Positions 1 to 64,000 of a DNA stretch of 64,000 nt are shown in pieces. Position 1 is the first letter of the stretch, and each line of letters opens with the position of its first letter. The position numbers and the translations under genes were made by a program. This DNA comes from Karstenula rhodostoma CBS 690.94 (taxonomy: Eukaryota; Ascomycota; Dothideomycetes; Pleosporales; Didymosphaeriaceae): positions 1,515,601 to 1,579,600 of the forward strand of contig MU001493.1 of assembly GCA_010093485.1 (NCBI GenBank). The letters are read 5' to 3'. The notes beneath the pieces are model-generated. The model had not been told where the DNA came from. It ran no database searches and worked only from the letters and a program-made list of their open reading frames with translations.

Positions 1-590
1 GTGCGATCCCTGCGTATCAGCTTACCTATCGATTGCCCCACCTTGCCTCGTTGAAGCTGCGCTCGGAGGAAAGGCTACTAGAGGTGTGAAGGTCGATGTG
101 ACGAGGTACGAGACGAGATGGGAATTTACAATGAGGACGATATAGAGCATGCAGGACAGATGATAGCTTCGTGTGGTAAGGGAGGGGCGGTATGGAAGTG
201 AGGTGGGGTGCACGCCGGACCGAGAGGCTGAGAGCTCTTGATTCGGATCTGATATGTATCGTTGCAGGATCCCAGACTAGAGTCTGAGTACCATCGGCCT
301 ATGTTTTGTCTACCCTGGGGTAAGGCACTGTACTTGACGGCGTCCATGAAGCAGGGTTTACCACGAAGACATGTTGGTTATTGCTGGGTGAGTCCCAACT
401 GCCCTCCTTGTGGTATCAGTCCATCTAAGCTCTCGCCGGACCCGATCTCAAGTGGTGGTCTATGGAAGAACGCAGCTCTTGAATCAAGGCTGCCCATGTC
501 CCCATGTTCCCAGCTTTCAGCCCATGATGCACGCGACCAGTGTGAGGAAGGCCAGAAGCGCATCCGTATCCTGCTATCGTCGCTGGAGTT
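1..590. other. intergenic left edge, no gene supported
   Basis: Several short open frames overlap here on both strands, but none shows a recognisable domain, consistent splicing or a conserved start context. The right part presumably holds the 3' untranslated region of the Maf-like gene that ends at 591 on the minus strand. Confidence 0.5.
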
Positions 591-1568
591 CTACTCCTCC
601 TCGTCGGCAAACATGTTGTCCATGTTGTCGTCCAGGCCCTCCTCGGGTACCATGACCTTTTCGATCAGGCCCAGCGTTACGCGCAACGGTAGTCCGATCA
701 CGTTGTCGTGCGCCCCCTCGATCTTCTCGATGAGGATGGATCCGGCGCTTTGTATGCCGTAGCCGCCGGCTTTGTCGTTGCCATCGCGAGTCCGTACGTA
801 GGCCACCAAAGTGGCATCTGACACTGCTGCAGTTAGCAAACGCCGTAGAGCGAGCATCGTGGACGGTTCCGACACGCACCATTGGCGTCGAACTTGACCG
901 ACGTTATCTCGACATGGCTCTCTATGGCATAGCCCGGGTCGATGGGGTTCTCCAAGGGCTTCATGACGACCACGGCGGTTGCCACCTTGTGTGTGCCCTC
1001 GTCACGCAGCATCTTCAGCATGTCGAGGTGGTCTTGGGGATTCCGCGGCTTCTCCAGTATCCGCCCCTTGGAGCTTATGATGATGGTGTCTGCCGCGATG
1101 ACGAGGGCGGGCTCGCCCTTTTCCTCATTGTCGACCTCGCGTGAGTAGACTTGGCGGCATTTCTCCGAGGCGGTCTCGAGGACGTATTCATAGGGGGACA
1201 GCGACTTGGAGAGGTCTTCCTTGAACGTGGACGGGATGATTTCGACGTTTTTGAGGCCGAGCTGAGCGAGGTCAGAGGGCGACGGGTGGTGTGGGCATGA
1301 GCATACTCACGATGCTCAGCAGCTGCTTTCTCCTGGGCGATGTAGAGGCCAGCACGACGCGCTTGTGGCGCACCTGGTTCAACGCGGGGATGTCGAGCGG
1401 CAGCAGGGGCGGCGGACCCGGCGGTCTGCGCGGCGATGGGGAGGGTTCTGGGGCGGCATTGGGCGTGGCGCTGGCACTGAGGGGCGTGGCGCTGGCATTG
1501 AGGGGCGTGGGGATGTTGGGCAACTCTTCGTAGGATGGCGGGGGGTCTGCCGGCGCCTGGCTGGCCAT
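591..1568 (-). CDS. Maf-like nucleoside-triphosphate pyrophosphatase (three exons)
   Basis: Maf/HAM1-like house-cleaning pyrophosphatases hydrolyse dTTP, UTP or modified NTPs to NMP and PPi. Exons on the minus strand are 1311-1568, 880-1261 and 591-826. The introns (1262-1310 and 827-879) are GT-AG with consistent phases, giving 291 residues. Seen: the N-terminal Maf motif VLASTSPRRKQLL, the catalytic-aspartate motif ALVIAADTII, KPRNPQDHLDML, and the C-terminal DKAGGYGIQSAG and NVIGLPL motifs. About 70 Pro/Ala-rich residues precede the domain, and an acidic tail ends in DEEE. I chose the Met at 1568; an in-frame Met at 1625 would add 19 residues. The core is complete, so it is probably active. 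Whether it acts on dTTP/UTP or on m7GTP cannot be read from sequence. Confidence 0.9.
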
Positions 1569-2979
1569 GGCGGGGTCGACTGCGGGAATGCAGAATTCGA
1601 TGGCGATGGTCTCGCAAGGATGCACTTTGCGTCGGGTTGGTCAACCCGTGTCTGCGAGGAATGGCGTGTGTCTATACAATGGCAGGTTCCATGGCTCGAG
1701 CACGTGAGGAAAGGCCAAGCTTCGACCTGGCCTGCGTCTACGGCTGCCTTCTTCGTCGTCCCCGCGGTGCCCTTTGGTCCATTGTCTGCCCAAAGCTGCC
1801 CAAAGTTGCTCCTGGGTACACTCACGGCCTTGCTGCTCTGAAGCGACGCAGCATTGATCCGCCGTGTCTGCTCTCGTCCCGGTCCTCGTCGCCCTAGCGC
1901 CTCCAACACGATCCTACCTCGGCAAGCCGACATCTTGCACTGCACCATCAAGGCTCGACAAGGTTTCTGTGCCTCTGCACGCGAGGTGTCTTGTGGACAT
2001 GTCCCATACGACGGCATGACAATGTGAGGCCGGAGCTCCGCCAGAAAGGGATGTCGGAGCGTGGATGTGGATGCACACACGTCGCTATCCGGGTGTACCG
2101 CTCTTTCCACGTCCAACCTGAGAGCTTATGCTCTTTCTGCTCCCTTTCCGATCCTCCGCCGAGTTGCAGCGCAGGCCAGCAGTGGGCTTCTCGCAGACGA
2201 TCGACTTTTCTCTGGAACCATGGAGAAAGTCTACACCGCCGTCCGACGAGCTTGCCACTCTCCAGGCTCAGCAGCTGTCCAAAACCTACCAACACAGGCG
2301 CCACCTCTGCGACCTTCGCCCACGAGCTCTCACCCCGAGCGTTACGCGACTCTCAATCCTCAATCGTTTGTTGTCGCCACGGTTGACTATTGGGATCGGC
2401 CCCGAACCGAGGCATGTTGCGCAGCGGCATCTAACGCACGCTTTCAGAGCTAAAGCCGACACCGGCCGTCATTCCTGGCAGCCCCGCTTCGTTTTTTCCT
2501 GCGGCGAAAACATGTAGCATTAGGGATGGATGGGGAAGCAGGTCATCTTCCTGCAGCCGCGCCTGTGTCCAAGTATCACTGGCTGCCTGATGCACACCTT
2601 TCTACATCAGGATACATCGCCAGCTCCGAACCAAACGTCGAGCATTCCCCTCTAGAAGACGGACGAACTGAAACGCCCCATTTCGCATGCACTTCGGCTG
2701 CGTCCATCTGCCCGCAGTTGGCCGGATTGGAGCTAACGGCCGAAGAAAGCAGTTTCATCATGATGCAATTCTGCTGTGCGTTGCTCGTGCAGGGTCCATG
2801 GGTGCATTTTGGTGTACAGACATTTGTAAGCGCCTACACCGTTTCCTACATATACCAAAGCCTTTGATCCCGTGAAGTGACTCTGCGTCAAATCTGCTAT
2901 TGTTGCTCCCTGAAGCTCTTACCTATACTCCGCTACCGCCCCTACATCTACACACTTGCACATTGCTTCACCGCCCACC
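1569..2979. other. intergenic region upstream of two divergent genes
   Basis: This is about 1.4 kb between the starts of the Maf-like gene and the reductase gene. Open frames up to 245 codons occur, but they overlap each other, use no consistent splicing and show no domain. A TATA-like stretch near 2845 (catatatacc) and a pyrimidine-rich run before 2980 look like the promoter and leader of the reductase. Confidence 0.5.
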
Positions 2980-4096
2980 ATGGTACAGAACAAAGGCATC
3001 ATCTTCAAGGAGATCCCTACCGGATGGCCCGAGTCGGGCAAGCACTTGTCTGTTGAGGCCCGCGACTTCGACGCCGAGCAAGCACCACCAGAGGGCGGCA
3101 TGACCGTCAGGACCTACTATGCCTCCTTCGACCCCTACCAGCGCGGCCGCATGCGTGACCCCAGCGTCAAATCCTACTCCGCTCCTTTCGAGCTCGGCAA
3201 GCCCATCACCAACCGCACAATCATGAAGGTCCTCAAGTCCAACTCGGACAAGTACCAACCCGGCGATGTCGTCATCTCTGCCGGTGTGTCTGCTATCGAG
3301 GAGTACACCGCACTAAGCAAAGGGGAGGTCGAGCAGGTGCGAAAGCTGGAGAACCCGTACAACCTGGACCCCAAGCACTTCCTTGGTGCCCTCGGCATGC
3401 CCGGACTCACCGCGTGGTCATCCTTCTACGAGATCGGCCAGCCGAAGAAGGGAGAGACGATTTTCATTTCTGCGGCCTCAGGAGCTGTTGGCCAGCTCGT
3501 TGGACAGCTTGCCAAGCATGAGGGTCTGACGGTCATCGGTAGTGTTGGCAGCGATGACAAGTTGGACTTTATTCAGAAGGAATTGAGCTTCGATGCGGGT
3601 TTCAACTACAAGAAGGAGAAGCCGAGCGAGGCGCTGAAGCGTCTTGCACCCAATGGTATCGATATCTACTACGAGAACGTTGGTGGCGAGCAACTCGAGG
3701 CCGCCATCACTGCTATGAACAACTTTGGACGTATTGGTATGGAACCCCTCTTTCTCTCTTTTTGAAGAAAACACTAACAGAAAAACAGTCGCGTGCGGAA
3801 TGATCTCGCAGTACAACCTTCCCCCGCAGGAGCAGTACCCCATCCGCAACCTTATGCAGGTTGTAGGTAAACGCCTCACCATGCGTGGTTTCATCGTCAG
3901 CGACGCGAACATGGGCCCCAAGCATTACCAGGACCGTCAGCAAAAGCTGCAGAAGTGGCTGGCTAACGGCGAATTCAAGGCGAAGCTCAGTGTGACGGAG
4001 GGTATTGACAACGGAGTTGACGGTTTCCTTGGTATGCTGAAGGGAGACAACTTCGGTAAGGCGATCCTGCAGCTTGCAGACCTTACCAAGGAGTAA
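2980..4096 (+). CDS. MDR-family NADP-dependent alkenal/double-bond reductase
   Basis: This is a zinc-independent medium-chain dehydrogenase/reductase of the leukotriene-B4 dehydrogenase / alkenal double-bond reductase type. That family uses NADPH to reduce the double bond of alpha,beta-unsaturated aldehydes and ketones. Exons 2980-3736 and 3789-4096 (intron 3737-3788, branch-like actaac) give 354 residues. Seen: SFDPYQRGRMRD near the N-terminus, GMPGLTAW, the Rossmann motif SAASGAVGQLVGQLAK, IDIYYENVGGE, and after the intron VACGMISQYN. The zinc-ligand signature of classical alcohol dehydrogenases is absent, as expected for this branch. The start at 2980 has the context caccATGG; an in-frame Met at 2956 is less likely. 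It converges with the sugar permease 130 bp away. The substrate cannot be told from sequence. Confidence 0.92.
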
Positions 4097-4225
4097 GGGA
4101 AGAGGAAGTGAATTGCCAGTAAGATGATATTGAATCACGTGGCTGTTTGCGATGATACCATGATAGTCAAATTTCAAACTCATTGTTCACATTACACTGT
4201 CCCGGGTGCCTCCAACGCGTTACTC

Positions 4226-5896
4226 TCAAATCACATACGTCTTGAATTCCCTCGTCTTCACGCCCCGCTCAAACATGATGTCTAGCTCCTCATACGTCCG
4301 GCCTTTCATCTCTGGCACTCTGAACCAGCACCATACAAGGCACGGCAAGCTCAGCCCCCCAAAAAAGAAGCCGAGTTTTCCTCTCAGCGCCGCTTGGTCT
4401 GGATTGATAAGGTACGGTATAGCGACGGTCATGATGATGCCCACGACGGCCTGTATGGCAGTCGCAACAGCGATGGTCTTAGACCGCACACGTGTGGCAG
4501 AGACCTCGCAGAAGATAGCATAGGCTACGGGTCCGACGCTGCGTCTCGTCAGTCGAAATACGACTAGCACGGGGAAGAGACAACTGACCTCCAATCAAAT
4601 GTAAAGTTCCAGACCAACAGCAGCGTGCTCTGTGTCCAGACCGCCCCCTTCGTCGGCACCACGTCCAGGATCCCAACGAGAAACATGATGATTGTCAAGA
4701 TGGTCAGACCAGTGTTATACAACACTCTCCTGCCAAACCTCTGCATCAGAACCCAACTGAAAATCGTGCTAACCCACCCCACGGCCATGAACCCGATTCC
4801 CATGTTGTACGCCTGCTCGGTGTTCAGACCCGCAAGACTAAAGAAGTACGTGCCGTAGTTGATGAGATAGATTCCGCAGAGGACTTGCGTGGCATACACA
4901 CCGATCGCAATCTCGGTCCTTCGCCAGTTCACAGCGCGGAACACGTCCGTATACGTAGATCCCGCTTCCATCTGCGTCTCGAGCCTATCCGTCTCGATGA
5001 GCTGCGCGAGCACAGCCTTGACGTTCACGCCTCTGCTAGACAGCCTCCGGAGCGAGACCTCGGCCTCGTCGAAGCGGCCTTGTCGCGCGAGCCACCACGG
5101 CGACTCGGGCGCGAAATACATGCCCGGCACGATGAGCAGGATCCAAAACCACTGCAGCGCGAACGGGATCGAGTACGCCCAGTGAGATGTCAAGTCCTTG
5201 GTTGCAGCCGTTACGCCGTTCCCAAGCAGCTGTCCCGTGACAAAGCATAGATTCACATAACTCGTCGACACGCTGCGCATGGCCAGCGGCGTCACCTCGC
5301 TCGCATAGCTGGGCGCGATGACCACGAACGCGCCGAGCACCAGCCCCCCGAGCAGTTCGCCTGCGAGCAGGACTCTGAGCGAGCGCGCGAAGAACTGGAT
5401 GAAGACAAGCCCTGCGACGAGCACGACGCAAACGTTGAACGTCTTCTTGCGTCCGTACCACTCCATCGGGTATCCCGCTGCGAGCGCGCCGACGACCTGC
5501 CCGATGGGATTGCCCATGGAGAGCCCGGTCTGCCAGGCCGCAGAGATAATGTACGAGTCCTCAAAGAGGTAGCCAAAGTCGCGCTGGAAAGTGGGCATGG
5601 CGTAAAGGTTGCCGAGGAGCTGGGGGTCGAATGCTGTGGCGCGTCAGACGATTTGGAAGGGCAAGTCGTTGACTTGAACAGGACAGATGCAGAGGTGAGA
5701 ACGTACACAACATGATCACGCCCATGCTGAAGTACATGGACCACCCGATGGCCTTGGGATACAGCTTGACGGCCTCCCAGAACGACAGCGTGTGCTCGAC
5801 AGCCACCGCCTCCGCGATCTCCTCCGCATGCTCGGCGTGTATGGAGAGTTTGCGCACTTCGACGGGGACCCCTTCTTCCTGCTTTTCGGTGGCCAT
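4226..5896 (-). CDS. MFS sugar:proton symporter, alpha-glucoside/hexose type
   Basis: This is a plasma-membrane sugar permease of the major facilitator superfamily. Exons 5707-5896, 4589-5633 and 4226-4538 (introns 5634-5706 and 4539-4588) give 515 residues, the normal length for the family. Seen: about 60 cytosolic residues, then twelve predicted hydrophobic segments. The half-repeat motif YGRKKTF lies after the second segment, PESPWWLARQGR closes the first half, RFGRRVLYN marks the second repeat, and VGPVAYAIFCEVS and PEMKGRTYEELD come near the end. The PESPWWL motif and the following Glu/Asp-rich helix resemble fungal maltose/alpha-glucoside permeases, so disaccharide uptake is my inference; a hexose is possible. 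No disabling change is seen. The promoter lies in 5897-6300. Confidence 0.9.
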
Positions 5897-6639
5897 GGTT
5901 GTCCAAGTTCTCTCTCACTTGTGGGGTTGTTATCGTGTAAGAAAGGAAGACTTGGGTGCGAGAGATCCACGCAGCCACACAGCGTCCCAAGTCCCCGCTT
6001 TCTGCAGGGCCCCTCGCATGTTTATGCACGCCCAATGAGCGCGATAAGAGGGTTGTTATCATGTCCCGGGCGTATGTGTGTGCTGAGGATGCGGGGATAA
6101 GTATCCCTGTCGGATGCTCGTGCGTGCATGCTAGATAGGGATGAGACGGGTAAACCTGGGTGTAGATCCTTTTTCCAGATTGAGGAGGCACTCATTGAGA
6201 TTGGCGCTGTTTAGCCATCCTTGAGTACCTCTGTGCGGCAGCGCCGGATCATGTCAGCATTTGTGAATGCGGCTCATTGGAAGTTAGGAATGGGAACTCG
6301 ATTATTGTAACGTACAGGTGTCGACAGTTAAAGCGCGACCATTGTTGATACGTTCATCCATGCCTGCTTACCAGAGTAGCGTCTCGTATATGAGGGGTAG
6401 ATAGAGCAAGGTTCCCACCAGGAAGTAATACGAAGGTAAATGTACATGGAAAGAAGCTCGGAGTGTTGGCGCGGCAGCTGCAACAAATCTTATTGAGGCA
6501 ATCTCCCCGCGCCGGGAATGGCAACCCTTCCGGAAATCCTGACAAAACTTCTCAGCTCCGGTATCTACAGGAGAATGCTGACGGCGACCTTGGTCGCGAG
6601 ATAGTTCTGACGACGATAAGGTCTCTTGATGCTTGGCTA
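5897..6639. other. intergenic region, likely sugar-permease promoter
   Basis: No gene is supported. The part next to 5896 is the expected promoter and leader of the sugar permease. The remainder borders a decayed HET-type gene and may hold more of its remnants, but I could not align any convincingly. Confidence 0.45.
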
Positions 6640-7558
6640 ACGCATCCATCTGCTACGTACAAAACGTTTCGAAGGAGCTCCTAGATCGTATGACCCGCAT
6701 GCCTCTACACAACTGTGGAGTAGTCTGGTGAGTCGACCATGTCTGCCGCATCTGTGGCCAGAGCAAGCCGCGAGGATATCATGTCTCTTGGTTCTTGGCC
6801 ACGATCCAAACGCTCTCAGTATTTTAGCAGATCTAAGAATGTTTGTCCTCGGAAGCTCTTGATCGTACCCAACTCGAAAGGTTCAGAAGTACCTTCGTCT
6901 AGTTGGGTCAGCAAAGCCTTCTTTCAATATCGCAATTGCTCCCCAGTCTGAAGAAAGTTAGTCAGATTGCTGAAAGCACTCTGCGTTTGAAACGTAGCAA
7001 AGAAGTCCTTCGCGGTCTCGGAAGTCGACCAGGCGCGATCCACAGCACACGCCAGATTTCTTGGCCAGTGTGATCTCCCGCAAGACCCAAGCACGTCGCC
7101 AATAACCATTGAAAGACAGAACACCGTATAGACCAAACGCTAGCTGATCCACATACTTGTCGCGATAGCTTTCGGAGAACCAGTGGTCAACTGTGAGTGC
7201 ATCGTCTGACGTAGAAGAGGGAGAGCCTAGAATTGAAATAACGTCAAATGCATTAGTGTATGTAGATGGCGCCCATTTGGGACACCTGGGTGCCGTTGAG
7301 TAACAATGGTCGGTCTGCTGGCGAATCGTACGTTCCATATCAGACACGCTCCACGTGTACGATATCGCAGAGCAAAATGGGAACACTCCGTCTACCAGCG
7401 GGTGGGTCTTTAATGAACGTTGCAATAGTTCATGTTATGCTCTCCAATTCCAATAAACGGAACTGACCAGCTTTCAGAACGTCGTTGTAGATACTCCCAC
7501 TTATAGACTTGTCTCTGTCACCAATACCAGGCTCATACGGCATACGAAGCTGGGGCAT
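6640..7558 (-). pseudogene. decayed HET (heterokaryon incompatibility) domain gene
   Basis: HET-domain proteins mediate self/non-self recognition and cell death in filamentous fungi. On the minus strand an ATG at 7558 opens a HET-like N-terminus (IYNDVLKAG, FRLLELESI) that ends in a stop after about 40 codons. A second frame then reads AISYTWS, matching the usual AlSYtWG motif. Further on, YWRRAWVLREITLAKKSG matches the family's WfxRvWvlQE block. A third stretch near 6850-6690 reads GQEPRDMI and DSPDYSTVV, like the DPRDkvyaL and pDYs blocks, with three in-frame stops around it. The segment that normally carries the WiDaiCINQ motif is missing. Frame changes, stops and this deletion make a functional product unlikely. 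The identification rests on the order of several family blocks. Confidence 0.72.
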
Positions 7559-8349
7559 GATTAATACGTGGGAAACCAGATGTCTTTATTGGATGTCGAA
7601 GGCCCGCTTGTTGTGGGTGCAGGTGAACCGCACATTTCCTATTTGGTACTAGCCGCCTATCTCATGATCCGCGACGAACGTTGCTCAACACCATCATGAG
7701 AATGCATGTTAAAAAAAATTCATCTCACAAGCAATTTCGGGAGCTTCCACAGCCAGGCTCCAGAATCGTCATGCGTGTCTACCAAAGCGTCAGGGCACTG
7801 TTCATAACTGAAGCACTCAGTGCCTTCATCAGAACAGCATTGTCAGCGCCAGAGTCTTCACTAAAAATGACACAGATGACATGTATTGTTTGAAGAGCAA
7901 ATGCTCCTGCTTAACGATAGACCTGCTTACTTGGTTCGAAATGTCGATGCGAGCATGGCGAGCTGGAGACTGGCTTCTGTATGACAAAGTCTATCCAGAA
8001 AACCTTTCGGATATCACCGCTGATATCAAACAACATACTCCATTCACGTCTTTGCTTAACGGGATACTCACTGGTACGACACTTGTTCCACTTGTGCGTG
8101 CGCCGGGACATTCCAAGCGGTGAGCATGGGAGGGCGCGAGAAATGAGTTTCCGTCCACTCACCATTCACATTCACTCGGAGCTGATTTGACGCGAACGTA
8201 ACGCGTCTCGCCAAGATTAGTGCCTTCGCGTAATTAGGCAGCAAACGCAAGCAAACGGCCTTTCCTCGCAACGGCTGCCTTCCACCTTCCACTCCACACT
8301 CTCTCCCTCTCTCCCTTCGACTTGCAACACCTGTGCTCAGCCACCCAGC
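7559..8349. other. intergenic region, no gene supported
   Basis: Only short overlapping frames occur here. The 3' part (8270-8349) is pyrimidine-rich and leads directly into the ATG of the F-box-like gene, consistent with its promoter and 5' leader. Confidence 0.45.
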
Positions 8350-9680
8350 ATGGACGACAAAGGAAAATCGAAGCTCCTGATCAATCCTCCGGAGATCGTC
8401 AACAACATCGCACGGGAGTTGGACGATGAGGACGTTGCCGCACTCCACTCAGTGAACCAAGCACTGTACGACAGGACCAAATACGCGTTTGCAAAGCGCC
8501 ACTTGACGCATGTTCACGTGTTCTTGCATCCAACAAGCTTCGATAAGCTGCAGCGGTTGGTAAATGACCCATTCTACGCCCAGTACATCGAACACATCAC
8601 CATATCAACGTATGTGCTTCGGGAGCGCGATGACCGTCGCAAGGGATCAAGTGAGTATACTTCCCTCCTCAGTCAGTTTCAATAGTACTAGCTTACACTT
8701 GGATAGGCGTAGAGCCCTTTGCGCAAGGAGAATCGTTCCTCGTCGAATCTGCAATCCAAGCGGTGATGAACGCACTCCAGAAGACCACAGCACTGAAGTC
8801 ATTGACTCTGTCGGATTTCAGCAAGGGCTCCACGTTCTGGCCCTCAGAAGATATAGAACTGCCTGCATGGGGTATCAACGACCTTAACCGACTTGCCACG
8901 TTTAGACGCGGCAGCGCGGTGGTCACAGAATACAACAACAAGGACGACATGAAGGTGTGGCCCAATCGGATGAGGGCTTTCGAGGCCTGCCTCATCGGCA
9001 TGTCCCTTGCCAATCTTCCCTCTCACGTTGAACTGAGAATGGTCCTCGAAGGTAATGCTCCCCGTCCTCTTTCCCCCAATGCACAATCCTTGTTTCGACG
9101 TGCCCTGTCTTCCGTTGCCCACATCTCAACCAACGTGGATGCCTACGTCGATTCCCGGGAGAACATTGGTTGGCTCGAGAAGATCAACCCGACGACATTG
9201 GCTCTGGACTACGAGATGTTTCCTTGGGAGTGTCCGGACTTTGCCCCCAACCTCCACCTTGGAAGCTACGATCACCTCGCAAACCTGCGGATCGTCAACG
9301 CGAAGACCGACGGAAAAGAACTGAACAAATTTCTCGGTGCCCATCAGAGCACACTCCGCCAGGTAGAGCTGAAGAACATCTGCCTGCTGTGGAGCGACGC
9401 GAGGGATTATCCTTGGAGGAGTGTCTTCTTGACCCTTGCCGAGATACCGGAACTGCATCATCTTTGGCTTAACACCCTGTCCGCATTCCCAATCGATCAC
9501 GTCGATAGGAAACCCGACCCCCGTGCGGCCCAGGACGTGGGCTGGAAGACCAAATTGCATGTCACCTACGCCCTCGAGGTGCTCTGCGACTATTACGATA
9601 GTCAAGGAGCTGGCGGCTTCTGGATCGATCTGGACTACGTGGAGGAGACGTTGATGGTGAAGTATGGAGTCACGATCTGA
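8350..9680 (+). CDS. F-box/LRR-like protein, function unknown
   Basis: Exons 8350-8650 and 8707-9680 (intron 8651-8706, GTGAGT donor) give 424 residues. The N-terminus reads LLINPPEIVNNIA and LDDEDVAALHSVNQALYD, which resembles the degenerate F-box of many fungal proteins (LP.Eiv..I...L...Dl..l..vn). The rest has regularly spaced Leu-rich segments with alternating helices (ALKSLTLSD, LANLRIVNA, LRQVELKNICLL, IPELHHLWLN), typical of fungal F-box proteins with LRR-like C-termini. Such proteins usually act as adaptors of SCF ubiquitin ligases through Skp1; I infer this but cannot show it. The gene sits between two decayed genes, in a region that looks fast-evolving. The gene model is solid; the F-box call is tentative. 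Confidence 0.78.
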
Positions 9681-10162
9681 TACGATCGCGAGGAACGAGA
9701 CGGAGATATGAGCTAGATTGAAGCTCGGGGTGGACTATGAACTGATAACCTTGCTACAACCTGGGTTTGGTCTCTTGAACCAATTTTCCAAGTTTGTGTA
9801 GCCTCATGAACTACATCAAAAGCTAGATTCACGCTATACATTCCCCCCCAATGAGTGATGTTGAAAGTCCATAGGCGAGCAAAATCACAATCAGCCTGTG
9901 TGTTGACTACGTGGGGCAACATACTGCACTAAAATATTTTGAGTGCTGCAGGCTCGCCTTCGCCTGCACCACTTGCTCCCAAAAGTGAAGTTTGATATGG
10001 ATCCATTTTGTCCTCAAGCCCAATCCATGATTAGTACCTGAGATATTGGCAGTGTTCTGCCATGGTGCTCATGGGTGGCTCAGAGTCCATGATGATCATT
10101 TTTGCTCAATGATACCAAGCTCGACGCGAAGATGACGTTTCCGTGCGCCTCTGTCCGGACTG
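9681..10162. other. intergenic region, no gene supported
   Basis: The first part is the 3' flank of the F-box-like gene. The rest lies upstream of the ankyrin fossil and may belong to the same decayed gene, but no repeat could be recognised in it. Confidence 0.4.
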
Positions 10163-10492
10163 TCGGAAAAAGCCTTATTCTCTTGCGAGTCAAGCTTCAG
10201 TGTTCGAGGTGCCGGATATACTGAGCAATCTCCTTGACCAGGGCGCGACACTGGACAACGAGACGGACGGCTCTGTGACAAATCGAACTTTTTCTGCACT
10301 ACCTGGTGTGGCCACACTCGCCTGCTTGACTATTTTTAGCAGCGAGGCGTTGATATTAACATCCGGCGAGGCGAGTGGGGACAGAGAGCACCTCATCAAG
10401 CTGCGTTGCAAGGGAAGTACAAATCGGTTGAATATCTCATCAAGAAGAAGGCCGATATTAACAATAGAGCGTTCGCAGATATGGTTTTCTGA
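10163..10492 (+). pseudogene. fossil ankyrin-repeat fragment
   Basis: Three successive ankyrin-like units can be read, each needing a different frame. The first contains VPDILSNLLDQGATLDN. The second, with an internal TAG, contains GHTRLLDYF, the stop, then QRGVDINIRRGEWG. The third reads HQAALQGKYKSVEYLIKKK and ADINNRA before a TGA at 10490. The spacing and the pattern GADIN..GG.YG.ALQAA..G.....V..LL correspond to ankyrin arrays of fungal NACHT/NLR-like proteins. Frameshifts between units and the stop show that it is dead. No N-terminal effector or NACHT domain is visible nearby, so this is a broken-off remnant. It cannot be told which NLR-like family it came from. Confidence 0.7.
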
Positions 10493-10896
10493 TTGTTGAC
10501 TCGAACTACAAAGTAGTGTCCCGTAAAGTGATAGACAAACATGGACTGCCGTCCAAAAGTGATACAAAAGGAAGCGTTGTGAGTGGGCTATTGTTAGTAA
10601 TGGAACGAGTGAAGGCTTGCAGGATCGGGAAGGGAGCATCGTACCCCAACATTCCCTCGCATGCACTGACAGAGAAGCCCGCGATTTCGTCGTAAGCTTG
10701 CTATTAGGATACAGCGTGAATGTATACGTCTATGGGGGCATTGCATCTCAGCAGACCGCCTCCTTGCTTCCTGTGGTATGCCACATTGGGTTAAAACCAA
10801 CGGCGGCCAATGACTAAGCCATATTAGCGCGTACTTCCACCTGTCATTCCGAGCCTTTGATACATCCTCGGAACACATGCGCCCTCCCACAGCACC
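10493..10896. other. intergenic, J-protein promoter
   Basis: About 400 bases with no supported gene. The final 60 bases before 10897 are the expected leader of the J-protein gene. Confidence 0.45.
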
Positions 10897-12056
10897 ATGG
10901 CACGCACTGCGAACTTCTCCCTGGACACTGTCGGACCTTTCATAGTCTGGCAGTTCATTATTCCATACGTGTGCAACCAACCCTCTTCCGTCTTCCCCAA
11001 CTCTGACCACAAGAACAGGCAGCAACATGGGTCCAATCAATCTTCTACTCCATCTTCATCCGCGCGGGCGAACCCAAACCAATGCCCGGCAGCCCACGCT
11101 TCATGAAGCACCGCCGCCAGATCCTCATTGTAACCTACCTCGCGTACTTCTTCTTCACCATCTACGAATCAGACTACAACATCCAGAAGTCCAGCAACGC
11201 GTACAACGACCTCGGCGTGCCCATTGATGTTACCGAGAACGCACTGAACTCGCGCTTCCGGAGACTCACGCTGAAGTACCATCCAGATAAGTTTGCGTTG
11301 AAGGACCAAGCTCGCGCGACGGAGTTCTATAATCACTTGAAGAGCGCAAGGGAGATCATACTGGATCCGGCGAAGAGGTGGGCGTATGACAGGTTTGGAC
11401 CGGGCATATTCTATTCATGTGCGAAGTGCGTTACGATCAAGGAGTACACGGACAGCGCGCTATTTGTGGCGATGGGCACGTACGGCGCGCTCTTCCTGTT
11501 CCTGATTGGCACGAATGCGCTCGGCTTCCTGAAGGATGGTGCGTACTGGAGATACCTCGCCATTCTGGCAGTGGCCGCCTACGATGTGCGTACCGCCATG
11601 CGCCCAGATCACCCTCCGTTCATCGCGCAGTGGTTGAATCCGCTGGTTACGGGGTTGAAGCTCAGGCCGGCATATCTCCCCTTCCAAGTCACATCCATCG
11701 TGAAGAAAGCGAGTATCTCCGCAGCACAGTTTCTAGGCCTACTCATTCCGCTGTACCGCGACGACCCACAGAAGCCTGCAAAAGTCACTGACGACACAGA
11801 CGAGTCGAGGCATAAGCAGCTGGATCGACTCGAGGCCGTGGTGCAGGCGGGTAACCAGGACGTCACGCGGATCTTGGAGCTGGAGTCTACCATTTTCAAA
11901 GAGAACGAAAGAGCGAAGGGGGAGCTGAAGGGCGCGATGACGACGTACATGGTGCAGAATGTGATCCACCAGGAGCCGGAGGTGAGGAATCTGATTGGGC
12001 AAAGGATAGGGAGGAGGAGGGCTGGAGCGCCTCATGGAGCGCAGGGGACGAAGTGA
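10897..12056 (+). CDS. membrane-anchored DnaJ/Hsp40 protein, ER-type
   Basis: J-domain proteins stimulate the ATPase of Hsp70; this one looks like an integral membrane member, probably of the ER (Erj5-like by inference). Exons 10897-10968 and 11019-12056 (intron 10969-11018) give 369 residues. Seen: an N-terminal hydrophobic segment (TVGPFIVWQFIIPY), a second (ILIVTYLAYFFFTIY), then a J-domain at about residues 60-125 with the essential HPD motif in LKYHPDKF. Two more hydrophobic segments follow (FVAMGTYGALFLFLIG and AYWRYLAILAVAAY). After a charged, probably coiled region the protein ends in an Arg/Gly-rich tail. Using the first exon is important: the longest single open frame starts only at 11082 and would lose the first transmembrane segment. 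It converges with the kelch gene. Confidence 0.9.
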
Positions 12057-12323
12057 TGATCGGAGTCGGCATGATACCCTTTTTTGTATGATAGATTCCA
12101 AATGTTCATTCAGTATGTTTACGTCAAAACCACATCTACAAACCTATTAGACATTGCGCATAAAAGTGTATACCGGCGATATAGAATGAGCTCATAATGA
12201 TGGACACTCGTAGTACCCCAAGTCACTCTCGGACCAATAATTGAAAATACGATCTCACTTACCACCGACATCTATATTGATACGAGAGCATGTGTACTGA
12301 TACAAGGATATAGTAAGATGCAT

Positions 12324-13352
12324 CTAGAAGGAAAGCACCCACACATCCTTCAGCCGCTCATTATTCTCCCCCAACCCTCCATGCACCACAACGCTATCAT
12401 TACCCTCCTCAGCCCTCACAACATCACCGTCGAACCAACCCCGCGGATCCGGCACTCCATCGCTACCGGCTGGCTCCAACCTCGTCCACCAATTCTCCAT
12501 AATATCATAAACCCATACATCACCTAGCATCTTCCCCGCGCCTGCATGACCAAGACTACTCGGATCCCTCTCGCCGAACAACGTCAGCAGCTTCTCTTTC
12601 TGCGCTATACGCACGGGAAGCAGCGCGCACACGCTCCGCGCCCCAGGCCCATTGTGCCCGTCTGCTTGGAACGTCTCGGTAGACCATGCATCGGACGCGA
12701 CATCGTAGACGTCCACCCTGCCACCCTGCTCTGTCGTCCCGTCGAACCCGTTCATCCGATACACCTTCCCCCCGCTGTACGCAACACTCGCTCCGCCCCG
12801 CTGCGGCGCCGGCGCATCCGCGGCCTGCGTCCAGATGCGAGTTTGCACGTCGAACTTCCAGAGGTCGGACAGCCGGCCGGAGGCAGGGCACCCGGCGTGG
12901 ATGAAGAGGGTGCGATGCCCGTCGGACGTGGCGCAATGGTACGATCGCCCGGGGGGATACGGCTTCGAGGCGTCGGCAGGTGCGAGCCGCGTCCAGGAGG
13001 CGGAGGCCGGGTCGAAGGACCACACGGCGCCGTGCTCCTCTATCGCAGCCATGTCGGTGCCGCCGCGGCCGGCGAAGAGGCACATGCGGCCGGCGAGGAC
13101 GGCAGAGGCGCTGCCTACGCGGGGTGAGGGGGCTTCGCTGGACGAAATCGTCTCGAGCTTTGAGCTAGCGGTGCTGAGAGGGAGGACATCGAGCTTGTTG
13201 TCGACGGGTTGTCGAGGTTGCACCTCGCCGCCGAAGATGTAGGCTGTGTTTCCAATGACCGAGAGGACTTGCGAGGAGCGGCGCAGACGCTCTGCGTCGT
13301 GCAGGCGCGCCCACTTGCCGTTGAGGTTCCAGATGGGCCGGCTGATAGGCAT
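12324..13352 (-). CDS. kelch-repeat beta-propeller protein
   Basis: Single-exon gene of 342 residues. Kelch repeats are visible as successive blades with paired glycines, conserved Tyr and Trp: AYIFGGEVQPRQ, RMCLFAGRGG...VWSFDPASASWTRL, RTLFIHAGCP...LWKFDVQTRIWTQA, KVYRMNGFDG...VDVYDVASDAWS, KLLTLFGERD...VWVYDIMENWWTRL and SVVVHGGLGENN...VWVLSF. That makes six blades, enough for a closed propeller. There is no signal peptide or extra domain, so a cytosolic protein-binding or nitrile-specifier-like role is likely; the partner is unknown. The ATG at 13352 is the first Met in frame. Confidence 0.9.
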   Translation of the reverse strand: MPISRPIWNLNGKWARLHDAERLRRSSQVLSVIGNTAYIFGGEVQPRQPVDNKLDVLPLSTASSKLETISSSEAPSPRVGSASAVLAGRMCLFAGRGGTDMAAIEEHGAVWSFDPASASWTRLAPADASKPYPPGRSYHCATSDGHRTLFIHAGCPASGRLSDLWKFDVQTRIWTQAADAPAPQRGGASVAYSGGKVYRMNGFDGTTEQGGRVDVYDVASDAWSTETFQADGHNGPGARSVCALLPVRIAQKEKLLTLFGERDPSSLGHAGAGKMLGDVWVYDIMENWWTRLEPAGSDGVPDPRGWFDGDVVRAEEGNDSVVVHGGLGENNERLKDVWVLSF

Positions 13353-14082
13353 GCTGGTGCAGTTAGGAGAGATGCAGTGTTAGTGTAAGAATCAAATGTG
13401 AGGTGAGATCAATTGGTTTATTGGATACTTCTTGAGCACCCTGATGAAGCACTTTTTGTGCGGGCAGTGTTTCCGCGAATGCTGGTTTGTTTCGGTGACG
13501 GCCCGGCCCCCGCCTCCTAACACAGTGTTTGTCGATGGGTTTGTCACATGAGTACACAGTAGGTACAGGAGAACGGTATCGGTATGAGAAGGACAATGCA
13601 AGCCCAGGAAGGAAGGGTGCTAGTTGATCCAATTGTATAGTCAGATCGTTCATCTGCGCCTGCAATGTAGTTCATCCAACCAGACCCTCAGTTCGCCCAT
13701 CAACAAGCTTAATGCCGCCCTTGCCGTACGTAGTACTTCGTTGTGGTGAACATCTCAATCGTGACTGATCGAAGTCTGACAGATGAGTTTGCCCTGCAGC
13801 CCTGCGCGAATACTACAAGCAGAGCGGCGAGACATGGCCCGAATGTTGACCAAATGCAGTCTTGCACACGCGTGATTGGTTAGTCACCAAGAAGGGTCAC
13901 AGGATTACGGGTGTGGCATCGTCATAAACTCACAACCTCACGACCTGTGCCTGGTTACCAGTCCCCACATAGTACGCCTTGCGGGCCAGGTGTTTGCGGC
14001 GGTATGAGGGGTAAATTCTACCCATATAGGCCACAGTCCTTCAAGCAATGACTGCACTGCATCGACAGCTACACAATCGAAC
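13353..14082. other. intergenic between divergent genes
   Basis: About 730 bases shared by the kelch gene (minus) and the PY-motif gene (plus). Short frames occur without support. A bidirectional promoter is likely, but no clear site is recognised. Confidence 0.5.
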
Positions 14083-14898
14083 ATGTTCGCGAATACCGAT
14101 CAGCCTTCAGGTGAGATGCTCGCTGGGCGACCTAGTACGCTACTTGCCGCTCTTCCGGAGGACCAAGTTCCGCCATACGATGCGACGGAAGCGCAGAGAG
14201 AGGAGTTGCCCGACTATGAACCGGCGCCTTCGTATCATTGCGAGACGCACGAAGTGCGGCTGCACACATATTACCTTCGCGCACCCGACAGGAAGAGCCT
14301 CATGGCGGTGCCGTATGGCCCCTCGTCTTCCGGGTCGTTCAAGATCACTTCGCGCAGCTCACGTCTGTTCTCCAAGAAGCCGGACATGGACGTCTGGCGA
14401 TCGATCCGCGCAAGTGCTCCCACGGAAGACGAATACGTAGCTGGCATATGGTTCGAGACAGACGGACCGATCCCCTGGTGTCCTCGCGCACGCTTCGTCC
14501 GACAAGACGCAACCGAGGGCAATCAGACGTACAAGATGGAAGCGCGGAACTTTTCAGACTGGACGATATCAGTGGACGGAACACTGTATTCTTGGATCCT
14601 CGAAGCGAAGCCTTTCTCGCTAGTCCTTCGTCAGGGCGGTAGGCAGGACGAGGTTGCACGCTTCACGTTCTCGGTCCGCGGACTGATTGCTACGGGAGGT
14701 GCTGAAGTCGGTGACTTGACCATCTACCAAGATAGGCTGTCGCAGGACAAAGCAGGCGTGGATGTGATCCTGTGCGGTCTAGTTACAGCCCTCTTGCAGT
14801 TCAAGAAGATGGGAAAGCATTACAGAAACGAGCCAGGTGCTATTCCGCAGCGTGCTGCGTTGCCGGGGAGCGAGTTCCTCTACATCGGACCTGGGTAG
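14083..14898 (+). CDS. PY-motif protein with tubby/scramblase-like core (tentative)
   Basis: Single-exon gene of 271 residues that I do not recognise with confidence. The first 50 residues are acidic and Pro-rich, with a PPxY-type motif (VPPYDA) and a related LPDYEP, as in proteins bound by WW domains of Rsp5-type ubiquitin ligases. The rest reads as alternating beta strands (VRLHTYYLRAP, EYVAGIWFETD, TYKMEARNFSDW, SWILEAKPFSLVLR, VARFTFSVRGLI), followed by a hydrophobic C-terminal helix (GVDVILCGLVTALLQFKK). That layout, a 12-strand barrel around a hydrophobic helix, is typical of tubby-C/scramblase/LURP-like folds. The fold assignment is inference; no motif proves it. Confidence 0.72.
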   Translation: MFANTDQPSGEMLAGRPSTLLAALPEDQVPPYDATEAQREELPDYEPAPSYHCETHEVRLHTYYLRAPDRKSLMAVPYGPSSSGSFKITSRSSRLFSKKPDMDVWRSIRASAPTEDEYVAGIWFETDGPIPWCPRARFVRQDATEGNQTYKMEARNFSDWTISVDGTLYSWILEAKPFSLVLRQGGRQDEVARFTFSVRGLIATGGAEVGDLTIYQDRLSQDKAGVDVILCGLVTALLQFKKMGKHYRNEPGAIPQRAALPGSEFLYIGPG

Positions 14899-16485
14899 GG
14901 CCATTCTGGTCGTATCAACAAGACATATGGTTGTGTTTGGGAGGCTTTGACAGGTGTTTCCGGGGGAGTTGTTTCATTGCACCCGGTTTGTGTGATGGTG
15001 TTTCGAGGGTTCCAGCGCTGGACAAGGCACGAGATGGCGCATGCAGCAGTCTGGCAGGGTAGTCAATACAGGCATCGAATCCATTCTTGCAAGCAAAAGC
15101 AGAGGTTGGTGGTGTCTGACGCGGCAAATCATTGCAATTGTCGCATTGTGTCTGACGTGGCGCTCGGTTGCAGGCCGCAACGGTCAGAATGCTTCAAGAC
15201 GACGACACTGTCCCGCGTCCACGGACCCAAACGTCGAGCAAAACGGCGAGACGATGAGAGACGTGTGGTGGCTCGCGCACGGGCATGATGGGGTGCGGGC
15301 AAGCGATGGCACCAGGGCGCCCGATGGAGGACGGCGTAGTGCAAGACAGGTGGTGGTCGAAGTGAAACTCGGGACGTCATGGCGGGCTCCATTGTTTTCT
15401 AGGGCTGGTGTGGAAATGAGCACGGCGATGCAAAGCAGCCGGCACGAGATGAAGACGCTCGTGCGGATTAGTTTTGGTGCGCGAGATTGGCCAAGCGCGC
15501 CGAGGAGCAGACGAGCAGACAAGCGAGCGCGCATGGATGCACGTAGCGTCGGAGCCAAATGGACCCAGTTCTGGCCGGCGGCGGTTCTTGCTGTGTACAT
15601 TGATTGTACAGCGCCGAAGGATGGATGCGAGCGTCGCGCGGCGGGCCAAGACGACGCGTGGCGCCTGTTGACATGTACCGCCTGCGTTTGCGACGCAGCA
15701 GACGGTGCTCCCTCCGCCAGCAGCGCCTGCGAATGCGCACGACGCAGAAACAGCTGGCGAGACATGCGAATGTGCGGAATCGCATGCGACGAGCGGCCCT
15801 TGCGTAGGGCCCGTGGAGCAACTGACTGGGGGGGTCAGCCTGGCCGCACTGCTGCAGAGGCGTCCCTCCCCCCGTCACAAATTGAACTGGTTCATTTGCT
15901 CCGGCTGGCGTCCTCCTACGGCTCTGGTGGTTGCGCGCCGCGGCTCTGGTCGTCCGGCTCGTCCTTTTGTTCTTCTATCGTGCTTTAGCCTGCAGATCTA
16001 CCTCCACGCTCCGCGTCCCACGCTCCACTCCACTGCCCTACCCGTCTCCGCACCCTCAGTGCCGTCAGAGCAAACAGCTCGTCCCTTCCTTTCGCGCGCC
16101 TTCTCGCCGCCTGTCGCGCCTTCCAGTGCGCCAGTGCTTCCCCAATCCCACCGCGAGCCTTGACCTCCCTACTGCGCGCCGCGCCCCGAGCCACCATCAC
16201 CACCATCACCACCACCATCACCACCACCACGTCGCTCCTCCCTCCGAGCCCGCGTCAGATCCGACTGCAACCGCCTGGCTCTGCCATCGCCGTCCACGAT
16301 CGGCAGGCAGGCTCTCCGGAGCGAGCCGTGGGGAATGGGACGCTGACGACCTGCAATTGCCTCCACCGCACCGTCCACCGACGCCCTCGGCATAGCTGCA
16401 TCGCCCAGCCCGCCGGCCTCGACGCACGCTCCGCTGCCGACACGCCTCGAGAAGCTGCGCGTTGGGTGCTCCGCGCCGCCGGGTC
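14899..16485. other. intergenic; long leader/promoter of the histidine kinase
   Basis: About 1.6 kb of GC-rich sequence. Overlapping open frames up to 315 codons exist on both strands but have no domain and mostly reflect few AT-rich stop codons. From about 15880 on it becomes pyrimidine-rich, consistent with a long 5' untranslated region. Confidence 0.5.
16192..16230 (+). repeat. CAC/CAT trinucleotide microsatellite
   Basis: An almost pure run of CAC and CAT triplets about 39 nt long, 256 bp upstream of the histidine kinase start, probably in its transcribed leader. Read as protein it would be poly-His, but no supported gene uses it. Confidence 0.85.
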
Positions 16486-19400
16486 ATGGTCAAGATGCGC
16501 ATACCCATCCGTGAGCAGCTCGGGTGTTTGGTGCTGCTGTCCTCTTTGATCGGCCTGGCCGTCATCGCCGTTGCAACATGGATCACCAACCACAACTTCG
16601 TGCTCGATGTCCGCTCCAGTGCCCTCTCGCTGAGAGCCTCGCTCAAGGCTGCACAGGTCGCCTCCAGTCTGCTTGTCATGGAGACGACGGTACGCCAGAC
16701 AGTCTCTCGACTCGCCATCCAAAGCGCCCTGCAACGTTACAACGACTTTGGTAACAACACAATCCAGAACTGGGCCCGCGCAAGAGACGACCTGGATGCC
16801 ATCTTCACCGGCGAAGGAGATGCTCGTTTGGCCGTCCAGGCCAAGCTGTACCCAAGAAACTCGTCGGATATAGCCCTCGTCGCCATGACCAAGAACACGC
16901 TGCAAGGCTTGCATCTGCCTGACGCATCAAACGGAGACACGGTCTTCTTTGGCGATAATTCCTCTTTCATCCCCGAGCTCTATCCCAAGTTCCAAACCTA
17001 TCCAGACAGAGTTAATGACTCTTTCGTCCAGTGGTTTGCCGAGTACAATGGGCGGGCAATCAATGCCGACAGCTTTTTGGTCAGCGGCCCTTATGCTGCC
17101 AACGGCTCGCTCAGTCTCCTCTCCATCACCATGCCCATCATCAACAACACATCCAGCATCGACACCCTTGGCTGGCTGACTATTGTATTAGACGCAAACC
17201 TTATCCAAAAAGTCGTCAACGCTTTGGAAGGCCTGGATGAGAGTGGACTCACCATATTACTAGGACCGAACAACTCGACCAACATGTTCCCAGACGGTGT
17301 TCTGTATAACGAGGATGCACCAGAAAATGAATCGATCCGGTTCGTGCTGCCCCCTACATATCGTCAAGGCCAGGAACGACATGGCGAGAATGACAACGCT
17401 GCGCCCGATGCGCCCTTCGAGTGGACCGACTTTGTTGCCGTTCGGCAAGGTTTGACCGTACGCACTGGCGCAGCAAGTAATGCCGGGTATGACATGTCTG
17501 TTCGCAATGAGCTAGGCGAACACGTTGCGGTCGGTTATGCAATCGTACGAAGCACCTTGGTGGACTGGATGGTCTTGCTGGAGATGTCGCATGGTGAGGT
17601 TTGGGCGCCAATCAATCAACTCCGCACTTTGATCTTGGCCTGTGTTTTCAGCACCATGGGCGCTTTAATGCTTCTAGCCTTCCCCGTCGCGCACTTTTCT
17701 AGCCGACCAATCCGGCGCCTCAGAGACGCTACCAAGAGGTCGGTGTCTCCGGCCGTCCTCGATGAGACCAGCCTAGGATCCGAAGCTGACGGGGCGGATG
17801 ACGATCGGGATGATGCTGCACTCGCACGGAAAGAAGGCTGGGTTGGCTCCATCGTCCATTACCGTCGTAACCAAAGAGCTAGTCGCGCTGAAAGAAAAGA
17901 AGCAGAGAGGAGACGACAGTTCCGCATCCCGTCAAAAGTCAAAGACCGGAAGCACTTTATCCACGACGAGCTCACAGATCTCACAAAGACTTTCAATGAA
18001 ATGACGGACGAGTTGATGATGCAATATGAGAGACTGGAAGAGAGGGTTCAGCAGAGGACGGCCGAGTTGGAGCAGAGCAAGAAAGCAGCCGAAGCGGCCA
18101 ACGAGAGCAAAACCTTGTTTATCGCGAATATCTCGCACGAGCTTAAGACTCCCTTGAACGGGATCATGGGCATGTGCGCAGTCTGCATGTCAGAAGACGA
18201 CCCAATCAAACTGAAGCGATCACTCGGTATCATTTACAAGAGCGGCGATCTGCTTCTCAATCTATTGACTGATCTGCTGACATTCAGGTAAGGATCTTCT
18301 GGATGCCCATGGTTTGATTTCGCTGACAACGAGAACAGCAAAAACCAAGTCGGGCAGCAAATAAGTCTAGACGAAAAAGAGTTTCGGCTGCGAGATATCA
18401 GTTCTCAGGTTGTAGCTATCTTTGAGCGGCAAGCAAAAGAGGGGGGTATCAACTTGAGTGTCCAGTTTGAAGGGCCGTACGATGTGAACAGGGACGAGAG
18501 CGGCCAACCCATTGGGAAAGGCGATCTTGGGCCTTTCGGTCTCGGTCGTCTCAAAGACATGATCCTCTATGGCGATCAGCATCGTATCCTCCAGGTGGTA
18601 ATCAATCTAGTGTCCAACAGTCTAAAATTCACTCCGACAGGAGGCTCGGTCACAATCTCTATCCGATGTCTGGGGGAAGCCCAACTGTCGGACAGCAGGA
18701 AAGCTTCTCTACGGTCAAGGCAAAGCTCAACACGTGCCTCTAGGCGAGCTCGTGGTTCCGGCTCAGAGGTCGCGTCCGTGTCGGCGAGGGGGTCTCAGGA
18801 TTACTACAGCACGGCTAACGTCATCAATGCGCATGACAGAACATTAGGATACCAGCATATGATGGGTCTAGATCGAGCTCCAACTCCACCCCCAGGAAGA
18901 TGGTTAGCATTCGAATTCGAGGTGCAAGACACTGGTCCTGGTATCCCAGAGAGCCTTCATGACAAGATTTTTGAACCAGTAAGGATCTGCGTTGGATATA
19001 TTCAGATACAGATAGCTAACTGGGGCATAGTTCGTACAAGGAGATCTTGGTCTCAGCAAAAAATATGGCGGCACGGGCTTGGGTCTAAGCATTTGCTCCC
19101 AGTTGGCTGGACTGATGAAGGGCACGATTTCGCTCCAAAGTGAAGTTGGGCAAGGAAGCGTGTTCACCATGGCAATTCCTCTCAAATATCTCACGAACCG
19201 TGCCGACAGCACAGCAAGCTCAAGCAACATCAATATCGGCCCCACCAGCGGACGGCAGAGCTTTTCTAATGAGGATCAAGGTCAAATGATCAAGGACGAT
19301 GCGCTCTCAGGCCGGTCGGTACACTCATCAAACAGTGTGTCTATTGTGCCAGTATCTGCACCCTCAAGCGGGCCGGTCGCTTTCGAGAGCGACTCAAAGC

Positions 19401-20153
19401 CCCGCTTGGTAGGCTTAAGCCAGCCATTTTTCGCGTCCAATCCTCCTTTGGAATCTCCTAATTCACAGCAGAAGGCAATGGCGCGTGTGGAAGCCGAAGC
19501 CACACAAAGGGGTGACAAAGTTAGGGTTCTCGTGGCCGAAGACAACAAAACCAACCAGGAGGTTGTATTGCGCATGCTCAAACTTGAGGACGTGTACGAT
19601 GTCACCGTGGCTAAAGATGGCCAAGAAGCTTTGGATAAAGTCAAAGAGAGCATGGAGCGCCAGAATCCGTACAATCTCATCTTCATGGACGTTCAGATGC
19701 CGAACTTGGACGGTTTACAATCCACTCGGCTGATACGACAATCTGGGTTTGATGCGCCCATTGTAGCTTTGACCGCTGTAAGTGATGCACACCCAAACTC
19801 TTCGACTGTGACTGACCATCTCCAAGTACGCGGAAGAGCAGAACGTCAAGGAGTGCCTCGACTCTGGCATGAATTTCTTTTTGTCTAAGCCCATCCGCCG
19901 TCCGGCACTGAAACATGTGTTGAAGACCTACTGCCCTCCCATACCTGAGGAGGACGGCGAGACAACACCCCCGCCAATTGAGCGCTCGAAACCGAAAGCG
20001 AACGGAGGTGTTGCAGCACCTGCGCAGGTGCGCCCTCCCGCAAGCAGTAGTGTCGGCAACATCCCTATCGAAAAATTCGAACATAGAGATTCGCCTGCGA
20101 TATCACCGCTAACGCAGCCCGCGAGGGAACCTCCCCAGTCACCACCCTCGTAA
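16486..20153 (+). CDS. Sln1-type hybrid histidine kinase (group VI)
   Basis: This is an osmosensing membrane kinase that autophosphorylates on His, relays to its own receiver Asp and then to Ypd1, controlling the HOG MAPK pathway through Ssk1. Exons 16486-18287, 18339-18978, 19031-19777 and 19827-20153 give 1171 residues. Seen: a first membrane segment (LVLLSSLIGLAVIAVATWI), an extracellular domain of about 350 residues with several N-x-S/T sites, a second segment near residue 385, a HAMP-like linker, and a coiled coil rich in Glu/Arg. Then come the H-box NISHELKTPLNGIMG (His about 551), N-box INLVSNSLKFTP, G-boxes DTGPGIP and GGTGLGLSI, and a receiver with AEDNKTNQE, phospho-acceptor Asp about 1034 in FMDVQMPNLDG, and Lys in FLSKPI. 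A second Met (16495, MRIPIREQLG) matches the usual family start. Confidence 0.95.
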
Positions 20154-21737
20154 CGACCTGCCATACACTCCTTAATTTTTTCTCGCGTTTTCCAGACACC
20201 GGATGCATCCTATACCCATATTTGCACACCGCCTACGATTGTTTAATGTCCATTTAATATTTCCTTCTTGTCTGTTCAACAACGGTTGTTCTCTAGCAAG
20301 GCACGGCGTTGGTGGATGTTGCCAAAAAGCAGTGCACACGCATGGAATCAGGCGTTTTCGTTAGCCAAGATTTGGCATTAGGTTTGGGATCATCTTTGGG
20401 TTAACCTTGCTTCTGGACTTGGGAAAAGTGGATAGCGCTCCGTAGGGGGAGACGAGGAATTGACGAGGCCTGTCTGGCCCTTGATTTCTTTTTGTTTTTT
20501 CCTTTTCTTTCCTAGACCGTGAGACGTTTCTCTCATCCATGCCTATCGAACGCTTTTTAAGTGATGACAAGTGCCAGTCCGTCGCCCCAGCTAGGTTGAA
20601 GAGCAGCAGGTCAACAAATGGTGGGCTGACTTGTGAGCAAGGAGGGGTAGAACCCACGACCGTATACCACTGATTGCCTGCATCTCTGCCGCCGGACCAG
20701 CGCATCCAGATCTACTCCATCAGGCCACTTCAGACCACCAGTCGAGTTGGGTTAAAGAAACCAACAAGAAGAGCCACTTCGATCCATCAAGTCCCCTCTT
20801 ACATCTGGCTAGATGATTCTTCATAGAATCCAATGTGTATTAGATCGTGATTTACCCTAGGATACATAATCTACACATCAATCCACCTCGCCATCCACGT
20901 GTTAGTAGTCTGCTTCGCCTCATTCCACGAGCCCCATATCCAACACCAACCTACAGTCCCCCTCGTCGCACTCTCCAGCGCACTAAACAGTCACGTATGC
21001 GTGAACGTCCCACTTTTGACTGTAACCCATCCACTGGTGAGGAAGTAGACGGTTTCGTACTCCCACATGAGCCAATAATACTGCGAAGGCGAGACTTCAT
21101 CTGTGGTATTGATGTCCGATTTCATCACATCACGGAGATATGTGAGATCTCTGAGTAGTCGAACAGACCTTCCTTGGCTGACTTGTAAGCAGCAAATATG
21201 TTAGTTGCGAACAAGCGGATAATTTTGGAAGCTCCACTCGCAACGTTAGCTGACTTGGCACAGCGGCGCCAAGCGTACATTGCAGGTTGATCAGTTGGCG
21301 AGGAAGAATGGGAGACGTTTGCAGTGTGTGGAGAAACAAGGAGCTCAGGGCAGGCGAGAAGAAAGCCATGTAGAACTCGCCGTCTTTCCCCAGGACTCCG
21401 GTCGGCTATCAGAGTTTGATGACAAGCACAAAAGCAAAATAATGAACATCAAGCATTATACCCAGCTTTCAAGCCGATTAGAGTATTCATGGGATTGCTG
21501 TGATTGATTCGCAGTACCTGCGAAAGGTTCACAGAAGACCGAAGATGTAGATTACAAGACGTGAACGTTGTCCATCCAATCAGCTCCACCAACGCAGCCC
21601 ACTCCGAATCCACTGCTCCACATCCTCTTCATCGCATCTCACCACCACCGAAGCTCCGCCATAGCAAAGCTCAACCAGCTCGCAATTGCCCGCACCCCAC
21701 AACCGTCTCTCCCCGCGCACGCTCCAATCAAGCGGAC
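20154..21737. other. intergenic, no gene supported
   Basis: About 1.6 kb after the histidine kinase. Small frames on both strands lack domains and splice support. I checked a region near 20640-20700 with a tRNA-like T-loop (gggttctaccc) and found no full cloverleaf. Confidence 0.45.
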
Positions 21738-22353
21738 ATGGCCATGGCGACCCCAACAGACCAAGCGCCCCCCGCGATACCACGCCTCCCGTCGAATCCC
21801 ACACCCCTCTCCGCACCCCAGGAACAGCAGGTCCGTGATCTGTACTACAAGAACGTGCGGGCGAAGTGCGCCACTGAGATAGCAGGTACGCAGCCTCATC
21901 CTACCACCAGGCAGTTCGCTGCACAGACTTCGAGGCGCTACGCGTCACAAGGCTGCAAGACGCTTTGGACTGCTAGCAATCCATTCTCTCTCCCCTCCAC
22001 CCCCATACCACTCCCTCCGTGCTAATTCACCTATTCCAGCCTTCGCCACTTGCGCCACCGGCCGCACCTTCACCATGATCTACGCCTGCCGCGCGCAAAA
22101 ACTCACCATGAACACGTGCATGCTGCAGTACCAGGGGCCGGACGAGCTGGACAAGGCCCGCGCAGAATGGTTCGCGCTGGCGGGGGAGCGGAGGCGCGAG
22201 AAGGAGGATCGGGCGAAGTTGATTGAGGAGAGCAAGAGGAAGCACAAGGAGTGGTGGGGGCTGGATGAGGATGGGAAGTTGCAGGGGAAGAAGCTGGAGA
22301 CAAAGCTGGAGCGGGAGACGAGGGAGACGGCGGAGAGAGAAGGGAGGAGATAA
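21738..22353 (+). CDS. CMC1-like twin CX9C mitochondrial protein
   Basis: Small coiled-coil-helix-coiled-coil-helix protein of the mitochondrial intermembrane space; CMC1 relatives help assemble cytochrome c oxidase and handle copper. Exons 21738-21885 and 22040-22353 (intron 21886-22039, 154 nt, long for this window) give 153 residues. Seen: two CX9C motifs, the first spanning the splice junction (CATEIAAFATC) and the second CRAQKLTMNTC. A Pro-rich N-terminus comes before them and a long basic/acidic helix rich in Glu, Lys and Arg after. The junction is strongly supported because only this splicing restores the first CX9C. Two Mets (21738 and 21744) are possible starts. It converges with TAF9. 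Confidence 0.9.
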
Positions 22354-22869
22354 GGCGGTGGAGAAGAAGTGATGGAGTGCGAGGGAGAATGCAGCGCGGT
22401 GGGAGGGCCCGATGTTTGATTTGCATTTGCACGGCGTTTGGGGAGGTTGCATCCTCGTTGTATGCATATAGCACGCTTGTTGTATCACTAAAGAGCAGAA
22501 GGACGCGTAGTATCTTGTATGATATTGGTTGCATTGCCAGGTAAAGCTCCTCTGAAGCGGGTGCTAGGCAAGCGGACGATGGAAAAGAATTCAGCTCTGG
22601 TATACCCATAACCATACCCGTGATACCCCATACCTCGAACGCCGCAAAATGCATCAAATCCACAACGCCTATTCCAGACCTGCTTGGTAGGATGAACGCT
22701 CATCGCCAACCGTGCCCAGGATGCATGCCATCGAGTCCCTCACCAATCTCGTGGCGCGCCCCAAAAACAGTCTCGCAAAAGGGCCGCTCTAGGTCTCCCT
22801 CACATCGGGCGACGCGGCAATCGCATCCGCCTCAGGGTCTGCATCTCGACTCCAGCCTGCAGCATATTA
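22354..22869. other. intergenic between convergent genes
   Basis: About 500 bases of 3' flank shared by the CMC1-like gene and TAF9. No gene is supported. Confidence 0.5.
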
Positions 22870-23634
22870 TCAGCCACTGGTGTCCATCTTATTCCCCGAG
22901 CCCATCACTTCTTCAAACTCATCCTCGTTGACATCCTCATCCTCCACGCCGCCCATGGCCGTATCGTCCCCGCCGACAGGGCCGCCAGTAAGCCCAGCAA
23001 CGTCGTCCATCTCCTCGACAACCTCCTCTTCTTCCTCCCAGCTCTCCTTTATACCCCATCCCACGCCCGTGAAGCAGTACCGCTCCGGCGGCAACCTCAG
23101 CCCCCACTCTCTCTCCACACGCGGCAAAGCAACGCGATTCCTCTCCGATGCAACCTCAGTCATGAACTCCTTGGGCAGCACAGAACTGAACTGCTGCTGC
23201 GCGCGCGCATGGATCGCCGTGCGCAGCGCATTGAGACTAACGCCATCGTCGTCCTTGGGCGCGGCTTTCTTGCCAACGTTGATTTGCGGGCCCTCGTAGG
23301 AGACAGCGTCGGAGAGAATGCCGTTTGTATAGCGGTATGCGAAGTCGAGGAGCTGGAGGGGCACGCGCTCCGTGTAGGCGTGAACGCCCATGTTGGCGAG
23401 GACGAGGTGGATGAGGCGCGCGTCGCGGGGTCGTTTGGAGGTGCCTGTGTCCTGCAGAGACGTCGAGGGAAATGGCGCGCTCATGGGTGCGGGTGCGGTG
23501 CCGTTGGTTTGCGCAGGCTGTGAGGTTTGCGTGTTGGGTTGTGTTGATGAGGCGGTGGGTGGACTTGGATTCGGCGCGCCCGTGGCTGTGGTGGGTGGTG
23601 TCGAGAGCATGTTCTCGCCGCCTGGAGAGGCCAT
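22870..23634 (-). CDS. TAF9: TFIID/SAGA subunit TAF9
   Basis: TAF9 is a histone-fold subunit shared by TFIID and SAGA that pairs with TAF6. This is a single-exon gene of 254 residues. Seen: a low-complexity Pro/Thr/Ser N-terminus of about 65 residues; the TAF9 histone fold (about residues 66-175) starting at KRPRDARLIHLVLANMG and continuing with RVPLQLLDFAYRYTNGIL; the block ALRTAIHARAQQQF; and the conserved LPPERYCFTG. A very acidic C-terminus (Glu/Asp runs) follows, as in fungal orthologues. The Met at 23634 (MASPGGEN) is preferred. The open frame extends upstream to 23787, but that part is not convincing. Confidence 0.93.
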   Translation of the reverse strand: MASPGGENMLSTPPTTATGAPNPSPPTASSTQPNTQTSQPAQTNGTAPAPMSAPFPSTSLQDTGTSKRPRDARLIHLVLANMGVHAYTERVPLQLLDFAYRYTNGILSDAVSYEGPQINVGKKAAPKDDDGVSLNALRTAIHARAQQQFSSVLPKEFMTEVASERNRVALPRVEREWGLRLPPERYCFTGVGWGIKESWEEEEEVVEEMDDVAGLTGGPVGGDDTAMGGVEDEDVNEDEFEEVMGSGNKMDTSG

Positions 23635-23873
23635 GATGGGGTGGCTGCGACAGGCGCTGGTGTAGGTGAGAGATTGCGGGCCGCGTGTGGTGAAAGTAAG
23701 CTGCGTTGGTCGCGGCCGTGACCCCCGAGGCTTGGCTTGGCGCCGCCTGAAAAAGAACCACGGAAGCAGTGAGATCAACCAGTGCACACATTATTAATGA
23801 TACGAAAACCTGAGAGCTGTACACGATCTGATTAAGTGCTTGCTATGCTATAGTATCATGTCTAGACCTGCAA

Positions 23874-26800
23874 TCACCGAATCGCAACACCCAGTCCCTC
23901 AGCCGCTTCCTCGTCCTCATCACCCGTGGTCTCACTTGCAACGCTCTCATGCAAACTGGGCGTCTTATCACCCCTCTTGCCAATGCGCTTGATAGAGCTC
24001 CAGCTAAGTGCCATACTCTTGTCCTTTGGCGTGCCAACGCTGGGACTTGCTCCAGGGCTATCCGTAGTCCTAACCGAAAGTCCGCCGCCGTCTTCCTCGG
24101 TCTCGTCGGGCGTAACCGCCTCGCTAGACTTCTTGGAGAACAACGACCTTTGGCCCTTGCCAAACTGTAGGAACTGGCTTGAGCTGCCCTTCCTCGATAA
24201 CTTCTGCATGAGGGACTCTTTTCCGAGAGAAGCGGGCAGTTGGAGTTCAGAAGTAGTCTGGGAGCCAGATTGGTCGAGGGACTCGCGTGGAGATGACTCC
24301 GAGTAGTCTACAGTTGATAGGGAGTAGTTGTCTCTTGAGAAGCGCGCGGCCACGGGTGAACTTGGCTGCTCTGATACCGCAACTTCGGGGATGATAGACT
24401 GCTTGCGAGATGACTTCTCCGCTTTGGCGGCCTTTTTCTCTTCCTTCCTCTCCGCTCTCTTTGCTTCCTTTTCCGCCGCCCTCTCAGCCTTCTCAGCAGC
24501 CTTTTTAGCCTTTGCATCCTTATCTTCCCTTCCGAAAGCAAACGTGAAGGTCGGGGCGTCTGGATTGAGCTGCTTGGGTGGCGTTGGAGGCACTAGAGGC
24601 GCCATATGTGAGGCCGATGATTGCGGTCTTGTGCCGATGGGTGCTTGCGTGGGAGAGCGTGTGGTAGAAGGGAAGTCGGGTATATCGCCCTGGAGCAATT
24701 CGTCATTCAACAAGCTTACTGTGGAGCCGTGTTGGATGGAAGGTCGACGGGAGGGCATGCGCGACCAAGAGGAGGTGTTGGTGTTGTTGATGCTCCAGTC
24801 CACGCCAAGCGGGCTACTTCGAGCATTGAAACCATCGACAGACCAACCGAAGCGTGTCTGGCTTTCCGTACTGGGTCTTGGTAAGACGTTGGCTTCGCTG
24901 GATTTGGTTGAACCTTGCCGAGGTGAAGATGGCCTCTCAGATCCTAATGCAGATGTCAGCCAAGGGTCGCCCTTCGTGCCAAACATGTTGAATGCCCGCT
25001 TTCGCGTGGCGACGTGTTTTGGATTGTTCGAGGACTCTTCAGGCTGTGCTTTGCTGGGTATAAATGCATTGTACCAAGCGCCTCCAGAGTGGCTGCCTCG
25101 GCGTCGTCGTGTGCCAATAGGATCCAAGTCCTCATGCTCCTGTCGGGGAAGAGATTGGCTTTGCGACGATTTTAGAGAACCGAGAGGCGGTCCTTGATCA
25201 AGTGTCTTACCACGTTGCCTATGCAAACCAAACAGGCTGCCAAATCGCGTGGTAGGAGGGTTCTTGAACGAACTCGATGTGGAGCGGATCGACCGTCTAT
25301 CGCTGTCCAAGGCGTTTTCGTTACTCGGGAAAAAGCCTAGCTGGCCGGCACTCTCGCGGGGACTGGCAAAAGGAGAACGACTTTGCACAGACACGGGTGA
25401 ACTGGGGCTCTGCACCTGTTCTGACGTGCCTGGGGCTCCTAAACCGGGTAGAACGTGGCGCAGATTTGGCGATGGGTCTAGTGATGGAAGTGGAGGTCCT
25501 GGGTCATCTTCATCGGTCATTCCATCGTCGGTCATACCGTCACCAAACAGGCCTGACGGCAGCAGTGCTCCTGCGGTGGGACTCATGGGTGCTCCACCGG
25601 TCAAGCTCTCGACTTCCGCCTGAGAGAAAGAAGAAGCATGGGCACTTGGCGGGGGGAGAGCCATGCCGTTTACAGGATTGAAGTACGGCGTCGGATTTGC
25701 ATATTGAGGAGAATTGCTGGCTATACCGCTATTGAACGGTGCTGCCGTGGAAGGAATGAACCCCCCGAGATTGGCGGAGGTCAACGGTTCACGCATACTG
25801 AGCGGCCGCGAGCGTATTCCACTGTTTCTCCTGGCTGGCACAAACTCTGGGGCGGTAACGGACATGACCTGCGGCTGGCTCATGCGGCGCTGTTGTAGGA
25901 AGGCTAGTCGCGCGGAAGCCTCCTTGTTGATGTGCTCGGCTTCGTTGACTTGTTGCCAGGCTTCCGCATATCGTTGCTGGAGGCTCCCGTAAAGCTCCAC
26001 CCACCTCCGGTCCTCAGCTTCCGTCTCGACGCCGTCCTGAGCATCGCCCACATCCTCACCCTCCTCCAGCAGTTTTCTCTCCTCTTCCAAAGTCTTGATC
26101 TGTGTTCCTTTCTCTCGGATGACCTCCTCAAGACTCTTGTTCATCTGTAGCTCCTCCTCGTGTTTTCCTTTCAGCTCTTTGACGCGGATTTCGGACTGGG
26201 CCTCGTAGTCGGTCCGCTCTTCCTGTATTTCTTTGGCAGCATCCCGAAGCTCTCCAGCTTCGCGTTCCCACTTGGCCACGTCGTCCTTCAGCTTTTTTCT
26301 CTCGGCTTCCTTCTTTTGCAGCAGGCGCTCCTGGTTCGATCGTTTGGCCTGAGCCGAGGCGTTTGCACGTTCCAAAGTGGCTACTTCCTTCCGCAGATCG
26401 CGACTAGCATCCTCTTTTTCCTTCAAAGATGCCTTTTTCTCGTCCCGCTTTTCGACCAACAGAGCTTTTTGCGTCACGAATTCCTGCTCTTCGTCCTGGA
26501 TTTGCTTCTCCATGTCCTCCAACTCTCGCCTGAGGCTGTCGAGCTTTTCCGTCAATTGCTTGATCGTCTCCTGCGAGTCGGCCGCCTCTTGGGCGGCGCG
26601 TGCCTGATCTGCTGTCCCTGATGCTGGCGAGTTGCGCCTTCCCGGTTCGGAGCGTCGGTGTCGAGATACGCTGTTGCTGTGCTCGCGTGTCATGGCGGGT
26701 GCGGTGACGGACGGAGCAATGAAATCGACGAGGTTCTTGTTCGGTCGGATGATGGGGGTAGGGTTGTAGTCGTCCCCCTGCGCTCCATCGCGAATGTCCT

Positions 26801-27419
26801 TGTGCGGGGCGGTACCGTAAAACAGGTCGGACTCTGCGGGGAGTGTGCGCAAGCGGATTGGGACGCTGGGGGCTTGAAAATTTGCCGTGTTGAGAGTGAC
26901 GATACGAATAACATAGTGATGGTCTGGCTGTAGGTTCTCGATGGTGACGGAGGTTTCTTGGGGCGAGACATCGCCAACTATCCTATGTGAGCTTCAGCGG
27001 GGACGATGGAGCGAATGGGCGTACTATCGATTCCGTTGATGCGTATGAGATATTTTACAACCGAGGACCGCTGGTCTGGGGGCTTCCAGTGCAGCAGCAC
27101 GCCGTCTGCCTTGATGCCGGCAAGCGAAACGAGGGGCGCAACGGGGACCTCGAGGCCGAGCAGGTTGATGAGCTCCTCGACGGGCTTGGAGAGCACGCGG
27201 TAGGCGCGGAAGGCCACCCTACATGGCCAGATTGTCAGAGGCCGTGTCCGTGTATTGCTACACTGCTATGGGTCTCATCGCAGGCGGCACGTACCAGATC
27301 AGGGCAAGCAGTACGCATGCCGTCTTCAGCCAGCCCGAGGACAGGAACACGAGGGCGTCCATGTTGTAGCGGGCGACGTGCGGGGGCCAGTACAGCGAGT
27401 GTGCGGAGTCGGGGAACAT
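23874..27419 (-). CDS. membrane-anchored fibronectin-III / coiled-coil protein
   Basis: Exons 27295-27419, 27025-27218 and 23874-26977 (introns 27219-27294 and 26978-27024) give 1140 residues. Seen: an N-terminal hydrophobic segment (WLKTACVLLALIWVAF, about residues 30-45); one FN3 domain at about 65-150 (VPVAPLVSLAGIKADGVLL, then HWKPP, YLIRING, VTIENLQPDHHYVIR); then a long coiled coil (about 210-420) of Glu/Lys/Gln heptads. A disordered Ser/Pro-rich tail follows, with a Lys/Ala/Glu helix near residue 800 and a conserved-looking end (LSWSSIKRIGKRGDK). The small exon 2 and its 47-nt intron matter: only the acceptor at 26978 keeps the FN3 strand intact. Function is unknown to me; the design suggests a membrane tether or scaffold. 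The single-exon frame starting near 26852 lacks the membrane anchor and most of the FN3 domain. Confidence 0.85.
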
Positions 27420-28337
27420 GGCGACGGTGGGCAGGCGTCGCCGGCCTGATCGTGTGTCGTGCGTTTGGCGGAGGCGGCAGCGTCTTCACACGCTGCATGC
27501 GCCGCAAGCCTTGGCCGAGTCGGGCCGATAGGAGGATTTGGGCCAGCTGCAGCGCGACCCCATCGCCGTTGCTCCGCAGCGTGCCGCGACTGGGCGGTGC
27601 GGGCAGTGCGGGCGGCTGTTGTCTGCCTGGGGGGGAGCAATGCCATGCCGTGTCGTCTCGCGCGCCCGACGTTGAGGTTGAGCGCATACAGCCCAGCAGC
27701 GCTACTGTGCGGCGGCCCTCCCTTGGACATTCCGACGGCGCGGTGCAGCAGCTCAACAACACGCAGCACGCAGCACGCAGCACGCACTCGCACTCGCACA
27801 CTCGTATGCAGAGCATGCCGCGCCAGTGCCAGTGCCAGTGCCAGGCCGAGGTGCCCGCATGTGCGAGCACCGTTTGCCTTCGACCAGCAAGTTGCAACGC
27901 GCCGCACGATCCCGCTGCGTCCGGACCTGCGTGCCCATCCCATGACATCCATCTGACATCTGACACCTGACATCCAATGCGACTGTGCGCAAGCCTTTGG
28001 TGCATCTGTGACCTCGGCGTCGCCTTGACAGGACGCACCTGCCTCCCAACGCCGCCGCCTGGCTCTGCTCTCCAGCTTCTCCACATACACACACTGCACA
28101 CGCCCTGTCGCTGCACCAGCTCGGCACCCGCGATTCCAATCCGGACCACTTGCCCACCGCGCGCCCGGGTACGCCAAGTCGCCCGCACTGCGGCTGCCGC
28201 CCAAAAGAAGAAAAAGAAAACGGCCCGCACGCTCGGCCCCTCGAACAACGCGTTGTAGGAAACAGAAATACTCGGACGTCTGGCACGGCGCTGTATCAGG
28301 GTCCCCCGCCCGCTGAGCGCCCTCGGGCCCGGCAGCT
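27420..28337. other. bidirectional promoter region, GC-rich, low-complexity repeats
   Basis: This region separates the divergent FN3 gene and lipin. It contains short tandem repeats: acgcagc units at 27761-27785 and ccagtg units at 27823-27844. Open frames over 300 codons cross it on both strands; none has a domain and they overlap known introns and exons, so I treat them as chance. Confidence 0.6.
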
Positions 28338-30756
28338 ATGAACTACGTGCGCTCGCTCACCAGCGGCGTGTCCAAGGGCTGGAACTCGATCAACCCCGCC
28401 ACACTGAGCGGTGCCATCGATGTCATAGTCGTCGAACAAGAAGATGGCAGTCTGGCGTGCTCGCCCTTCCACGTGCGCTTCGGGAAGTACCAGATCCTGC
28501 GGCCCTCGGACAAAAAGGTCGTCTTCAAGGTCAACGGCGAGCAGCAGGACTATGCCATGAAGCTTGGAGAGGGAGGGGAGGCCTTCTTCGTCTTTGAAAC
28601 CACGGCCTCGATCCCCGAAGACATGCAAACCTCGCCGCTCGCTTCCCCAGCCTCCAGTCCTGAGCAGAAGCCCATCGAAGAGCCCACCGACCCGGCTCTC
28701 CTCGAACCCGATCTGCTCGAGCTGGACGGCATCAGCGGAGCGAGGCGATTGACTCTGCAAGGCCGAATCCCACGCCCGGATTTGCTTGGGGAACGACCCA
28801 AGTCAGGCGACTGGTCTGGTCTACAGACGTTCCGCTCCAACAGCGACGAGATACTACCCTCTACAAAGACCCTGTTTGCGAAGACGTTCGAGGACAAGGC
28901 ACACGAACCGATCAAGCTGAGCAGAGACGAGGCTACGGCATGGAACATCCAGAAAAGATCAACGAGTCCACCACCTGTGAGTTGCCTCACAATGCGTTCC
29001 CATGGTGAAGCTGACCAAATTTAGGTGTCCCCCACCGAAGCCATGGCCCGCGCTATCAATCTCTCTAAGAAGCTCTTTACTTCGAATATTCCGAACAAGG
29101 TTACAGAGAGCGGAGACTTGATGCTGGATATGACAGGCTACAAAAGCAGCGAACAGGAGGCGTTGCGCGCCGAAGTCGTTGCTAGAAAGATACTCTCGGA
29201 TGAGCTCGAGGGTAATTACGATATTGGCGCTCTAATAGGCGCTGATGAACATGGAAACCTCTGGATATATAGCAGTGAGGAATCTAAAGCTGCTGCTATG
29301 CAGAAGTCAGGTCTTGCGGTTTTGAGCGAGGTATGCGGTCGTATTGTTGAACACACCGAGATCGTTCACTTACACTCAATAGGAAGCACTGCGATCAACG
29401 GATGCCGCATCAGACCCGGGCTATCATAGCGACGACGCCCGGAGCGACACGTCCGGTGAATTTCCCCCACACATGCGCAGGGACTCCGACAGCGCTATTG
29501 GTTTAATTTCCCCACCGAAGTCACCCGAGGGGAACAGGGAAGTCCGTAGCTATGCAAAGACGCTACGCCTCACGAGCGACCAGCTGAAGTCTTTGAACCT
29601 TAAGCCAGGGTGGGTTGTTTGGTACACTAGTCATGGCCTGTTCGCTGATATATAGTACAGATCCAACACTTGCAGCTTTACTGTCAACAAATCAACGTGT
29701 AGCGCCTCCTTGTTCTACTGGAAACACGACGTCCCCATCGTCATCTCAGATATCGATGGTACAATCACCAAGTCGGACGCTCTGGGCCACGTCCTGAACA
29801 TGATCGGTCGAGATTGGACCCACGAAGGAGTGGCCAAGTTATACACTGATATCATAAATAACGGGTACAACATCTTCTACCTGACCAGTCGCTCTGTTGG
29901 CCTAGCAGACATGACAAGAACGTATATGAACGGCGTAGTACAAGAAGGCTACCGGTTACCCAAAGGGCCCGTGATTATGAGCCCAGATCGGACGATAGCA
30001 GCGTTACGGCGAGAGGTATACTTGCGGAAACCAGAGGTGTTCAAGATGTCTTGTTTACGGGACATCATGAATCTCTTCGGCAAGCCGCCCGGACAGACAC
30101 CCTTTTACGCCGGGTTCGGCAACCGATTCACCGACGCTCTCTCCTACCGCTCCGTCAACATCCCCTCCTACCGAATCTTCACCATCAACTCCAATGCCGA
30201 AGTCTCCCTCGACGTCCTCACTCTCAACTCCTACCGCACCGGCTACGCCTCCATGCGCGAAATCGTAGATCACTTCTTCCCCCCTGTCGGCCTCCTCGTG
30301 CCCCCCGGCGGCGAGCAGTTCACAGACTTCAACTACTGGCGTGAACGCCCGCTCGACCTCGATGACTTCACGGACAGCGAGGACGAGGATGAGGACGAGG
30401 GCACAGAGGCACCCAGCGTGCCGAGTGAAGACGAGGGGAGCGAAGTTGGCGAGGATTTAGAGGCGAGTTATCTTACACAGGCGAGTGTTGATGATACGGG
30501 GGGTCTGGAGGACTCGATTATGGAGAGTGTGGAGGGTGGCGAGCACGGGGAGGGCGAGATTGAAGAAGGCGAGGAATATGACGAAGAAGACGAGGAATCC
30601 GAAGAGGACGAGTCGGAGGAGGAGGATGAGAGAGCATTACTACAGCGGACACCAACTAAGGATCCGGAAAGCCTAGCTGAGGGGGTGCGAGATCTGAGAT
30701 TGAAGGAGCAGACACCAACACCCCAACCAAGCCCCGCTAGGCAACCAAATCCTTAG
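28338..30756 (+). CDS. PAH1: phosphatidate phosphatase, lipin/Pah1/Ned1 family
   Basis: This Mg2+-dependent enzyme turns phosphatidate into diacylglycerol, controlling the balance between phospholipid and triacylglycerol synthesis and nuclear-membrane growth. Exons 28338-28976, 29025-29330, 29383-29609 and 29661-30756 give 755 residues. Seen: the N-terminal lipin domain (MNYVRSLTSGVSKGWNSINP, then SGAIDVIVVEQEDG and PFHVRFGKYQILRP); a Ser/Pro/acidic linker; and the catalytic HAD-like domain from about residue 400 with DxDxT as DIDGTIT (Asp about 421 and 423), YLTSRSVGLADMTR, LPKGPVIMSPDR, FYAGFGNRFTDALSYR. The C-terminus is extremely acidic, as in yeast Pah1, where it aids recruitment by Nem1-Spo7. 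All catalytic motifs are intact. The splice acceptor at 29660 was chosen because it keeps the lead into LFYWKHDVPIV. Confidence 0.95.
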
Positions 30757-31079
30757 CGTAGCGAAAAGACTATTTAGAGCACGATCTGCATAGACGGTGT
30801 TCACACATGACATATAGACCATTATTATTGTTTCGAGTAGAAACCAGGCGGTAGTGCATTGGCATAGCGTAGCGTAGCATCTGTCGGCGTCTACAATAGG
30901 TATGAGACTTCATGTTCACACTTCACTGCAAGTCCCTAGGCATTACAGCTATCTGAAAGAGGAAAGTCGGGCTCTCATTCACAACAACCCCCACAGCGCA
31001 GTCTACCACACTACACAAAGATCTCCCGGGATTCCTCACGTCCATGTCCTCGTACCTTCTTCCGCGCAAACGTACAGGC
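30757..31079. other. shared 3' flank of two convergent genes
   Basis: About 320 bases between the stops of lipin and the MFS gene. No gene is seen; it should hold both polyadenylation regions. Confidence 0.5.
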
Positions 31080-34000
31080 CTACCAACTCCCACCCTGGTG
31101 CCAATCGTCTCTTTTCCTCGCCCGATCATCCGCCTTGATCAAAAAATTAAGCTTCCGAATCTCCGTCCAGCGACTCAACGCCCCGAGCTCGAGCACATTC
31201 ATCCGTCTCATCTTCCCACTGGGGGTCCCAATAACCACCGCTTTCCATTCCGCTCCCCTGCCCTCCTTCTCCAACTCCTTGAACTCTTGCCACGCCGCCG
31301 TGTCCCGCCTCGTACCAAAGGTGTGGTTTGGAATGACCTGAACCTCCTTGAATCGCCACAGCACAAGGGTAAGCAGGAGCGTGAGGAAGAGCAGGATCCC
31401 CGCCGTGACGCCCGTCGAGGCCTGCGCGCCAATGTGCCGAGTCATGATGCCGCCAACTTCTGTAGCTACGGCTGCGCCGACAAAGGAGAGGGCGTGCGAG
31501 GTAAAGATGCCAGCGCTGACTCGTGGGAAGGAGGAGTAATTTGTGCGGCGGCGACGGTCCTGAACGGCCATGCTTTGGAGTCGGTGGCGTGTGTTCACGC
31601 CGGGCTGGAGATCGCAGGTATCGAATGTCTCCATGATCAGACCATAGCATTCAGCGATCGCAAGGATAGAGAGGAAGCCCACTGCGCCGGCAAACACTAT
31701 GGGTACCATGAAGGGCTTCGGACGGCTAGCCGAAGAAACGGTATACGCGAGGCCCATGAGCGGGAGCACGAGGGTGAAGATGCACCGGCGAATGAGATGG
31801 CTCGACCAGCTAATTTGCTTCTGGAACGTCATACTATCTGTGCGAAAGACGTTCTTGCGCTCGCGAGAGAAGATGCCAGCTTTGGTCAAAGGTATGGCGA
31901 GGAGGGCGCCGATGGCGATCGACATGACGCCGAGGCCGACCATCTGTGAGTGCCACTTGTAGTCGCGTGAAAGTAGTGCCCCGAGAAGAACGATGACAAG
32001 GACTATCTGGGCGTAGATCCAGCCGAGATACAGAGAGAGAACGAGAAAGCCAGGTTGACAGAGCATCATGGTGGAGAGTTTGAGGCCAGCCCACACTTCT
32101 TCGAACCAGTACTTGGGACCTTCGGTGGAGATATGAAGTTTGATCTCACCGCGAGCAACACGCCTTGTAACGTAGTTCTCATCTCGGTCATACACCTCCG
32201 TAATAGAATGACGATAAGCAGAACGGCGTGTTTCAGGCATTATGACATTGATGAGGAGTGCTCCGGCGAGGATCATGATGGTGATGTAAAAGCCCCAATC
32301 CGGGGTCAGCGAGTCGATTATCCCCGCGCCGATCTGAAAGCCTCCGGCGAGAGAGCCGATCCAGCACCAGGACCAAATCCCCAGCCAAATCCCCATGCCG
32401 CCACCATGTCTTCGAACATCGCTTGCTGTAGTGAACTCTTGATGAGGATGCTTGCTCTGCAAGGAAGCACCGAAGAGGTCGAGTAGAATGCTGATGAAGT
32501 TTACGTTTGCGAAGCCAAGAACAAGCCCAGTAAAGCCGCGAGCAATGAGTAAACCGGCAAGCCAGCGGTGTTCTACTGGTGAACGCTTCTGACTCATGAG
32601 GAGCGCTTGTGGGAATTGAAGTGGCATCGCCAAAGCCAAAGAGGACAGGATGTACGGTTTGTGTCCATGAAGAAGAGGTAGAGGCCAACATATAAACGTG
32701 GAAAGTGCAAGTCCAAAATATAAGCTAGAAGATTGATTAACTTTCGCTCGGGTGGTATCAATGACTTAACTTACGCCACATTTCCGAGGATCACACGGTG
32801 GTGCTCGTCTGCTAGCACATACTGAATTCGAGGAACTTCTCCAGCCTAACAATGGTCAACTTGAACAGATTTGTCAATGGAGGTAAACTTACATATATGC
32901 CCACTATGATGCCTAGCACTGCCGTATTGGCACACGCAATGAACGCACAGATCCGCTTCTTCCCCGTTGCCCAGTTTCTAGCGACTGGTTGCCGGCGATG
33001 ATTGCGACGCAGACTAAAGGTGTGATGGTGGGCATCTCGGACATGCAACTCTTCGCCATAGCGTCTGATACCCTCCGACTTGCCGACAGCAGGTAAATCT
33101 TCTTCATCAAAGGAGGTGTCAAAGTCGGAAGATCTGTGATGGTGAAAACGTCGGCGCGACGAGTGCGATCTTGTGTCATCGCTTCGCCAACTGCGATCGT
33201 GCCGATGGCGTCTCCGGCAATGGTCAAGACTGCCTTTTCGTCGGCGCGATCGGCCTCGAGATTGAGAGCAAGATATTGTGGGGCGCAACACGTGGTGCAC
33301 ATGATCACGGGAAGCCGTCGCAATAGGTTGAGGAGGAAGCAGCTGCAAAAGATCACTGCCAGAGCTAGTGTGGGAATGCCGTCTGTCAGGGAACATCGAG
33401 GACGCGGACGACGTAGATGACGATGATGACGGCCGGAAGTGTTGATGATGATGTTGTTTGAGATGCTTCGCATTGTGGCAAGCCCAGTCGATCGCTTCTG
33501 ACTCACTTTGCCCAACGTTGCGCAATTGCGTTTTAGGTGTGTTGTGGACATGTTCCACAATGGTCTCAAAAACCTTTGAATGGGTCGGCAACTCGGAAGA
33601 AACCCGGCTCACCTCGTCGGTAGCGACTTGCAGAGGAGACGAGGTTCTCATCAGGTGTCGAGCGGGCTCCAAAGACGCGTCATGTACAGCGATGCTCGCA
33701 CCCTCAATAATTGCGTATATGTGTTCTACGTGTTCGGGTCGCTCTGTATGTTCAGCCGTGACAACAGCTTCCTCGACGAGATCCTCCAAGTCCTCGATCG
33801 CATTACCGAGCCTCCGATGGCTGTGGCGTTCGAAAACGCTAGGTCTCGGCACTGGTTGTTTCGGTGATCTTTGGACAGTCTGAACGATCGCGGGAGGAGA
33901 CGCGTGGACAACACGCTGGACTGGGCGGAGGACTGAATCTGGCGTTTCGACGCGCTCAAGATGACGTGGAACAGGAGCCAAACTGTTCGCCCTGGAACGG

Positions 34001-34386
34001 ATATCCAAGAAGGGTTCCGAGTCATCATTTTGCACGATCGAAAGCCGCTTCCTTAGTTCCGAGGGGCCCACCGGAGTTGGTACAGACCGCGCGGCCGATG
34101 CATAACGAATGTTCGACTCTTTCACCACCTTGAAGGCGTTGATGGCTCCCCCGTCTGGCTCAGAAGCAACCTCCAAGGATGCCAACGTAGGCTGCCTCGA
34201 CGACGTTGATACCAATTCCTCGCGCTTTGGGGTCGAGGCATGTCCAAGGGGCGATTCCAACGGCGAAGATGCTATGGAAGACCTGCCATCCAGCCAAGGG
34301 AGCTTCTTTCTCGTGACACCTGGTTGTACTTGATTTGGACGTCTCTCGGGAGCCTTTCTCTCTGGCTGCACGGTTTTCGCCGCCAT
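31080..34386 (-). CDS. MFS transporter with long disordered N-terminal region
   Basis: Two large open frames join into one gene. Exons 32893-34386, 32775-32845 and 31080-32724 (introns 32846-32892 and 32725-32774) give 1069 residues. The first 455 or so residues are low-complexity: Pro/Ser-rich, then His/Ser/Arg-rich with runs such as HHHHR-like clusters. The first membrane segment (ICAFIACANTAVLGIIVGIY) begins at about residue 478. It is cut by intron 1, and the 71-nt exon 2 supplies GEVPRIQYVLADEHHRVILG. The remaining segments follow, including LAGLLIARGFTGLVLGFAN, WIGSLAGGFQIGAGIID and GFYITIMILAGALLINVIMPETRR, giving an MFS of about twelve segments. It resembles fungal polyamine/drug-type MFS carriers; the substrate is unknown. 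Without the 71-nt exon the frame breaks, so splitting it into two genes would be wrong. Confidence 0.88.
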
Positions 34387-35647
34387 TCCAGTATTGATTC
34401 GTGGGACAGATGGCCCAGGCCTTTAGACCAACGAGGTACACAAGGAAACGCACTTCTGCCAAGGAGTTCTTCCTGCGTGCGCGATAAAAGTTTGTTCGGA
34501 TCAGAGTAGAAGCGCTTCGGCGGGATGATGTGTGTGTGATGGTAAAGAGAGCGAGGTGAAAAGAGACGACCAGCTTCAGAAAAGGGAACGGCAAGATGGG
34601 TGAACGGGCGTCACGTAAAAGTAAGAATGAAGCTGGCCGTGATGAGATCGAGTTTGAGGGACTAGGCGATATGTGAGGTACGAATGAGGTGTTGTGTTGT
34701 GTGATTGATGTTTCGAGTGAAGTTGTGCGTGGTCTATTGTTTTGCGACCCAAGGTAGTCGCTTCCCGCGCTCCTTCACACTTAGTAAACAAAGAAAGAAC
34801 AGCTCCAAAGCCATGTAGCTGTTCATTCCGAGAGTGGTCCATGGAGGCAGACGACTATTGCCTGGTCTCTAAGATACACCTTTCTATGGTTATAGACTCT
34901 GGGGTTATAGTGCATATGATATCACCAGTATCGAACGTCTCACCGGTCGGAGCGGCATGTTCATTAGCGGATGCGCGGCTAGGTGTGATGGAGCTGGCAT
35001 GAAATGTATGCGCAATGTAGCCTGAAGCGTGACTCACCAGAAGCTAGCCATAGCCCAATCCAACCCCCGCCCTTGCCGCCCTTGCCGCCCTTGCCGCCCT
35101 TGAACGGTCCCTTTCAACTGCACTAAACTTCAGCACCACCACTAGTCAAAATGTCCCATTAGTCGTAGTATAATACGTCTTGGGGCCACAGAGTACTCAC
35201 AACTTGCCGCACTGCTACAGCCCCGACTCTGCACGCACGCACGCAGCTAAGAAAGTAGCCATTCTATTATTATAGCACTATGCCATAGCTTCGAGTGGTT
35301 TGCTGAAATCAAGAGTACTCATCGAAAGCCGAGCATGCGTCCACGTCACCACTCAAGCCCTCTTTTTCCGATCCGATGGCCATAAGTCTTTTGCTCACGT
35401 TGCTCTAGAGCTATAAACATCTTATTGGTTCTCAATGATAGGTTGTAGCCGTCCAGTGGTTAGAGGCTTGTGCCATGATTGAAAAAGACTTGCTAGTTGG
35501 CCACATGCATCTCACAGAAGAAGGATATGCAAAATGGGATCAGATATTGTGGCCATGTGTACGAATTTATATGCGGAGCTTCGAAAAAACAATGGAAGCG
35601 CCCCCAGACTGGGAATCCTCTAACCAATCAATTAATTTATCATATGG
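34387..35647. other. intergenic, no gene supported
   Basis: About 1.26 kb between the MFS gene start (minus) and the amidase stop (minus). It contains the promoter of the MFS gene and a 9-nt tandem repeat. A tRNA-like D-arm near 35452 (gtccagtggttagaggc) lacks a T-arm. I see nothing else. Confidence 0.45.
35067..35102 (+). repeat. four tandem copies of a 9-nt unit
   Basis: The unit ccgcccttg is repeated four times without error (36 nt) in a non-coding region. Confidence 0.9.
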
Positions 35648-37687
35648 CTAAATTCTGGCTCTGATCTTCGAGATTATGGACGACATCATGGAGGGGTGTA
35701 GAGCCTGCAAAATAGTTTCTGTCATCGCAAGAACTTTTTCTTCCTCAAGTCTCTTCGCAATAAGTCTGAAGTAAGGGTTAGCAAGACCTCCATGTGTTTT
35801 GCTGATCACGGAAGACTCACTGCAGGCTCACAGGCATCCCGTTGATCTCCGCAGGGCTGTCTAATCGATGTTAACGACCGACTACATCATAGCATACAAC
35901 CCAGCATCTCGACTTACATTTTGCGTGCACGGTTTTACATATGTCGCTCAAAGGCTCATGGTTTTCAGGGCGATCCTTCTCCTTGTCAACGGTCACTCCG
36001 CTTGGGAAAGATACGGCCGAATAGTCGACAACGTTGTAAACGCCGGTGTAGCCCACATAATCGAATTGGCCATGTTCGACAGTCGCATAGGGACACGTTG
36101 GTGCTGCGGTCCCCACCGTTAGTCGAGCTGGCTGTTTCTCTGCTTGAGACCACACTTACCCAAGATAGCATCTAGGCCATCGTAAGACATCCATTGCTCC
36201 AGATACTTCTTCTGTAGCTCGGATCGCTCTTGGTGGAGCTGCCACATGTCGTACGTCCCTAGCTCAGTTGCCTCCGAATAACTCTGCATCTCAGGACGCC
36301 ACGGCTCACCAGTCGATGCTAGCAGTTTCCGGACGCTCTTACCACCGTCAGCAACGAACATACGGGCCTATCCATAATGTCAGCAAAATAACCATCAACA
36401 TATGTACTCAGCTCACCAGAAGCTCCACGGCTTTCGTATGCTGGAGTGGGTCCCAGGCTCCGACAATCTCGTGACCTGCCGCCTGCAGCTTCTCGACCGT
36501 CTCTTTCAACGCTCTGGCCACCGGTGGCGTCGGATGGACGATGCCATCGTGCCACAAAACGGCGATTTTCAGCTTAGATTTACGTTCTGCTGGTCTCCAC
36601 GGAATTGGAAGACACTTGGGATCTACGAGCCACGGTTGCGCGTCTATCACAGCCTTGGAGTAGAGTGTGATGTCTTCCAGACATTTCGCCATTGGGCCGT
36701 TGACACTCATGACCGCCTCTTGGCCTGCCAACCCGGACCGACAGTTCTGGGTAGTGAACCTTCCGAAGGACGGTCGGAGGGTAAAGATACCCGTGCAAGC
36801 TGCTGGGATGCGAAGACTTCCACCCTGATCCAGTTTAGAAGCGTTCTTGGTCACAGCTAGGATGGTCACGTACAATATCAGTTCCAACTCCCAACACGCT
36901 TCCACCGAACGTAATCAGAGCCGATTCACCTCCGCTCGAGCCTCCGGATGTCAGTTGGCGATTTCGTGGATTTACTGTGCGCCCAAAGACGTTATTCACT
37001 GACTCAGCCTGAATACCGTCAGCCGCTACCGTTCTTATCAACGAGGCCACGCTCAACGTACAATCATCATTGCCGTTGGCACATTGGTTTTACAATATCG
37101 CACAGCGCCTAGTCGTTCCAAAAGTTCGACCAGCGTGGAGTTGTACGCCGCAGGTTGATCAACCAAAGAAGCAAACCCGACTGTACTGTCTTTACCAACA
37201 ATATTAAAGTTGTCTTTCAAGGAAATAGGTAGTCCATGAAGAGGACCAACAAGTTTCCCGGTGTTCTGAAGATGTTGGTCAAGCGATCTTGCAATACTGA
37301 TAGCTTCGGTCGGGAAAAAGTCCGTCAAGCAGTTCGTCTAAAGCGTTCATTAGCACCCGCACACTACGAGGTGCTCGACCTAGCTCGTACCAGCTGCTGT
37401 GCTGCCGCAGCGCGTTTACAGAATGCACGTGTGACCTCTTCTGACGTCCACGATTTCGAGGCAATCTTCTTGAGAATCTGTGTTGCGCTGCTTTCCGTAA
37501 TCTCCAACTCTTTCTGATCGAACCATCCCGACTCTCTTGGAAATGTCGTCACATCAAGCTGGTCGTCAGGGGGGAGCAATTGCTGCGGAATACGATATTC
37601 CCGAAGTATCTGCTCCGCGAGGGCTGACCTCTTACTGGTAGCTATCTCTTCCCAATTCCCAGAGGTCTGTCCCGAAAAAGTCGACAT
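35648..37687 (-). CDS. amidase-signature family amidase (acetamidase-like), eight exons
   Basis: Hydrolyses carboxamides to the acid and ammonia; fungal relatives such as AmdS let cells use amides as nitrogen source. Exons (minus): 37391-37687, 37062-37337, 36874-37008, 36417-36824, 36160-36367, 35918-36103, 35821-35860 and 35648-35765. They give 555 residues, the usual length. All seven introns are GT-AG, 49-57 nt, with matching phases. Catalytic Ser-cisSer-Lys triad: Lys about 140 in GLPISLKDNFNI, cis-Ser about 215 in LTSGGSSGGE, nucleophile Ser about 239 in GTDIGGSLRIPA, the last two on either side of an intron. Later blocks: PSFGRF, NGPMAKCLEDI, PTCPYATVEHGQ, NVVDYSAVSFPSG. The 40-nt exon supplies AEINGMPVSLQ and the last exon a C-terminal helix ending RARI. 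It is divergent from the permease at 38343, suggesting coupled amide or ureide use. Confidence 0.92.
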
Positions 37688-37770
37688 GGTTACGAATCTC
37701 TAAGTGGCTCGATCCGTACATAAAAAGGCGGACAAGCGATGTCTTGGGCCATCTTTTTGTTACACGCAGG

Positions 37771-37777
37771 AGATAAG
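37771..37777 (+). promoter_or_regulatory. GATA-factor (AreA/Nit2-type) site candidate
   Basis: AGATAAG, 84 bp upstream of the amidase start. AreA-type regulators bind HGATAR and activate nitrogen-use genes when preferred nitrogen is lacking. Binding is inferred. Confidence 0.5.
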
Positions 37778-38086
37778 CCTTTAAACACCAACGCAAAGCC
37801 AACGCCACCAACGTCCCCACATATCTAATGCATTTTAGTTACGGAGGCATCAGATGCTCTCCATGACGACGATGGGGGTGCCCGTAGCACTAGATCGGAT
37901 TCGGCGCAACCCCGCATTCTCGGCAACACTTCGCTACACGCTCGGGAAGTTTTGGCGCGCGCCGAAATCTTCTCTTCTCTCTTCAAGACGAACATTCTCC
38001 TTGCGCAATCCAGAAACCAAAAGTTGTGCGGCACGCTTATTGCTGCTGGACCTTTGTCGGCCAAGATCGAGTTGCGGTCATCAAGT

Positions 38087-38093
38087 CTTATCT
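38087..38093 (-). promoter_or_regulatory. GATA-factor (AreA/Nit2-type) site candidate
   Basis: CTTATCT on the plus strand, the complement of AGATAAG, 250 bp upstream of the permease start. Together with the site at 37771 it could give nitrogen control of both divergent genes; paired sites favour AreA binding in characterised fungal promoters. Confidence 0.5.
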
Positions 38094-38342
38094 GAGAGGT
38101 GGTGCATCATGCAGTAACGTGCCGTATCTATTACCATTCGGGTACGATATCAGAGCCCGCAGGATCAGCTAGCCTAGGCGGGGAAACTACTTCGTACATC
38201 GGATCCACCTCTCCCGTTGCCGCCTCATCGCGTCGGACCTTTCGACACTACCACTCCAGAGTTACATTCAACAGAATCGACTATTACGATTTATACTGCC
38301 TCATGCGAGTCCTCTCGTGTTGTTCGCAGTACATTACACAAC

Positions 38343-39981
38343 ATGGCCTCGTTCATCCAGTATCTTCGAGGAGAGCCAAGAGCACCTGGTGAGCGGAAAT
38401 TGATCTTTAAGCTCGACTTCTTCATCCTCACTTTCTGCTCTTTGATGTACTTTCTGAACTATCTGGATCGGACCAATCTCAACAATGCGTACGTGAGTGG
38501 AATGAAAGAAGAGCTTGGATTTCATGGGAACCAACTCAATCAAATCAACACCGTCTTCACGGTGGGATATACAATAGGACAATTGCCATGCAATGTAGCA
38601 CTTTACTACATGAAACCGAGAATTTTCTTTCCAAGTTGTATGGTGAGTATTGCAGAATGGTGATCAGGCTGTGCGACCACTGACGAGCTGCAGGTGATAT
38701 GGGCTGGCCTCACAATGGCAACGGCGGGCGCGCAACACCCGCGAGACATCATGGCTATCCGCTTCTTCCAGGCCATTTTCGAAGCTTCCACCTTCGTTGG
38801 CACGCACTACATTCTGGGGTCATGGTGCGTGCATTGATAATATCTATCAACACTCGCTTACCATACACGCAGGTATACTAAACGTGAGCTTGGCAAACGA
38901 TCTGGCATCTTCACAGCTTCCGGACTTGCTGGAACCATGATTGGTGGCTTTGTCCAAACCGGCATTCATTCTAGCATGGACGGTTTGAGTGGACTGTCAG
39001 GTTGGCGCTGGTTGTTCGTCATTGACGGTATCATCACAATCCCCGTCGCGATCTATGGCTTCTTTCTCTTCCCTGATACACCGAGAACTACCAAGGCGCC
39101 ATATCTTACGGCAGATGATAAGGCTCTCGCAATCTCTCGGGTGCCCGAAACCCCAGAACGTACGCCAATCTCCTGGGGCTTTCTCAAGCACTGCTTCTCG
39201 ACGTGGTTCTGGTACTTTTTTGTTGTCCTTTGGGTGATTGCTGGCGAGACAGAGTCTTTCAGCTCAAATGCGCTTCTCTCACTGTATATGAAAGCTCATC
39301 CGACCAAGAAGTATACTGTCTCGCAGCTCAACAACTATCCAACTGGTGTACCGGCTGTCGGCATAGTTTCGACGCTGTTCTGGGCCACACTGACAGACTT
39401 TTGGGGTGGAAGACGCTATTTCGGTAAGACTCAGTCTCTCTTTACCTGTTCTACGGCGCTAATTTGTCAAAGTGGGATACTGGATCGGCATCACAGGCGT
39501 TGTGACTAGCGCCCTCATCCTAGCCTATCCAGAAAGCACCAGCATCAACTTTGCCATGTATTACTGGGCAGGGAGCGTTTATGCATGTCAAGCGACATTT
39601 TTTGCATGGGCCAACGACGTCTTGCGCTACGAAGAAGACAGCCTTCGAGCTGTAGTCATAGCTTCCATGAACATGGGGAACAACGCAATCAATGCATGGT
39701 GGAGCATCATATTCTATGGTGCGAACTTTGCACCTTACTTCACAAGGGGAATGTATGCGATGATTGCTACTAGCATTGCTTGTAAGTCTAAGGCCATTAT
39801 ATGAGGTTGGTAATCAAGCTAATACAAGGAAGTGGCCATTTGGACGGGGCTTCTTGTGTGGATGCAGAAGCGGACAGATAGGAGACGAGAGCACGAAGAC
39901 GTCTATGCCAGAGAAGAGAAAGATCCTGTCTCTGCTCACGATGGGCCCAACGAGGACAATCATGTTAAACTGAAGGCATGA
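38343..39981 (+). CDS. MFS anion:cation symporter, allantoate/nicotinate permease type
   Basis: Plasma-membrane symporter of the Dal5/Tna1 (ACS) family, which imports small organic anions such as allantoate, ureidosuccinate, nicotinate or carboxylates. Exons 38343-38642, 38694-38824, 38873-39423, 39473-39781 and 39833-39981 give 479 residues, the normal size. Seen: KLDFFILTFCSLMYFLNYLDRTNLNNAYVSG-type start (split here: LNYLDRTNLNNAYVSG), FTVGYTIGQLPCNVALYY, IMAIRFFQAIFEASTFVG, SGWRWLFVIDG, FFLFPDTPRTT, and TM segments through WSIIFYGANFAPYF. The last intron acceptor (39832) restores LAIWTGLLVW. An in-frame Met at 38217 exists, but the Met at 38343 fits the family. Its divergent amidase neighbour suggests that the transported compound is an amide or ureide. 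Confidence 0.9.
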
Positions 39982-40022
39982 TTCAATCATGTGAGCAATG
40001 CAAAAGTCGCAGTATTCTTCGG

Positions 40023-41138
40023 CTAGTGCATGATCCAAGGCACCTCATCGTTTTCCGCCATGCGAACCGCAACAGTTGTCCCCTCGTCTAAGTTTTCAAC
40101 CGGTAGTCCAAGCACATCATTATGAAGCCCGCGACTAGACTCGTGGTCGGCATCGCCATTCGGAAACCAAGCTCGGCTGTACAGCATCTTTGTGAAAGCG
40201 CTGAGATTTCCTTTCTTTATCTCATCCATGCTATTTTTCCAGCGCTGCTCCGAGGTCTCGTGACTGATGCTCCAATCAACATCCGTGGTACCCGTAACAC
40301 GCTTGACACTCTCAAACATATCGCGCTGAGTAATCCGGAAGCTCGAAATATACACCGGGCTGTTCCGAAACTGCGAAAGCGTAGGGGAATGGTCGTCCGC
40401 TCCGTCTGGGGTAATCTTCAAGCTCAGCAGCCTCGCTATCGCCCTCCCACTCTGGGGCCACGTCGTGGTATTCATTGGCGTCTCACCGCCGTCGAAGAAG
40501 ACCAACGAATGCTTCTTGAAGTCGAAGCCGTAGCGATCCGGTCCACCGGATAAACTCCATTCGTACCAAAATCCGGATGCCAGCAAGAAGTACGAGCTCA
40601 CGCCCAGTTTCTTGACCTCGTTGCATGCCGCGTCAAGACTTTGAGCAAGTAGGCTGTCTTTGCACATCTGCTCGTTGGTGGGATCGTGACCGTACCAGTT
40701 GGGTAAGATGAACTGGACTTTTGCTTTCGCAGCGGCGCGGATGAGCTTGAGAACGGTATCTCGAGGCGCAGTGACCGACATGGTGATAATGAGGGCCTGT
40801 TGCCCTTCGAGGGCGGCTACCAAGGCCGCATCATCGTCGTTGGTATAGTCAATGCGGACGATGCGGATCCCATCTGCGATGGAGGCGGTGCTATGGGGCC
40901 GGGTAATGGCGGTGATGGTATGCTTCCCGGTCTGGAGCAGCTGAGAGGTGATATGACTACCTACGTGGCCGCCAGCCTGTTACAAAGTCAATTGCTGTCT
41001 GTGATGGCATGTCCGGTCCGAGTCATGCTAAGGTGCGTGGACGAAGAGAGAGGGCTGAAAACATACCCCAATAATGGCGACTTTACGGATGTAATTGGCA
41101 CTGTCCTCAGACAGGCCACTAACGGAGTCATTTCCCAT
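40023..41138 (-). CDS. NmrA-like NAD(P)-binding protein
   Basis: Atypical short-chain-dehydrogenase-fold protein of the NmrA/isoflavone-reductase group. Members either reduce small molecules or, like NmrA, sense NAD(P) and restrain GATA factors. Exons 41067-41138 and 40023-40976 (intron 40977-41066) give 341 residues. The first exon is essential, because the dinucleotide-binding motif KVAIIGAGGHVGSHI crosses the splice site. Further seen: HTITAITRP, VRIDYTNDDAALVAALEGQQ, the block ILPNWYGHDP and the Trp/Tyr-rich GFWYEWSLSGG. The fungal catalytic Tyr-x3-Lys is not obvious. It is convergent with the permease, with only 41 bp between stops. Membership of a small amidase-permease-NmrA group is inference; a role in nitrogen sensing is a possibility, not shown. 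Confidence 0.87.
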
Positions 41139-41814
41139 AATAAAAGATCTATTTCGTTCAATGTTTCAGTGTGGTCGCGATTGATAGGAGTGAGGGAGGA
41201 AGGCAAGTAGGGCAATACAAGAACACTGATGAGCTGGCAGCAACATGCCGGCCGTCTTCACCTTTATATAGTGGACATGATGCGAGGAAAGCGATCTCCA
41301 TAAATCGGACTTAGCGGGCGAGGCGGACTTGAATCGCGACAGTCTATGAGCTGTAAACGTACACTAGAGTGGTCGGGTCCGAGCAATACGATTTTGGGTT
41401 AGCGTGTCGCATTTGCTTCGGGGGAGATATCGACCCAGCGCTGACACTTTCGGGGACTCTGTCCTTAACTCCAGCCTTCAGTATCCCCAGGGGACGGTGA
41501 GTTTAAAAAGCGGAGACAGCATAGCCCTAGATGATGCTATTGAGTACGTCCCTATGGTGTTCTTGCCCGAATACAATGACTCGGGAGAGAAGACTATCCG
41601 TGTTACCTCGGGGAGATGAGTTCACATTTCGTGAACATGTCGAGAAGATCTTGGTACATTTGCGAAAACACAACTATGTTGGGTAAGGAGTACTAGTTTT
41701 TCCCTTGGAAGATAATGGCATACGTTGCGGGTGTCACAGCCGGTTATCCTGAGTTTGACCTAGCGAAGAGGCTCAAATTGTTGAGGAGCCTTTCACCTGT
41801 TCTTATTACTGAAA
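41139..41814. other. intergenic, NmrA-gene promoter
   Basis: About 680 bases. A 71-codon frame at 41404-41619 shows no family signature. The missing N-terminal half of the GMC fossil was looked for here and not found. Confidence 0.45.
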
Positions 41815-42840
41815 ATGTCTACACCAGAGGTTTTGTCCAAGGCTGGCGTCGATGTGGTCGCCAGTCTTCCTGCCGTAAGTGAGAACCTGAACGACCATGC
41901 TGCTACTGGAATATATGTGGTGTGTTGCGTTTCAGTTACTGTCGTTGCTTCGCTCACGTGTTGGTAGAAAGGAAAGACAAATATCCCACCGCGAAAGTGT
42001 TTTTCGAGAACCCGGAAATTGCACAACAAGTCATAGAAGCCTACCCAAATCATGAGGCGGGTCCCTTCACCAATGCTCCAACTACTTGCGGCTTCGTGTC
42101 GCTTGAGCTCCTCGATCCTTAAATACAGGACGCACCGAAGCATGTTCAGTCTCTCGTTGCAAAATACAATGAGCTGCGTCCGGATTTGATACGGGAGGTC
42201 GCGATGCTATGCTAGCTCGTCAGTTAATAAATCCACAGGAGGTTGTTACTCAGTTTGCGAAGCTTCGTAGGAACAAACATTCGTAGTTGCGATACATCAT
42301 CCGACATCTTCGTTCAGGATGCTCCTGGCAAGTGGACAATCCTGATCACCTGTTCCACGCGCTCCTTGTCTTGTGGGAGCGTCCACATCACTTCCTCGGA
42401 CCCAACGACACACTCTACGACCGGCCTCAACTATCTTGATCATCCTCTCGACCTCGACATGGCTGCGCGTAGTTTCGTCCATGCCCTCAAGTTGACGGAG
42501 TACGAACCTCTTCGATCGACGCTAGAGCTTGGCGCTGGGGGGCAAGTCCAGTCCCATTCTTCTACCGGGGCAACATGAATTCCTAAGACGCTTGAAGAAG
42601 CTAAGAAGCTGGTGGCTGGAAATACACGGAGTATCATCCCATCGGCACTTGTGCAATGCTGCCCAGCACTTGAGGGAGAAGGGAAGTGTCGTCGACAGTT
42701 AGTGTGAGGTATATGGGACGAGCAATATGCGGGTCGTTCATGATTTGATATTCTTTACGCACGTGTAGGGTAACATTGTGTCGTGGATATATGTTGTAGC
42801 TGAGAAGGCTTCGGATATCGTCAAGGGCAAAGTGGTCAAC
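41815..42840 (+). pseudogene. decayed GMC oxidoreductase, C-terminal half
   Basis: GMC (glucose-methanol-choline) oxidoreductases are FAD enzymes oxidising alcohols or sugars. Remnants appear in the right order. STPEVLSKAGVDVVASLP and ENLNDHAATGIYVV (cofactor-side block) are followed, in another frame, by GPFTNAPTTCGFVSLELLDP and a TAA. Next come DAPKHVQSLVAKYNEL, then SCGSVHITSSDPTTHS and YLDHPLDLDMAARSF. Last is the C-terminal block VVDS-stop-CEVYGTSNMRVV, THV-stop-GNIVSWIYVVAEKASDIVK. The final block corresponds to the family's RVyGt.NLRVvDaS and GNi...vyavAEkaADiI. At least three in-frame stops and several frame shifts exist, and the FAD-binding N-terminal half is absent. It is certainly not functional. 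It lies next to the NmrA-like gene, so the group may once have included an oxidase. Confidence 0.85.
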
Positions 42841-43277
42841 AAAACCAGCGGTACGAATGGAACGAAAGCATGAATGACCATCAAGCCGGCGTAGGATATG
42901 GCATAATTTGTGGTACGCTGCGTGGGGTGATTATCATATATTAGCCGATACTACCAATTTGAGTCAACAACATAGCGCGCCTTTGGCGAACAACTGGAAT
43001 AACTGCAACGCTGAGGTTTACCCTACCACTGTGCCTTGATGTCTTCGAACAGTGCCCTGATGGCTCTGCATGCAAGTTATCTCCAGCTGTGCCGTGAGTC
43101 TTCTGGTGGAAGACAACTTCGATACGCGATATTAAAGTCCGTGTCTATTGTACCACCCTCATATATTGCGCGGTCTTGAACCTCCCCACATGCGCTCTCA
43201 CGGACCCCACATACACTTTGACAGTGCGGTCGCGTTTGGAGTCTGTTAACCTCACCATCTCCTCGCGTGCTGCTAAG
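42841..43277. other. intergenic, promoter of the small secreted protein
   Basis: About 440 bases between the GMC fossil and the next start; nothing coding is recognised. Confidence 0.45.
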
Positions 43278-43829
43278 ATGCGCGTCTCAAGGCTCGCGGT
43301 CCTCTTCTTCACGAGCTCTACGCTCGCTGATCCAATTCAAACTCGTGAAGCTTCCGATGTCGTCTTCAAGGTCACAGACTTCGCTGCTTTCATGGCAGAC
43401 CCGAACGTCGACGGCGCACAATCCAACCTTAGCTTCCACGTCACCGACACACGCCTAGACTACTTCGCTGAGGTAGACTGTGTCGTACCCAACACGTACT
43501 TCAGCCTGTACGCCATTAGCGCACTGTTTGATGTGTGTGGACCGCGGGAACTGGATTTCAGCTATAGCTATGGAGAAAAGGGGTTGACGGTCAGAAGAGG
43601 TTGGCGAGTAAATGAGTAAGTAGCCATGTGCGATTGGGAGATCAGAAGTGATGGTGAACTGACCATGCATAGGACATCTTATATGACCGGGTCGGGTATG
43701 CAGGAGTGGTATTGGAAAGAAGATGGCCCCGAAGCGAATGTGACGAAGTTTTTGGATGGAAAGCTGTATGTGAGAAAGGAGGAATGGCTGTTACCGGTGA
43801 CGAGGGTGCAGGTTGGTACACCGCTCTAA
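43278..43829 (+). CDS. small secreted protein, effector-like, unknown function
   Basis: Exons 43278-43615 and 43673-43829 (intron 43616-43672) give 164 residues. A short signal peptide is visible (MRVSRLAVLFFTSSTLA), probably cleaved near DPIQ. The mature protein has only two cysteines (in VDCVVPN and DVCGPRE), which could form one disulphide. Alternating strands follow (YFSLYAISALF, LDFSYSYGEKGLTVRR, EWYWKEDG, KLYVRKEEWLLPVTRV), which suggests a compact beta fold. One N-x-T site (NVT) is present. I recognise no family. Small size, secretion and a location beside decayed genes are features shared by many fungal effectors and by antimicrobial or wall proteins; none of this proves a role. It converges with the SCP2 gene (130 bp). 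Confidence 0.8.
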
Positions 43830-43959
43830 GCGAGCGCTCCCAGAGCTTCCGTCGGCAAACATTATGGGTTTCCTTGCTGGCAAAGAATAGACTGGGTAAT
43901 CAGAATCGACATCCTTGAAATTCAAATATGGTATATTATTCCCTACATGCCCACTCGAT

Positions 43960-44490
43960 TTACAACTTCGCGCTGGTCTGGGCCTTCTTCAAAATCGGCT
44001 CCATCTTGGTCGCCTTCATGACGTCGCCTTTGACCTTCAGCTTCCCGCTCATGAACAGCTTCTGTGCGTTTGCCTTTCCTGTGACGAGCTTGCCGAAGTT
44101 CTCGTCGCTCAACGACAACGTAACGGAGGCCTTTTTGGGTGGTGTGCCCTTGCCGACCTCGCCGGTTTCCTTCAAGTCGATGTACCACGACTCGGTCGCG
44201 CCCGATGCGTCCTTGAGATCGAAGGCGAATATGGCATTTCCCTTCTTGATGGCGTCTTTCCGGCCGGCTTCGTCGTTCTTGAGTGATGAGGCGATGGCAT
44301 CGAATGCGACGGAGGAGGGGAAGGCATCTGAGGCGTGGTGTCAGCATCCAGCTAAGGTTGAGCACAGCAAGTCCGCGCGTAGGTCGGAAAATACATGAAA
44401 GGCATCGATGGTCGAGGAGATTCGCCGATGCATTTCCGCCGATTCTACATGTTCGTTGCGAGTCTACAACATACCTGACTTGAGAGACAT
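43960..44490 (-). CDS. SCP2 sterol-carrier domain protein with peroxisomal signal
   Basis: Stand-alone SCP2 lipid-transfer domain that binds fatty acyl-CoA or sterols in peroxisomes. Exons 44475-44490 (only 16 nt, MSLKS plus one base) and 43960-44327 (intron 44328-44474, 147 nt) give 127 residues, the normal size. Seen: AFDAIASSLKNDEAG, NAIFAFDLKDASG, WYIDLKE, ASVTLSLSDENFGKLVTGK, AQKLFMSGKLKVKGDVMKAT, and the C-terminal tripeptide AKL, a good PTS1 peroxisomal import signal. The SGKLKVKGD block is the family hallmark. The tiny first exon gives the only Met consistent with a full-length domain. Confidence 0.92.
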
Positions 44491-45671
44491 GGTCGTCTAG
44501 GTGGCTGTTCTTTTGTAGCTGCGTGGGCTTCACTTGCGATGTTGCGTGCGCGGTGGTGGTCGTAGTGCTACAATGGAGGGGGTGTTTGTATCACAGGTGT
44601 CAGTAAGTCCCTGGGAATAATGGCTATTTGAGAGGCCGAGCAGGCTTGTGACAGAGGCTAGGTCATCATGTCGGCGCGTGTAGAATCCGGGGTAGCATGT
44701 GAATCCCATGCGTTTTGCCAAGTACGCTAAAACAGATGCCGAGGCTCTGACGCTGTGCACGTGGCCACGAGCAAACCTCTCCATCTGGAAGGTCTGGGAG
44801 CCGTCGATGGCAGGTGCCAATTGCCGTGACTATCACACTGATACCTGTCAGCACATTGTCACGTGCTCGCCATATTTTGTGTATTGATGGTTCAGCGATG
44901 AATTCGATGGATTCGTGTGATACTGCACAAAGTTCGTCACAGCTCGATCTTCACACTATCACCGGGAATCACCTTCATGTGAGCCGAGCTCCGCCCTCTG
45001 CGTCGCCGAGTGGCCAGTAGAAGGCCGCGACCTCGTAATCTTCCTGTGGCACGGCTGCCGCAAAAGTAATACCCAACTTCCTGTAGTGATGACAAAGCTT
45101 TACAAAACCGGCCCGGCAATCCAGAAAGACATTACTTTTTAGAGAGAAAGACACATTTTTGCTTTGGTAGTAGATCTAGATACCCCTTGACTATATTGTT
45201 TGATGCACCAGGTCGTTTCAAGCAAGCCAGTGAAAGCTCAGTTAAGAGTACAGTGGGAAAGTTTATTGAAGGATCGTGAGGTATGCTACTCGTAAACATT
45301 GTATATACATGATTTTGTAAGTTATGATAGTCATAAAGGCCGTGAAGCATGATCGGCAACATTAAGAAAAGAATGAGCGTCGTGAAAATGTGAAACAGGA
45401 AAACAAAAGAGAAGAAGGAAACAGTACCAGGCTCCTCCCCAGAGGAAGCCACTGTTTGTGTGCGCCGTCCCATTACCGTGAATTGACCGTCCTCGACCCA
45501 CCCAAGCCGGACGAAGGGGGTATATGACGAGGCATCGTCCGGCTCCAGACCCAACCAACCAAACGAACTCCAAGCAACATGCAAAGACCGAGCTTTTCCT
45601 TACCGTTTCCACCCGTGATACAGTTGACAAGACACAGTACAGTACTCCGACAAACACCGCCCTTCCCAGCT
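44491..45671. other. intergenic, no gene supported
   Basis: About 1.2 kb between the SCP2 start (minus) and the F-box-like stop (minus). A 150-codon frame on the minus strand at 45132-45584 has no signature and is probably 3' untranslated sequence. Nothing else is seen. Confidence 0.45.
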
Positions 45672-47368
45672 CTATGCAGCCACAGCAATGGAGCGGTGGA
45701 ACATGGTCCCCCTGAACAGCCTCTTGACGTGGTCGCCCCCGAAGAAGCTCTCCTTGACATGGCCGTTCGTCTTTCGTATCGAAGTCTTCGGCTTGCCCAA
45801 CCACCGGCTCAAGCTATGCTGTCCTCTCTCCTTACTACTCTCCTCGATGGCAAAATCCACCTCCTCCAGCAGCGGCCCCATGATTCTCGGCTCCATGTTG
45901 ATAGGGGATAGCACGATGGGCACATCCATAACCTCCTCGGCATTCCTCTTCCATCGTTCACTGCCGCTGATCAGCGTCAGGGGCTTTAGCGCATCGTCCC
46001 AGTTCCCCTGGCGAAGCTTGACGTCCTCGAAGTTGAACTCGACCAGCGTGCGGCGGTGTTTGTGGATGAAGTCGGATATCTGGGAGGAGTCCATGATGGC
46101 ATTTTCGAGCTCCATGTGGCGTAGACGAGAGAAGCGGACGGGACGAGGCCCGCGCACTTCGCCGCGCTGCGAGGGGTGCATGCAGTCTGTGTCGATAGGC
46201 AACATGCAGGGTTCTTTGTCCAAGCTCAGCGGTGAGGGACCGCGCGCGCCTTTCCAGCGGAAGAAGATGCGGGTTAGGTTTCGGGATAGCGTGCGCAGGT
46301 AGGCGTGCAGGATACGGAGGTGCTCGACGGATTGCGTCTTGTGTTTGGGCGACGGGGAGGTGGAAAAAGAGTCCATGCATATGGAGAGGCTGCGGATTTG
46401 GGTCCAGCGTTTTGCAGATGAGGGGGTGCTGCCAAAGCCGTGCATGGGGTGGAGGTAGAGGAGGCCACCTGGGTGGATCGGATGTAGTGACAAGGAAGTG
46501 AGGCTGTACATTGGGGCGCGTTCCACGGCGATACGTAGGGAGATGAGGGCATAGTCTACAACGTTGCGACGGTGACTCGGGGCGTTGTCGTAGCCAGGAC
46601 ATGATACCTTGAGGTGGGTGAGATTGAGTAGTTCAGATAAGGCAGTGACAAAGGCAGGGATGTTGGTTGCGGCGTGGAAGAGCGGCGGGTATTGCTGAAT
46701 GAGTAGGTTGGTCATCTCTAATGACCCGTACTTGGGTGTCTTTTCGCGGCCAAGTTGGTTCTGTGGTGTGTGCAGTTGCGGCTCGTAGATGAACTGCTTC
46801 TCCTCGCCAGTCTCCGGGTCAATGATAGGCGGCAGCAAGGTCTCTGGGCCGTGAGGCATGTGGAAGGTGAAGGTCTTGACATGGCGGCCTATCCTTGATA
46901 GAGCCTCGATGCGCGCCGGCTTGGAGAAGGTAGAAGGCTTGAAGGTGGTGGTGAGGGACGCAAATTGGACAGGGGCGGCCCGCGTCGCAAAGTCATGGCA
47001 CACGAGGCGAAAGTTGGGAAGGTCTTCTTCGTCCAGATGGGCAAAGAGGTTGTCGCGGCAAGTATCGTTCAACCAGAAACGCAAAAAGGACGAGCTCGTC
47101 GATAGCACCAGGTTGCATATGGGGCCAAGAGAACTGTTGGACCGAGTTGCTAGCAAAGTCAACACTGGGAGTTCGTCGGCACAGGCACGCAGGGGATCGG
47201 GATCTCACATCGACCGTCGACAGTAGTCGCGGGTGTCAGAGGGATTTCGCCAAACAGCAGCCTCGAGCTTGATCGCGACGCCGACGTCGACACACTTCCA
47301 TAGCTAGTGTTGCTGTCGCCCGACACGGTGCGCTTGAGCACCGGGGGTGTTCGTGGTGGTGAATACAT
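45672..47368 (-). CDS. F-box-like/LRR-like fungal protein
   Basis: Exons 47209-47368 and 45672-47164 (intron 47165-47208, 44 nt) give 550 residues. The first 50 residues are Ser/Pro-rich. A degenerate F-box follows at about 85-120 (CRDNLFAHLDEEDLPNFRLVCHDFATRAAP). I quote it in parts: DNLFAHLDEEDLPNF and RLVCHDFATRAAP. The remainder has Leu-rich segments (LLNLTHLKVSCPGY, YSLTSLSLHPIHPGG, QIRSLSICMDS) and a repeated pattern of strand and helix, typical of fungal F-box proteins with a C-terminal LRR-like solenoid. It ends with a basic region, including a GKPKTSIRKT segment. A role as Skp1-bound substrate adaptor is likely but not shown. The frame from 47165 alone would start at a GTG and lack the N-terminus. 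Confidence 0.83.
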
Positions 47369-48754
47369 GTGCAGATGTCATCAAAACGTGAATGGTGGTG
47401 ATGGTCCAAAATGTCGGTTCTGGTTCAATATAGCAATGGATGGCAAAGGTGCAGAGGTTCGGAAACAAAATCAGGAAACAAGCAAAGCCTGAGGACGGCA
47501 TTTTACCGTCGCGGCATCCTCTCTGGGCTTCCCCACTCTTCCATGCGAGACGCAGGTGTGAGTCAAGGCGACCGACATTTCGGGCAGCACGAGTTTGCCG
47601 GCTGCTGGATTCGGGCTGTATATTGCAGTGCGAAAACACGACCATCTCGCGGTGCAAGAGCGTGTTCTTATGTGTCTTTGACGTGTTCGACGCGACGATT
47701 CGACCTTTGCTGCTGCCCCGCCTGAAGCCTGGAGCCGGGCCTGAAACGTTTCGAGGGCTGGACCAATCGAATGCAACGAGGCAGGGTGAGCAAGCGCCGT
47801 CCCGTGCAGTAGCTCGCAGTCGCCCGCAGTAGCCCGCGCTGGCTCTGCACGCCGCCTTGGAGAGCAGTGGCTGGGCGCGGAAAGACGCCCGGCGGTCGCG
47901 TGTGCGCTGTGTTGACGCGCTGCCCATGCTTTGGCCGCCCGCGGGTCGACAACAAATAACAAAACAGGGTGGTTCTGCGCGGGTGTCGCCGGGGATGTGA
48001 GCCGTGCATCTGGAGTTGGCGAGGTGGCGACGGGGATACGCGTAGGAGAGTGTTGCGGGGCCGTTTGGGCGTGGTCATGGCAACAAGCAGATGTACGTCG
48101 CGTTGGCTGATGGCCGTGTCCGGGTAATGCCGCAGGGCACGATGCGCGTACAGAACAACGATGCGATTATTGACGAGTGAAGTAGGGATTTCGTCGAGCC
48201 GTGGCTGGTGTGCCTCTTCAGCGTGTGTAAAAGGCAGCCCACGATGCTGTAATGGTGTTGTGTGGGGCCAGCCACACGGCCACGGTATCGATAGAGCCGA
48301 CACTTATCACATGATCATCATGGTATCGATAGAGCCGACACTTGTCTTATCGTCGGCACATGATCATCATGGCCACGTTTCGAAACGGGACACAACCCTG
48401 TCGCCATCCGCGCGAAAATGCCTCACTTGCAGCCTGCAGCACCGTGTCCCCCGTCTCCGGAGGAATGCTCAACCATGCCTAACGTGCCAAGGGGAACACC
48501 AATACACACATCTCCATCAACACATTACATATCGTGATTGGTTATCGACTACCAGAGTATGCGAAACGAATCCCCCAGCTTTGCCTTCGCTTCGTCCATC
48601 CTACCCGCCTCCCGTCCTCACAAGGCTGCACAAACATCCAAATGATTCGACTACAGACACCCAGACCTGAGTCGTCTGCCGCATCCATCCGCGCTCGCCT
48701 GCAAAGGGTGCGACATATGCACGTTGCCCTGTTCGCATAACGTCTGCCTGCCCC
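47369..48754. other. intergenic with direct repeats
   Basis: About 1.4 kb between the F-box-like start and the arrestin stop. Open frames up to 211 codons overlap each other and lack domains. Contains the repeats at 48284-48372. Confidence 0.5.
48284..48372 (+). repeat. two interleaved direct repeats
   Basis: A 22-nt unit beginning ggtatcgatagagccgacac occurs at 48284-48305 and 48322-48343 without mismatch. A 16-nt unit, cacatgatcatcatgg, occurs at 48308-48323 and 48357-48372. The order A-B-A-B with different spacing suggests a tandem duplication followed by a small insertion in the second copy. Confidence 0.85.
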
Positions 48755-50287
48755 TCATCTGCGTTTCTCATCCGAGAATCTCGGCGCACCCTCGGGAACA
48801 GGCGGAGGGTTGTACGAACCTCTGTAACCGTTGATCGGAGGTAGGTCCTGCCCAATGGCCTCCTCGTAGCTGGGCGGCGCATCGTCATACGCAGGCCCTC
48901 CTTGTTGCGTCGAGCCCTGCCCAGGCGGGAGAGCGTTGGGGAAACCGCTCTGGTGCGTCGGCGTCGTGGGCATCTGCGGCTCGTTGAGACTTTGTCCTGT
49001 CGCGCCCTTCAGCTTGGTGTCTCCTACGAGCGTAGCGTCCAGCAGAGCCTTGGGTGGGGCAATGCCCGAGTAGACCTTCACAGGCAGGCGAAGCGGGAGG
49101 ACAACGAGCTGGTCCTCGCCATGGTTGTAGGAGCCGTAGCCTAGACCCACGCGCACTTCCAGTTCATAGAAACGGCTCAGATTGCACGTTGTGAAAGTCG
49201 GCGCTACAGAGTTGGGTATGGCTTTGCCAGACCAGTACTCTGGGTTGATGGGAATCTCCGTACCCACTGGGTCGGAGATGGAGCCGACGGGGATGGCCAT
49301 GTTGCTCATACTTGCGAGAATCCAGCTGTTTGACTCAGTCCGAGTTACTTCGTGCGCGCGCACTTTTGTGTAGCCTATTAGCTCAATTTGAAGCATTTGC
49401 AGATACACGTTCTTTGTGCGCTCGCTCATGTTCTTCACGAGAAGTCTCAAAGGTAAATCCTGGTTCGCCGTAAGGATAGCGGGGTTTGGAAGGCGTGCAT
49501 CGACGCTCACACGTGGTGTCGTGGTGGCAGTTGGTGACGTAGGGACTGAGGATTTTCTGTCGAGGAAGCCCTTCTTTTTGCCAGCGGATGGACTCTGAAA
49601 ATTCTCTAAGAACTGATGCTGCCTCCGTGCGTATGCCTCGCCGTCTGTAGCTGCCGGACGAGGTGGCTCAATGGGTAGCAGAGTGAAATTGGCTGTAGCA
49701 CGCGGGTTCTCCTTGAAGAACGACGGCAAGTTTACCGTTACCTTCACATAGTATCGTATCTCCGCTTCGCCGGGGAAGCCGCTCAAGGACGGCGGAAGCG
49801 TTCCCTTGATGTGTTGCGTAGGTGTTTTGGCTACCTCGGGCACCATATTCGCGAAGGAAACGTTCGTAGTCAGGCTATTCTGCTGCTGACACTGGGTATT
49901 AAGCGGAATCTAGTGGGGCAGCTTAGTAGATGACCATATTCAAGAAACCGTACTGACCTTGAACTGGAAAGGGTATTCGTAATTTCCTGAATTGATCGTG
50001 AAGCTTGCTTTGGGATTGACATCCTCGGGACGCGTATTTGCTGGCCATACTACCTGCGTCTTGTACAGGAACTTGTGCACTTCCAACACAGGCCTTTGTT
50101 TGTCCGGCCGATCCGGTCTCACGGGTGCTAACAATCGAGTGCGTGACTCTCCTTCGAGCTTGACGACGATGCTGGTGATGCTGCCCGGATTTGGAACCCG
50201 CAGATGGACCTTGCCGCTGAGAACATCAAGGTTCGTATAGTGTTGTGGACCGTTATGCGGTTGGTCGAGGTGGAGCTGGACGATCAT
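48755..50287 (-). CDS. alpha-arrestin (ART-type) with PY motif
   Basis: Alpha-arrestins recruit Rsp5-type ubiquitin ligases to plasma-membrane transporters and trigger their endocytosis. Exons 49958-50287 and 48755-49909 (intron 49910-49957) give 494 residues. Seen: an N-terminal arrestin fold (VQLHLDQPHN, LSGKVHLRVPNPGSITSIVV, YEYPFQFKIPLN), the second arrestin domain (LPLRLLVKNMSERTKNVYL, TRFYELEVRVGLGYG-like block read as SRFYELEVRVGLGYG, VVLPLRLPVKVYSG), and a Pro-rich tail with the PY motif APPSYEEAIGQDLPP. That last signature is typical of the family. No other PY motif is clear. It may act on permeases such as the sugar, amide or other MFS carriers encoded nearby; that is a guess. ATG at 50287. 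Confidence 0.92.
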
Positions 50288-50973
50288 ATTGTGCTTCCGC
50301 TCATGCGATACTATTTCTCGGAGGCTGATCTGTTTACTACGTGAGGTATTGTCGCAAGCGCGTGATCAGGGTGGGCGACACATGTCAAACGTTTTATCCT
50401 TGGGCGGCAGTCGCAAACGGTCCACTCAGTGTATGTACTGGAGAGATTGTTGTCAGAGCTTTAGACACAGCCGAAGGACGCGTAGTCAGTGTGTAGCTGT
50501 GAGTCTGGCTGAACAGGCACGGATTGCTCGGAGGAGCAGTTTTCGCGCCCAGCTCGCTCCCCGCACACGTCATTGCTTGGGCCTGCGCGCGCTGGGGAAA
50601 GGTCCGAGGAAGTGCCATTGTCAACCCACGAGTATTTTCTACAGTCTATTGCTTCTTGCATGATTAAGAACATTAAGGGGGCATCTTCGCGCATCAGGTG
50701 TTCGAGTTCCAGGGGCGTGCACAGCATGCAGCTCCAGCGTGCTATTCAGCTGTTCGCGAACCCCAGCCGCCTTTCCCGTCTCCTCCCCCAAGCACAGCCA
50801 CGACCGCAGTTCGCTCAAGCCCCTACATTCGCGAACCCCCAGCAATGCGGCAGCATGCGGTAGCACATGTGCTCTCCTTGGGTAAGGCTAACTCCTGAGC
50901 TTACGCGGAATGCATCGGGGGCCAACTCAGATGGTTGTCCTTTCGAGCCAGATCGCAGAGACGGCGAGATTGC
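50288..50973. other. intergenic, arrestin promoter and lipase 3' flank
   Basis: About 690 bases. Short frames occur but none is supported. Confidence 0.45.
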
Positions 50974-52508
50974 TCAGAGGCCTTCTTTCGCCAACATGTC
51001 TAGATCTAGAGTCAGTCGACGAGTGAAGAGACGGGTGGCGTTTCATGCGATGATATGAGATTTTAGAAGGCGCGTTGTGTCGTGACGCAGTGTCTGTCTG
51101 ACGTACCTGCTATGTCGAGATAGAATGCAACAGCGTTGAAGCTATTCACATCAGCACTTTTAGACTCACACGGCGACACCGAGCGAAAGAAACCCACTTT
51201 CGTTTGCTTCCAGTAAGCTCCCAGAGGAACCACTTCAGGCGGTTGGTCCAATTGATCAGATCCAAGTGGCTAACCCCGACCAATGTGCCTTTGTAATCTC
51301 CCCATTGGCTCGATGCCACACTACGCATGTTAACTCAGCACCCAGCATAGTTAAATGGAGTTCGTACCTGACAAGTCCATCGTTGATCCCGCCTTCCCTC
51401 TGTTTGATGACTGAGTGCGACAGGGCAAATACGGACCAGGACGACGGCTCCAAGCTTGCGCCGTAGGAGTAGTACCTGATATTCGATCAATCGGGAGATC
51501 ATCGAGAAGAAGCACGGGCGCTCACTTGATCCCCTCCACATCTGGTGTCTTGGGATTGAACTCCTCTTTCATATACTTACGCGTCAGTTGGGAGAAAGCA
51601 CCTGTTTCCAGTCCAAAATACTCCATGATTCGGTACAGTCTACGTATTTGGCGGGCTTCTTGGAGTCAGATGGGAGCTCTTAGACGAATAAGCTCACTCA
51701 CGGCCTATGGTATCGAACATGTAGTCCGCGAAAGCACTGCCGCGATGAGGTGTCGCAATAGTCGTCAGCGACAGAATCTTGATATTTCCAGGCTTCAGGC
51801 GACTAATCATGTATCGTGAGTCGAGCCCACTGTAGACAATCAGCTGAGTCCCATCGTCAAGGACGACACCTTTACCCCTGTCAAAGAATCAGCCAAGCTA
51901 CGGTTATGTTCCGTTCTCAATAACGCACCATACTATGCCTACCCCAGGTTAGCATTCCATTCTATACGGTGTTGAAGGGTCCTGTTCTTACGCAATGATG
52001 TTCACGGCCTTTCCTTGCGCTTTCTGTGCTATGTCATCTGCCAACCGCGCAGCTCTAGCCTCGATGCTTCCAGAGGGTGGAACAGCCGCCACGATGACCT
52101 CAATGCCTTTCTCAGCCAAAGCGTCTTTTATGCCTCTCCAATATTGTATTCCCGGGAGGAATTGGCCTGCGAGACGGAGTTCATCGAAGCCTAGGAGGCC
52201 ATGGGCGAGGACAACGGTGTGTTTCTACGTGATCCTTAGGAATCGAGGGACATTTGGAGGCGAATGCGCAACATACGGGGGTATCTGACTGTGTCAGCGA
52301 TTTTCGTTGAGGAAGATGCAAGTTACATACCATATTTTTCCCTCACTACCGCGTATTCGTCCTGGAGGCTACGTCCGATGTCCTGCAGCCGCGGGTCTTC
52401 CTTCCGTGTTTGCGCATTACTGAACGCGCGTCGCACATAGGGTATGAATATGGCGCGATGTGATGTTCGCAGCGAGCAAAGTCTCGCATGGACAATTGGT
52501 CGTATCAT
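50974..52508 (-). CDS. triacylglycerol-lipase-like alpha/beta hydrolase, eleven exons with micro-exons
   Basis: Predicted mitochondrial serine lipase. Exons (minus, 5' to 3'): 52331-52508, 52277-52284 (8 nt), 51992-52224, 51929-51938 (10 nt), 51876-51877 (2 nt), 51702-51829, 51526-51658, 51368-51475, 51198-51320, 51107-51141 and 50974-50999. They total 984 nt, 327 residues. All ten introns are GT-AG, 43-56 nt except the last (107 nt). Seen: a basic N-terminus like a mitochondrial presequence (RPIVHARLCSLRTSHRAIF), oxyanion motif VVLAHGLLGFDELRLAGQ (about 66-83), ALAEKGIEVIVAAVPPSG, nucleophile elbow IIAHSMGGLDSRYM (Ser about 142), LSLTTIATPHRGSAFADYM, TGAFSQLTRKYM, DGLVSVASSQWGDYKG, catalytic-His motif VGVSHLDLINWTNR (His about 285), FNAVAFYLDIADMLAKEGL. 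HSMG depends on the 10-nt and 2-nt exons; the 8-nt exon gives DTP. Confidence 0.88.
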
Positions 52509-53287
52509 TGGTTGCCGCGCATCGTTTGATGGTATGGGTAATGTGCGCGTTGACCAGGAGCTCCGTGTTGGAGAGTTTCTCGATGACGTAGCGGTACGCG
52601 CGACATTACACGACCGGGGTCTACCATCCTCGGGTAGCCGCACTGCAACTTCATGGATGCTTCATTTACGCATCACAGGGGCCAAAAGGTAAACTCGAAC
52701 TCTTGGCAGGTATCGCAGCAATGTTAGGAAAAGAAATATTAATAAAGACGGTTTATAACAACTTATCATCATATATTCTAGCAAACCCTCTCACTTTGTT
52801 ACGTAGTTGAACTTACATTATCGTAACATATGGTGGCTAGATGAAAGATAGGCAGTCTTTGAACTGTCCGAGTTCTCCTGTCGGCCCCTGCGCATGCTTG
52901 TGTTCTAGTAGTCAAGATGATCATGAGCTCGTGGATATTAACCCTTCTATCGTCGACTTAGCCCAAAAACACAACTGGAATTGTCACAAAGTCACTCTCT
53001 TGTCCCAGTGGGATATGTACTAAGACTCAAGAATCCCAGTCTACACGTCCAGATTGTTTGACTGTGTATTCATATAAGGGTGTACGTGATGTGGTGACAT
53101 GAGGAGTATGTTGCTCAGAATCATGATATTCGTACTCCATCTACAAAGCTCCTCAGGTTCGCTTTACATGTTGCAAGCATGATGTAAACCCGCACGACCT
53201 CTTCTAACCGCTGTGCAGATCGACACGAAGTATGTGTTCTCGATAGAATACGTGTGGGCAGCCTGCTTCGCTTTGTCGGAGAAGCAC
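52509..53287. other. intergenic, no gene supported
   Basis: About 780 bases, AT-rich in 52700-52840. It includes the lipase promoter and the 3' flank of the V-ATPase G gene. Confidence 0.45.
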
Positions 53288-53884
53288 TCAGTCGCGACCT
53301 CGCGGCGGCTCTGGCTTCGCATTCGAGGCAACCTCGATGAGCTGCTCTACGACCTTGGATCCTGACTTCTTGCCGATGCCGTCAATCTCCTTGACTTTGC
53401 CGTCGGTGTCCTTCTTCGCATCGTCCTCAGCCTTTTGGTTGCCAGAGCTATGCTATAACGCCGTTAACGCACATCTCCTGTACCCGGGTATTTAGTTACG
53501 GACCTCTTTCTCGAACTTCTGAAATTCGTCCTCCTTCTCCTTTCGGTACTCCTCGATCTCCTTCTGCGCTTCGCTTCGGGCGTCTTTCACTCGCTTCGTA
53601 CGGTCTAGTGGGGTCAGCGCAACGACCCAGATGTCTGCAGCGACTGCATACATTCTCTTGCTGCGAATCGTCAGTTACAGGGCAATGCAGTTTGCAGATC
53701 ACGACGTACCTTGCTGCACGATCTTCTGTGCCTCCCGCTCGGCCTGTATCGTGTGTGAGCTGGGTGCATGTGGGAGCGGGCTAGGCGCCTTACGTCAAGC
53801 AGCGTCTGAATTCCTGCGGAATTTTGGGCAGACTATAAGTTGTTAGATCGAGCCTGAGGACACTCGAATCAGCGGACTCACCAT
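53288..53884 (-). CDS. VMA10: V-type ATPase subunit G
   Basis: Peripheral-stalk subunit of the V1 sector, which helps hold the proton pump that acidifies vacuoles. Exons (minus): 53882-53884 (the ATG alone), 53794-53832, 53710-53743, 53652-53660 (9 nt), 53504-53604 and 53288-53452. They give 116 residues, the exact family size. Seen: SAQNSAGIQTLLDAEREAQK, then IVQQAREYRTKRVKDARSEA, EIEEYRKEKEDEFQKFEKE and HSSGNQKAEDDAKK, with a long amphipathic helix and an RP/EPPRGRD tail. The 9-nt exon supplies the AREY stretch shared with the flanking bases and is needed to keep the helix in frame. The last intron uses the donor GTCCGT, weaker than the others. It shares a 168-bp promoter with PET117. Confidence 0.93.
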
Positions 53885-54052
53885 GATGGGTGTGTGGAAT
53901 CGTGGGTGGTGTTCACTAGCTAGCAGAGCACATCGGAGGTGCATGACAGCTTGCCAAGGTGCAGCAGCGCGGCGGCCCAAGCTCCCAAAGTCTCTCCACC
54001 GAAGAATCCCGCCTTCCATTTCACTCGTCCATCTTTCGTTGATACCGCAATC
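53885..54052. promoter_or_regulatory. compact bidirectional promoter, VMA10/PET117
   Basis: Only 168 bases separate the start codons of the divergent V-ATPase G and Pet117 genes, so both must be driven from this segment. No TATA box is evident. Confidence 0.7.
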
Positions 54053-54370
54053 ATGTCGCGCGCATCAAAACTGACACTGGCTACTACTTCGCTCGGTGCA
54101 ATTGGCATCGTGGTCTTTGTCCATTACTCTCAGCGCGCAGAGAAGGCTGTACGGGCCAAACTGCATCTTCTTTTCTTCTTCACTCCCGACTGACAATATA
54201 CACAGGCTATGCATGCAGGTGTCATCCGTGACTATGAGCAGCAGCGACTGAAACGCGAACGACAAGCTGACTTCGAAATGCAACGGGCTCTCGAAGAGGA
54301 ATACAGGAAGGTCCAAACTGTTTCGGACGGTGGAGGCCCAGCACAGCAAGGCGGTGGCACAGCATCTTAG
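54053..54370 (+). CDS. PET117: cytochrome c oxidase assembly protein Pet117
   Basis: Small mitochondrial protein needed for cytochrome c oxidase assembly; it links Cox15-dependent heme a formation to the enzyme. Exons 54053-54148 and 54206-54370 (intron 54149-54205) give 86 residues. Seen: a single N-terminal membrane segment (LTLATTSLGAIGIVVFVHYS), then the family block AMHAGVIRDYEQQRLKRERQ and DFEMQRALEEEYRKVQ. The splice joins AEKA to AMHAGVIRDY and is required for that block. A Gly/Gln-rich tail ends the protein. Confidence 0.93.
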
Positions 54371-55700
54371 CAGCAGCCGCGTTCTGCTTATGCAAATCAC
54401 GGGTCTGGGGAGAGGGGCTCTCACCGGAGAACTATAAAGCATCGAGGCCTTCATTCACTGAAGCCATGGAGCCCCGCCCGCCCTGCTCCGCCCCGCTCCA
54501 CCCCACGGCGCCTAATGACGTTGAGATAGCCTTCATGGCTTTATCGTTCTCCGATCAGCAGCCAGAGACATGGCCTGAGACAGCCAAAATGCAGCCTAAG
54601 GAAGCCGGCGGTGGCGGTGGATTGCGGGTGGGCAACACTTCGCGAACCATTGTGCAAGTAGACGCGACCTGGGCCTGCGCGAGCTCTTTAAAGACCACCG
54701 GATTGCAAGGAACGTAGGCCATCATAAGGCACTGATGGGTCTAGGGACGTCGACGTGTGCGCAGTAGCGGCTGCAGCAGCCTCGCGATTGTATGAATAGA
54801 GTCCCCATGCCGGGTCCAATTTCAGCTACTATCAATATTGACCTCCAACGATACTTGAACGCTTCGAGATGTGTTTGGCTTGCTCCGGTAGTTTGCCACA
54901 AATCATGTTCTCTACATGTACTCTCCAGGGTCTCCAGCTTGTAGCTTTATGAAAGTTGGAATGCTAATCAAGAAAACAAGCTCCAACTGTTGGCTTGGCT
55001 CGCGGATTCTTGCATCGATGAATTTGCCATGCGCACCGCAATCGCAAAACAGCATACTAGTTTCCCATTTGCGTTGCTACCAAGGAAGGAATCGTCATAG
55101 AAGGCAGGCTGATGATGCTTCTTTTGCGCCGATCTGTGCTGAAAGCTTCTATATCCGCGGGGATATCCACATTGCACTCATGAAGTCATGGCTTGGCACC
55201 GGGAACAAGATCCCCGAATGTGCTCTTGCCCTTTCACAATATCTCTGCGCAGGATACAATGGTTGAATGCACCAGTCCCCACTACCATCAAACCCGGCGG
55301 GTCATCTGATTGATACGAACTTCAATCCGCCACTCCAGACCAGAGTATAGCGGCGCAGCACTTTTGCAGTGGTTAGGATTCGCCGAGGCAATTTCCTCCA
55401 ACTTCTCCGCTTGTGGCCTTAGCTGCTTGGCAGGCAAATCCGCTTGTCAATGGTTTCCGCTGCAGGGCGGTGCACCATGACATGGTGTTTGCCTTCGCCT
55501 CTCCTACTACTTCTTCTTATAGATATAACAGGTCCTGAACTCGGTCTGTCCTCCCTTAGTTTTCAGTAAAACAAAGCCTTGCACGATAAGAGCACCCGTC
55601 GACTGCTTAATATCACCAACACCTCCATTGGATTGGCATCTTTCCCGAAATTCACGCGCGACACCCACATCACGGGTAACCGTCACACCACAACGTCAGC
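54371..55700. other. intergenic, no gene supported
   Basis: About 1.3 kb. One 17-nt stretch near 55370 resembles the D-arm/anticodon stem of tRNA-Glu, but no T-arm follows. The end is the promoter of the secreted protein at 55701. Confidence 0.45.
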
Positions 55701-56585
55701 ATGAGACTATTGCATATTGCACCCTATCTCGCCCTTGTGGCCTTTACAGCCCACGCGGTGTCTGTACCAAACGCCGACGTGAATGTTCGCGATGATCAGG
55801 CCGTCAGTATCAGGAGCTCGGGTATTCTAGCTCCCGACAACGCCTTGGAGAAGCGCAAAGGCGGTGGTGGCAAAGGTGGAGGCGGCAGCAGCAGTAAGTG
55901 ACTCACGTCGACAACATACGCGCTGGATGTTTACTAATCTGGTCTTTCAGGTGGAAGCAAATCGGGCGGCAGCAGCTCAGGCGGCTCCTCGTCGTCAGGT
56001 CGCTCATCTTCCAGCTCCAACGCTGGTGGCGCCACGGTCGCAGGCTCCGGACCCGCGCGCTCATTCGGCGGTGGTGGCTTTTACGGAGGAGGAGCATCAA
56101 CACCCTACAAGTCTGGCAGCAAAACACCGAAGGGCCTGGTTGCAGGTGCCGTCCTCGCGCCCGTACTACTCATTGGTCTTCTCCCAGGGCTCTGGCTTTA
56201 CAGTGTCTATCCGTACTACTTCCACAACCCGTACCGCTTCGTCAACGAATCTGCCCACAATGCGACGAATCCGAATGGCACCAACAGCTCATTGCCTGTT
56301 ACGTGTCTTTGCGAAGAGTTCAGCGCGTGTGGCTGTGACGAGAATGACAATGACTTGTACTTGAAGGATCTCGTCGGAAACGGCAGTTATGACGCTCTCA
56401 ACAAGTCCCTTATCAACGTCGCGGATGTCAACGGTACCACGAACTTGATCTTGAACGGGACGCTGCCCAACGGAACGACTTCTCCTGGCGGCACCGATGA
56501 TGCCGGCATCGCAATTGGTGTTGGTAATTATGCAGGATGGTACGCGATGGGTTTGACTGTCATCTACTTCTGCGTGTACGCATAA
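55701..56585 (+). CDS. secreted Ser/Gly-rich cell-surface protein (DUF7732-like)
   Basis: Exons 55701-55893 and 55951-56585 (intron 55894-55950) give 275 residues. Seen: a signal peptide (MRLLHIAPYLALVAFTAHA), a KR processing-like site (EKRKGG), and a Gly/Ser-rich spacer split by the intron. A conserved-looking segment follows (FGGGGFYGGGASTPYKSG), then a hydrophobic stretch (GLVAGAVLAPVLLIGLLPGLWLY), which may be a membrane helix. Next are several N-x-T/S sites and a small Cys cluster (CLCEEFSACGCDEND). The C-terminal end is hydrophobic (GWYAMGLTVIYFCVYA), which could be a GPI-anchor signal or second helix. I recall this layout from a conserved fungal family annotated as DUF7732; I could not check that. 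Role unknown. Confidence 0.86.
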
Positions 56586-59500
56586 GGGGGATATTGATGC
56601 GGATGAGATGCATATTTATTTTTGTTGGGTTTTTCTACGATTGGAACGAATCCGAAAAACTCAAGGCTGCTCGGCGTTTCGGATTGATTGTCAGGAGGGT
56701 ATTTTTGTTTTTGGATATACCCATTGGTTTGAGAGGAATGACGGCATCGCCGCGAGACGTGTAATGGCTTATTTGCAGCAATTCTTATTATGAACTACGG
56801 TTTGTTCATTACAATTGTTCCTGGACGTGATTGTATTCGTGAAGTATTGCTGGAACCAGGCTGTGTCTATCGTACATACTACAGTGTCACAGCCGTGTTC
56901 ACTCCACAGAGTGAGGTTTTTACGCTCTCAACAGCGTCATGCTAACAGGAAATACCACAACGCACCGTGCATCTCAGCAAACGTCCGCGTGAGCCGTACG
57001 AGGTTGTCTTTCGCACCACCTTCAAGTACATTCGCATTTGGTTTAGGAAAATCAGCTGCTACCCAAGCAGCTCTCGCAACATCTTACACGATTCCTGCGC
57101 TACAAGTGGTCCCCTCAAATCGTTGTCTAGGAAACAAACCCCAGAAAGAGAATTATTTCAAATTAAATTACACTTGGAGGTTCAGATCGGCTACTTAGTC
57201 TTACATGAAGGGGTCATTAATTACAAGATATGTAGATAGCCGTACAATACGTCAAAGTGGCAGTCATCGGTCCTTCACAAAGTGGCGTCCCACAACAGAG
57301 AGTCTTGCCACGACCAACTTGAGTGACGTGGTGGCACAGATCGAGTCAATCCATGGATAGACTGTCAAAAAAAGGGACAGCATCCCGCATTCCATCTTCG
57401 ATTATTGAGTAGCATCTCTATGGAATTTAAAGGCGAACAGGCTTTAACCGGGGCACGAAACAGTCTACACATGGTTCACTACCTATGGTACGTCGTGCAA
57501 TGCCTTTTGCAACCGGACGTTCACAAGGAACCTTACAAACACATCCAGATGATAGATGCTGGATCGGCTTGAAGAGGACAGCAGAGTCTGCCGCAAAGGA
57601 TAGAGCGATAAGTAAAAACATCTGCAGCGTCAAATTAAGAGCTTGGGTACAATCGGTTTATCCTTTGCTGACCCTGAGGCAACACACCAGAGTTAGGCTT
57701 TCGACACAGTGCTGTTGGTGCGTACAGTAGAAGATGTAACAAAGTTTGATTGGCCTACAGAAAGTCCTGCGATAGGTATGGTGCCAGCACAGTATCGATT
57801 TAGGTGGTAGTCATGTTCTCTGTGAATTACCAACTGATATATCCGAGCAGTGAGATCACTACGAAAAGGTTTGATATTTTTGGTTCGAGACGGCCGAGAC
57901 TCGACGTTACTGTACAGTTCAATGGACTTGACCGCAAGCCCGTGGCCAGTGATATCTTGAACCTGCTGGTGGGGACAGAGTCGGACACGTTGATATCCGT
58001 GAAATATTTGCAATACGTCTCCGGATCCGCTTCCCAGTTTCCAGAAAGAAAGGACGTTTGCGTAGCCCAGACTGCGTGAATCTAAGGGGCCGAGTTGTGT
58101 AACCAACATCAGGCCGTCGAACGAAGTGCCCAATGTTTAGGTTGAAATTACAGATGTTGGCGTCACAATCTTTGAAGTCACCGCCTTGTAAGACGAACCC
58201 CCTCCAGCTATTTTCGGTGGACAGAAAATGGCAGAAGGCACGGAAATCTGTCTCGAGACGCAGTGTTCGAGGCAACTCGAGCTGATGAAAGCATTCTCGG
58301 CGGCCTTACTGCGCCCCAGCTCGCCCGAGGTCCACACCGAAAGGAAAATGCGGCTGGAATGATGGGCCTTAGTCTAGAATTTGCAATCGAACGGATGTCA
58401 GACCAACGTCGCAACGTCACATACAGTGAAGGCAACCATCGGACTTGCGTAGAGTGCGAGTAATCTGGGTGACTGGGTCGCAGATGCAGGCGATACCGAT
58501 TCGCTTTGCTTTACCATTCGCTTCGTGCGGGGATCGACAATGTGAAGGGCTACAGGCGAACGAAGTGATCGGTGTAGTTCAGGACGGTGAATCAGATGAT
58601 AAGATATAGAGACGTTTTCTCGAAAATAAGGCGGACTCCGGCAACTTTCTTGATTCAGACGAAATGAACATGGTCGCAGAAACGGTTCTCATGGCATTCT
58701 CGAGAACTGATCGTGTGATGCTCGGTATTGTTGGATCATTCGTTCGGCTCCTTGCCCAATTGCAGCAATCGTGAAAATGCCTTGCTTATTTCGACCCGGC
58801 TTTTATTTTGGTATCAGAGTGCCCGTCAGAGGCCTATTATGATCCATAGAGACAGGCATATCCAAGCCGCAGGCCGAACTGGAGATTCGGCCTCACGAGA
58901 GTCTGCCTTACCCCATCTCCTGATATTGGTGGGGTCCGAAACCCTGTCGTGTTCGCAGAGCCGACGAAAGACGGTCCCAAGAGCTGCAGAACGAGTCATA
59001 ACACGTCCTGCGATCAATCATGTCGAAGAAGCCTGATAACAGGAAACGCCGACAAGACGATGCTGACATCAATTCTGCGATTGTTAAGCAGTGATGTTGA
59101 TGAGTGACACATGTGAGCTGCAGCCACGTGGACAGAAACGGATTCTTGCATAGGGCTGCAGAAGGTACACAGGTAAGCTTACAGAAGACGCACGGAATGT
59201 CAAACAACGACAGGGTAAGCTGTGCAACCTCCAGTGGTCCCGAGCGTTATGACTCCCGAAGCATGGCTTTGTCTGTGCGGACTACTCGATGGAAGCAATC
59301 GCAACGTGTGTTGAGATTCGAGAGTGCTGCTGATGCTGCTTGCCTTCATTGTGCAGTTGAGGCGAAACCTCAACGATTCGAGGCACGAAGCTGATAGGGC
59401 TGGAATTATACAGGACCATGATGATGATGATGATGATGATGATGAGGGATGACCGAATTTGACAACGAGGGCCCTGGATCATGGCAGCCCTTGCCCACTT

Positions 59501-60868
59501 GCCCACTTGCATTGTATACTCGGAACGAGAAGGATGTTGCCGAGCCGCGTTGACGTTCAGCTGGTCAGCCTGTAGGCGCTTGCCGATCACCTATCGGCAA
59601 CTGCTAGTTGCTGATGGCGATGTGATGATGGAGTCCACTTCTGCGCGATCTTGATGTGGACTAAACAGAGCCATCGCCCAGCGCGGCTGTGGTGTCATTG
59701 CCCACTTCTGTCGCCGCGCAACCTTTGAATGATGATGAAGGTATCGCGCTGGAGCGATTTGCAACAGGTGGGTCATTGGTCGGCTAAGCGGTCACGTTAC
59801 CTTCACGGCACCCTGGAACCAGCGGACTGGCCTGCGTGAAATTCACGGGGCGCAGTGGATCTGTGTACAACCCCCACCCGTGGAGTCCAGAAGCGCACGC
59901 CATCTGTCTCGGATCTCGTCGTGGCGTTAAGGCTGCCCTCCCGCCTGCCTGGCCGTGCATGGTGTCTGCCGACACCGTACGCAGGCGCAGGGAAAAGCCC
60001 CCCGGAAAGAAAAGACGGGCTTGTCTAGCCCACGTCAGCCTCCCACTCACGCACCCCTACATGCTCGATATGCGCCTCCATCCCAGGGAGATGGCCGACC
60101 CCGAATCTCGGGCTCCCGCTTTTGGCGAGAGACACGCCAAGTACCGTCTGGTGCACGAGCTGGCTATTGCGTAGGGACAGTCGCACTGTATCAGGCACAT
60201 TGCGCATGCTCACCAGCCCTGGCAGCGTTTGCAGAACAGGACCCACGACCATACCTCAACTTGGCAGGACCAGCAGTGTGCGCCCGTGGGCGGCGCTGTC
60301 TGAGACTTTAACTTCACTTCGGATGAAGGAGTGGTGCATGTCGTCGCACTGTCCAATAGGAGGGCCGATGGACTGATCGGCCCCAGCTGAGAACGTGTCC
60401 AGCGAGCGAACCATCTTCGCTAACTATGCCGCAGCCGATTCCGAACTACGCCTACCGTCTATCCGTTTTCCCATACCTGACTAGCGGCCGTTATGGCTGT
60501 GCTCGTTCTTTCCACTGCCCCATCCATCCCAGTACCATCTTAGCACCATCTGGCACACAGTCAGCGTATGTACCTACATATGGATTCCGTTGCCTAGCAG
60601 TCCCGCAGCATGCGTCACGGCAGGCCTCTCTCTGGGCTACGATTACCCGCAGCTGTCTCTCGTCAGTTGCTTCTACACCTTTCCTCCTGCTATATATTCC
60701 AGCTTTCTTGCTACAACGACCTTGACATTCCTTCATCAAGCCTCAGTCTTGCTCACTGTTCTACTGCTCTCGCACTGTTAGTGATCCTACACTGCCTCAA
60801 TCGTCTTGTCGTTTCGAACTCCTACAACGTCTCCCATCCACATATCGACGTTATCGGCGCCTTTCAAC
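56586..60868. other. long gene-poor region
   Basis: About 4.3 kb with no supported gene. Open frames of 60-146 codons occur on both strands, e.g. 57693-58275 minus, without a family signature. Some may be fossils. From 60600 on the sequence is pyrimidine-rich and probably the leader of the 76-residue gene. Confidence 0.5.
59418..59444 (+). repeat. (ATG)9 trinucleotide microsatellite
   Basis: Nine perfect ATG (equivalently GAT) triplets, 27 nt, in a non-coding region. Confidence 0.92.
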
Positions 60869-61099
60869 ATGTGCTATCAAGTCGTCGAACGGTACTCTGT
60901 CTGCCGGTGCCTCTACTACAGACACTCGATCGATCCGTGTGCCGCTCATGGACAGCGTGGCCACACGATTCAGGAGAAAACGGTCCTCGTGGGTTATGCC
61001 TGCAGCAGCCATGGCAGCCACCGACCAGAGGCTGCCTACGGCACTGGAGTTCTCCCGGATTCAGGCTACGGAAGTGGTGCCTACTCAACACATCGATAA
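60869..61099 (+). CDS. small Cys-rich conserved fungal protein, unknown function
   Basis: Single-exon gene of 76 residues. The N-terminus has a dense pattern: Cys at 2, 12, 14, 24 and 45, and His at 19, 27, 32 and 48, in the context MCYQVVERYSVCRCLYY, DPCAAHGQRGH, TVLVGYACSSH. I recall similar short proteins starting MCYQ.VERY.VC.CLYY in many Pezizomycotina, with no known role; this is memory, not a search. The spaced Cys and His could bind a metal ion such as zinc. The start Met at 60869 is chosen because the match begins there. The frame extends upstream to 60806, but that part is pyrimidine-rich and leader-like. The C-terminus is Gly/Ser/Tyr-rich. Confidence 0.78.
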   Translation: MCYQVVERYSVCRCLYYRHSIDPCAAHGQRGHTIQEKTVLVGYACSSHGSHRPEAAYGTGVLPDSGYGSGAYSTHR

Positions 61100-63849
61100 A
61101 CCACGCCACAAACCAACATACAGTACTAGGACAAAAGTCGGAGTGCTATTGGTCTCCTTATTGCCCACCCTGGGGTAATACGCTGTACCCAGTCTTTTGT
61201 CCTGATGCTGTGTTACCTGCATGCTGTTTTTAAGAGCTGTCTTGTCGACTCTGGGGGCACATACACGGCGCAAGCATTCACTTCTTCGAGCGGGACTCGG
61301 CGCAGCTCAGCGCTTTTTCGATGTTTTCTCATGTCTGATTTTTCATTGGTTGTTTTGCGCAAGGCATTCACACGGAGTTAGGTCAGGAATATCATACGGA
61401 ATGACTGGGATGACTAGGACGGCAGGCATACTGGGCGTCGGATTGAGGCTTGTACGATTACGTCTGGGGTGATTGCATGCATGGGGCACTGGTCACGGGT
61501 GACAGGTTGCATGGCATTGGAGCATTTGCATTCTACTACTCCTTCTTATTGGCTTCTTGTTTGTCGGTCATCTTCTCCGTGCGGCGTCTCCGGGTGTCTT
61601 GCCATCTGATGCGTTTTTTAAAAAAAAAAAAAAAAGTCTAGGTATGCAGCATGTTTGGACTCGTAGCCGCGAGAGCCGATAGGATAGAATGAGGTTCGAC
61701 CACCTCTACTACATTTCATTCGTACACTCTTACCGCAAGGTGCCGATTTCGAGTTGTTGCAACAAGCAGTTGCGATGCGTAGCGCGGGATGACTTGCGGT
61801 TCGGTAGGCTAAAACTGGCCTAGGGCGAAGCGGATCCATGCTTGTCACCGCTTCTTCCGCAGTAATCTTGGTGCTGGGTTCGCGAGGAACACTGCAAAGG
61901 AGCGGTGACATCTACATCACTCTTTCACGATTTTCTCATGATACGGTGTAAGACCTGTCATGCTCTATGGAGCTCACCGGCGAACCCACAGGCTACAGAC
62001 ATCCGCAGGCGCGGACGGCCGCCGCGAGCGCTGTGCTGTGCTCATCTCGGTGGCCAATTTCCCCAGATCTTGACCACTGCTGATCCTGCCTATCGTACAG
62101 CCCTGCGGTGGCGAAGACGACATGTACACAGTATCTCCGATGCCACGCTGTTGCCCATGTCCAAATGCCTCCGGTATTCCCGCCTCGGCATCGACACTGA
62201 TGATGTTGGCTCTGTACCGCTCCGCTAGGCACGGCACGCACGCTTCTAGGCGACTTAGTCGACGAGCGGGCCGGTTGGAAATGCTCTTCACGCCTATTTT
62301 TGGCGCGAGCGCTACGTTGTTTGGCGGATTCGCAGAAGCGCAATGGCCCGGTGGTGTCCGCCTGCGGACTGAGGTCCGCTATCTAATTCTGTAGATCCTC
62401 ATGAACAGAAATCCGCATCCTCACAAACGAGCCTTGCATGTTTTCTTCTCGATTCAAGTGCTTCCTACTTGGCTATCTCTTCTCCAAGGATGAATACGGC
62501 TTGGCGCAACATTGCCAGCTGGATTTTCGAGGATGAAGATGCTTCTGGCCTCGGTTCTCCAACGAACAAACACTGCAGGACACGGAATAACAAGCGTGGT
62601 AAATATTGCTTTTACGACTGTCCGCTGCGAAGCCCCTTGGCTATTTGACTTCGATCATGGTCTGCTATCATCTATCCCACACAAAACAAACACCGAGTCT
62701 TGATTAGTGGAAGAATCACAGTGCAGTAATGGAAATAAACACTCTCTGACTTTGCTGGACCAAAGGCTCCCTTTCTTAGCGCCGAATCCCACATCTTTGG
62801 ACGAATTTAGTATCGCCCAGTGGCTGTGTACCACGCTAACTCTTTTTGGGGAAAGAGAAGACATCTTGCGAACTAAGACCCAGAAGTCGACGGTGAACGC
62901 TGCTTCACCGAGAGTCATCCAGATGCATCGGTAATCCAACAGATACACCCTTGGAAAAGCTTCTTCGGAAGGAGCACCATTTTGCGTTCGACAGGCTCGG
63001 CGGAAGGAGCCAAGGGCACTGAATGCCTTGCGTTTTCTAACTTGGTACTTTTGCTAAACTGAGTCAGGCGTACTCGACTCAGCCGATACTTCGGACCATG
63101 GATCTCTCTAGTATTTGTCCCGACCAATTCCACAGAGAACGCCCCGTTTCCGCGGGTGGGTCTTCGGTGGTCGCTTGCACCGTCCCTTGCCAGCTGCTAA
63201 CTGCACGCTGGTGTAAGCCAGACTCCATAAACCTGCAGTTGATCCTGAAACAGCACACTGTTGCCTCGACCGAGTAGCGCGCGAACAGTTGCCACTGGAG
63301 CGCGGGATCCTTCTTCGACTTTGGCACGCTGTCTACGAGCAATGGAACTTTCCGGTGTTTCTGTCAGGCAATATTGCTCGGCGATTGAGTCCTTCGTATG
63401 GCCCATATTGATGCAAAAGACATTTCGTGATGCATTTCACATGCGAGCTAAATTTGGACCCCACGCTTCTGGGACGCTTCCGTGCCTGTTTTGGGGCCGT
63501 GTACGCCGTTCGACTGCGTACATGCGGGTGCTCCAGTGTTTTGCGGAACTACACCCGCATTGGGGCTAATGGCACCCGTGCCCGAATGTTATTTCTTCGA
63601 TACCCCACAACACCCAGCGCTCAGATACGGTATCATTTTGACGGAGGAACATTAGTCTGGCGTAAGGGTCCTGCGCTACCTGTGCTTCTTCAGATCAAAT
63701 TTGCATTCGCATCCGTATCCGTTGAACCGGAGATTTGGATGCAATGACGATTTAGGGCAAAGTGTACGGTGTCAACGGCTTATCGCGCGAGAGCTGTGGG
63801 TAGTGTTCGAGGTGACTAGGGGCCAGATGGTTCCAACCTCGTATACAAC
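61100..63849. other. gene-poor region, no gene supported
   Basis: About 2.75 kb. Frames of up to 116 codons occur on both strands without recognisable families. The 5' portion presumably contains the 3' untranslated region of the gene ending at 61099. Confidence 0.45.
61620..61635 (+). repeat. A16 homopolymer
   Basis: A run of 16 A preceded by T6 at 61614-61619, giving a small hairpin-capable T/A pair. No target-site duplication or retroelement body was found beside it. Confidence 0.85.
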
Positions 63850-64000
63850 TCATTCCCAGACATAGTAGGCTGTAAGCCGATGGCCATCACGGCCCCAAAG
63901 AATGGGGTCGTGTGCCTCTTGCAGGGGATAACGGCTGGTTCCGAGAGACACATCACTGAACGCCGCCACGGCCAGGGTTCCAGGTACACCGTCCGGCCGA
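63850..64000 (-). CDS. possible 3' end of a gene cut by the window edge
   Basis: On the minus strand an open frame enters from the window edge and stops at 63850. It reads in part TLAVAAFSDVSLGTSRY, PLQEAHDPILWGRDGHR and LTAYYVWE. The composition and absence of low complexity look coding, but 49 codons are too few to name a family. It may also be chance. Confidence 0.3.
   Translation of the reverse strand, partial: RPDGVPGTLAVAAFSDVSLGTSRYPLQEAHDPILWGRDGHRLTAYYVWE

What the first reader, a model, noticed from the sequence alone, without database searches (positions are those of the whole stretch)
51830..51991. Lipase nucleophile elbow split over 10-nt and 2-nt micro-exons
On the minus strand, exon 3 ends in ...AAC ATC ATT GC. 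Intron 51939-51991 is followed by a 10-nt exon (gcatagtatg), intron 51878-51928, a 2-nt exon (gg), intron 51830-51875, and then TGGGCTCGAC. Only this joining gives A-HSMGG-LDSRYM, the family's catalytic elbow. Each of the three introns is GT-AG, 46-53 nt, with a branch-like GCTAAC or GCTGAT before the acceptor. A 2-nt exon is too short for ordinary exon definition. The introns are probably removed one after the other, as in stwintrons described in ascomycetes: removing the upstream intron places GG next to the GTAAAG donor. Motif and introns are seen; the order of splicing is inferred.
Basis: partly seen in the sequence, partly recalled or inferred. Interest (0 to 1): 0.88.

Follow-up and report, generated by a model that had tools for sequence, protein, structure and literature searches.

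The report
Lipase active site in micro-exons
A fungal lipase gene spreads the four amino acids of its catalytic centre over a 10-letter and a 2-letter exon that look shared by two large classes of moulds, and many database copies of the protein lack those amino acids, probably through faulty annotation.

Summary
The minus-strand gene 52508-50974 is an 11-exon TGL2-type triacylglycerol lipase (326 aa; best hit Trematosphaeria pertusa, Pleosporales, 82% identity). The strongest new evidence is comparative: annotated relatives often lack exactly HSMG (12 nt = 10 + 2) or carry HSMR/HSMS. The elbow is distorted in 133 of 170 annotated Dothideomycetes and Eurotiomycetes rows, against 0 of 36 Leotiomycetes and Sordariomycetes rows and 0 of 64 rows from contig-only sources. 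Two Parastagonospora nodorum models differ by HSMG and two substitutions only. So the pair looks conserved and is systematically mis-annotated: 0 of 76 HSMG-less proteins match Pfam DUF676, against 78 of 78 annotated intact ones. The stwintron comparison fails: every donor, branch site and acceptor is complete before splicing, so removal is probably stepwise, but sequence does not fix the order. One-nucleotide exons are known in plants. The listings of ten literature searches showed no 2-nt spliceosomal exon in a fungus. No RNA from this organism, and no relative's genomic DNA, was available.

The parts
52331..52508 (-). exon 1 of the lipase gene, 178 nt, from ATG; Arg-rich N-terminus
   Evidence: aligns with P0001 from residue 1
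52277..52284 (-). exon 2, 8-nt micro-exon (rest of the D codon, T, P); skipping it shifts the frame
   Evidence: P0001 has ETP at this place
51992..52224 (-). exon 3, 233 nt, ends ...AAC ATC ATT GC
51939..51991 (-). intron 3, 53 nt, GTAAGA...GCTAAC...TAG
51929..51938 (-). exon 4, 10-nt micro-exon GCATAGTATG (end of A codon, H, S, M; S is the predicted nucleophile)
51878..51928 (-). intron 4, 51 nt, GTGCGT...GCTGAT...CAG
51876..51877 (-). exon 5, 2-nt micro-exon GG (first two letters of the Gly codon after HSM)
51830..51875 (-). intron 5, 46 nt, GTAAAG...GCTGAT...CAG
51702..51829 (-). exon 6, 128 nt, begins T GGG CTC GAC
51526..51655 (-). exon 7, 130 nt
   Evidence: acceptor corrected by comparison with P0001
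51368..51475 (-). exon 8, 108 nt
51198..51320 (-). exon 9, 123 nt
51107..51141 (-). exon 10, 35 nt
50974..50999 (-). exon 11, 26 nt with stop (C-terminus DMLAKEGL)
   Evidence: acceptor corrected; same C-terminus as P0001
53288..53884 (-). upstream neighbour: V-ATPase subunit G gene, coding exons 3 (ATG alone), 39, 34, 9, 101 and 165 nt
   Evidence: fused lipase models P0189 and P0244 carry V-ATPase_G

Best explanation
The gene encodes a TGL2-type triacylglycerol lipase whose nucleophile elbow (A-H-S-M-G-G) is assembled from exon 3, a 10-nt exon, a 2-nt exon and exon 6. Three short, complete U2-type introns are each recognised by intron definition and removed one at a time; neighbouring introns cannot be processed at the same moment because only 2 or 10 nt separate them. 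The joined message is the constitutive, working one: skipping either micro-exon alone, or keeping any one of the three introns, gives an early stop, and skipping both removes HSMG in frame and so the catalytic serine. The arrangement is old and kept in many Dothideomycetes and Eurotiomycetes, and gene finders often skip it. Shown: sequence, uniqueness of the joining, the pattern of database proteins. Inferred: actual splicing in this organism, its stepwise course, and the intron positions in the relatives.
For: One of 65 joinings gives HSMGG; 0 of 20,000 shuffles do. 82% identity to P0001, which has HSMGG. Of 279 distinct homologues from three searches, one search finds 142 intact, 76 lacking exactly HSMG, 23 HSMR or HSMS, 26 other, 12 without anchors (all 12 lack HSMG). 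The gap product IAGLD is what skipping 10+2 nt gives here. Elbow distorted or unfound in 133 of 170 annotated Dothideomycetes and Eurotiomycetes rows, 0 of 36 Leotiomycetes and Sordariomycetes rows (Fisher p 4e-20) and 0 of 64 contig-only rows. P. nodorum P0005 and P0020: 380 identical, 2 mismatches, one gap, HSMG. P0154 (Aspergillus costaricaensis) carries ...LLTLPL-G-VRTRKVYPSIADINQCSS-GLD, which can be read as a pyrimidine tract, acceptor, GG, GTAAGA-type donor, GCTGAT branch site and acceptor; P0211 (A. luchuensis) is similar (my decoding). Of seven skip or retention variants tested, only the double skip stays open.
Against: No RNA from this organism. No genomic DNA of a fungal relative could be read, so the 2-nt exon is seen directly in one genome only. 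37 of 170 annotated Dothideomycetes and Eurotiomycetes rows are intact; these may be correctly annotated or may have lost introns. The HSMR/HSMS rows are explained only loosely. Class membership of most genera is recalled. Rows share ancestry and annotation pipelines, and the lists show the best 120 of thousands.
Confidence: 0.9

Rival explanations
1. The two introns around GG work as a stwintron-like unit with a compulsory order, upstream intron first.
For: Stepwise removal is almost forced by the 2-nt spacing (inference; PMC4674806 Discussion). Stwintrons are known in ascomycetes, one of them in another lipase gene, lipS (passages).
Against: Both introns have complete, uninterrupted donor, branch site and acceptor; GG is exonic and must stay in the message; the donor context is GGG|GTAAAG before and after the upstream splice. 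lipS belongs to another family, Pfam07859.
Confidence: 0.15
2. The micro-exon pair is an alternative cassette: skipping both gives an in-frame, catalytically dead lipase made on purpose, so the HSMG-less database proteins are partly real isoforms.
For: 10 + 2 = 12 nt, and of the variants tested only the double skip keeps the frame open. 76 annotated proteins have exactly this form. Yeast Tgl2 forms dimers and a larger complex, and its serine mutant oligomerises less (PMC11889585, passages). A glucose-controlled micro-exon is reported in Trichoderma (PMC11121469, abstract and passages).
Against: Avoidance of very short exons by gene finders explains the same pattern. Other annotated rows show unrelated in-frame patches such as HSMCSS and HSMIAEHFTKRSS. 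64 of 64 contig-only rows are intact.
Confidence: 0.08
3. The locus is a decaying or mis-assembled copy and the elbow joining is a coincidence.
For: None found beyond the oddity of the structure.
Against: 0 of 20,000 shuffles; all 11 exons open and 82% identity to P0001; no second copy seen in the assembly; the neighbour recurs in fused models of relatives.
Confidence: 0.02

Closest known systems
Single-nucleotide exon of Arabidopsis APC11 and 1-nt exons of plant VPS55
   Same: Ultra-short exon between complete introns, missing from annotations, conserved across a large clade (PMC4674806 abstract and Discussion; PMC8831610 passages).
   Different: Plants; 1 nt; confirmed by RT-PCR, which is lacking here. 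Here the exons carry a catalytic residue.
Adjacent plant micro-exons (5 nt and 12 nt in a rice transcript)
   Same: Two micro-exons next to each other (PMC8831610 passage).
   Different: Sizes and kingdom; here 10 and 2 nt at an enzyme's nucleophile.
One-nucleotide mini-exon between two group II introns in the mitochondrial rnl gene of an Ophiostoma-related strain
   Same: A fungus; two introns separated by almost nothing; stepwise splicing discussed (PMC12308204 passages).
   Different: Organellar group II introns in an rRNA gene, not spliceosomal introns in a coding gene.
Fungal stwintrons (nested spliceosomal introns)
   Same: Ascomycetes, consecutive excision of short U2 introns, errors in auto-annotation (PMC5639578 and PMC12403724 passages).
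   Different: In stwintrons the internal intron splits a splice signal and leaves no exon; here signals are whole and 2 nt are exonic.
Fungal micro-exons: Xlr2 of Trichoderma virens (20 nt) and P450 genes of Phanerochaete chrysosporium (shortest exon 6 bp)
   Same: Micro-exons in filamentous fungi (PMC11121469 abstract and passages; PMC1184071 passages).
   Different: Longer exons; Xlr2's is a switch in a transcription factor; neither is said to carry a catalytic residue in what I saw.
Yeast Tgl2 mitochondrial lipase
   Same: (G/A)XSXG motif with Ser-Asp-His triad; serine mutant inactive (PMC11889585 passages). Here the motif is A-H-S-M-G, and Ser143, Asp263 and His285 (P0001 numbering) are invariant in the 78 annotated intact rows.
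   Different: Micro-exons do not appear in the passages read; yeast Tgl2 itself was not aligned here.

Membership tests
Micro-exon (internal exon, ultra-short class 1-15 nt) | Internal exon of at most 15 nt bounded by complete splice sites | tested here: met
   8, 10 and 2 nt, all bounded by AG and GT
Micro-exon (internal exon, ultra-short class 1-15 nt) | Included in mature mRNA | not testable with these tools
   No RNA from this organism; indirect support from intact proteins of relatives
Micro-exon (internal exon, ultra-short class 1-15 nt) | Conserved in relatives | tested here: inconclusive
   Inferred from annotation errors; no relative's genomic DNA was read
Stwintron | Internal intron interrupts donor, branch site or acceptor of an external intron | tested here: not met
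   The three introns have uninterrupted signals, and 2 nt of coding exon lie between introns 4 and 5
Stwintron | Obligatory order with a splicing intermediate lacking only the internal intron | not testable with these tools
   Needs RNA; sequence does not impose an order
TGL2-type triacylglycerol lipase | (G/A)XSXG motif with catalytic Ser | tested here: met
   AHSMG in the joined message; aligns with HSQGG of the solved lipase-like protein 7cof
TGL2-type triacylglycerol lipase | Asp and His of the triad | tested here: met
   NDG and SHLD motifs; Asp263 and His285 (P0001 numbering) invariant in A2, 22 residues apart as D259 and H281 of yeast Tgl2
TGL2-type triacylglycerol lipase | Mitochondrial location and lipase activity | not testable with these tools
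   Arg-rich N-terminus only

The most novel reading that the evidence does not exclude
The 10+2-nt pair is a conserved on/off cassette: because only the double skip keeps the frame, the fungi make a controlled share of in-frame lipase without its nucleophile, which may join the oligomer as an inactive subunit, so that splicing of a 2-nt exon sets mitochondrial lipase activity.
Probability: 0.08. Interest if true: 0.85.

Novelty: new member of a known kind. Interest (0 to 1): 0.64.

Why it matters
A 2-nt exon at an enzyme's catalytic serine, apparently kept in two large fungal classes, is a natural test of how a spliceosome handles exons too short to be recognised. It also exposes a systematic database fault: annotated copies of this lipase that lack HSMG lose the catalytic serine and the Pfam serine-esterase match (DUF676: 0 of 76 against 78 of 78; within one species, P0020 matches 0 families and P0005 seven), so predictions made from them would be wrong. 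The same error signature, an exact in-frame gap in a conserved motif confined to some classes, could be used to find other hidden micro-exons.

Tried and rejected
Stwintron membership: rejected, splice signals are uninterrupted. Mobile or repeated introns as the source: a 631-bp query over this region has one match in the assembly, itself, so no near-identical copies were seen; diverged copies were not tested. Relatives' genomic DNA: one scan each of viral contigs and genome contigs with P0001 found no relative; metagenome scans have a cap of zero and were not asked for. Second copy with an intact elbow: none seen. My first classification pattern missed P0268 because it reads VSIIA, not VNIIA; it is intact and was counted so. 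My first gene model (the protein used) had two wrong acceptors outside the elbow (GQAR for GPR, an extra LD near the C-terminus), corrected. The split into contig-only rows and into classes was typed by hand from the tables; Vezdaea and Piccolia, which I had put with the Lecanoromycetes, are listed as leotiomyceta incertae sedis. Structure prediction was not run: it would add little to the sequence argument.

Full report
What is there. The window lies in a 44.3-Mb, 29-contig assembly. The protein hits of the gene put it near Pleosporales (Dothideomycetes): the best is Trematosphaeria pertusa, 82% identity over the whole query (lineage). The minus-strand gene runs from 52508 to 50974 and has 11 coding exons of 178, 8, 233, 10, 2, 128, 130, 108, 123, 35 and 26 nt, separated by introns of 46, 52, 53, 51, 46, 46, 50, 47, 56 and 107 nt, all GT-AG; the product has 326 residues. 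Pfam gives DUF676 serine esterase and alpha/beta hydrolase, and a solved alpha/beta hydrolase aligns with HSQGG opposite HSMGG (7cof). One related database protein is named 'Related to TGL2-triacylg...' (P0109). Asp and His of the triad are 22 residues apart, as in yeast Tgl2.

Is it more than chance? With exons 3 and 6 fixed, introns of 35-200 nt and at most three inner exons, 65 joinings are possible, 17 are in frame and open, and one of the 65 gives HSMGG; the next best gives HSMVGLD through another 2-nt exon. In 20,000 dinucleotide-preserving shuffles of the 162 nt, none could be joined to HSMG and 68 to some xSxG insert. Skipping the 2-nt exon, skipping the 10-nt exon, or keeping any one of the three introns gives a stop by codon 152; skipping the 8-nt exon stops at codon 74; skipping both elbow micro-exons gives 322 residues in frame without HSMG.

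What relatives say. No fungal relative's DNA could be fetched, so I read database proteins. Three searches listed the best 120 of 5728, 3072 and 2155 hits (the first scored only the 7998 candidates sharing most words), 279 distinct proteins in all. I classified what stands between the VNIIA-type and GLDSRY-type anchors: 142 HSMG, 76 nothing at all, 23 HSMR or HSMS, 26 other, 12 without anchors; the 12 also lack HSMG. The empty form, IAGLD, is what skipping 10+2 nt gives in this window. By group (genera assigned to classes from memory, five looked up): Dothideomycetes 14 of 69 intact, Eurotiomycetes 23 of 101, Xylonomycetes 0 of 1, Leotiomycetes 28 of 28, Sordariomycetes 8 of 8, and a mixed group of Lecanoromycetes and other lichen-type fungi 5 of 8. 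The three distorted ones in the last group are Lasallia (P0253), Vezdaea (P0261) and Piccolia (P0120); the latter two are leotiomyceta incertae sedis. Rows from contig-only sources (jgi, lgn or ena, no NCBI, nr or UniRef record) are intact in 64 of 64. Distorted or unfound elbows in 133 of 170 (12 of them without anchors) against 0 of 36 give Fisher p = 4e-20, and against 0 of 64 p = 2e-31; rows share ancestry and pipelines, so the p-values are descriptive. The errors are thus confined to some lineages, as expected if those carry the micro-exons and the others do not.

Two details favour annotation error over real loss. First, two Parastagonospora nodorum models, P0005 and P0020, share 380 residues with 2 mismatches and differ by one gap, HSMG. 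Second, P0154 (Aspergillus costaricaensis) contains ...LLTLPLGVRTRKVYPSIADINQCSSGLD...: L-L-T-L-P-L can be read as a pyrimidine tract ending in TTAG, then GG, then GTAAGA, then GCTGAT in A-D, and AG before the T of the next exon; P0211 (A. luchuensis) is similar. That is my decoding of a protein, permissive and not proof, but it would place a 2-nt GG exon at the same position in Eurotiales. Of the 64 contig-only rows, 29 have a longest contig under 2300 nt, and all 29 carry HSMGG; 22 of these 29 have less spare length than this gene's 554 nt of introns. They look like messages; that they are transcripts is inferred, and some may come from lineages without these introns.

Consequence for databases. 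Of the 76 HSMG-less proteins none matches DUF676 or an alpha/beta-hydrolase family in Pfam at E 0.001 (29 match Lip_C only); of the 78 annotated intact ones 78 match DUF676. The intact set holds other classes as well; within one species P0005 matches seven families and P0020 none. The nucleophile of yeast Tgl2, S144, is needed for function (PMC11889585, passages).

Mechanism. Splice-site pairing in ascomycetes follows intron definition (PMC12403724, passages), and each of the three introns is a complete short intron. A 2-nt exon can hardly host two spliceosomes at once, so removal is probably stepwise (inference; same reasoning in PMC4674806, Discussion). The order is not set by sequence: the donor of the 46-nt intron reads GGG|GTAAAG both before and after removal of the 51-nt intron. 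The stwintron label therefore fails on its defining feature, while 'works stepwise like a stwintron' stays possible.

Place in what is known. One-nucleotide exons conserved in land plants and missed by annotation are known (PMC4674806, abstract and Discussion; PMC8831610, passages), and so are neighbouring micro-exons. In fungi I saw a 6-bp shortest exon in P450 genes of Phanerochaete (PMC1184071, passages), a 20-nt switch exon in Trichoderma, whose abstract says functional micro-exons had not been described in filamentous fungi (PMC11121469), and a 1-nt exon between mitochondrial group II introns (PMC12308204, passages). Ten searches of the open-access library (I saw the listings, at most 20 papers each) showed no 2-nt spliceosomal exon in a fungus and no micro-exons in this lipase, with six spellings of '2-nt exon', returned one paper, on HLA-F. 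Most subscription journals are not in that library. I therefore call it a new member of a known kind, with an unusual place (the catalytic serine) and an apparently wide spread.

Surroundings. The upstream neighbour on the same strand is V-ATPase subunit G with an ATG-only first coding exon and a 9-nt exon. Fused database models in Aspergillus hancockii (P0189) and Pseudogymnoascus (P0244) join the same two genes in the same order, so the neighbourhood is shared with relatives.

Noticed in passing
   Followed up: partly
53288-53884: V-ATPase subunit G gene whose first coding exon is ATG alone (3 nt) and whose fourth is 9 nt; two neighbouring genes both rich in tiny exons.
   Followed up: partly
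P0189 and P0244 (database proteins): Lipase models fused to V-ATPase subunit G in Aspergillus hancockii and Pseudogymnoascus, the gene order of this window.
   Followed up: yes
P0068, P0126 and other rows: Homologues carry misleading names: 'T-complex protein 1 subunit gamma' (Venturia inaequalis, P0068) and 'GPI inositol-deacylase' (UniRef names of several Aspergillus rows).
   Followed up: no
51000-51106: The last intron (107 nt) is about twice as long as the others and ends in CTCTAGATCTAG, with two in-frame acceptors 6 nt apart; the farther one matches the C-terminus of P0001.
   Followed up: partly
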